A stretch of 32,250 nucleotides of DNA from an endosymbiont of Lamellibrachia barhami (GTDB lineage Bacteria > Pseudomonadota > Gammaproteobacteria > Chromatiales > Chromatiaceae): positions 467,942 through 500,191 of the forward strand of contig NZ_JAAVSH020000001.1 in the NCBI RefSeq assembly GCF_011947365.2. Reading direction: 5' to 3'. The position numbers and the translations under genes are program-made. The notes beneath the pieces were generated by a model. The model saw only the letters and a program-made list of their open reading frames with translations. It did not search any database and was not told the origin of the DNA. Each line of letters opens with the position of its first letter. The first letter of the stretch is position 1. Below are positions 1 to 32,250 of this stretch, piece after piece.

Positions 1-256
1 ACGGTGGCAGTGACACATCCACTGCCGAATCGACAATGCCATCATTCACAACTCAACCCAGCCGAGTATTGCCCGGCAGGTCGGCAATGAAACCGGGCAT
101 GACGGCATTGAGATCCGACAGCACACACTTCCAGCTGGCACGCCTGGCAGGACCAGGTAAAGTCAGCAGACGCCGATCAACATCACTGGATCCCGAACCA
201 TCCAGCGAAACCACAGGTTCCGGTAAGAATGCTTTTGATCCAGCCCCGCGCCGTGG
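1..256 (-). pseudogene. Frameshifted continuation of PKD-like repeat protein
   Basis: Read leftwards, this stretch encodes a second copy of the PKD/K319-like repeat found in the gene ending at 257, but no single frame carries it. Recognisable pieces are SLDGSGSSDVD, LSDLNAVMPGFIADLPG and VVNDGIVDS, matching SGSSDVDG, LSDPNAVMPDFVLD and VVNDGL of the first repeat. At least two or three indels and a TGA before VVNDG separate the pieces. The copy runs off the left edge. It is either a decayed 3' part of the neighbouring gene or several sequencing indels. Confidence 0.6.
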
Positions 257-934
257 CTACCGGTGGTGAGTTGCCGGTGGTAATAAGAACCCCGTCCGGC
301 ACCGAGTCATCAGTCCATCATTCACAACCAGTTCCAGTTCATAAAGTCCGACAGCATCCAATACAAAGTCGGGCATGACGGCATTCGGGTCGGACAAAGC
401 GGCGACACTGCCGCCGGGCACATTCAGAAGGGACCAGTTGAAGGTCAGTAAATCACCGTCAACATCACTGGAGCCGGAACCATCCAGTGTTACAGTACTC
501 CAGAGAAAGGCACTTTGATCCGGCCCTGCGTCGGCTGTTGGTTTTGTATTTGAAGGGGCTGGATCTTCCTGGCTAAAGCTCCAATCATGGTCCTCATTGC
601 TAAAAGTATGACGCCTGTTATACCGTATAGTGATTGTATCGGTTGATTCTATGCCGTCGCTGACCGGGACGTCCGGAAAAACTATCTCCCCATCGATAAT
701 TGTCAGATACGGCGTGTTGCTTGTGAGGGTTGCAGTAACATTACTCAGTGGTTCAGGTCCACTGTTATTCAGTACAGCCGTATAGGTATAGATGACTTCA
801 AACCGGCTTACGCGCTGAACACTGGTTGCTGTAACCAGCCCCATACTCAATTCACCAAAGGCAGGCAGCACATAGATGCAGTTAAGCGCAGTTAAAAGAA
901 AAATGGTTTTGCAGAACCCGTAAAAACCTTTCAT
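257..934 (-). CDS. Secreted PKD/K319-like domain protein, C-terminally truncated by frameshift
   Basis: A 225-residue product starts with a clear signal peptide (about residues 1-27, hydrophobic FLLTALNCIYVLPAFG). A beta-rich segment resembling bacterial DUF11/CARDB-like extracellular domains follows (VIYTYTAVLNNSGPEPLSNV), then one PKD/K319-type Ig-like repeat (TADAGPDQSAF, DGSGSSDVDGD, LVVNDGL). It is probably exported and may be attached to the cell surface. The last 15 residues do not look like the repeat. The natural continuation appears in another frame to the left, so the gene was originally longer. Start ATG at 932-934. No function can be assigned beyond an extracellular, possibly adhesive, role. 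Confidence 0.65.
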   Translation of the reverse strand: MKGFYGFCKTIFLLTALNCIYVLPAFGELSMGLVTATSVQRVSRFEVIYTYTAVLNNSGPEPLSNVTATLTSNTPYLTIIDGEIVFPDVPVSDGIESTDTITIRYNRRHTFSNEDHDWSFSQEDPAPSNTKPTADAGPDQSAFLWSTVTLDGSGSSDVDGDLLTFNWSLLNVPGGSVAALSDPNAVMPDFVLDAVGLYELELVVNDGLMTRCRTGFLLPPATHHR

Positions 935-1571
935 ACGCTTATTCTCATCCCATTGAATGCTTTACTTTCAGCACAACAAGCCATAAATCCAGGCCATCCG
1001 ATAATCAGCTGAATCTCATAAACCGTTGTAGGAGGACGTGTGCGTGACCATCCAAGCCCACACTCGGCGAGCTTGAAACCGCAAGATTTTTCTCTCGCCC
1101 CAGGTCAAAATAGACGGGGGATAGCCCAGCCGGACGACCAGGACAAAAATATCCGCGGCACAACGCCTCTTCCAAACTGCTTTGCACAGCCTAGCTTTAA
1201 CGGCATGCCAGGTTTTTTTACTCTATTTTTCTTCCAAACCTAATCGATTCGAGACGATTCTGGCCTCTCTACAGGACTAAGCAAGATGCATTCCACAAAA
1301 ATCAAGCCAATGATTTCTCGATCTTTTTTCAATAAAGGAAAAAAATTCCAGGTCGGCATGTAAAATAATCCGACACATTAATAGGATTTAAATTCTTTTT
1401 TTTAGCCTTATCAGGACTAAAAAGCAGATGAAATCCGTTAAATTACGGCGAGGCGTGGGATTAATTACCCAAACTACAACAAGATAGGAACAATATATAG
1501 AATCTGGAGCCAGGAAGCTGGCAGCTGTAAAATTCTGCGACAATAAAAAAACGGGTCACAGGGCGACTGCA
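935..1571. other. AT-rich intergenic region, no gene recognised
   Basis: About 640 bases lie between the PKD-like gene and the Dnr-like gene, both leftward. Two short opposing reading frames near 1005-1243 have no recognisable features or ribosome binding sites. An AT-rich hairpin (TTTTTAG at 1399-1405 pairing with CTAAAAA at 1417-1423) is present. Its T tract lies on the wrong side for a leftward terminator. No riboswitch or tRNA pattern was recognised. Confidence 0.5.
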
Positions 1572-2279
1572 TCACAAATCCGGCGAAAGGCTGCCACCAC
1601 AAATCCCGGCTGACTCAGCATGCCGGTAGAGTCCCTCCTCATCAATCACTTCGATACTGCTGCCATGAACCTGTATCAGCTTTTGTTCGGAAAAATTGTG
1701 CAGTATTCGGGAGAAGGTTTCCGGCTTTACTGAGAGTCTTGAGGCCAGTACCCCTTTGGGGGCATTCAGTTCGATGGTGTTTCCATTTGCTTTCCCTGTA
1801 TTCCAGCGTCCCCAAAGGAAACCCGCTACACGCCCGGTCGCACTTTGCAGTGTGAGATCGTCGATCTCCTTGATCAGCCGTTTGAGCCTCTGGCTCATAT
1901 CCCCCATTAATCGGAAACAGGTATCCACCGACTCCCGCAACATGCCGAGGAAAGCGGTGTTATCGAACGAGATTACCTCGGTTTCTCCCATGGTTGACGC
2001 GTTCACCGGAAAGTTGGGACTCTCCTGAAACATCAATGCTTCAGCAAAGGTGTGGCCGGGAGAGATGATCTCAATTACCTTCTCATTGCCATTCAGGGCC
2101 AGGCGATAGAGCTTGATCTGGCCCTGCGTGACCAAGTAGAAGCGCGTCGCTTTTTCTCCGGCCTGGAACAGATGCTGTCCATCCGATAGCCAAATACGGC
2201 GACTCATCGCCTCAACACGTTGGATCTGCTCTTCGTCCAGGCGGGAAAAAAGATACGACTGTTTCAGCTCTGACGACAC
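1572..2279 (-). CDS. Crp/Fnr-family transcriptional regulator, Dnr-like (NO-responsive)
   Basis: This is a 235-residue Crp/Fnr-type regulator. An N-terminal cyclic-nucleotide-binding-fold sensor covers roughly residues 15-125 and a C-terminal winged helix roughly 145-215. The recognition helix reads LSVKPETFSRIL, typical of the Dnr/Fnr branch that binds TTGAY-N4-RTCAA. There is no N-terminal cysteine cluster, so it is not an oxygen-sensing Fnr. The Dnr branch senses nitric oxide through haem, and assignment here is by family and context. It is the last gene of a leftward operon whose promoter carries a matching box at 4411-4424, so feedback control is likely. The GTG at 2277-2279 is chosen because GGAG lies six bases upstream. 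A TTG at 2291 would add four residues but has no such site. Confidence 0.85.
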   Translation of the reverse strand: MSSELKQSYLFSRLDEEQIQRVEAMSRRIWLSDGQHLFQAGEKATRFYLVTQGQIKLYRLALNGNEKVIEIISPGHTFAEALMFQESPNFPVNASTMGETEVISFDNTAFLGMLRESVDTCFRLMGDMSQRLKRLIKEIDDLTLQSATGRVAGFLWGRWNTGKANGNTIELNAPKGVLASRLSVKPETFSRILHNFSEQKLIQVHGSSIEVIDEEGLYRHAESAGICGGSLSPDL

Positions 2280-2329
2280 ACTGCGCTCCAAAGGTATTTA
2301 AGAGGCAGCCCGCGCCATGGATAAGTTTG

Positions 2330-3640
2330 TCAACCAACCCTATCCAGCTCAATGCTCACGGCACGAAATCGTCGGACTGCATGCACTAAATTGTAGCAGA
2401 GCAGCAGCGCAGATAGCGACAAAAGAGACCCCGCGAGACGGGAAAGCACTTCCGGAAAAAATACGGCTGCGCCCAAAGTCACCAACATCAGCAGATGCAA
2501 GCGGTATTGACGCCGCGCCAATGTGTCAGGAAGAAAGTCCTTCATGGTGGGAATGCGCGGACCTACACCTCCCTGCTGAACCATTTTTCGATGTTGCAGG
2601 TGAAACCAGCTCAGAAACGGGACTATTTTATAGAGCATTCCATTGACGACAGAGAGGCCAAAGCCGGCCAGCATGACCACGCCCAGCAATAAGACAAATC
2701 GATCGTCCATACCCCTCATCATCCAGACCGGAAAAACTGCCAGCAACATCAGCATGCCCAAACGCCAGAAGTCGAGTGTCACATCCGGCAGTTTGCGACG
2801 CCGTTTCCGCTGCAACTGCAGCGTCGACCAGGCAAAGCCGGTAAAGCCCAGTCCGATGACGCAGACGATACCCCATGCGAGCCAACCCGGCGTCCACTCC
2901 ACAACTCCCGCCAGATAGAGCATCGACCAAAGCAATACCAGCAGAAACAGGGTACGGGGGAGATACCGCGTCATCGGCACAGAATACTCAGGTGTGAGTT
3001 GAAACATAGGCACCACCTGGTAGGAGACACCAGCCACCAGCAATCCCAGCCAGGTCAACAGACCCCAGCTCAGATGAACATTGGTCAGCACCAACGGTTG
3101 CCAGAGAGGCAAGGGCCAGACCAGACTGGCGGTGAGCAACAGGCCAAGAATAACCGTCACCGCCAACCCTGAAATAGCCAAGCGCATTGCCGTAACGGTG
3201 GGACTCGGCAACTTTACCCGCATAAGCGCTATCGCCACCCCGCCGGCAAAGACGGCAAAACCTCCCGCGAGCCCGGCCATGGCAACGGGCATCCAGAACG
3301 AACCATCCTGAATGAACCCCATGACAAGAGAGGAGACACCGATGGTCAGAAGCAAGTGAGCCAGTGTACTGACCCAAAAGACGCCGGGAACCGGTGACCC
3401 TGCCAGTACGGGGAGCATCTGCATCATCGCCCCAACCATCACCAATCCCAAAAAGCCCAGAGTGAAGAGGTGTGTGAGGGCCAGGGTAACAGGTGACCAG
3501 CGGAACGTAAGCGCATCGGCCCCATAGATCATCAGCACTACACCGGCAAGGAACAGAAACAAGGGTGCAGTCAGAAAAAAACGGATTGGAACGGAGAACG
3601 GTGGCGCCTGCTCAAGGGAAAGAGTGGCCTGAGTCAGCAT
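2330..3640 (-). CDS. Polytopic membrane protein, NnrS/COX1-like, of NO-response clusters
   Basis: The 436-residue protein has about 12 hydrophobic helices. Conserved His-containing segments resemble haem-ligand positions of NnrS- or oxidase subunit I-like proteins: THLFTLGFLG (near residue 57), VHLSWGLLTWLGLL (near 188) and YKIVPFLSWFHLQ (near 338). NnrS proteins are haem- and copper-containing membrane proteins induced by nitric oxide that protect against nitrosative stress. The exact subfamily cannot be fixed by eye. The start ATG overlaps the end of the DUF2249 gene by seven bases, so translation is probably coupled. The operon also has a hemerythrin and a Dnr-like regulator, which supports a nitrosative-stress role. 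Confidence 0.75.
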   Translation of the reverse strand: MLTQATLSLEQAPPFSVPIRFFLTAPLFLFLAGVVLMIYGADALTFRWSPVTLALTHLFTLGFLGLVMVGAMMQMLPVLAGSPVPGVFWVSTLAHLLLTIGVSSLVMGFIQDGSFWMPVAMAGLAGGFAVFAGGVAIALMRVKLPSPTVTAMRLAISGLAVTVILGLLLTASLVWPLPLWQPLVLTNVHLSWGLLTWLGLLVAGVSYQVVPMFQLTPEYSVPMTRYLPRTLFLLVLLWSMLYLAGVVEWTPGWLAWGIVCVIGLGFTGFAWSTLQLQRKRRRKLPDVTLDFWRLGMLMLLAVFPVWMMRGMDDRFVLLLGVVMLAGFGLSVVNGMLYKIVPFLSWFHLQHRKMVQQGGVGPRIPTMKDFLPDTLARRQYRLHLLMLVTLGAAVFFPEVLSRLAGSLLSLSALLLCYNLVHAVRRFRAVSIELDRVG

Positions 3641-3903
3641 GCCTCCGCATTCCCCATCAGCGCCCTGACCGTTGCGGCCATTTCCGCGTCATCTGCACGC
3701 CAGATATAGATCTCAAATCGTCCCAGGCGGGCAGTACCGACCCTCCAGACAAAGCGCCCTTCGAGCATGGGAAAAAGCATGCGCGGCTCACGGGAATGGA
3801 TGACATGCAGGCAGTCACCCAATGCGAGCGCCTGTACCGCCTCCAGTGTCCGCTCCAGCGGTTCACAGGGCTCCAGCATGCTGACATCCAGATTAATCAC
3901 CAT
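3634..3903 (-). CDS. DUF2249 domain protein
   Basis: The 89-residue protein matches the small DUF2249 (SirA-like fold) family: it begins with the family's LDV..LEPCEPLERTLEAV pattern, followed by GDCLHVIHSREPRMLFPML. DUF2249 proteins regularly accompany hemerythrins, NnrS-like proteins and Dnr regulators in denitrifiers, but no biochemical activity is established. It starts nine bases after the hemerythrin stop and overlaps the downstream membrane gene, so all are read on one leftward transcript. No cysteine sits in the TusA-type catalytic position. Confidence 0.8.
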   Translation of the reverse strand: MVINLDVSMLEPCEPLERTLEAVQALALGDCLHVIHSREPRMLFPMLEGRFVWRVGTARLGRFEIYIWRADDAEMAATVRALMGNAEAC

Positions 3904-3912
3904 GATGCAGTT

Positions 3913-4350
3913 TCAGTCGATGGCTTCCATCCGCTGCAGCAACTCGGAAGCTTGGCTGCCAAGTACCTGATCCGACATCTGATAGAGCATCTGCTCCTCT
4001 TTGGCATTGTGTTGCTGCATAACCACCAACAGCGTATCCGACAATCCCAGATAGCGATCCTGATCCCTGGCTTTTACACTCTCAGCCATCTCTTGAAACA
4101 GATCACGCATCTGCGCATGTTCGCCACGCATCACCTCTGTCGGCCCCATGGCCATGCCGGTAGTCTCCTCAAAGGCGGGAAACAGCACCTCTTCCTCCAT
4201 TTTAAAATGGTGCTCCATGGCTGCGTGAAACACCCCGAATTGAGTTGCAGCAGCCTCCCAGTCCCCCTTCGCCGCCTCGTCTTCCGCTGCGGCAAATATC
4301 CCATCACAACGCCGATGGTCATGTGTCATCGTTGCAGAAATGGTGCTCAT
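3913..4350 (-). CDS. Hemerythrin HHE domain protein
   Basis: The 145-residue single-domain hemerythrin is a four-helix bundle binding a non-haem di-iron centre. Candidate iron ligands in the expected order are H10/H12 (THDH), H48 with E52 (HHFKMEEE), H78 (GEHAQM) and H114 with E118 (QQHNAKEE). Bacterial members bind O2 or NO, or deliver iron for repair of nitrosatively damaged centres. It is the first gene of the NO-response operon. A promoter with a perfect Dnr/Fnr-type box lies about 60 bases upstream. A short AGAGG sequence precedes the ATG at 4348-4350. Confidence 0.88.
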   Translation of the reverse strand: MSTISATMTHDHRRCDGIFAAAEDEAAKGDWEAAATQFGVFHAAMEHHFKMEEEVLFPAFEETTGMAMGPTEVMRGEHAQMRDLFQEMAESVKARDQDRYLGLSDTLLVVMQQHNAKEEQMLYQMSDQVLGSQASELLQRMEAID

Positions 4351-4375
4351 TGATGCCTCTGGCTACGTTAAAATC

Positions 4376-4424
4376 ATGGGAAGTATTAACCAAAAGTACA
4401 GAGAGAATCTTTGACAAACGTCAA
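4376..4424 (-). promoter_or_regulatory. Dnr/Fnr-type box and -10 element of the hemerythrin operon
   Basis: TTGACAAACGTCAA at 4411-4424 is a perfect inverted repeat of TTGAC spaced by four bases, the layout recognised by Dnr/NnrR/Fnr regulators. On the minus strand a TAATAC -10 element sits at about 4383-4388. A start of transcription near 4376 would put the box centre at about -41.5, the classical class II activator position. The leader would be about 26 nt. The last gene of the operon encodes a Dnr-like regulator. Confidence 0.75.
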
Positions 4425-4496
4425 CACAAAGGTGACATATCTCAGAAGATTTTAATTCCTGGGGGGTTATTCTATATTTTACCCTGGAGTTACCCG

Positions 4497-4611
4497 ATGC
4501 CTCGCGTCCGGAGGAATGTCTGGAAATGGGTAGAGGATCATTGGCATGACAACAATCGTTTTGATCCGGAACGGGTGAACATCTTTGATCTGACGAAAGC
4601 TTTAAGAAGGC
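4497..4611 (+). pseudogene. Possible remnant of a formylglycine-generating-enzyme (SUMF1) domain
   Basis: A rightward frame contains NVWKWVEDHWHDN, which closely resembles the NVWEWVEDxWHDNY signature of the FGE-sulfatase (SUMF1/EgtB-like) family. The rest of that roughly 250-residue domain is absent. The frame then runs into the opposite-strand gene at 4612. No convincing ribosome binding site precedes the ATG at 4497. It is most simply a gene fragment. A short genuine protein cannot be excluded. Confidence 0.3.
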
Positions 4612-5007
4612 TCAGGCGGAAGAATCCAGCTCATACATCACATCAAAGCTGTCCGCCGACATGCAATAGCCATCGGTGCCGTCTTCATTGTTAAAGACGA
4701 GATAATCACCGGTGCGGTAGTGGGATTCACCCTCTATGGTTTTGATGCTGCCGTCATGATCTGCCCGCCGCACCCACACTGGGGTGGTTTTTACGAAGCG
4801 CCCTGGCGCCACCTTTCTGTAGGTGCGGGCAAATACAGCGCTGTCGATAGTGTAGGTATCACCATTGTTGTTCACCAGCCAATCGCCCTGTTTGCAGCGC
4901 TGTTCGGCACCCCACTTTTGGTAGACGAAGCCGGTGGTGTCCAGGTCCAGTTGGACCGCCGTGACGGCTTGATCTGAGTGCTTTCGATAGCGGGCGAGGT
5001 TTCCCAT
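4612..5007 (-). CDS. Hypothetical protein with internal duplication
   Basis: A 131-residue product from the ATG at 5005-5007; a TTG at 5037 would add ten residues, and neither has a good ribosome binding site. No signal peptide or membrane segment is visible. It contains two related halves. One has the pattern VYQKWGAEQRCKQGDWLVNN.GDTY...SAVFARTY, and the second VWVRRA...EGESHYRTGDYLVFNNEDG..Y...ADSFDVMY. The shared core is K/R-x-GDWLVxN / TGDYLVFN, followed about ten residues later by a D/S-x-F-x-x-x-Y end. This suggests a tandem small beta domain. Family and function are not recognised. Confidence 0.55.
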   Translation of the reverse strand: MGNLARYRKHSDQAVTAVQLDLDTTGFVYQKWGAEQRCKQGDWLVNNNGDTYTIDSAVFARTYRKVAPGRFVKTTPVWVRRADHDGSIKTIEGESHYRTGDYLVFNNEDGTDGYCMSADSFDVMYELDSSA

Positions 5008-5054
5008 GAGTTCAACATAGCATGGATTCTGATCCAAAGCGGAAACCCGTTTTT

Positions 5055-5124
5055 CCTGTACGCGGCGATGAGGTGTCGGACACCGTCATAACGCCGATTT
5101 GCGCCGAGGCGGGACTCCTACAGG
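5055..5124. repeat. REP-like palindromic element
   Basis: The element is bounded by inverted CCTGTA (5055-5060) and TACAGG (5119-5124). It contains a nested palindrome in which CGGCGATGA, GGTGTCGGACACC and TCAT-AA-CGCCG can fold into one hairpin (about 5063-5095). Such structures are typical of intergenic REP elements in gammaproteobacteria. It lies between two leftward genes. Confidence 0.5.
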
Positions 5125-5149
5125 CAATGAATCCGTAATCCCAACGATT

Positions 5150-5899
5150 TTATTTGGAAAACACTTTTTTCAGCAGATCAGTGGTTCTGGCGGTGGGATT
5201 CTCCCGGATCTGCTTCTCCTGTATGGCGATATATTTGAACAGACCGTCCATGGCCTGGTCGGTGACATACCGATCCAGATCCAGTGAGTCGGTGTCGAAA
5301 AAGCCGCCAAGCATCCCGCCCGCCTGGCCCAACAGGGATTTATAGGCCGAGGTGACACCGGCACTGTTCGTGGCCCGTTCTACAATCGGGCGGAATTTCT
5401 CCTCCAGTTGTGCTTCACTGCTCTTGCGAAAATATTGCGTTGCGGCATCGTCTGATCCATTCAAAATGGATTTGGCATCTCCGACACTCATGTCACGAAT
5501 GGAATCGCCCAGGATTGCCGACGCCTCCGGCACAGCCTGTTCGGCAGCCCGATTCAGCGTTGTGATAAATTCATCGACATAGTGCCCCTGCCCTGTCTTA
5601 CGGGCAATCGATTCAATCGTCTTTAGAGAATCAGGCATAGCGATGCGCACCAGTTCGTCAGACAAAAAACCATCCGTCTGGCCCAACCGATTGATCGCGG
5701 TCTCGACACCATTGGCAAGCGCCTCTTTCAGTCCGGAAGCAACTTCACTGTTGCTCAGTACCGATTCTGTAGCGGTTTCAACCGTGTCGCTCTCGATGAA
5801 CTGCTTGAAGATACTTCTCCAATCGCCTTGGGCACTCGATGCCAGTACTGTCAGTACAACCGCTGCCACAAGCAGTCGGGTAAGTTCGAGCTGTTTCAT
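5150..5899 (-). CDS. DUF4197 family exported protein
   Basis: The 249-residue protein has an N-terminal signal peptide (about residues 1-25, cleavage after SSAQG). The body matches the DUF4197 family across its length: LSNSEVASGLKEAL, INRLGQTDGFLSDELVRIAMPDSL, NRAAEQAVPEA, MSVGDAKSILNGSDDAATQYFR and a C-terminal GLFKYIAIQEKQIRENP. The family is widespread in proteobacteria, probably periplasmic, and its function is unknown. The ATG follows GAGGACAGGG, a good ribosome binding site. It lies 14 bases downstream of a small leftward gene and may be co-transcribed with it. Confidence 0.88.
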   Translation of the reverse strand: MKQLELTRLLVAAVVLTVLASSAQGDWRSIFKQFIESDTVETATESVLSNSEVASGLKEALANGVETAINRLGQTDGFLSDELVRIAMPDSLKTIESIARKTGQGHYVDEFITTLNRAAEQAVPEASAILGDSIRDMSVGDAKSILNGSDDAATQYFRKSSEAQLEEKFRPIVERATNSAGVTSAYKSLLGQAGGMLGGFFDTDSLDLDRYVTDQAMDGLFKYIAIQEKQIRENPTARTTDLLKKVFSK

Positions 5900-5913
5900 T
5901 ATCCCTGTCCTCT

Positions 5914-6198
5914 TTATACATTCATGGATTCTGTGTCAGAAACTTCAGGAGCCTGTTTTTTCAGCTCATCCAGAAACTCCAGTCTACACAATCTGAGCCG
6001 ATCGGTCCGCCACATGATCCGCACCCCTTCCCGCTTGAAAAGGTCGCTCTTGGCATCCATACCTCCCGTGACATTCGTCCATCCCTGGGCATCATGAATA
6101 CAAGACGGCGTAAGAGCGGCCGGTTTCAGTGAAACAGAACCGGACAGGCTGGAAGCACTTCGCAAGTCATTGTTTTGACTTTTGTCAGTTTTCTTCAT
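5914..6198 (-). CDS. Small hypothetical protein carrying a dispersed repeat at its 3' end
   Basis: This is a possible 94-residue protein (MKKTDKSQNND...). The ATG at 6196-6198 has AGG six bases upstream. An open frame extends further right to 6330, but without a better start. It is rich in polar residues, with no signal peptide or known domain. The last third (RTDRLRLCRLEFLDELKKQ...) is repeated at nucleotide level at 10650-10741, where reading continues past the point at which this copy stops. The coding status is uncertain. It may itself be a gene fragment placed upstream of the DUF4197 gene. Confidence 0.4.
   Translation of the reverse strand: MKKTDKSQNNDLRSASSLSGSVSLKPAALTPSCIHDAQGWTNVTGGMDAKSDLFKREGVRIMWRTDRLRLCRLEFLDELKKQAPEVSDTESMNV
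5919..6006 (-). repeat. Dispersed repeat copy A (partner at 10650-10741)
   Basis: About 88 bases, starting ACATTCATGGATTCTG and ending GATCGGT on the plus strand, recur at 10650-10741. The copies differ by scattered substitutions and single-base indels. Both have the same orientation. Copy A has an open leftward frame; copy B does not. Confidence 0.75.
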
Positions 6199-6338
6199 GT
6201 AGCCTAAAGAAATTACCGGCATAGCCGCTAAACTTATGGGTGTGCGTAAGGGAGTGGCATCAGATTGGCTATTCCTTTGAACAGTAAAATGAGAGAGGTA
6301 TCCTGGCATAACAGCTATTCGGGACATCACTGAGACAG

Positions 6339-9071
6339 ATGAGTAAAAACAGTGATTTGACGAGAATCAAACGACCGGTGTTGCTACCGCTGGCCGTGAC
6401 ATTCATTATTCTAACGAGTGCATTTCTCGCTTCAATTCTATGGATTGAGCAAGAGCATGCAAGAGAAAAATTCCTCTCTCTCAAGAGTTCCATCGAAGCC
6501 TCTTTCCTGAGGAAACTGGATGATGAGGCGGCGCTGCTTTCCAGCCATCTCTTTTTCATCAGCAACAGCAGCTGCTTTCAAAATGCCTGGAGGAGTCAGG
6601 ACAGACAGGCATTGCTGGCATGCAGTAGACCCGTCTTTCAGCAAATGCAGGCGTTTTTCCAAGTCTCCGAACTAAATTATATCACAGACGATTTCAACTA
6701 TTTTTTGCGTGTTAACGAGCCCTCAAGATATGGAGATTCTGAGCGTGGCCGAGTTGTGCACCGTGCTGCCAATACCGGCGAACTCAGTTATGGCCTGGAG
6801 CTATCCCAACGGGGCCAACTCCTCCTGGTAATTGCCAAACCCTGGCATATTGAAAACAGTACTCCTGGTTTTATCGAAATGGAGATCGATATATCTGATG
6901 TTATCTATGAGGTTGCAACTGTACAGAATGTGGATCTTTTTGCTTTCATTGAAAAACCGGAGATCAATAGGGCATTGTGGAGGCAAGAAGCAAGCCTGTC
7001 CGAGAGCGACTATGGTTGGGAGTTCCTGGAAAACCACATTGTCACAATTGGCGACCCATTGAGTTTTCCCTATAAACAGAAACATTTTTTTGACGGCCAC
7101 ATTATCGAAGATGAAGAACTGGCGATCAGCTACAGAGACAAGGAGCGCTCCTACTCATTAGGCAAGTTCCCTCTGCTTGACGAGGCCGGTCGTTATATCG
7201 GCCATATTGGTATAATCCTTGATAACACAGAGGAGCAGATTGCGATATGGGGGCTGCTCGGGCGTTTTCTTATCCTCTTTCTGGTGGCGGGCGGCATCCT
7301 GTTTTTGTTGTTTGTCCGTTACCTTGGCCGTATTGATCTGAGGCTGGCAACAGTATACCACGATCTGCATCAGGAGATTACTGAAAGAAAAAGAATGGAG
7401 ATCTCTCTGCGCAAGCTTTCGAGTGCGGTTGAGCAGGGTGCCAGCGCAGTTGTGATCACCACTGATCAAGGAGAGATCGAGTATGTCAACCCCCGCTTCA
7501 CTGAAGTAACCGGTTACTCTTTGGATGAGATTAGAGGGAAAACGCCCAGAATATTGCGCTCGGGGGAGACCCAGGCTAACAGATACAAAGATCTCTGGAA
7601 TACCATTTTGGCAGGACGGCACTGGGTTGGCGATCTGCACAACCGTAAGAAATCCGGAGAACTCTACTGGAGCCATCTCTCCATTTCACCGATTACCACA
7701 GATAGTGGAAAGATCACTAATTACGTGGCAGTCAGTGAAGATGTCACTGAGCTGAAATCAGCCCATGAACAGATGGAACGCATGGCCTTCTACGATACCC
7801 TGACTGAACTGCCAAACCGCCGTCTGTTCAAGGACCGGTTAGAGTGGGCCATTAAGGATGCATCCAGAAAAGGTAGTTCAGTGGCACTTCTGTTTCTCGA
7901 TCTGGACCATTTCAAACATGTGAATGATACCTTGGGACATGAGGCAGGGGATTTGCTGCTGAAAAGCGTAGCCCGGACGTTGACAAAGAGCGTAAGGGGA
8001 AACGATACGGTAGCACGTCTTGGGGGGGATGAGTTCACCATTCTTCTGACGGATATACAGAACCCTTCCGCTGCCAGAAAAGTAGCGGAAAAGATTTTAC
8101 AGTCACTGCGATCACCGGTTTACCTGGAGGGTAAAGAGGTCACAATAACCACCAGCATCGGTATTACGTTGGGTCCTGAGGATGGAATCCATGCCAGCAC
8201 GCTGATGAAATATGCTGACCTCGCCATGTATAAAGCCAAGGAGAAGGGACGAAAAAACTATCAGTTCTACACCTCTGCAATGAATGACGAGGTACAGCAA
8301 AGGGTTAGAATTGAAAGGGAGTTGACCAGTGCGCTGGAGAACAGTGAATTTCGTCTTTTCTACCAGCCGCTAATCCGTATCCATGATCGAAAAATGGTGG
8401 GAATGGAGGCTCTGATACGCTGGCAGCATCCGAAACGTGGCCTGCTATCGCCATATGAGTTTCTCACAGTTGCAGAGGAGACAGGCCTGATCAACTCAAT
8501 AGGTGATTGGGTATTGCGTCAGGCCTGTCAGGATACGGCTGACCTCCATCGCGACGGATATGGCGATATTGTTGTATCTGTGAACCTTGCGGCCAGCCAG
8601 TTCCGGGATGTACATCTCCCGAAAACCATTAGCGGGATTCTGACCGAAAAAAGCGTGGAAAGCCGATGGTTGGATCTGGAAATTACCGAAAGTATCCTGA
8701 TGGAAAATACCGATCAGGTAGTTGAAACACTGCAGCACCTCAAGGCCTTGGGAGTGACACTTTCGGTGGATGATTTCGGGACCGGATACTCATCCCTGAG
8801 TTATCTGAAACGTTTTCCTGTGGACCGTTTGAAAGTGGATCGCTCATTTGTTCAGGATATACCGGGTGACCGCAATGATGTGGAGATTACTGCGGCCATT
8901 ATCGCGATGTCCCATAAACTGAACCTGCAAGTGGTTGCCGAAGGTGTTGAAACAGCAGAGCAGTTTGAGTTTCTCCAGCAGAATGCTTGCGATATATGTC
9001 AGGGATATATGTTCAGTGAGCCAGTGCCGATCAACAAACTCAGACAGTACCTGGAGGAGCAGAAAAAATAG
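6339..9071 (+). CDS. Membrane-anchored PAS-GGDEF-EAL cyclic-di-GMP signalling protein
   Basis: The 910-residue sensor has a membrane segment at about 15-35, a large periplasmic (Cache/CHASE-like) domain to about 300, and a second membrane segment at about 308-330. A PAS domain with a PAC segment follows at roughly 355-475 (SAVEQGASAVVITT, FTEVTGYSLDEIRGKTP). The GGDEF domain has intact GGDEF near residues 562-566 and the inhibitory RxxD site (RGND) five residues before it. The EAL domain has intact EAL near 690, plus conserved NLAASQF, ITES, VDDFGTGYSSLSYL and VAEGVE. Diguanylate cyclase and phosphodiesterase activities both look possible, and which dominates cannot be told. It is monocistronic and divergent from the small gene at 5914-6198. 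A weak GAGACAG site precedes the ATG. Confidence 0.95.
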   Translation: MSKNSDLTRIKRPVLLPLAVTFIILTSAFLASILWIEQEHAREKFLSLKSSIEASFLRKLDDEAALLSSHLFFISNSSCFQNAWRSQDRQALLACSRPVFQQMQAFFQVSELNYITDDFNYFLRVNEPSRYGDSERGRVVHRAANTGELSYGLELSQRGQLLLVIAKPWHIENSTPGFIEMEIDISDVIYEVATVQNVDLFAFIEKPEINRALWRQEASLSESDYGWEFLENHIVTIGDPLSFPYKQKHFFDGHIIEDEELAISYRDKERSYSLGKFPLLDEAGRYIGHIGIILDNTEEQIAIWGLLGRFLILFLVAGGILFLLFVRYLGRIDLRLATVYHDLHQEITERKRMEISLRKLSSAVEQGASAVVITTDQGEIEYVNPRFTEVTGYSLDEIRGKTPRILRSGETQANRYKDLWNTILAGRHWVGDLHNRKKSGELYWSHLSISPITTDSGKITNYVAVSEDVTELKSAHEQMERMAFYDTLTELPNRRLFKDRLEWAIKDASRKGSSVALLFLDLDHFKHVNDTLGHEAGDLLLKSVARTLTKSVRGNDTVARLGGDEFTILLTDIQNPSAARKVAEKILQSLRSPVYLEGKEVTITTSIGITLGPEDGIHASTLMKYADLAMYKAKEKGRKNYQFYTSAMNDEVQQRVRIERELTSALENSEFRLFYQPLIRIHDRKMVGMEALIRWQHPKRGLLSPYEFLTVAEETGLINSIGDWVLRQACQDTADLHRDGYGDIVVSVNLAASQFRDVHLPKTISGILTEKSVESRWLDLEITESILMENTDQVVETLQHLKALGVTLSVDDFGTGYSSLSYLKRFPVDRLKVDRSFVQDIPGDRNDVEITAAIIAMSHKLNLQVVAEGVETAEQFEFLQQNACDICQGYMFSEPVPINKLRQYLEEQKK

Positions 9072-9305
9072 TTAGCCCATATCTCTTCCACTTCTTTGCG
9101 GCACTCTGCAGTCAGTGTTTTCCGCTGCCGGATCTATTTCGCCTGAAAGTCGGTGATGAAGGCCTGACTGAACAGGAGCTTCCGTGCCGGTTGATACGCC
9201 AGGCTACCGTACGCGACAATAAATCATCCCTCATTCCGGAGGCAAAGAGGGAATCATTACCACTGAAAAGCAACTTCTTACTTTTTTGAAGCATAGGTGA
9301 TTACC

Positions 9306-10490
9306 ATGAAATTTCTTTCTAAAGTCTGCATCAGTATTTTCATTGCATTGACTATGGCTGGCATCACATATGCGGGTAAAGACAGGGTTGGAAGCAGTGA
9401 TCACCCGTTGATATCCAGGATGCCTGGATTCTGGATCGCTGCCTACAAAGAGAATATACATGATTCGCACTCATTTCGCGATAGTGCCAATAACAAAATA
9501 AATATTGAAGGACACTACTACCATATCGAATATCGTCTAAACAAAGGTGCCCAAGTGCCGGGACGTTTGATGATACTCAATAACCATGAAAGTTCTTTAA
9601 AGAAGATCGGCGCGAAAATCTTCAAGAGAACAAAAAAAGACTTGTACGGAAAAGTTTTAAAAGAGGGCCTGGAAACCTGGATTCAAGTCCATTCCTTGGA
9701 ACGTGTCTACCGCTTGACCATCGTGGAACGCGAGCATAAGGAACATAAAGTTGCGGCCCAACCAGAAGCATCCCCGGCAGGTGCTGCGACCAGCACAGCC
9801 AATATCCATGAGGCGGCAAAGAACGGGGCTCTGGATGAGGTTAAATCGCTTATTGCCAAAGGCGAAAATGTTAATGCGAAAGATGATCGCGACCTCATGC
9901 CGCTCTACTACGCCGCACACGCAGGCCACAAAGAAATATGCCGATTTCTTATTGACCAGGGTGCCAATGTCAATGCGGCCCCGGAACCTTTCTATAAACC
10001 TTTGTATGCGGCCCTCAACAAGCGCAATAAAAATGGCGAGGAAATATTCAAGTTACTTGTCGAGCGGGGAGCTGATTTTGAGATGCTGATTGGAGGCTAT
10101 ACGATATTACACAATGCCGCCTTAGGCTGCCATGATGATAGCCAACGGGGTATTGCAGAATTCCTGATTTCTAAAGGAGCGAACATTTACGCCAGAGGTT
10201 ATCAGGATAAAACGCCTCTGCATATGATAGGTTGCAAGGAAATTGGCGAGCTTCTCATTTCAAAGGGAGCCGATATTGAGGCTAGAGACAAGGATGGCCG
10301 GACGCCTCTTTTTATCGCCTGTTCCAAGAATAATATGGAGATTTCCAGGCTTCTCATTTCAAAAGGGGCGGATGTAAACGCCAAGGACAATCGCGGCTGG
10401 TCCCCTCTGCGCCAAGTGCATAGCCGATGCCTTACTACCCGCAATACCGAGATTTGTGAACTTCTAAAGAAAAATGGAGGGGTTAAGTAA
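9306..10490 (+). CDS. Secreted ankyrin-repeat protein with N-terminal OmpA-associated domain
   Basis: From the ATG at 9306 (AGGTG six bases upstream; a GTG at 9297 is less likely) this is a 394-residue protein with a signal peptide ending near ITYAG. Residues about 30-140 (DHPLISRMPGFWI...YHIEYRLNKGA...GLETWIQVHS...YRLTIVE) match a domain usually found in front of OmpA C-terminal domains in outer-membrane proteins. An alanine/proline linker and six or seven ankyrin repeats follow to the end (typical units: LLISKGADIEARDKDGRTPLF, LLISKGADVNAKDNRGWSPL). It is probably a periplasmic protein-protein interaction module. The exact partner is unknown. The gene stands alone. Confidence 0.85.
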   Translation: MKFLSKVCISIFIALTMAGITYAGKDRVGSSDHPLISRMPGFWIAAYKENIHDSHSFRDSANNKINIEGHYYHIEYRLNKGAQVPGRLMILNNHESSLKKIGAKIFKRTKKDLYGKVLKEGLETWIQVHSLERVYRLTIVEREHKEHKVAAQPEASPAGAATSTANIHEAAKNGALDEVKSLIAKGENVNAKDDRDLMPLYYAAHAGHKEICRFLIDQGANVNAAPEPFYKPLYAALNKRNKNGEEIFKLLVERGADFEMLIGGYTILHNAALGCHDDSQRGIAEFLISKGANIYARGYQDKTPLHMIGCKEIGELLISKGADIEARDKDGRTPLFIACSKNNMEISRLLISKGADVNAKDNRGWSPLRQVHSRCLTTRNTEICELLKKNGGVK

Positions 10491-10567
10491 ATTTGTCCTG
10501 ACGGCTTATTAAATTTAAGCAGTATAAATTGGCTCTTCACCAAATCGTCCCAACTGCTGAGTGACAC

Positions 10568-10741
10568 CTAACAGGAGGCCGCCCCCAGGGGCGACCGGGT
10601 TATATCCTGTTCGTAGTGACCTTCGATGATCTGGTCAACTTTCACCCCCACATTCATGGATTCTGCTTCTGAAACTTCAGGAGCTTATTTTTTCTCAGCT
10701 CATCCAGAAACCTCAGTCTATACAATCTGAGCAAGATCGGT
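10568..10741 (-). pseudogene. Decayed copy of the small-gene 3' end, with extra downstream reading frame
   Basis: The right part (10650-10741) is the second copy of the repeat at 5919-6006. Here single-base insertions and stop codons interrupt the frame. In the frame equivalent to copy A, reading continues past ESMNV into VKVDQIIEGHYEQDITRSPL and stops at TAG 10568-10570. The parental gene was therefore longer than the copy at 5914-6198. No domain is recognised. Confidence 0.45.
10650..10741 (-). repeat. Dispersed repeat copy B (partner at 5919-6006)
   Basis: About 92 bases match 5919-6006 in the same orientation, with scattered substitutions and single-base indels. It lies in the 363-base space between the ankyrin gene and the ompA-like gene. 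No intact gene was seen elsewhere in that space. Confidence 0.75.
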
Positions 10742-10820
10742 ATTTTGTTTTTTTCAAAAATCAACCAATAAAAGGGACCGTAGACGCGACTCGTTACGAC
10801 CCCAATCCCCCGGCAGATGA

Positions 10821-10842
10821 TTCGCGGCGCCTGGGCCGCGAA
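10821..10842 (-). terminator. GC-rich hairpin downstream of the OmpA-like gene
   Basis: TTCGCGGC pairs perfectly with GCCGCGAA around a six-base loop, starting about 12 bases after the stop codon of the leftward OmpA-like gene. There is no clear T tract after it on the minus strand. It may stabilise the 3' end or assist termination rather than act as a textbook intrinsic terminator. Confidence 0.4.
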
Positions 10843-10853
10843 CCTTTTCAGGA

Positions 10854-12224
10854 TTACTTACGGCTCAGTTCAACCCGGCGATTCTGGGCTTTACCCTCAG
10901 ACGAGTCATTCCCGACCATCGGATTTTCTTCACCGTAACCCATGGCAGACAGGTTGTCAGCTGACACGCCATTGATCACCAGATAGGCCATCACGGTTTC
11001 TGCGCGACGCCGGGAGAGATCTTTGTTGTAAACAGCATCGCCATCGCTATCGGTATGACCGGATACCTCCACTGCAATATCTGGATTGGCAACCAGGGTG
11101 GCAGCGACACGATCAAGGATTTCGGCAGAGTCGTCTGTCAACTCATCAGAGTTGGTCTTGAAATTCACCCCACGCAGGACGATAGCAGCATTCTTCTCGC
11201 AGCCCAAGGCATCAACCGTTGCGCCTGCTGTGGAATCAAGACACATATCCACGCTATCCAGTACGCCATCAGCATCACTATCGGTAACTACAGGTGCTTC
11301 AGGCGCTGGAGTCGAGGCTTCGACTTCGACTGCGACTGGCTCTGCCATTGCCACTTCTACTTCTGCTTCTACTTCTGCTTCAGCGGGGGTCTCATCAACC
11401 GAAGCAAGTGCGACGGGGGCAACGGGTACCTGCCAACTCCAGGGATCACGGTGGTTGTAACCATATCCATTGCCGTAACCACCCCAACCCGGTGCAGCGT
11501 AAACAGGCGCTCCGCTATAAGGCCGTGCGGGGGCAACTCGTGGCAATGTCTGCCAGTTAGACATGGGCATCTGAGCACGATGCTCTTTGACCCAATCCGG
11601 GACTTCCGGGCGCTCAAATGTCGGCATCTGAGCACGATGCTCGGCCACCCAATCGGGTACCTGAGGCGCTTCAAATGCAGGCATCTGGGGCATCGTCGGC
11701 ATCCGGGCACGACGTTCGGCTACCCAGTCGGGTACCTGCGGCGCTTTAAAAGCGGGCATCTGGGGCATCGTCGGCATCCGGGCACGACGTTCGGCTACCC
11801 AATCGGGTACCTGCGGTGCTTCAAATGCAGGCATCTGGGGCATCGTCGGCATCCGGGCACGACGTTCGGCTACCCAATCGGGTACTTGCGGCGCTTCAAA
11901 TGCAGGCATCTGGGGCATCGTCGGCATCCGGGCACGACGTTCGCTTACCCAATCGGGTACCTGCGGCGCGCCAAAGAGAGGCATTGCCGGGCGAGTCATG
12001 CGAGCCGTTTGACCCCGCCCCATCGGACCACTGAACAGCCTTTGACGCATCGCCTTCCTCTCCGCACGGCGCTCCTGAACCCAGACAGGCACTTCCAGTC
12101 GATCAAGACGGTGGGCGGAACGGCATTCATGGTTACTGGCTGCAGCTTCGGCCAGGGTAGCAGCCGGTGCAGTGGTAACCATCAGGCTGAACATAGCGTA
12201 TACGAGCGGTCGCTTGTAAAACAT
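10854..12224 (-). CDS. OmpA-family outer-membrane protein with tandem VPDWVxERRA repeats
   Basis: The 456-residue protein starts at ATG 12222-12224, with GGAG eight bases upstream; a GTG nine bases earlier lacks spacing. A signal peptide ends near ATLAEA. Residues about 84-220 hold six copies of the motif P-x-VPDWV-x-E-R/H-R-A-R/Q-M. Four are 25-residue units and two are shorter, and a degenerate seventh copy lies at about 42-60. A Gly/Tyr-rich linker, an acidic Glu/Val/Ala stretch and a TSP3-like calcium motif (DSDADGVLDSVD) follow. The C-terminal OmpA peptidoglycan-binding domain has GVNFKTNSDEL, GHTDSDG, LSRRRAETV and NRRVELS. It probably anchors the outer membrane to the wall. The repeat role is unknown. 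Confidence 0.9.
   Translation of the reverse strand: MFYKRPLVYAMFSLMVTTAPAATLAEAAASNHECRSAHRLDRLEVPVWVQERRAERKAMRQRLFSGPMGRGQTARMTRPAMPLFGAPQVPDWVSERRARMPTMPQMPAFEAPQVPDWVAERRARMPTMPQMPAFEAPQVPDWVAERRARMPTMPQMPAFKAPQVPDWVAERRARMPTMPQMPAFEAPQVPDWVAEHRAQMPTFERPEVPDWVKEHRAQMPMSNWQTLPRVAPARPYSGAPVYAAPGWGGYGNGYGYNHRDPWSWQVPVAPVALASVDETPAEAEVEAEVEVAMAEPVAVEVEASTPAPEAPVVTDSDADGVLDSVDMCLDSTAGATVDALGCEKNAAIVLRGVNFKTNSDELTDDSAEILDRVAATLVANPDIAVEVSGHTDSDGDAVYNKDLSRRRAETVMAYLVINGVSADNLSAMGYGEENPMVGNDSSEGKAQNRRVELSRK
11565..11975 (-). repeat. In-frame coding tandem repeats (75-bp unit)
   Basis: The stretch encodes six VPDWV repeats of the OmpA-like protein. Three to four consecutive 75-base units (about 11650-11960) are almost identical at nucleotide level, including synonymous sites. 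The outer units are shorter or diverged. Near-identity points to recent expansion or gene conversion, so copy number may vary between strains. Confidence 0.9.
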
Positions 12225-12383
12225 GGGTGTCACTCCTGTAAGGGGCAGACCACATACTTCGGGTGGCAGGCCAAAGACTCTTAGTAATTCATAAAGTGCG
12301 AATATTCTACTTTATTTGCCCTGCAATAGAGAAGTCCGATATTTGCGTTCCGAAACTTGAGATTTAAAGCCTGTCTGGCTCTG

Positions 12384-12418
12384 CATTCAGCTTTCATTCA
12401 GCCACCCCCCCGTAGTCT
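12384..12418 (+). promoter_or_regulatory. Candidate OmpR/PhoB-type response-regulator site and promoter
   Basis: Two exact copies of CATTCAGC start at 12384 and 12395, an 11-base (one helical turn) direct repeat as used by winged-helix response regulators. A possible -10 hexamer TAGTCT lies at 12413-12418. The rightward gene begins at 12473. The repeats would overlap the -35 region, as expected for activation. The cognate regulator is not in this window. Confidence 0.5.
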
Positions 12419-12472
12419 GTAATCAGAGGTTGAGTTATCTCACCCTGACTGACAAATTAACGGGAGATAGTA

Positions 12473-13267
12473 ATGAAAAAACTGAATGGAGTACTGCTTG
12501 CTGCAGCGGGTTTGCTGTTTGCCTTTGCCGCTGAAGCAAGACCGGTGTGGCAGGATGATGATGTCGATATTGAGATCGTCTCCGATTATGGCCGGGAGTT
12601 TGCCAAATACGAGATCGAAAACGACGGACACACACACCGCGCCTACCTGGAAGCCAGAAAGGGAAAAAAATACAGTATTCGCGTCAGCAACAACAGCGAT
12701 AGACGTATCGGACTCGTTATTGCGGTCGACGGCAGAAACATCATCTCCGGAAAAAAATCCCATCTGAAATCCCGCGAACGCATGTATGTTCTTGGCCCCT
12801 ATCAGCAGGCAGAGTACGAGGGTTGGCGTACCAGCAAAAAACAGGTCAACCGGTTCTACTTCACTCAAGTCGACGATTCATACGCTGATGCCTGGGGTGA
12901 CCGCACGGCGATGGGCGTCATTGCAGTTGCCGTATTTAAGGAGAAAAAGCCTAAAATTGCCTATGACAATTATCCCCGCCGACAGGAGAAACGCCTCTCG
13001 CGCCGGGGACAGGGGGCAGACACGCGCGAAAGTGCACCTGGCACCGGTTTTGGCGAATCAGAGTACTCTCCAGTCAGAACCGTACACTTCAAGCCGCGTT
13101 CCAAAGCGAGTGAAAAGCACTTTCTGAAATATGAGTGGCGCAAAACACTGTGCAGAAAAGGTGTGATCGATTGCCAGCACTCACGCGGTCGCTCTCGCAA
13201 TCGTTTCTGGCATGATTCCTGGGACGATGGATTTGCCCCCTTCCCTCCCGGTCGCAGAGGCCATTAA
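12473..13267 (+). CDS. Exported hypothetical protein of unknown function
   Basis: The 264-residue protein starts with a signal peptide (MKKLNGVLLAAAGLLFAFAAEA) and a good GGGAG ribosome binding site. The central part (YLEARKGKKYSIRVSNNSDRRIGLVIAVDGRNIISG, then YVLGPYQQAEYEGWR, then FYFTQVDDSYADAWGD and MGVIAVAVF) looks like a conserved compact beta domain seen in uncharacterised proteobacterial periplasmic proteins. The C-terminal third is basic, low-complexity and rich in Arg and Ser. It is divergent from the OmpA-like gene. The direct repeat upstream suggests two-component control. No catalytic motif is visible. Confidence 0.8.
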   Translation: MKKLNGVLLAAAGLLFAFAAEARPVWQDDDVDIEIVSDYGREFAKYEIENDGHTHRAYLEARKGKKYSIRVSNNSDRRIGLVIAVDGRNIISGKKSHLKSRERMYVLGPYQQAEYEGWRTSKKQVNRFYFTQVDDSYADAWGDRTAMGVIAVAVFKEKKPKIAYDNYPRRQEKRLSRRGQGADTRESAPGTGFGESEYSPVRTVHFKPRSKASEKHFLKYEWRKTLCRKGVIDCQHSRGRSRNRFWHDSWDDGFAPFPPGRRGH

Positions 13268-13281
13268 GGAGAGTGTATGCC

Positions 13282-13348
13282 TGTAGGCATGATCAAGCGT
13301 AGCGGATCAGGCGAAATGCCGGTTCCGCTACGCTTGAACCAGCCTACA
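13282..13348. repeat. REP-like palindrome between convergent genes
   Basis: An imperfect 67-base palindrome has outer arms TGTAGGC/GCCTACA and inner arms TCAAGCGTAGCGGA/TCCGCTACGCTTGA. It sits exactly between the rightward gene ending at 13267 and the leftward HIT gene ending at 13353. It is related in sequence to the element at 14651-14736. It may act as a two-way transcription barrier. Confidence 0.75.
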
Positions 13349-13352
13349 GAGG

Positions 13353-13766
13353 TTAATACCTCATCCTACCGAGTTCATTTTGAAGCCGGTTTATCAAACC
13401 TTCCCCTTCCGACGCCGCATAAGGGATACGTTCTCCACAACCCCACACCGGCCCCGGCCAGCAGGCATCGTCCTGTGAACGGGCCACCACATGCCAGTGT
13501 AACTGTGGAACGATGTTACCCAGAGCGCCAATATTAATCCTGTCCGGCGTGGTCATCGCACTGAGCAGATTCGAAACGGCACTGCTCTCTCTGATGAGCG
13601 TCAGTTGATCACTCTCCTCAAGCCTATGTACCGCAGTGATATCAGCCCGCTGTGGTACCAGGATCAACCAGGGAAAACGACTGTCGTCCATCAGACGAAG
13701 CTCGCATAACTGCAGCTTCGCCACAAAGAATGTGTCAGCTTTGAGTTGTGGATGAAGCAGGAACAT
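13353..13766 (-). CDS. HIT-like domain protein
   Basis: The 137-residue protein is of the histidine-triad superfamily. HIT proteins hydrolyse nucleotide phosphoramidates or dinucleoside polyphosphates. The sequence shows RFPWLILVPQRADI early, then NIGALGNIVPQLHWHVVAR. The triad reads Q-L-H-W-H, so the first histidine is glutamine, as in a recognised HIT-like subfamily. The nucleophilic middle and last histidines are present. The ATG at 13764-13766 has GAGG upstream. It is divergent from ppsR with 57 bases between the start codons. The substrate is unknown. Confidence 0.85.
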   Translation of the reverse strand: MFLLHPQLKADTFFVAKLQLCELRLMDDSRFPWLILVPQRADITAVHRLEESDQLTLIRESSAVSNLLSAMTTPDRINIGALGNIVPQLHWHVVARSQDDACWPGPVWGCGERIPYAASEGEGLINRLQNELGRMRY

Positions 13767-13811
13767 AAAACCTCAATGCACTCCGTACCAACGAGCGGGA
13801 ACCAATAGCGC

Positions 13812-13817
13812 TATAAT
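13812..13817 (+). promoter_or_regulatory. -10 element of ppsR, predicting a leaderless mRNA
   Basis: A perfect TATAAT ends six bases before the ppsR ATG at 13824, so transcription would start at or next to the A of the start codon. No Shine-Dalgarno sequence is present before this ATG. No good -35 hexamer is visible at the expected place. Confidence 0.45.
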
Positions 13818-13823
13818 ACCCCG

Positions 13824-14642
13824 ATGAAGCGTACCATCTTCTTTATCTCAGACCATACCGGCATTACGGCGGAGGCTATTGGCCGTTCGCTGTTGAGCCA
13901 GTTCAAGGGACTTGAATACGAGACCATCCATATGCCTTTTATCGATAGTATCGATAAAGCCCGCCGCGCCTCCGAACGGATCAACCAGGCGACCATAGAA
14001 TCGCATACACATCCGCTGGTGTTCAGTACATTGGTCGATCCAAAATTGCGCGCCTGTCTGCATGGCGTCGGGGCTGTAATCTTCGATTTTTTTGACGATT
14101 ACACCCATCAGCTCGAGAAGGTGTTGGGCACCGCATCCACACCGGTAAGGGGACGCGCCCACGGCATGGGTAATCACCATGTCTATAACGCCCGCATCCA
14201 CGCAGTAAACTTTGCGCTCGCTAATGACGACGGGGCGGTGGTACGTAACTACGCTTCCGCCGACCTCATTCTGCTGGGGGTCTCACGCAGCGGCAAGACG
14301 CCCACCTGCCTGTTTCTTGGACTGCAGCACGGTATTCTGGCGGCTAACTATCCTCTTACCGACGACGACCTGGAAAACGGTCGTCTTCCCAAAACACTAC
14401 AACCCTACACCGACAAACTGTTTGGCTTGACCATCGATATACAGCAGTTACAGCGTATCCGTCAGGAGCGCCGCCCCGACGGGCGCTATGCATCACTGGC
14501 CCAATGCCGATTGGAGGTCGAGGAGGCGGAAACCATGTTCCACCGCTACAAGATCCCCTTTCTCGACACCACATCCATGTCGGTGGAGGAGATATCCGCA
14601 AGGGTTTTGCAGCAGACCGGCCTTGAGAGCCGGATGGGGTAG
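13824..14642 (+). CDS. ppsR: Phosphoenolpyruvate synthase regulatory protein (kinase/pyrophosphorylase)
   Basis: The 272-residue protein is of the PpsR/DUF299 family. It inactivates PEP synthase by ADP-dependent phosphorylation of a threonine and reactivates it by phosphate-dependent dephosphorylation. The N terminus (FFISDHTGITAEAIGRSLLSQF) and the P-loop-like GVSRSGKT at about 152-159 are characteristic, and length is normal. PEP synthase itself is not in the window. A TATAAT so close to the ATG suggests leaderless translation. A palindromic element follows immediately after the stop. Confidence 0.95.
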   Translation: MKRTIFFISDHTGITAEAIGRSLLSQFKGLEYETIHMPFIDSIDKARRASERINQATIESHTHPLVFSTLVDPKLRACLHGVGAVIFDFFDDYTHQLEKVLGTASTPVRGRAHGMGNHHVYNARIHAVNFALANDDGAVVRNYASADLILLGVSRSGKTPTCLFLGLQHGILAANYPLTDDDLENGRLPKTLQPYTDKLFGLTIDIQQLQRIRQERRPDGRYASLAQCRLEVEEAETMFHRYKIPFLDTTSMSVEEISARVLQQTGLESRMG

Positions 14643-14650
14643 TCGGTAAA

Positions 14651-14736
14651 CGTAGGACGGTCCAAGCTTGCGGAACCGGCAAACACAGCTGTTGCGCCGT
14701 TTCTTGCCTGATCCGCTGCGCTTGATCAGGCCTACG
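14651..14736. repeat. REP-like palindrome between convergent ppsR and deaD
   Basis: The ends are CGTAGG (14651) and CCTACG (14731-14736). Read on the minus strand it shares TGATCAAGCGCAGCGGATCAGGC and GCCGGTTCCGC with the element at 13282-13348. It differs by an approximately 20-base longer central loop. It fills the whole gap between the ends of ppsR and deaD. Confidence 0.7.
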
Positions 14737-14740
14737 AAGA

Positions 14741-16564
14741 TCAATCCTTCTTGTGTGACTGGTGCTTTTTCTGCTTGGACTTGTGTTTGCCAGTCGCCTT
14801 TTTCTCGTCTGTACCGGCCTTTCCACGGTGGGCTTTCTTGCCTTTGCCACCGCCACTCCCCTGGTCCAATTCAATGTCCAGTTTCTGCCCGCAAACATAG
14901 ACCCGGCGCAGATGCTGGAAGATATCCTTCGGCATGCCTTCCGGCAGTTCCACCGTGCTGAAATCTTCGCTGATATCGATATGACCGATATGCGCGCCGT
15001 CAAGGCCCGCCTCATTGGCAATGGCGCCAACGATCTCCCGCGGCGAAACACCATCTTTGTGGCCAACCGCAATACGATAAGTTTCGCGTGGAATATCGTC
15101 ATCCCGGCGTGAGGGCCGCTCTTTGCGCTCTCTATGTTTTTTGTCTTCCCCAGCCCCACGATCTCCTCGAAATGACTCACTCCGCCCTTGGTTCGATTTG
15201 CGCACCGGGCGCTCCGACCGACCGCGCTGTTGAGTCTGTAACTCCTCAACGATGAAGGGGCGCTCGCGCTGGCTCAGGTAGGTCAGCGCGGCGGCGATAT
15301 CCATCGCGCTCATCTCCTGCTCCTGTTCGAAGCGGCTAAGCAGACGATAGTAGTAGTCGAGATCCTGTTCCGCGAGGGTCTCCCGCAGCATCAGCATGAA
15401 ACGGTCGATGCGGTGTTCGCTGAGATCATCTGCGGTGGGCATTTCCATCGCTGGAATACGCTGGCGGATGTTGCGTTCGATGGCCTTCAACAGATGACGT
15501 TCACGAGGCTGCACAAACATCAGAGCCGTGCCTTCACGCCCTGCCCGGCCGGTGCGGCCGATGCGATGAACATAGGATTCCGGATCATTGGGGATATCAA
15601 AATTGACCACGTGGCTGATGCGTTCCACATCCAGGCCACGGGCCGCGACATCGGTGGCCACCACGATATCGAGTTGACCATTTTTCAGCCGAGTGATGGT
15701 GCGTTCCCGCATCGTCTGATTCATGTCGCCGTTCAAGGCTTCGGCGGCAAAGCCGTGGGCCTCGAGCTTGTCCGCCACCTCCGCCGTAGAAGTCTTGGTA
15801 CGCACAAAGACAAGCATCGCATCGAACGTCTCCACTTCAAGTACCCGGGTCAGGGCATCCATCTTGTGGTGACGGGTCACCACGATGTGGCGCTGATCGA
15901 TGGCGGTCACTATCTCAGTCTTGCCCTTGACCTTGATCTCCATCGGATCGGTCAGGTGCTTTCTCGCCACGCGGCGGATCGTATCCGGCATGGTCGCGGA
16001 GAAGAGCGCCACTTGGCGTGTCTCCGGCGCCTGATCGAAGATCCATTCGATATCGTCGATGAAACCCATCTTCAGCATCTCATCGGCCTCATCAAGTACC
16101 AACGCCTGTATGCCCTTCAGAGAGAGGGTCTTGCGACGCAGATGGTCCATCACCCGCCCCGGTGTACCGACGATGACATGTACCCCCCGCTTGAGCTGAC
16201 GCAGTTGGGTCGACATGCTCTGGCCACCATAAAGCGGCAGAACGTGGAAACCTTCCAGATGCCGGGCATAGCTCTGAAACGCCTCGGAGACCTGCAGCGC
16301 CAGCTCACGGGTCGGCGCCAATACCAGCACTTGGGGTTCACGTTGTTTCAGATCGATACGGCTCAGCAGCGGCAGAGCAAAGGCTGCGGTTTTGCCGGTA
16401 CCGGTCTGGGCCTGGCCCAGCAGATCCCGTCCCTCCAGCAGGTGCGGAATACACTGTGCCTGCACGGCTGTCGGGGTTTCATACCCCAGCCGCTGGATCG
16501 ACCTTAAAACAGGCGTGGCCAGTCCGAGGTCATCGAAAACGATAGAAGTTGGATCGGAAGACAT
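14741..16564 (-). CDS. deaD: DEAD-box ATP-dependent RNA helicase, DeaD/CsdA type
   Basis: The 607-residue helicase remodels structured RNA, typically in ribosome assembly and cold adaptation. All motifs are present in order: Q-motif (GYETPTAVQ), AQTGTGKT, APTRELALQ, TPGR, DEAD, SAT, LVFVRTK, TDVAARGLD and HRIGRTGRAG. After the helicase core come a charged linker, a DbpA-type RNA-binding domain (YRIAVGHKDGVSPREIVGAIA ... VYVCGQKLDIE) and a lysine-rich tail. The ATG at 16562-16564 is preceded by GAGG at ten bases. A GTG at 16576 would add four residues. The 283 bases upstream, shared with the divergent cyclase, show no other gene. Confidence 0.96.
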   Translation of the reverse strand: MSSDPTSIVFDDLGLATPVLRSIQRLGYETPTAVQAQCIPHLLEGRDLLGQAQTGTGKTAAFALPLLSRIDLKQREPQVLVLAPTRELALQVSEAFQSYARHLEGFHVLPLYGGQSMSTQLRQLKRGVHVIVGTPGRVMDHLRRKTLSLKGIQALVLDEADEMLKMGFIDDIEWIFDQAPETRQVALFSATMPDTIRRVARKHLTDPMEIKVKGKTEIVTAIDQRHIVVTRHHKMDALTRVLEVETFDAMLVFVRTKTSTAEVADKLEAHGFAAEALNGDMNQTMRERTITRLKNGQLDIVVATDVAARGLDVERISHVVNFDIPNDPESYVHRIGRTGRAGREGTALMFVQPRERHLLKAIERNIRQRIPAMEMPTADDLSEHRIDRFMLMLRETLAEQDLDYYYRLLSRFEQEQEMSAMDIAAALTYLSQRERPFIVEELQTQQRGRSERPVRKSNQGRSESFRGDRGAGEDKKHRERKERPSRRDDDIPRETYRIAVGHKDGVSPREIVGAIANEAGLDGAHIGHIDISEDFSTVELPEGMPKDIFQHLRRVYVCGQKLDIELDQGSGGGKGKKAHRGKAGTDEKKATGKHKSKQKKHQSHKKD

Positions 16565-16847
16565 GGGGTACAGCACCTCGAACAGGGAGAAGATCCACCG
16601 AGGAGGCTCAATGGAAGGGGCGGGAAAGGCGCGTAATTATACAGATTTTGGCCATAGCTGGATAGCCATCACTCGCTAAAACCTAAGATTTAGGCGTTAC
16701 CGGTCGCCGGACAGACAAAAAAATGTTTTTGAATTTCCACATTTCAGCTCCATACTGGCTACTCTTGGCAGGTTATGTTCCTCCCATGACAGATAACCGC
16801 TAACCACCTTTCTGGACTCGTGCAGCCACTGTAGCCCCATATTTGCC

Positions 16848-18293
16848 GTGAAAACGTTACGACGACTTTTCAGAAATGCTCCGGTGCCTATTGCCATCAA
16901 ATGGTCAATCGCCATCGGCACCCTGATTTCACTGGTAATGAGCACCCTGGGCTGGTTTCTGATCACCCAGCAGAACCGCATCCACATGCGGGAAGTGGAG
17001 ATTTTCGGCACGGCACTGGTAGAGCAACTCTCTCACTCATCGAGTGAACCTCTGCTCGCTGACGACCTGTTCAACCTCCAGGGGTTGGTCAGCAGACAGA
17101 CGCAGAGCCGCGATATCGTGGGTGCTGCCATCATCGGTTTGCGCGGCCTGCGCGCTGACTCGGGAGTCGTGCCGCAAAAGCTGGACGATACAGATAAACA
17201 GAACTCCAGAGTATGGTTCTGGCGCGATGAAGACGGAATCTCCCATCCTGTGATTACCTTCACCACTCCAATCCGCTTCCGCAACACCATCGCCGGTCAG
17301 GCGATCATCACCCTCGACCGGGAATTTCTCGACCGTCATCAACGGGCCACTATCCGCATCATCGCATTCGCCACCTTGGGCCTGATCCTGATCGCCGCCC
17401 TGCTCTCATACGCTCTGAGCCGCAGGCTTTCACGCCCTATCACCCTGCTTGCACAGGCAGGAGATAAAAAACTCGGTGCCGATTTTGCCAAAAGTTTCGA
17501 TGCGGGACGCAGGGACGAGATCGGCCAGGTCTACGCCCACTTCGACCGTATGTCGTTGGGACTACTGGAGAAAGATCAGGTTGAAGCTGCCCTCTCCCGC
17601 TACGTCTCACCGGTGGTGGCGAAGAAGATTCTCTCCAATCTGGCTCAGCCCCGTCTGCCGAACCAGCAGGTGGATGGCTCGGTGCTCTTTTGCGACATCG
17701 TTGGTTTTACAGAGCTTTCGGAGAATCTGCCACCTGACGAGGTCGCAACCATGCTGAACCTCTATCTGGGTTATATCGCCGAGGCGGCTCATCTCAGCCA
17801 TGGATTTGTCGACAAATACATCGGCGACAGCGCCATGATCCTGTTCGGCGTACCGGATTCAGATCCGAAGCATGGCGAACATGCCATCCGTTGCGCCTGG
17901 CTGATTCAGGCACTGGTCAAGCTGCTCAACCGTGAACGTGTCTCTTCAGGAAAGAGTCCGATCCACTTTCGTATCGGGATCAACAGCGGAGTCATGCTGG
18001 CGGGCAATATCGGCATCCCGGAGCGTCTGGAGTTCACCGTTGTGGGCGACACTGTCAACCTCGCCTCACGGCTCTGCTCCCTGGCGCCGGCGGATGGTAT
18101 TATCATGAGCGAAACAACTGCCATACAGCCCCATATCGATGAGATGATTGAACTGACAGAACAGGCACCCATCCAGGTACGCGGACGCAAAAATCCGGTA
18201 ACACCCTCCATTGCAGGCACACCCTCCTCCGAATTCGGCCACTGGTTGATGAATGCCATCAGCACCATCCTCAACAATGGAACAAGGGGATGA
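16848..18293 (+). CDS. Membrane-bound class III adenylate/guanylate cyclase with HAMP domain
   Basis: The 481-residue protein has a membrane segment (about 18-40), a periplasmic sensor part (about 41-168), a second membrane segment (about 170-190), a HAMP linker (to about 245) and a C-terminal cyclase homology domain. Metal-binding aspartates D283 (FCDIVGFTELS) and D327 (KYIGDSAM) are present, as are the transition-state residues N404 and R408 (GDTVNLASRL) and K323. It should be active, probably as an adenylate cyclase. The only sensible start is the GTG at 16848-16850, since the next in-frame ATG lies within the first membrane helix. Its stop overlaps the start of the lipoprotein gene (ATGA). 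Confidence 0.92.
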   Translation: MKTLRRLFRNAPVPIAIKWSIAIGTLISLVMSTLGWFLITQQNRIHMREVEIFGTALVEQLSHSSSEPLLADDLFNLQGLVSRQTQSRDIVGAAIIGLRGLRADSGVVPQKLDDTDKQNSRVWFWRDEDGISHPVITFTTPIRFRNTIAGQAIITLDREFLDRHQRATIRIIAFATLGLILIAALLSYALSRRLSRPITLLAQAGDKKLGADFAKSFDAGRRDEIGQVYAHFDRMSLGLLEKDQVEAALSRYVSPVVAKKILSNLAQPRLPNQQVDGSVLFCDIVGFTELSENLPPDEVATMLNLYLGYIAEAAHLSHGFVDKYIGDSAMILFGVPDSDPKHGEHAIRCAWLIQALVKLLNRERVSSGKSPIHFRIGINSGVMLAGNIGIPERLEFTVVGDTVNLASRLCSLAPADGIIMSETTAIQPHIDEMIELTEQAPIQVRGRKNPVTPSIAGTPSSEFGHWLMNAISTILNNGTRG

Positions 18294-19216
18294 AACAGCT
18301 GCTTCTGCTGACACTGGTACTCATCAGCGGTTGTGTACTCAATCCCCTGAAAAAAGAGGTGCAGCCCAAGCCAATACCGGTCAGCGACTCACTTGCCAGC
18401 GCCCAAACACTGGCACAGGAGGGCCGCCTGGGCGAGGCCGTGGCCCTGCTCGAAACGGCCATCCTGCAAGAAAATGGCAACACCCCCCTGCAGGCAACGC
18501 TCGGTAAGCTGCAACAACAAAAGAGTGCGCTGCGACGTGAGTTACAGGATCGTTTACTGATTGCAGAGGTCCATGGGATGCAACGGGAGCTCCCGCTGAT
18601 GGAGAGGCTCTCCCTTTCGGAATCGGACGACGGCTATCTTAGTTCCAGGCTAATGGACAAAAAAACCAGACTGCAACGCAGCCATAAAGCGCTCTCCGAC
18701 TGTGGCTGGCGATATGCCAAAACAGATCGGGAACTGGCAATAACCTGTCTGAATCTTGCTCAAACCGTCCGCAATGATGTCACCGACCTACGGCTGCTCA
18801 CACAGTTGCAGGAGAAAGAACAGCTTGCCAATGAGACACAAAAACAGGAGGCACGTCTGGCGCGTGAAATGGTTTGGGCCACACGCAATCAGCAACGTAT
18901 TGCACAGGCAAAAAGCTTTTTGAAGCAAAATATTCTGCTTGAAGCGCGTTATCTGATCAAACTGGTATTGAAAGAAGACCCCAAAAACAGCGAGGCTAAA
19001 AAGTTGCTTTCGCAGTTGGAAACCAAACTCAAAGGTCACGTCGATATCCTGCTGGAAACTGGTGACCGACTCTACCGGGATGGCGAGATAGAAGGCGCCA
19101 AAGCGGCTTGGCACGCAGCCCTGACCCTGGACCCAAGTGATAAACGGGCCAAAGAGAAGATCAAGCGCGCCCAGAAAGTACTCGACAACCTGGAGTCACT
19201 TAAAAAGCCGGAGTAA
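18290..19216 (+). CDS. TPR-containing lipoprotein
   Basis: The 308-residue protein has a type II signal peptide with lipobox LISGC (lipidated Cys15). The rest is helical. It begins with a TPR-like segment (SAQTLAQEGRLGEAVALLETAI), a long coiled region follows, and it ends with a clear TPR pair (LLETGDRLYRDGEIEGAKAAWHAALTLDPSDKRA). The start codon overlaps the cyclase stop by four bases, so the two are translationally coupled. An outer- or inner-membrane scaffold functioning with the cyclase is inference. Confidence 0.88.
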   Translation: MKQLLLLTLVLISGCVLNPLKKEVQPKPIPVSDSLASAQTLAQEGRLGEAVALLETAILQENGNTPLQATLGKLQQQKSALRRELQDRLLIAEVHGMQRELPLMERLSLSESDDGYLSSRLMDKKTRLQRSHKALSDCGWRYAKTDRELAITCLNLAQTVRNDVTDLRLLTQLQEKEQLANETQKQEARLAREMVWATRNQQRIAQAKSFLKQNILLEARYLIKLVLKEDPKNSEAKKLLSQLETKLKGHVDILLETGDRLYRDGEIEGAKAAWHAALTLDPSDKRAKEKIKRAQKVLDNLESLKKPE

Positions 19217-19224
19217 TTCATCGG

Positions 19225-19612
19225 CAGGCCGAATCCCGCAAGTTCCATCCCGGCTGCTGATTTCCCAACTCTCGCGTATAGCCCCTGAATCGCCCAAGGT
19301 TATGGCCTGTGAAAAGGCCTGAAACAGCAGGATCCGGCAGTTGCAAGTGGATATTGGCCGCTGATCCGGTACAATCCCGCCCTGCGCAATGCGGAACACA
19401 AGCCCTTGATGCTGGATTCCCGCGCCCGCGTATCCGTCTCAGGGATTACGCATACAACGAGATGCGCTACAAGGTGTCACCCCGAACCGACCCGGAATGC
19501 GCCAGGCGTCTGATGGAGCTTGCCCAGGAATGGGTCAATCTGCGTTGGGAAACTTAACGAACACATGGCCGAGCTGGAACCCACCGAATTCCATCCGGTC
19601 GCTCAGGAAGCC
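19225..19612 (+). pseudogene. nifJ: C-terminal remnant of pyruvate:ferredoxin (flavodoxin) oxidoreductase
   Basis: Three frames must be joined to read it. The first gives LAYSP-stop-IAQGYGL-stop-KGLKQQ, then DPAVASGYWPLIRYNPAL and LMLDSRA. The next gives LRDYAYNEMRYKV, RTDPECARRLMELAQEWVN and LRWET-stop. The third gives NEHMAELEPTEFHPVAQEA. This is the characteristic end of NifJ-type PFOR (AYSxCIAHG, SGYWPLYRYNP, LDS.AP, NE.RY). Two in-frame TGA codons, one at the conserved cysteine, and at least two frameshifts make it non-functional. The first 80% of the roughly 1,200-codon gene is missing, replaced by the lipoprotein gene. Confidence 0.82.
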
Positions 19613-19618
19613 ATTCGG

Positions 19619-20518
19619 ATGATAAAAGCGCTTTCAAGTTGTCTTGTGGGATTGCTGCTCTCATCAGCTGCCCAGGCGAACAGTTGGCTCCCCAGCACCC
19701 CGGTCTCGTTTTACGAAACCAGCTACGAGATGCAGCGTTTTGCCGCAGCGCTGAACGAAGAATCCTGGCTGGCCAATACTGCTGAAGGGACCGAACAGCC
19801 GATATCACTCAATGAGCGTCCCTACGGCTATGGCCGGGAACTGGACGACACCAGCCCTTCGGATTGGGATGGAATCAAACGGGATGCATTCTACTTCATA
19901 GGCTACCAGGCAACAGCCATCGCCGTGCTCTACGTAATGCCGGAAAGCATCTCCCAGTGGAGCGACGAGGACAAAAGCAACTACAGCTTCTCCAAGTGGT
20001 GGGATAACGTCACAAACCCAATCTGGGATGGCGACCACTGGTGGATCAACTATATCCTGCATCCCTATTGGGGGATGGCCTACTATACCCGTGCACGGGA
20101 GCGTGGTTATGACGAGATGAGTTCATTTTGGGCATCCGTTGCCTTCTCCTCAATGTATGAATTCGGACTCGAAGCCCTTTTTGAACCGGTATCGATACAG
20201 GATCTGATCTTTACGCCCGTGATCGGCAGTATGCTCGGCTACTACGTGGAAGGTGTACGTACCAATATCAAGGCACAGCGCCACTATAGTTTCGGTGACA
20301 AAACCCTCCTGGTACTCACAGACCCACTGGGAGCCGCTAACAGCATAGTGGATGGCTGGTTCAGTAATGAGGTGGAATCCGACCTGAAATTTCGATCCTT
20401 TGTCAGGAAGAATTTCTACACCAAATCAGAACCCGAAGCATGGAGTGACTCGCCCTACCACACTGAACGCGTGGTAGGTGATTATCTCGGCCTTGAGATG
20501 AACCTGAACTGGCGTTGA
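19619..20518 (+). CDS. DUF3943-like exported membrane protein
   Basis: The 299-residue protein starts at the ATG at 19619, with AGGAAG eight bases upstream; an upstream open frame to 19520 belongs to the nifJ remnant. A signal peptide ends near SSAAQA. The body has several aromatic segments (WWDNVTNPIWDGDHWWINYILHPYWGMAYYTRARERGY, FSSMYEFGLEALFEPVSIQDLIFTPVIGSMLG) matching DUF3943-type proteins, which are thought to lie in the outer membrane or periplasm. Function is unknown. No operon partner is visible. Confidence 0.75.
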   Translation: MIKALSSCLVGLLLSSAAQANSWLPSTPVSFYETSYEMQRFAAALNEESWLANTAEGTEQPISLNERPYGYGRELDDTSPSDWDGIKRDAFYFIGYQATAIAVLYVMPESISQWSDEDKSNYSFSKWWDNVTNPIWDGDHWWINYILHPYWGMAYYTRARERGYDEMSSFWASVAFSSMYEFGLEALFEPVSIQDLIFTPVIGSMLGYYVEGVRTNIKAQRHYSFGDKTLLVLTDPLGAANSIVDGWFSNEVESDLKFRSFVRKNFYTKSEPEAWSDSPYHTERVVGDYLGLEMNLNWR

Positions 20519-20539
20519 TCAGAGAAAAAGAGCGAAAAA

Positions 20540-20587
20540 GGGGACAGATTTATTTTTGTAAGTCAGGTTAGCACAGCGTAACCCGAC
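20540..20587. repeat. REP-like element with GGGGACAG head
   Basis: GGGGACAGATTTATTTTTG at 20540 is followed by a palindrome GTCAGGTTA (20562-20570) / TAACCCGAC (20579-20587) with one mismatch. GGGGnCAGA heads next to hairpins are typical of elements mobilised by REP-associated (RAYT) transposases. No transposase is in the window. The remaining bases up to tamA hold only a candidate promoter. Confidence 0.45.
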
Positions 20588-20744
20588 AAGATCCTACCCT
20601 GCTGCAAGCTGGCAGCTTTCGACATCTGGCCACACTATCCGCTCGCATGCCTTCTCGCTGCATTGACCCGTACCAGCCCCGATACCCAAGTCTGCCTTCG
20701 GTTATACTGACGCAGGATCAAGCCGGTTTGATACCATCAAAATC

Positions 20745-20750
20745 TATAAT
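20745..20750 (+). promoter_or_regulatory. Candidate -10 element for tamAB
   Basis: A perfect TATAAT lies about 55 bases before the tamA ATG. No matching -35 hexamer is clear. A TTTGAT-ACC-ATCAAA inverted repeat at 20727-20741 sits just upstream and could bind a regulator. Its spacing of three bases does not fit Fnr. Confidence 0.35.
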
Positions 20751-20805
20751 CGCAATTTTGGATAACCGAGTCATGGGTTACTGATATTTGATCATATGGA
20801 AGCCG

Positions 20806-22539
20806 ATGCGGCGATTTGTTGTAGTCACCTGCCTGCTACTGGCCACTGCTGCCGCGCATGCTTTGGACATAACGGTGCAGATCGAAGGACTGGACAGCGA
20901 GCAGGAGACCAATGTGCGCGCTTTCCTCTCTCTGGAGCAAGAGAAGACGCGGAAGAGACTGACCGAGGGCCGTTTACGTCTGCTACACAGGGAGGCGCCG
21001 ACGGAGATTCGTCGGGCACTGCAACCCTTCGGCTACTTCAAACCCAAAATCGAATCCCGGCTGGAACAGCATGAGGCAGGTTTTCAAGCCCTCTACCAAA
21101 TCCAGCCAGGCCCCCGGATAAAACTGGCAAAAGTCGAGTTCAATGTCACAGGTCCAGGCATGGACGATACCCGATTTTCCATGGGACTCATGGGACTCAA
21201 CCTGCACGAGAACGACTTTCTGGATCAGACCCGCTACAAGGTGCTTAAGCAGCAACTGCTATCCGATGCCATCGAGGCCGGTTATCTGGACGCCAGCTAC
21301 AGCATCCATGAAGTACGGGTGGACCTGGACAGATACCAAGCCGAGATCCGCCTGGAACTGGCGAGCGGCCCACGCTACCGGTTTGGCGAGGTGCGCTTCG
21401 TTCAGGACATACTGGATCCCGAGTTCCTTGCGCGCTACCTGCGCTTCCGTCCCGGCGACCCGTTCAGCCACGAACAGTTGCTGACTCTGCAATCCAACCT
21501 TATCGATAGCGAGTACTTCAGCCACGTGGAGGTTCGCACTCTGCGCGATGAGGCGGTAGACGGTCAAGTACCCACCGAAGTGGTACTGACGCCCAACAAA
21601 CCGAACCGCTACCGCATCGGACTCGGCTTCACCACCGACACAGGGCCACGCGTCACCCTGGACTGGAAGCGTCGTCTGCTCGGCCGCAACGGCCACCGCA
21701 TGCTCAGCGAACTGCGCCTGTCGGCCCCTCACAGCTCGCTAAAGACAGAGTACACCGTCCCACTGGAGCGCCCATCGAAGGACTCCCTCTCATTCTCGGC
21801 CCAGGGCGACCGTTTTGACACCGACACCCGCCGCGGTGAACGTCTGCTGCTCAATAGCGCCCGTTCAGTGGGTCTGGAGAATCACTGGCGTCGCACCATC
21901 GGCATTGACTACTCCTACGAAGACTTTGAGGTGGGTGCACAGGACGACAACGCTCTACTGCTGGTGCCTTACGTGAGCTGGTCGCAGCTGCGCAGTGATG
22001 GTCTTTACTACATTCAGCGCGGCCACAGGATCAACCTGCGTTTCGAGGGAGCCGCTGATCAACTGCTCTCCAGCACCAGCTACCTCCAGGCCCATACCAA
22101 CAACAAGCTCATCCGAGGACTCGGCGACGGCAACTGGCGTATCCTCACCCGGATGGAACTGGGTGCCACCCTGGCGCAAAGTCTGATGGAACTGCCCGCT
22201 TCCAAACGTTTCTTCGCCGGCGGAGACAACAGTGTGCGCGGTTTTGGCTGGGAGGAGATCGGCCCCCAGGACTCGACTGGCGCGGTTATCGGCGGACGTT
22301 TTCTGGCTGTGGGCAGTATAGAACTGGAACGTCTGCTTACGGAAAAGTGGAGTGCCGCTGTATTCGCCGATGCAGGCAACGCCTTCGACCCGGATTACAC
22401 TACCGACATCGAATACAGCGTCGGTTTCGGCGTACGCTGGCACTCACCGGTGGGACCCATTCGGGTGGATCTGGCCAGCGCCCTGAGCCGGGACGAACCC
22501 TCAGTGCGTCTGCACATCGTCATCGGCCCCGAGTTATGA
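20806..22539 (+). CDS. tamA: Outer-membrane translocation and assembly module TamA (Omp85 family)
   Basis: The 577-residue outer-membrane protein has a signal peptide (MRRFVVVTCLLLATAAAHA), three POTRA-like domains (about 22-265) and a C-terminal Omp85 16-stranded barrel. The diagnostic FxxGGxxSVRGF motif is present as FFAGGDNSVRGF near residues 469-480. It ends with the barrel signal PVGPIRVDLASAL...RLHIVIGPEL. TamA with TamB moves certain autotransporters and phospholipids across the envelope. The ATG at 20806 is preferred because the signal peptide follows directly. A TTG at 20788 is possible. Its stop overlaps the tamB start (ATGA). Confidence 0.93.
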   Translation: MRRFVVVTCLLLATAAAHALDITVQIEGLDSEQETNVRAFLSLEQEKTRKRLTEGRLRLLHREAPTEIRRALQPFGYFKPKIESRLEQHEAGFQALYQIQPGPRIKLAKVEFNVTGPGMDDTRFSMGLMGLNLHENDFLDQTRYKVLKQQLLSDAIEAGYLDASYSIHEVRVDLDRYQAEIRLELASGPRYRFGEVRFVQDILDPEFLARYLRFRPGDPFSHEQLLTLQSNLIDSEYFSHVEVRTLRDEAVDGQVPTEVVLTPNKPNRYRIGLGFTTDTGPRVTLDWKRRLLGRNGHRMLSELRLSAPHSSLKTEYTVPLERPSKDSLSFSAQGDRFDTDTRRGERLLLNSARSVGLENHWRRTIGIDYSYEDFEVGAQDDNALLLVPYVSWSQLRSDGLYYIQRGHRINLRFEGAADQLLSSTSYLQAHTNNKLIRGLGDGNWRILTRMELGATLAQSLMELPASKRFFAGGDNSVRGFGWEEIGPQDSTGAVIGGRFLAVGSIELERLLTEKWSAAVFADAGNAFDPDYTTDIEYSVGFGVRWHSPVGPIRVDLASALSRDEPSVRLHIVIGPEL

Positions 22540-25500
22540 GCTGGCGCCTTCTCATCCTGCGCGGTCTGGCAACCCTGATCAACACCCTCCTGCTGGCCTC
22601 TATCTGCCTCATTCTGGGACTGGGCTTTGTTGCGCACAGCGAAAGCGGCACCCGTTGGCTGTTCGATCTGGCCAGGGATATGGCGCCAGGTGAGTTGCAG
22701 GCAGACAGTCTCAAGGGACGCCTCACAGGCCCGCTCCACCTCACAGGACTCAGCTATCGTGATGGCGATCTGTTGCTGGAGATCAGCCATCTGAACCTGG
22801 ACTGGCAGCCCGTCGCTCTATTGCAACGACGCCTGCAGATCCTCTCCCTGGAACTGCACCAGAGCCGTCTGACATTGCCACAAACCGCTTCGGACGACAC
22901 CCCAGCCGAGCCCTTTCCCGGCTTCGCCCTACCCCTTGAGCTGGTTTTGAAATCGGTAGAGATAACCGACTTTCATCTCATTCAGACCACGGCTGCCGAA
23001 CCTTTCGTCATCGAACAGATCAGCCTGGCTGCCCAAACTTCCGGTGATACACTGAAAATCAACCATCTGGACGCCACTGCCCTTGGCGCTCAAGTGGTGA
23101 TCAACGGAAATGTGCGCCTGATTCCAACACTGCCCCTGGAATTGCAGTTGCAGTGGCGTTATCAGCTGCCGGAGGGTCCCGGACTGTCAGGGCAGGGCCG
23201 CGTCACCGGCAACCTGACCGAACTCAAGCTCGATCAGACCCTGCCCCCCCCTCTGTCCACTTCCCTGAACGCCACCCTGTATGAGTTGGAAACAGCACCT
23301 CACTGGGATGCCAAACTGGCGCTGAATGGCACGAATCTCGGTGCCTTCGTCGCCGGTTTTCCCGCCAGAATCAACGGACGACTCCACACTACCGGCAGCC
23401 CTGATACGATCAAAGTTGACGGCAACCTGAAACTGACCGAGCGCTCCCTGGGCGAACTGAACACGGCGTTGGCCCTTACCTATGAAGCGGGCAGTCTGAT
23501 TGCCGACCACCTGCAAATCACCACCCCCACTGGCGCAAAGATCGAAGGCCGCGGACGCTACACTGTCGACGGCGCCCAAGGCGTGTTCGATGCCGACCTC
23601 TCCTGGAGCGACCTGCGCTGGCCCCTGGCTGGAGAGACGATCCAGGGTCGCAGCAATCAGGGCCGATTGAAAATTAACGGTCAGCCAACGAACTACCATT
23701 ACCAACTCAGCCTTGACGTGCGCATCCCGGATCAGCCGGCACTCGCGCTGGAAGCATCCGGCAATGGCAATACCGATGGTCTGGACTTTGAGTCGCTGCA
23801 CATCCTCCTGCCCGAAGGGGAGATCGACGCTTCCGGCCGGGCCGACTGGGCGCCACAGCCAGCCTGGGATCTGAGTCTTACCGGGACCGGCATCAATCCT
23901 GGACTGTTCCACCCCGACTTTCCCGGCAAGCTGGCACTGGATCTGACTAGCCGAGGCCAACTGTTGGAGGACGGCCCCCAGGTTGAAATGAGACTGGCAC
24001 GGCTGGATGGTGAGCTGCGTGACTATCCGATCAAAGCCACAGGCGACCTGAAACTCGCCGCTGAGGCGTTACAAATCGACAGCCTGGCGCTGATCTCAGG
24101 CAGCAGCGTGGTCCACATCGATGGTACTGCCGGTAACACGCTGAATCTGGAGTGGAGTCTGCAGGCCGACGACCTGGCCAGCCTGTGGCCCGGCCTGACC
24201 GGTTCCCTTCAGGGCGAAGGCCGCCTGAGCGGCAGCCGGGAGGCACCGCAAATTCACGCCGACATCAGCGGCAAGGCTATCGGTTTCAAGGCCCATGAGG
24301 TGTCAGAACTTCAGGTACAGGTGGCACTGGACCTGAGTCGCAGCCAGCAAGTGGACCTGGATCTGGCAGCCCATGGCCTGAAGTCAGGCGCCCTGCAGTG
24401 GCAACAATTGTTATTGAGTGCCAAAGGGTCGCGCGCCGCACACCACATCGAACTGATCCTGGACAGTCAGCAGGCACCGGCAGCACAACTGGCCATTGAT
24501 GCCGGGCTGGATGAACACAACCGCTGGAGCGGACATCTGCAGACACTGGCTCTCACCTTGCCTGAAGTCGGCCGCTGGGATCTGGAGCGCCCCACCGCCT
24601 TTACTCTGGCAGCCAAAACCCAGCAGGTGCAGGATCTGTGTCTGACTGCTGGCGAAGGACGTCTGTGCGCTGACTTCGATGGAAATGCGGATCATGGCTG
24701 GAAGGCAAAACTGAACGCCCCGGCCTTTCCCCTCGCCTTCTTCCAGCAGTGGCTGCCACCGGAGCTGGCACTCACGGGGCACAGCGACCTGGCAGCAGAC
24801 TTTCACACCGATCCCGAGGGGACAATCCTCGGCCATGCCGATATCAAGCTGCCCAAGGGAGAGCTGGTTTTCGAACTGAATGGTGAACCCCGCCAAGTGG
24901 ATTTCTCCGGTGGCCATCTACAGGGGAAGCTGGATGCCAAGGGTGCCCATGCTGAAATCACTATACCTCTGGCCGATCTGGGAGAGATCGATGGGGAGAT
25001 CCATCTGCCAGGGCTGAATGCCGCAAACATGGACCTGGACAAACAACCCCTGGCGGGTCACCTGAAGGCACGCATCAACGACCTGGGTCTGGCCTCAGTG
25101 GCAGCGCCGCAATTACAAAATGTGGCAGGCTTCATCGATGTGAATTTCACCCTTTCCGGCCTTGTGGGCAAGCCCGAATTCAAGGGTCAAGCAGCGCTGA
25201 AGGAGGGTGCCATCGACATCCCTGAACTGGGGTTGGAGCTGCGCGATATTGGCGTCAACATCAATGCGCCTACGCTGGACCGGCTGCTGCTGCAAGGCAA
25301 AGTCAGTTCCGGCAGCGGTATTCTGACGCTGGAGGGTGAGACCCGCATCGAACCGGCCGAGGGCTATCCCACCCGCCTCAAGATACAGGGAAAGGATTGG
25401 GTGGTGGTGAACATCCCGGAAGCGGAGATGCACGTGTCACCGGATCTGCTGATCCTGCACAGCAGCAAACGCTCCGAGCTGGACGGCGAGATTCACATCC

Positions 25501-26297
25501 CCTACGGCCGTATCCGTCCACGGGAACTGCCCGCCTCCACGGTTTCTGATACCCCGGATCTGGTGATTGTGGGTCGTGACGCACCGCAGCAGGAGCAGGA
25601 TGATCCGGACTTCCACTCCAGGCTGCGCATCATCTTTGGCGACAGGGTCAGTTTCGAGGGCTTTGGCCTGCGTGCTGATCTCACCGGCAACCTGCTGCTG
25701 ATCGATGAACCGGGTCGGCCAGTCATTGGCCGCGGCAGAGTGGGAGTGACGAACGGTACCTATCGCGCCTACGGTCAGGATCTCAAAATAGAACGCGGTT
25801 ACGCCCTGTTCGCCGACAGCCCGGTGGACAATCCGGGCCTGGATGTTCAGGCGGTGCGCGAAGCTGGCGAGGTAACCGCCGGCCTGCGGGTGAGCGGCAC
25901 CCTGAAGACGCCCAAGCTTTCACTCTACTCCACCCCGACCATGACCCAGAGCGAAATCGTCTCCTATCTTCTCACCGGGCATCCACCGGGCGAATCCAGT
26001 GGAGATATGAACATAGTCGCGGCACTACAGGCGGCAGGCGTGGGCAGCCTCGCTACCGAAGCGGGCCGTCAGCTGGGATTGGAAGAGCTGCGAATAGAAG
26101 CGGGTAACAGCCTGGCCGAAGCTTCCGTAGTGGCAGGCACCTATCTGTCTCCACGCCTGTATGTGCAATACGTCAACGAACTCGCCACCCGTGAGACCAA
26201 GCTGCGGCTGCGCTACGACCTCACCGACAAACTGCAGATTCAAACTGAAACCGGTCGTTCACAGGGAGTGGATCTGTTCTACACCATTGAGCGTTAA
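22536..26297 (+). CDS. tamB: Translocation and assembly module TamB (AsmA-like, DUF490)
   Basis: The 1,253-residue protein has one N-terminal membrane anchor (about residues 9-32). A very long beta-helical periplasmic body follows. The C-terminal DUF490/TamB domain includes GRGRVGVTNGTYRAYGQDLKI, FADSPVDNPGLDVQAVR, TPTMTQSEIVSYLLTG and YLSPRLYVQYV...LRLRYDLTDKLQIQTETG. It forms a groove-like bridge between the membranes and docks on TamA. The start overlaps the tamA stop by four bases. The open frame upstream of 22536 is tamA in another frame and is not part of the protein. Confidence 0.94.
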   Translation: MSWRLLILRGLATLINTLLLASICLILGLGFVAHSESGTRWLFDLARDMAPGELQADSLKGRLTGPLHLTGLSYRDGDLLLEISHLNLDWQPVALLQRRLQILSLELHQSRLTLPQTASDDTPAEPFPGFALPLELVLKSVEITDFHLIQTTAAEPFVIEQISLAAQTSGDTLKINHLDATALGAQVVINGNVRLIPTLPLELQLQWRYQLPEGPGLSGQGRVTGNLTELKLDQTLPPPLSTSLNATLYELETAPHWDAKLALNGTNLGAFVAGFPARINGRLHTTGSPDTIKVDGNLKLTERSLGELNTALALTYEAGSLIADHLQITTPTGAKIEGRGRYTVDGAQGVFDADLSWSDLRWPLAGETIQGRSNQGRLKINGQPTNYHYQLSLDVRIPDQPALALEASGNGNTDGLDFESLHILLPEGEIDASGRADWAPQPAWDLSLTGTGINPGLFHPDFPGKLALDLTSRGQLLEDGPQVEMRLARLDGELRDYPIKATGDLKLAAEALQIDSLALISGSSVVHIDGTAGNTLNLEWSLQADDLASLWPGLTGSLQGEGRLSGSREAPQIHADISGKAIGFKAHEVSELQVQVALDLSRSQQVDLDLAAHGLKSGALQWQQLLLSAKGSRAAHHIELILDSQQAPAAQLAIDAGLDEHNRWSGHLQTLALTLPEVGRWDLERPTAFTLAAKTQQVQDLCLTAGEGRLCADFDGNADHGWKAKLNAPAFPLAFFQQWLPPELALTGHSDLAADFHTDPEGTILGHADIKLPKGELVFELNGEPRQVDFSGGHLQGKLDAKGAHAEITIPLADLGEIDGEIHLPGLNAANMDLDKQPLAGHLKARINDLGLASVAAPQLQNVAGFIDVNFTLSGLVGKPEFKGQAALKEGAIDIPELGLELRDIGVNINAPTLDRLLLQGKVSSGSGILTLEGETRIEPAEGYPTRLKIQGKDWVVVNIPEAEMHVSPDLLILHSSKRSELDGEIHIPYGRIRPRELPASTVSDTPDLVIVGRDAPQQEQDDPDFHSRLRIIFGDRVSFEGFGLRADLTGNLLLIDEPGRPVIGRGRVGVTNGTYRAYGQDLKIERGYALFADSPVDNPGLDVQAVREAGEVTAGLRVSGTLKTPKLSLYSTPTMTQSEIVSYLLTGHPPGESSGDMNIVAALQAAGVGSLATEAGRQLGLEELRIEAGNSLAEASVVAGTYLSPRLYVQYVNELATRETKLRLRYDLTDKLQIQTETGRSQGVDLFYTIER

Positions 26298-26316
26298 ACC
26301 AGGGCCAATATCTTTC

Positions 26317-26985
26317 CTATGTTGAGCTGGACTCCACCGGAAAACCCTCCATGCGCCACTCCGGCAGACCACCATCCAGACGTCTGGCTTTAACGCCTCT
26401 CTCCCGCAGCTTCGCAACGGCATCGAATGCCAGTACGCAATGCGGTCCACGGCAGTAGGCAACAACCTCTTGGGAAGGATCCAGTGCATCCAGCTGCTTT
26501 TCCAATTCTGCCAGCGGAATATTGATCGCGCCCGGCAGGTGTCCCGCTGCATACTCCTCCGGTGGACGCACATCCAGCACAGTCACCAGACCATCCCTGA
26601 CCCTCTCCAGCAATTGCGCCGCCGGAATAGGTTCCAGACTGTCCTTGACCTTGAGATAGTCATCGACAAGACGATCCACGTCAGCCAGATGGCGCTCCGC
26701 CACTTCTCTTAGCGAGCCAAGCAGGGCCGAGACATCCATACCACTCAACCGGTAGTAGACCTTGTGACCCGCTTTGCGGTTAATGACCAATCCAGTCTGC
26801 CTGAGCTGCTGCAGATGTTGGGAGGTATTGGCCACAGTCAGACCTGAGACCTGGGCCAAGGCATCCACGCTACGCTCGCCCTGGGCCAGAAACTCCAACA
26901 GTTCCAACCGGTAGCCATTGCTCAGCGCCTTGGCGACACGGGCAAACTGGCTGAAAAGATCGTGTTTAAAATGACCTGTTGACAT
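26317..26985 (-). CDS. ArsR-family repressor fused to a rhodanese domain
   Basis: The 222-residue protein has an ArsR winged helix (about residues 10-100; SVDALAQVSGLTVANTSQHLQQLRQTGLV is the DNA-binding part) and a rhodanese domain (about 120-218). The active-site loop is YCRGPHCVLA, with Cys178 as predicted sulfur acceptor and Cys183 nearby. The ArsR part has no cysteines, so sensing of persulfide or other reactive sulfur would have to occur through the rhodanese domain; that is inference. It is divergent from the redox cluster starting at 27079, with palindromic sequence between them, and probably controls both directions. It converges with tamB. Confidence 0.9.
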   Translation of the reverse strand: MSTGHFKHDLFSQFARVAKALSNGYRLELLEFLAQGERSVDALAQVSGLTVANTSQHLQQLRQTGLVINRKAGHKVYYRLSGMDVSALLGSLREVAERHLADVDRLVDDYLKVKDSLEPIPAAQLLERVRDGLVTVLDVRPPEEYAAGHLPGAINIPLAELEKQLDALDPSQEVVAYCRGPHCVLAFDAVAKLRERGVKARRLDGGLPEWRMEGFPVESSST

Positions 26986-26995
26986 ATCAACTCAA

Positions 26996-27050
26996 CTATA
27001 CTTCAATTATTCAAGAGATCTATTGAATTAATGATAATTAAAAAGTATAG
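26996..27050. promoter_or_regulatory. Divergent operator region with nested inverted repeats
   Basis: The 93-base gap between the ArsR-rhodanese gene and the rightward cluster is AT-rich. It contains ATTATTCAA (27006-27014) and TTGAATTAAT (27023-27032) as an inverted repeat. Around it lie CTATACTT (26996-27003) and AAGTATAG (27043-27050), a perfect eight-base inverted repeat. The ATTCAA-N8-TTGAAT core resembles operators of sulfur-responsive ArsR repressors such as BigR. Binding would cover both promoters. Confidence 0.6.
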
Positions 27051-27078
27051 CAGACAAGAGAGTGGAGGATAGTGGATC

Positions 27079-27942
27079 ATGAACTGGCACGACTGGATTC
27101 TGGGCAATGAGTTGCCCATTCGCCTGAGTTTTTTCTTCGGCATCTTTGCCATTATGGCAGGGTGGGAGATCCTCTCACCCGCCCGCACCCTCACCGTCCC
27201 CAAGGGTATTCGCTGGGCCAATAATCTGGGACTGGTGTTTCTCAACAGCATTGTGCTGCGGCTGCTCTTTCCGGCAGCTGCGGTGGGAGTTGCCGCCTTT
27301 GCTCAAGAGCAAGGCTGGGGGCTGTTCAACTTCTATGAAGTACCCTTCGTTCTATCGGCCATCATTGCGGTGATCGCGATGGATCTGGTGATCTATCTAC
27401 AACATGTAATGGTCCACGCGATACCTGTTCTTTGGCGCCTGCACCGGGTACATCACGCCGATCTGGACTACGACGTCACCACCGGCGCGCGCTTCCATAC
27501 CCTGGAGATCATCCTCTCCATGCTGATCAAGTTCACCACCATTCTGCTGCTGGGTCCACCCGTGGTGGCTGTGGTGATCTTCGAGGTGGTGCTGAATGCC
27601 ACTGCCATGTTCAACCACAGCAATGTCCGACTGCCAATAAGTCTGGACCGGGTAGTGCGCTGGTTCCTGGTCACGCCTGATATGCACCGCGTACACCATT
27701 CGGTGGAGGACGATGAGGCAAACAGCAACTTCGGTTTCAGCCTGCCCTGGTGGGATCGGCTGTTTGGCACCTATCGGGATCAACCCAGAGGCGGTCACGA
27801 AGGCATGACCATCGGCATCCACAAATACCGCGATCCGCAACAGGTCAATCAGTTGCCCGGTATGCTGGCGCTGCCTTTTGTCGGCAAGATCAGTGGTTAC
27901 GCCATCAACCGCCGTGAATGGAGCAGTCACGATGAAAACTAA
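27079..27942 (+). CDS. Sterol desaturase / fatty acid hydroxylase family membrane protein
   Basis: The 287-residue protein has several membrane helices and the eight-histidine di-iron signature of the family: H109/H113 (HVMVH), H122, H125 and H126 (HRVHH), H180 (FNH) and H203, H206 and H207 (HRVHH). Such enzymes hydroxylate or desaturate lipids using O2. The bacterial substrate is unknown. It ends in a conserved GTYRDQPRGGHEGMTIGIHKYRDP region. It is the first gene rightward of the ArsR-rhodanese operator, so it is probably under that control. Similar genes are often found with sulfide-responsive clusters. Confidence 0.88.
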   Translation: MNWHDWILGNELPIRLSFFFGIFAIMAGWEILSPARTLTVPKGIRWANNLGLVFLNSIVLRLLFPAAAVGVAAFAQEQGWGLFNFYEVPFVLSAIIAVIAMDLVIYLQHVMVHAIPVLWRLHRVHHADLDYDVTTGARFHTLEIILSMLIKFTTILLLGPPVVAVVIFEVVLNATAMFNHSNVRLPISLDRVVRWFLVTPDMHRVHHSVEDDEANSNFGFSLPWWDRLFGTYRDQPRGGHEGMTIGIHKYRDPQQVNQLPGMLALPFVGKISGYAINRREWSSHDEN

Positions 27943-28033
27943 AGGGCTGTGCCGGCTGTTGGCGGAATGACGCAATGGATCAAGGAAGCCCTGCCTGTAC
28001 AAACTACAGTCGAAGTCTGATAAGGAGCCAATC

Positions 28034-28318
28034 ATGAACACCCTGATCATATTGAACGACCCACCCTACGGCACTGAACGCAGCTATAACGGTCTGCGCC
28101 TGGCCAAGGCACTGAGCAAGGCAGATGCGAAGGTCACGCTGTTTCTGCTGGCCGATGCGGTGGTCTGTGCAAAACGTGGACAGAAGGTACCTCAGGGATT
28201 CTACAACATCGAACTGATGCTCAAATCCATCATACGTAAATTCGTAATCTCTCATCCATTCTTGGCAACAAACTGGCCGGAGTGCAGCCGGAAGGCATTA
28301 TGCCCGGAGATGATTTGA
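28034..28318 (+). CDS. DsrE-family protein, truncated or frameshifted
   Basis: The first two thirds match the DsrE-like family (NTLIILNDPPYGTERSYNGLRLAKALSK, VTLFLLADAVVCAKRGQKVP, GFYNIELMLKSIIR), with a strong AAGGAG site before the ATG. After about residue 69 the protein leaves the family pattern. The usual C-terminal half with its CGTC-type cysteine motif is absent. The following bases in another frame read LAGVQPEGIMPGDDLTVRSR up to a TGA at 28342, which is not recognised. The gene is probably a remnant left by a deletion. DsrE proteins carry or sense sulfur, fitting the ArsR-rhodanese context. Confidence 0.7.
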   Translation: MNTLIILNDPPYGTERSYNGLRLAKALSKADAKVTLFLLADAVVCAKRGQKVPQGFYNIELMLKSIIRKFVISHPFLATNWPECSRKALCPEMI

Positions 28319-28358
28319 CGGTGCGTTCCAGGCAACCGCATTGAGAGGAGAAAACATC

Positions 28359-28427
28359 ATGTCCATGATAACCAAACAGCCACCGGGTGGCCGCTGCACT
28401 CTGTATATACGCATTGTCTACCCATGA
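28359..28427 (+). CDS. 22-residue ORF coupled to the NapH-GltD fusion gene
   Basis: MSMITKQPPGGRCTLYIRIVYP begins after a strong GAGGAG site (eight bases before ATG). Its TGA overlaps the ATG of the next gene (ATGA at 28424-28427). It may be a genuine leader peptide that couples translation to the following gene, or the collapsed remnant of a deleted gene whose start and stop signals survived. No homology is recognised. The fusion gene has no other good ribosome binding site, so this ORF probably matters for its expression. Confidence 0.4.
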   Translation: MSMITKQPPGGRCTLYIRIVYP

Positions 28428-30760
28428 ATCCAGTCAGCCGACAAGAATCCCCTCTGACCTACAACGCCCGCCCCAACGGCGCGGCACACCAGGACACCCT
28501 GCCGGGGCGCTATCGCTGGTGGGTGATGACGCTCTCCATGGCCGCCTTCACTCTGGCCTTCGTCGGCTGGCTCAATGAGTCCTGGCTCTATCTTTTCGAG
28601 AGCCCTATCTGGCTCAACCGCTATACCGAATATGCCATTATCCTTGCCTTTGGCCTCTGGCGTATCCGCGCTGAACAGAACCCCTATACCCGCAAACGTC
28701 TGATCATTCTGGTGACGGTGGTGACCGGATTCTGGTGGCTGATCCCCTGGTTGATACCGATGTTCGAGCCTTATGCCGGTTACGTCTGGAGCCAACCGGT
28801 GTTCCCCGCCCTGCACACACCGGGCACCCTCACCTTCCTTCTCACACTGATACTGGTCTTCCTCTTCGGGCGGCGCATCATCTGCGGCTTCGGCTGCCCC
28901 TGTGTGGGCGTGCGCGAGACCGTGGGCTTTCCCTTCCGCCGTTTCTCACTGCGCAGCGATTGGGCCTGGCGGCTGCGCCATACCAAGTGGTTTTTCTTCG
29001 TCTGGTACGTGGGGGTGATGGTAGCCACCCAATTCCCACCCAATGCCTGGACCGCAACCCTGGTCGGCATGTTCGCGATGGTGGTGGGACTCACCTATTT
29101 CGGCACCTTCTTCATCACCCCGATCACCGGCAATCGTTTCTACTGCCGTTACCTCTGTCCCTTCGGCGCCACCTTTGGGCTGCTTAATCACGCCGGTTTC
29201 TATGGCATCGAGATGGACACGGAGCGGTGCATCGACTGCCAACGCTGTGAGCAGGCCTGCGACATGGGCATCCCTGTGTGGCGGCAGGGAAAATCAACTG
29301 GTGAGGTCACTGGTATAGAGGACTGCATGGGCTGCGCCCGCTGCATCATCTCCTGCCCCACCGATGCGCTGGCGATTCACGATGTACGCAACCTGTTTCG
29401 GCTCGCTCTGCGGCAGGATGCCAGCCATCTGCTGAAGCGAAAACCACAGCTCCCGACCCCTCGGACTGAAGCCGTTCACCGACCGGTGACAGAACGCCTG
29501 AGCGACTGGAATCAAGCGGAAGAATTGCTCTCTTCTGACGACCTGAAACGCCAGGCAGAACGCTGCCTCGATTGCGGTGTTCCCGGCTGCCGCAATGCCT
29601 GCCCGCTGGGTAATTTCATCCCCGACTGGCTGGAGGCTGCCGCCCGTGGAGATTGGAAAACTGCTGGAGATCTGGCCCATGCGACCTCACCACTGCCCGA
29701 GGTATGCGGCAGCATCTGTCCTCAACACCGTCTCTGCGAAGGTGCCTGCACCCGCAACCAGATGGAAGGGGCTGTCACCATCGGCGCAGTCGAACGAACC
29801 CTGGCCGAACGGGCATTGGATGCAGGCTGGCGACCGCTCGAACCGGCGCACCGAACAGGACGCAAGGTGGCGATCATCGGCGCCGGTCCGGCGGGTCTGA
29901 GCTGTGCGGAACGCCTGAACCGGACTGGCGTGGAGGTCACCGTTTATGATCGATCAAACAAGATCGGCGGCCTGCTGCAAACGGGTGTTCCATCATTCAA
30001 GCTGGACAAGGCTCTGCTGGCGCGACGACAGACCCTGCTGGAAGAGGCTGGCATCCGCTTCACTCTCGGCATGGCGGTGAACGGTGTCATGTTGTCTCGT
30101 TTACTTGAGCAGAATGACGCCATCTTTCTTGGACTGGGCGCGCAGAAACTACGCTCCATCGAGTTGCCTGGAGAGACTCTCAGCGGCGTTGAGCAGGCGC
30201 TTGGCTGGCTGGATAGAATCAATGCCGGCGAGAGAGAATCATTGACCGGCCAACGGGTATTGGTTATCGGCGGCGGTGATACGGCGATGGACTGCGCCCG
30301 TTCCGCACTGCGCCTGGGGGCAGAGGTAAGCGTTGCCTATCGCGGCCCGGAGGAGTGCCTGCGCGCCTCGCCCAAGGAGGTCAAACTGGCCCGCGAGGAG
30401 GGAGCCAGATTCCTGTTCCAACACATCCCACTCGAATGTGAAGGTGCGTTCAAGGTTCATGGGATGCGCTTCGGAACGCCGGAGGGAACGGCAGTCGTTG
30501 GCGCCGACCGCATCATTCTCGCCCTTGGCCAACTCGCCGACCCACCAGTCTGGCTTGGGAGCTTTGGCATTATCACCGAGCCAGACGGGCGTATCCGTGT
30601 CGATGCCCAGGGCCGCACCAGTCACGCCAGAATCTGGGCGGGTGGCGATAATATCCTGGGCCCCAATCTGGCGGTCAACGCCATGGCCACTGGTCTCACT
30701 GCGGCTGAGGGCATACTGACCAGTTTCAGTCCGTTGCAACGCATTCGGCGGCAGGCATGA
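28424..30760 (+). CDS. NapH-type membrane ferredoxin fused to GltD-type FAD/NAD(P)H oxidoreductase
   Basis: This 778-residue fusion has four or more membrane helices (about 33-235) with NapH/NosR-type cysteine motifs CGFGCPC (154-160) and CRYLCPFG (241-248). Two 4Fe-4S ferredoxin motifs follow: CIDCQRCEQAC (269-279) and CMGCARCIISC (301-311). From about 375 to the end it is a glutamate-synthase-small-subunit-like unit. This has Fe-S cysteines 381, 384, 389, 393, 428, 432, 438 and 442, an FAD fold GAGPAG (487-) and an NAD(P)H fold GGGDTA (616-). The layout predicts electron exchange between NAD(P)H and the quinone pool or a periplasmic partner. Downstream are two c-type cytochrome genes, with overlapping start and stop codons throughout. 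The direction of electron flow cannot be told. Confidence 0.9.
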   Translation: MNPVSRQESPLTYNARPNGAAHQDTLPGRYRWWVMTLSMAAFTLAFVGWLNESWLYLFESPIWLNRYTEYAIILAFGLWRIRAEQNPYTRKRLIILVTVVTGFWWLIPWLIPMFEPYAGYVWSQPVFPALHTPGTLTFLLTLILVFLFGRRIICGFGCPCVGVRETVGFPFRRFSLRSDWAWRLRHTKWFFFVWYVGVMVATQFPPNAWTATLVGMFAMVVGLTYFGTFFITPITGNRFYCRYLCPFGATFGLLNHAGFYGIEMDTERCIDCQRCEQACDMGIPVWRQGKSTGEVTGIEDCMGCARCIISCPTDALAIHDVRNLFRLALRQDASHLLKRKPQLPTPRTEAVHRPVTERLSDWNQAEELLSSDDLKRQAERCLDCGVPGCRNACPLGNFIPDWLEAAARGDWKTAGDLAHATSPLPEVCGSICPQHRLCEGACTRNQMEGAVTIGAVERTLAERALDAGWRPLEPAHRTGRKVAIIGAGPAGLSCAERLNRTGVEVTVYDRSNKIGGLLQTGVPSFKLDKALLARRQTLLEEAGIRFTLGMAVNGVMLSRLLEQNDAIFLGLGAQKLRSIELPGETLSGVEQALGWLDRINAGERESLTGQRVLVIGGGDTAMDCARSALRLGAEVSVAYRGPEECLRASPKEVKLAREEGARFLFQHIPLECEGAFKVHGMRFGTPEGTAVVGADRIILALGQLADPPVWLGSFGIITEPDGRIRVDAQGRTSHARIWAGGDNILGPNLAVNAMATGLTAAEGILTSFSPLQRIRRQA

Positions 30761-31365
30761 AGCGGATCATTCTTCTGCTTATGATCTTTTGTCTGCCGCA
30801 GCCAGTCGCAGCCAGCCATCCATCGGCGGGTATAGATCTGTGCGAGATACACAAAGACAAACTGCCGCCCGGCCTTACTGCCGAATCACTCCCCGATCCA
30901 CAATCGCCTGGGGCAGCGTTGCTGCATCAATACTGCACCCAATGCCATAACCTGCCAGGACCTGATCGCCACACGGCTGGCGAGTGGCGCGAGGTAACAC
31001 CCAAGATGTTTCTGCTGATGGATGTTTCGCACCGTTTCGGCGGATTGATGGGCCGGGTGGAGATCATGCAGAGAGAGGAACAGGAACGTTTGCTGGTCTA
31101 TCTGGAGCGCCATGCGATTGATGGGGTCGGAGTCAAACCGCTCGACCCCCGTCACTACTCCCAGCATGCTTTGCGCGGTTTGGACGAGCGGGGTCGGAGT
31201 CAAACCGCTCACGATAGTCACATCAACCCTGCATCTTCACGCGGTTTGACTCCGACCCCTGGAGAGAACGACCACTGGCTAACGCGCCTTTGGGTTCTGG
31301 CTCCTTTCCTGTTGCTGATGGGGGTAGGTCTGTTCCGCTGGTGGAGGCATAGTCACCATGCGTAA
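30757..31365 (+). CDS. Membrane-anchored monoheme cytochrome c with REP-like insertion
   Basis: The 202-residue protein has a signal peptide (about 1-20), a cytochrome c domain with one haem site CTQCH (C60, C63, H64), and a C-terminal membrane helix (about 176-195). M89 or M98 is a possible distal ligand. It should sit in the periplasm, anchored to the inner membrane, and pass electrons between the NapH-GltD fusion and the downstream multihaem cytochrome. Residues about 123-168 (GVGVKPLDP...SRGLTPTP) are encoded by a tandem palindromic repeat (31123-31259) and are not part of the fold. The start overlaps the fusion stop (ATGA), and the stop overlaps the next start. Confidence 0.85.
   Translation: MKRIILLLMIFCLPQPVAASHPSAGIDLCEIHKDKLPPGLTAESLPDPQSPGAALLHQYCTQCHNLPGPDRHTAGEWREVTPKMFLLMDVSHRFGGLMGRVEIMQREEQERLLVYLERHAIDGVGVKPLDPRHYSQHALRGLDERGRSQTAHDSHINPASSRGLTPTPGENDHWLTRLWVLAPFLLLMGVGLFRWWRHSHHA
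31123..31259. repeat. Two tandem REP-like units inside a cytochrome gene
   Basis: GGGGTCGGAGTCAAACCGC occurs at 31123-31141 and 31190-31208, and inverted (GCGGTTTGACTCCGACCCC) at 31241-31259. A degenerate inverted copy GCGGTTTGGA lies at about 31174. Two units of about 67 and 70 bases, each with inverted ends, are therefore arranged head to tail. The reading frame of the cytochrome stays open through both. Confidence 0.88.
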
Positions 31366-32233
31366 TCGAATCATCATCCCGCTGGTAATCGCCCTGCTGG
31401 CCCTTTCTGCAGGCTTTGCCTATGTGCACTGGAGCAAAGGGGGAGCCGGCACCGGTCTCTACTCCCGTTACTGGTCACCCGATCCGGTACAGGGCTATTG
31501 GGACCCGGAAAACTTCTACCAGTCACCAGATTCGGTCCAGGGCATTTTCACAGGCAAACAGTGTGTCCAGTGCCATGAGGGGATCACCCCCGGCATAGTC
31601 AACGACTGGCGTGCCAGCCGCCATGCTCAGGGCGAGGAAACGGTCTATTGCAACGACTGTCACGGCAATGACCATCAGCAGTTACGCCTACCCACTCCTG
31701 ATGTGTGTGGCAATTGCCACGCAAAACAGCACGACGAATTCAGGGATGAGGCCCGCTACGGTTTTCCCAGCCATGTCCTGGCGATGGAACGGGCAGTGGA
31801 TGCCAAGCACTTCGTGGACAAACCCAAGGCCGAGGTCCAATCCTGTGTCCAGTGCCATTCGGTGGCCACCAAGTGCGACTCCTGCCATAGCCGACACCGT
31901 TTCAATGCCGCGGAGGCACGCCGTCCTGAAGCCTGTATCACCTGCCACTCAGGGCCGCCGCATCCCGATGATGAAACCTACTTCGCCTCCGCCCACGGCA
32001 AACTCTACCTGGCCGAAGGAGACAGTTGGGACTGGTCCAAACCACTGACCAAGGGTATCACAGCACCCACTCCAGTTTTACTGCCATGGACAACGGACGC
32101 CATCAGGTTGCCGAGAAGTCCCTGTGGAAGTTCGGCCTGTGGGAGATCACCATACCTCCAAAAACTCAGGTGCTGCGCAAGAAATGGTCAAACTTGCAGC
32201 GATTGCTACCGAAGAGGAAAGAGCAATACGTAA
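31358..32233 (+). CDS. HAO-family multihaem cytochrome c, frameshifted in its 3' part
   Basis: An N-terminal signal anchor (about 5-24) is followed by six haem sites at C69, C98, C117, C163, C173 and C193 (CVQCH, CNDCH, CGNCH, CVQCH, CDSCH, CITCH). Spacing and flanking residues (SGPPHPDDETYFASAHGKLY) match the octahaem hydroxylamine-oxidoreductase family. Past about residue 240 the annotated frame is nonsense. The conserved segment MDNGRHQVAEKSLWKFGLWEIT lies in another frame (32087-32152). The eighth haem site appears as CSDCY, with the histidine lost. Two or more indels therefore break the gene, through real decay or sequencing error. Family members reduce nitrite or hydroxylamine, or oxidise hydroxylamine. 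Confidence 0.8.
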   Translation: MRNRIIIPLVIALLALSAGFAYVHWSKGGAGTGLYSRYWSPDPVQGYWDPENFYQSPDSVQGIFTGKQCVQCHEGITPGIVNDWRASRHAQGEETVYCNDCHGNDHQQLRLPTPDVCGNCHAKQHDEFRDEARYGFPSHVLAMERAVDAKHFVDKPKAEVQSCVQCHSVATKCDSCHSRHRFNAAEARRPEACITCHSGPPHPDDETYFASAHGKLYLAEGDSWDWSKPLTKGITAPTPVLLPWTTDAIRLPRSPCGSSACGRSPYLQKLRCCARNGQTCSDCYRRGKSNT

Positions 32234-32250
32234 CTGAACGAAGTATACTT

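Follow-up and report, generated by a model that had tools for sequence, protein, structure and literature searches.

What would electrons do in a protein that is at once a membrane Fe-S protein and an NAD(P)-dependent flavoprotein, encoded directly before cytochromes? The question is raised by positions 28424 to 30760 of the window (the whole stretch of DNA analyzed here, 32,250 nucleotides). The initial annotation had proposed that one polypeptide joins a NapH/NosR-type and a GltD-like unit there, and this was borne out: a single ORF of 778 amino acids encodes, without a break in frame, a NapH/NosR-type membrane Fe-S protein and a GltD/NfnB-like unit for FAD and NAD(P), with Fer4_5 and Fer4_7 followed by Fer4_20 and then Pyr_redox_2, all above the Pfam gathering score.

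The NapH/NosR-type half (28424..29458, forward strand) has membrane helices, the CX3CP motifs C154/C158 (plus C160) and C241/C245, and two [4Fe-4S] ligand sets (C269-C279 and C301-C311). The best 60 of its 96 matches to solved structures are ferredoxin-like, mostly photosystem I PsaC. The GltD/NfnB-like half (29459..30760, forward strand) presents the Rossmann motifs, the eight Fer4_20 cysteines (C381-C393 and C428-C442) and the fold of an NAD(P)-FAD Fe-S oxidoreductase: the FAD motif GAGPAG stands at residue 486, the NAD(P) motif GGGDTA at 616, and NfnI and GltD structures match it with TM-scores, by target, of 0.84-0.86. At residue 639 the window protein reads YRG, not YRR. According to excerpts of PMC7596348, the NADP phosphate is bound in NfnB by YRR, a motif that also identifies DsrL-2, the NADP(H)-dependent type. 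The window fusion does not carry this mark of NADP(H)-specific NfnB and DsrL-2, and YRR is absent from 40 of 48 fusions (present in 8); given that YRR is the NADP-phosphate motif, this points to NAD(H) as the probable cofactor.

Scanning for two short peptide patterns yielded 61 public loci, among which distant and unfused relatives are undercounted because of those patterns. The same domain order, which the initial annotation had proposed to look for in other genomes, recurs: both halves lie in one ORF in 55 loci and in overlapping frames in two (L064 and L112), while NapH stands alone in four. Carriers include tubeworm symbionts, Thiodiazotropha, Thiobacillus and further Gammaproteobacteria, and of the 15 matches in a sample of 321 genomes of the class, 14 have open frames of 780-899 amino acids, enough for the fusion. 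When 47 of the 49 complete fusion rows were aligned together with the window, the 48 one-ORF proteins aligned across both halves; the 21 cluster-type cysteines were invariant in 48 of 48, as were both CX3CP motifs and both 4Fe-4S ligand sets of the NapH half. Separate genes in relatives joined by an indel here, the alternative that the annotation had named, were not found: except for the overlapping frames at two loci, GltD lies within 1.5 kb of a stand-alone NapH in none of 19 loci.

In 17 of these 19 loci the stand-alone NapH is followed by an octahaem cytochrome. A tree built without L112 and L113, which are too short, needs a single change between the fused and stand-alone states; since the dividing branch is poorly supported (47-52) and the rows are long, this is consistent with a single origin of the fusion and goes no further. 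The older form would likely be an unfused NapH beside the octahaem, still seen in Magnetococcales and presumably quinol-fed, and an NADH port would have been gained when NapH became fused to GltD. The unfused Magnetococcales version thus offers a natural before-and-after comparison, as the fusion may have changed the electron source.

Downstream, the TGA of the fusion gene (30758-30760) overlaps the ATG of the next gene at 30757, whose own TAA (31363-31365) lies past the octahaem ATG at 31358. The overlapping start and stop codons claimed initially are therefore confirmed, as are the two kinds of cytochrome said to follow. The first (30757..31365, forward strand) is an anchored monohaem cytochrome with one CxxCH and, by hydropathy, a hydrophobic segment at the N terminus and another, C-terminal, at residues 175-193. 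Its counterparts in relatives are dihaem, or a haem-less membrane peptide of about 70 amino acids; a mono- or dihaem cytochrome is present in 25 of the 43 loci having at least 3.5 kb downstream, and the peptide takes its place in 13 of the 61 loci. An octahaem follows the fusion in 38 of the same 43 loci (it is missing from L089, L098, L099, L105 and L107), and in the class sample it occurs in 14 of 15 fusion genomes versus 2 of 306 others. The expectation of conserved neighboring cytochromes hence holds for the octahaem, but not for the monohaem cytochrome.

The second gene (31358..32250, forward strand; PF13447, E=2.3e-30) encodes an HAO-family cytochrome with an N-terminal membrane anchor, and the window holds only its 5' part, which enters an assembly gap. 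The annotated span to 32233 had to be corrected: the ORF ending there is not the whole octahaem, as profile homology ends near 32071 and the remainder is out of frame, owing to a frameshift ahead of the gap. A run of 298 N (L009 4193-4490) starts exactly at the window end, and the 3' part lies beyond it. A stretch of 196 bases a little way ahead of the gap (L009 3967-4162) aligns at 89%, and with 12 gap openings, to the 204 bases that directly follow the gap, which suggests contig ends of poor quality. Of 63 other loci examined, 48 have a complete gene with eight haem motifs and 435-459 amino acids. In the one-contig genome G090 (locus L045) the octahaem is spread across several reading frames, and this copy is therefore either broken or misread. 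A pentahaem cytochrome gene (L009 5170-6042, outside the window) follows the octahaem.

The active site of the octahaem was read from an alignment of 40 of the 48 complete rows. The family profile PF13447 matches (E=5.5e-42 in L044), and eight CxxCH motifs are present in 40 of 40 rows, which were picked for having eight; the window copy is interrupted. The tyrosine of the P460 cross-link is absent, with a gap in its column in 48 of 48 octahaems; 38 of 40 have no tyrosine anywhere in the loop, and L066 and L109 have one elsewhere in it. The aspartate of the HAO Asp-His pair, which we take to be D267-H268 of NeHAO, is not kept either: the motif reads GPPHPD in 39 of 40 rows (Pro) and GTPHPD in one (Thr), whereas reference alignments show the aspartate kept in 6h5l and NeHAO. 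The best solved relatives are HAO-type enzymes, including 6h5l, presumably the Tyr-less enzyme of Kuenenia; the AlphaFold model of the octahaem is poor (pLDDT 62.7). Tyr-less HAOs are regarded as reductive in excerpts of PMC12758564, and given the absent tyrosine the best reading of the sequences is an octahaem of the reductive type. Because the aspartate is replaced in all 40 rows, the protein may also be a mere electron relay.

The gene set is common to many sulfur-oxidizing bacteria, including tubeworm and clam symbionts. In the class sample, dsrA is present in 14 of 15 fusion genomes versus 90 of 306 others (p=8e-7); this and the following p values overstate the associations because the genomes share ancestry. 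ArsS, NarG and NapA were counted in 66 genomes, namely the 15 with the fusion and 51 (the first listed) of the 90 fusion-negative dsrA genomes. NapA occurs in 12 of 15 fusion genomes versus 22 of the 51 (p=0.018), the comparison for NarG or NapA is not significant (p=0.14), and neither gene was found in three of the 15 fusion genomes, of which two have a completeness of 97% or more. Of the nitrogen or sulfur substrate initially suggested, the sulfur side thus gains strong associations and the nitrogen link is weaker. NrfA and PF02239 were counted in 48 genomes (the 15, plus 33 from the contrast set of 51; NapA was the reason for choosing 22 of the 33): NrfA (PF02335) was found in none, and PF02239 (cd1-type, presumably also taking in NirF/NirN) in 12 of the 15 with the fusion and 18 of the 33 without it. 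Given these counts there is no clear nitrite gap, and the octahaem was rejected as the filler of one.

The set begins 5' of the region first annotated. A divergent regulator of the ArsR family that carries a fused rhodanese domain (26317..26985, reverse strand; HTH_5 and Rhodanese) is likely a sulfane-sulfur sensor, and is present in 33 of the 43 loci having at least 4.5 kb upstream and missing from 10. It is followed by an FA_hydroxylase/sterol-desaturase-like membrane protein (FAH; 27079..27942, forward strand; PF04116, E=3.6e-30) and by a 3'-truncated DsrE-like gene (28034..28318, forward strand): about the first 69 residues match 115-residue relatives, beyond which the sequence diverges and lacks CGTCMDARG. 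VTT-rhodanese and TauE genes lie alongside the set in some loci. In the window's genome, arsP, arsJ, a gapdh-like gene and arsR come after the cytochromes. An ArsS gene adjoins the set in L099. In 5 of 15 fusion genomes (G123, G158, G178, G202 and G274) an ArsS-type gene shares the contig with the fusion, about 10 kb or less away; despite this proximity, arsenic was rejected as the function, since ArsS, found in 12 of 15 fusion genomes, is no commoner there than among the 51 other dsrA genomes (38).

One polypeptide, then, combines an NAD(P)-FAD unit with ligand sets for four [4Fe-4S] clusters and a NapH/NosR membrane core, and it is encoded beside a Tyr-less HAO-family octahaem. We read the set, with confidence about evenly balanced, as a transmembrane NAD(H):octahaem oxidoreductase of sulfur oxidizers under sulfane-sulfur control. 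NADH would reduce the FAD on the cytoplasmic side, and electrons would pass through the two GltD-type clusters and the two NapH ferredoxin clusters to a center held by the membrane CX3CP cysteines. From there, whether or not by way of the small cytochrome, they may be passed to the membrane-anchored octahaem and to the pentahaem, and these would reduce a periplasmic acceptor. The natural source of NADH would be cytoplasmic rDsr/DsrL sulfur oxidation, and the acceptor would most likely be a partly oxidized sulfur species or some other reactive compound encountered in sulfidic surroundings; both direction and substrate are what we infer, and nitrite is a possible substrate that we do not favor. 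As far as sequences can tell, the dedicated NAD(P)H-to-periplasm route proposed initially agrees with what is conserved, namely the fusion, its invariant cluster ligands and the octahaem; the monohaem cytochrome is a variable part. Counting against our reading are the five loci without the octahaem, the broken or misread copy in G090, the loci that lack FAH or the ArsR-rhodanese, the eight fusions with YRR, the ArsS genes near the fusion and the replaced aspartate of the octahaem.

The rival that survives best, possible though rather improbable, is that the octahaem reduces nitrite, NO or hydroxylamine in the manner of anammox HAOr, with NADH as donor. HAOr turns nitrite into NO according to excerpts of PMC12485887, the best solved relatives are HAO-type enzymes such as 6h5l, and NapA is commoner in fusion genomes. 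However, some fusion genomes, two of them nearly complete, have neither NarG nor NapA, the combined comparison is not significant, and most already have PF02239; moreover, Pro or Thr replaces the aspartate that 6h5l and NeHAO retain, and nitrogen genes were not noticed in the neighborhoods read, by inspection rather than a dedicated search.

Flow in the opposite direction is unlikely in our view: the octahaem would oxidize a low-potential periplasmic donor (sulfite or other reduced sulfur) and the fusion would reduce NAD+, giving an autotroph NADH without the quinone pool. The hosts are mostly sulfur oxidizers, as the dsrA counts indicate, and TauE and rhodanese genes lie nearby, yet to our knowledge NapH and NosR act solely as outward donors, and we know of few periplasmic donors lower in potential than NADH. 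DsrL enzymes work in both directions, that of A. vinosum being faster in NAD+ reduction, as excerpts of PMC7596348 state; against this, the octahaem is without the tyrosine that marks oxidative HAOs in excerpts of PMC12758564.

It is less likely again that NapH or NapH-GltD mainly serves the adjoining FAH, the cytochromes being a separate or added branch. Membrane di-iron hydroxylases require an electron donor; L106 consists of ArsR-rhodanese, FAH, NapH and DsrE with no cytochrome in the 10 kb covered, none of the cytochromes was found in L107, and FAH lies 5' of NapH in 11 of the 19 unfused loci and is present in 31 of 43 loci. Yet it is missing from 12 of the 43, 11 of which have the octahaem, the more constant partner. 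That the fusion is an artefact, two genes united by an indel or misassembly, has a negligible chance: the overlapping frames at L064 and L112 and the gap at the window end could suggest it, but the census, with one ORF in 55 of 61 loci and alignment across both halves, refutes it.

The NADH-to-periplasm reading has a stronger form, which we put forward tentatively and hold to be doubtful: a new class of transmembrane NADH:cytochrome oxidoreductase that would need neither quinones nor Rnf, Nqr or complex I and would pass DsrL-derived NADH electrons directly to a periplasmic octahaem. The octahaem, with its non-canonical active site, would act on a sulfur compound, and sulfane sulfur would switch the system on. 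As far as we know, NAD(H)-periplasm electron routes in chemosynthetic sulfur symbionts are poorly mapped; if the reading is true, a single-protein bridge with a conserved octahaem bears on the NADH balance of its carriers, and NAD(H) use and the octahaem substrate are precise targets.

A literature search found no published description of a NapH-GltD-octahaem set, which is a new arrangement of already known modules. Rnf, Nqr and complex I also carry electrons from NADH through Fe-S centers to the membrane, whereas here one polypeptide adjoins a periplasmic octahaem. Like NapH and NosR (TIGR02163, PF12801), the fusion has membrane helices followed by a pair of CX3CP motifs and a pair of [4Fe-4S] ferredoxin sets, and it differs in being joined to an NAD(P)-FAD unit; nap or nos genes were not noticed beside it, and it scores below the curated NapH cut-offs (TIGR02163, 70.3 versus 213.05; NF007013, 62.1 versus 234). 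With GltD, NfnB, DsrL and AegA-YgfT it shares the Fer4_20, FAD and NAD(P) domains, but it is membrane-anchored via NapH. It is under the flavoprotein cut-offs as well (GltD TIGR01318, 407.2 versus 482.95; AegA, 372 versus 1003; YgfT, 299 versus 1154), and the YgfT model matches residues 262-769, a span that begins in the ferredoxin part of the NapH half. No gltB was noticed in the neighborhoods read, by inspection rather than a gltB query. Eight CxxCH, PF13447 and the absent P460 tyrosine are shared with the HAO-family octahaems that have no tyrosine cross-link, namely the anammox HAOr kustc0458/0457 (excerpts of PMC12485887) and epsilon-HAO; HAOr, too, has a redox partner encoded alongside. 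What sets the present octahaem apart from Tyr-less HAO octahaems is its N-terminal membrane anchor and the loss of the aspartate of the Asp-His pair (GPPHPD).

The initial annotation described a single polypeptide joining NapH and GltD, and a 778-aa ORF of this composition was found at 28424-30760 of the window. Its Pfam matches are Fer4_5 and ferredoxin domains (residues 220-316), Fer4_20 (residues 360-467) and Pyr_redox_2 (residues 481-757). The overlapping starts and stops also hold: the ORF of the small cytochrome opens at 30757 and shares bases with the stop codon of the fusion, and the octahaem cytochrome gene begins at 31358, ahead of the small cytochrome's stop. Aligning 48 fusions yielded 21 invariant cysteines (C154, C158, C160, C241, C245; C269-C279; C301-C311; C381-C393; C428-C442), located at the sites expected for clusters or membrane motifs. 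The FAD motif reads GAGPAG in 44/48 fusions; 47/48 carry GGGD[ST]A as their NAD(P) motif. The AlphaFold2 model presents a pLDDT of 81 and a pTM of 0.72, and its GltD half aligns with NfnI and GltD structures with TM-scores of 0.84-0.86 by target. According to an excerpt of PMC7596348, a YRR triplet accommodates the NADP phosphate in NfnB. Given the equivalent triplet is YRG in the window's fusion, and YRR is absent from 40 of the 48 fusions (the other 8 keep it), most members are predicted to use NAD(H) rather than NADP(H).

The same domain order was searched for in other proteins by scanning the NapH half, as two short peptide patterns, against GTDB species genomes. This yielded 61 loci, 55 of which carry NapH and GltD sequence in one ORF; L064 and L112 have both halves in overlapping frames, and L106, L107, L109 and L110 have NapH alone. 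Titles include symbionts of Lamellibrachia and Escarpia, Thiodiazotropha, Thiohalobacter, Thiogranum, Sulfuricaulis, Thiobacillus, Thioploca, Methylophaga and many Gammaproteobacteria. Of 321 genomes sampled evenly across the class, 15 matched the NapH part at E<=1e-80; the open frame measures 780-899 aa in 14 of these, enough to accommodate the fusion, and 470 aa in G319. Sampling 398 genomes from the phylum gave 26 genomes at E<=1e-70, with shorter frames, mostly about 375-550 aa, the window's genome excepted; one 705-aa frame (L131) begins in non-NapH sequence, and G650 has a broken 205-aa match. Nineteen of the shorter-frame loci were read: the octahaem lies downstream in 17, an ArsR-rhodanese regulator gene is present in 15, a FA_hydroxylase/sterol-desaturase-like gene (FAH) in 11, and a GltD match within 1.5 kb of NapH in none. 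In two of these loci the NapH part has exactly the sequence found in L109 and L110, which are Magnetococcales loci. Given these unfused loci mostly have the octahaem and lack GltD, NapH with octahaem may be the older arrangement, to which GltD was added later. The tree requires one change between fused and unfused states, the dividing branch being weakly supported.

Conservation of both cytochromes with the fusion stood for the octahaem, found in 38 of the 43 loci whose downstream sequence extends 3.5 kb or more, but less so for the small cytochrome, a mono- or dihaem protein found in only 25; a pentahaem cytochrome is present in 37. Thirteen of the 18 octahaem loci without the small cytochrome have a peptide of about 70 aa in its slot between fusion and octahaem (L070, L071, L075, L078, L080, L082, L085, L086, L087, L088, L090, L091 and L114), and L096 has a look-alike. 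The peptide begins like a signal sequence, contains a stretch rich in histidine and a single hydrophobic segment, and has no CxxCH; the haem of the small cytochrome therefore appears to be dispensable. After the set, L080 (14854-17594) encodes a further five-CxxCH cytochrome and a MerA/dihydrolipoyl-dehydrogenase-like flavoprotein.

The octahaem ORF, annotated as reaching 32233, had to be revised, since profile homology stops near 32071 and the remainder is out of frame. In L009, a locus record of the window's genome, an N run (4193-4490) begins exactly at the window's end; the rest of the gene lies beyond it, up to 5170, followed outside the window by the pentahaem gene (5170-6042). The 204 bases that open the sequence beyond the gap align at 89%, with 12 gap openings, to 196 bases lying a little ahead of it, a pattern suggestive of poor contig ends. 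Among 63 other loci inspected, 48 have an intact eight-haem gene encoding 435-459 aa. The octahaem of G090 is distributed over several frames (L045), and in the Escarpia spicata symbiont (L057 12911-14410) octahaem and pentahaem form one ten-CxxCH ORF, as if joined by deletion.

Upstream, among the 43 loci that extend 4.5 kb or more in that direction, ArsR-rhodanese is found in 33, FAH in 31 and DsrE in 20. By analogy with related ArsR repressors (PMC10451225), ArsR-rhodanese is a putative sulfane-sulfur sensor. Further neighbours, each noted in one locus, are a VTT-rhodanese fusion (L080) and TauE/SafE with further DsrE genes (L099). The window's DsrE gene (28034-28318) breaks off at roughly residue 69; a foreign tail like its own (ISHPFLATNWP) also occurs in L010, from the same genome, at 8639-8959, which suggests an inserted repeat. 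L010 also carries the initial 82 residues of the fusion a second time, at 85% identity (8089-8334, minus strand; G000:C1:534088-534333). This copy enters an N gap of 500 bases, on whose far side lies part of an RND-type efflux gene; either the region was truly duplicated or it was misassembled. At L010 2318-4565, two c-type cytochrome genes of 277 aa, nearly identical to each other, stand in tandem with an N gap between them. Arsenic-related genes follow the cytochromes in L009 (7110-11013): an ArsP permease, an ArsJ transporter scoring over the NCBIfam cut-off, a GAPDH-like gene and an ArsR gene, a run recurring in L054, L055, L057 and L067. ArsS adjoins two fusion loci without octahaem (L099 14923-17092, over the TIGR04167 cut-off; L098 9684-11773), as do, by eye, ArsM-like and glycosyltransferase genes.

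The 15 fusion genomes of the class sample were compared with its 306 others (dsrA at E<=1e-30, octahaem profile at E<=1e-60). The p values are guides only, because genomes share ancestry: dsrA is found in 14/15 versus 90/306 (p=8e-7; G123 lacks it), and, against 51 other dsrA genomes, NapA in 12/15 versus 22/51 (p=0.018) and NarG or NapA in 12/15 versus 29/51 (p=0.14). The octahaem profile matches 14/15 fusion genomes, G319 being the exception, versus 2/306 others, both much weaker matches. NarG occurs in 2/15 versus 12/51, ArsS in 12/15 versus 38/51 (no more than about 10 kb away from the fusion in 5/15), and PF02239 in 12/15 versus 18/33 others; NrfA was found in none of 48 genomes searched.

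Among solved structures, those nearest to the octahaem are HAO-type enzymes (6t5e, 4n4j, 6hif, 6h5l and 1fgj). At the position of the cross-link tyrosine, 48/48 octahaems show an alignment gap, and in 38 of 40 aligned sequences the loop has no tyrosine at all (by the alignment, L066 and L109 have one elsewhere in the loop). The aspartate of the Asp-His pair is replaced by proline in 39/40 and threonine in 1/40. HAOs without the tyrosine are treated as reductive in an excerpt of PMC12758564.

What the sequence establishes is the parts, their order and their conservation. Electrons would pass from NADH to FAD, four clusters, the membrane centre and the octahaem, a route presumably directed outward, because the octahaem's tyrosine is missing and NapH and NosR are known to pass electrons outward. 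Nitrite or another N-oxide is a possible acceptor; a putative sulfur-related acceptor is preferred, since no other association observed is as strong as the one with sulfur oxidation.

Literature topics covered NapH together with GltD, octahaem together with rhodanese, HAO in the organisms that carry the set, HAO combined with NapH and sulfur oxidation, and sterol desaturase combined with DsrE and ArsR; among the matches listed in open-licence PMC papers, no title or abstract start describes the fusion or the gene set. In comparison with known systems, the modules of the fusion gene set are known, and their order is new.
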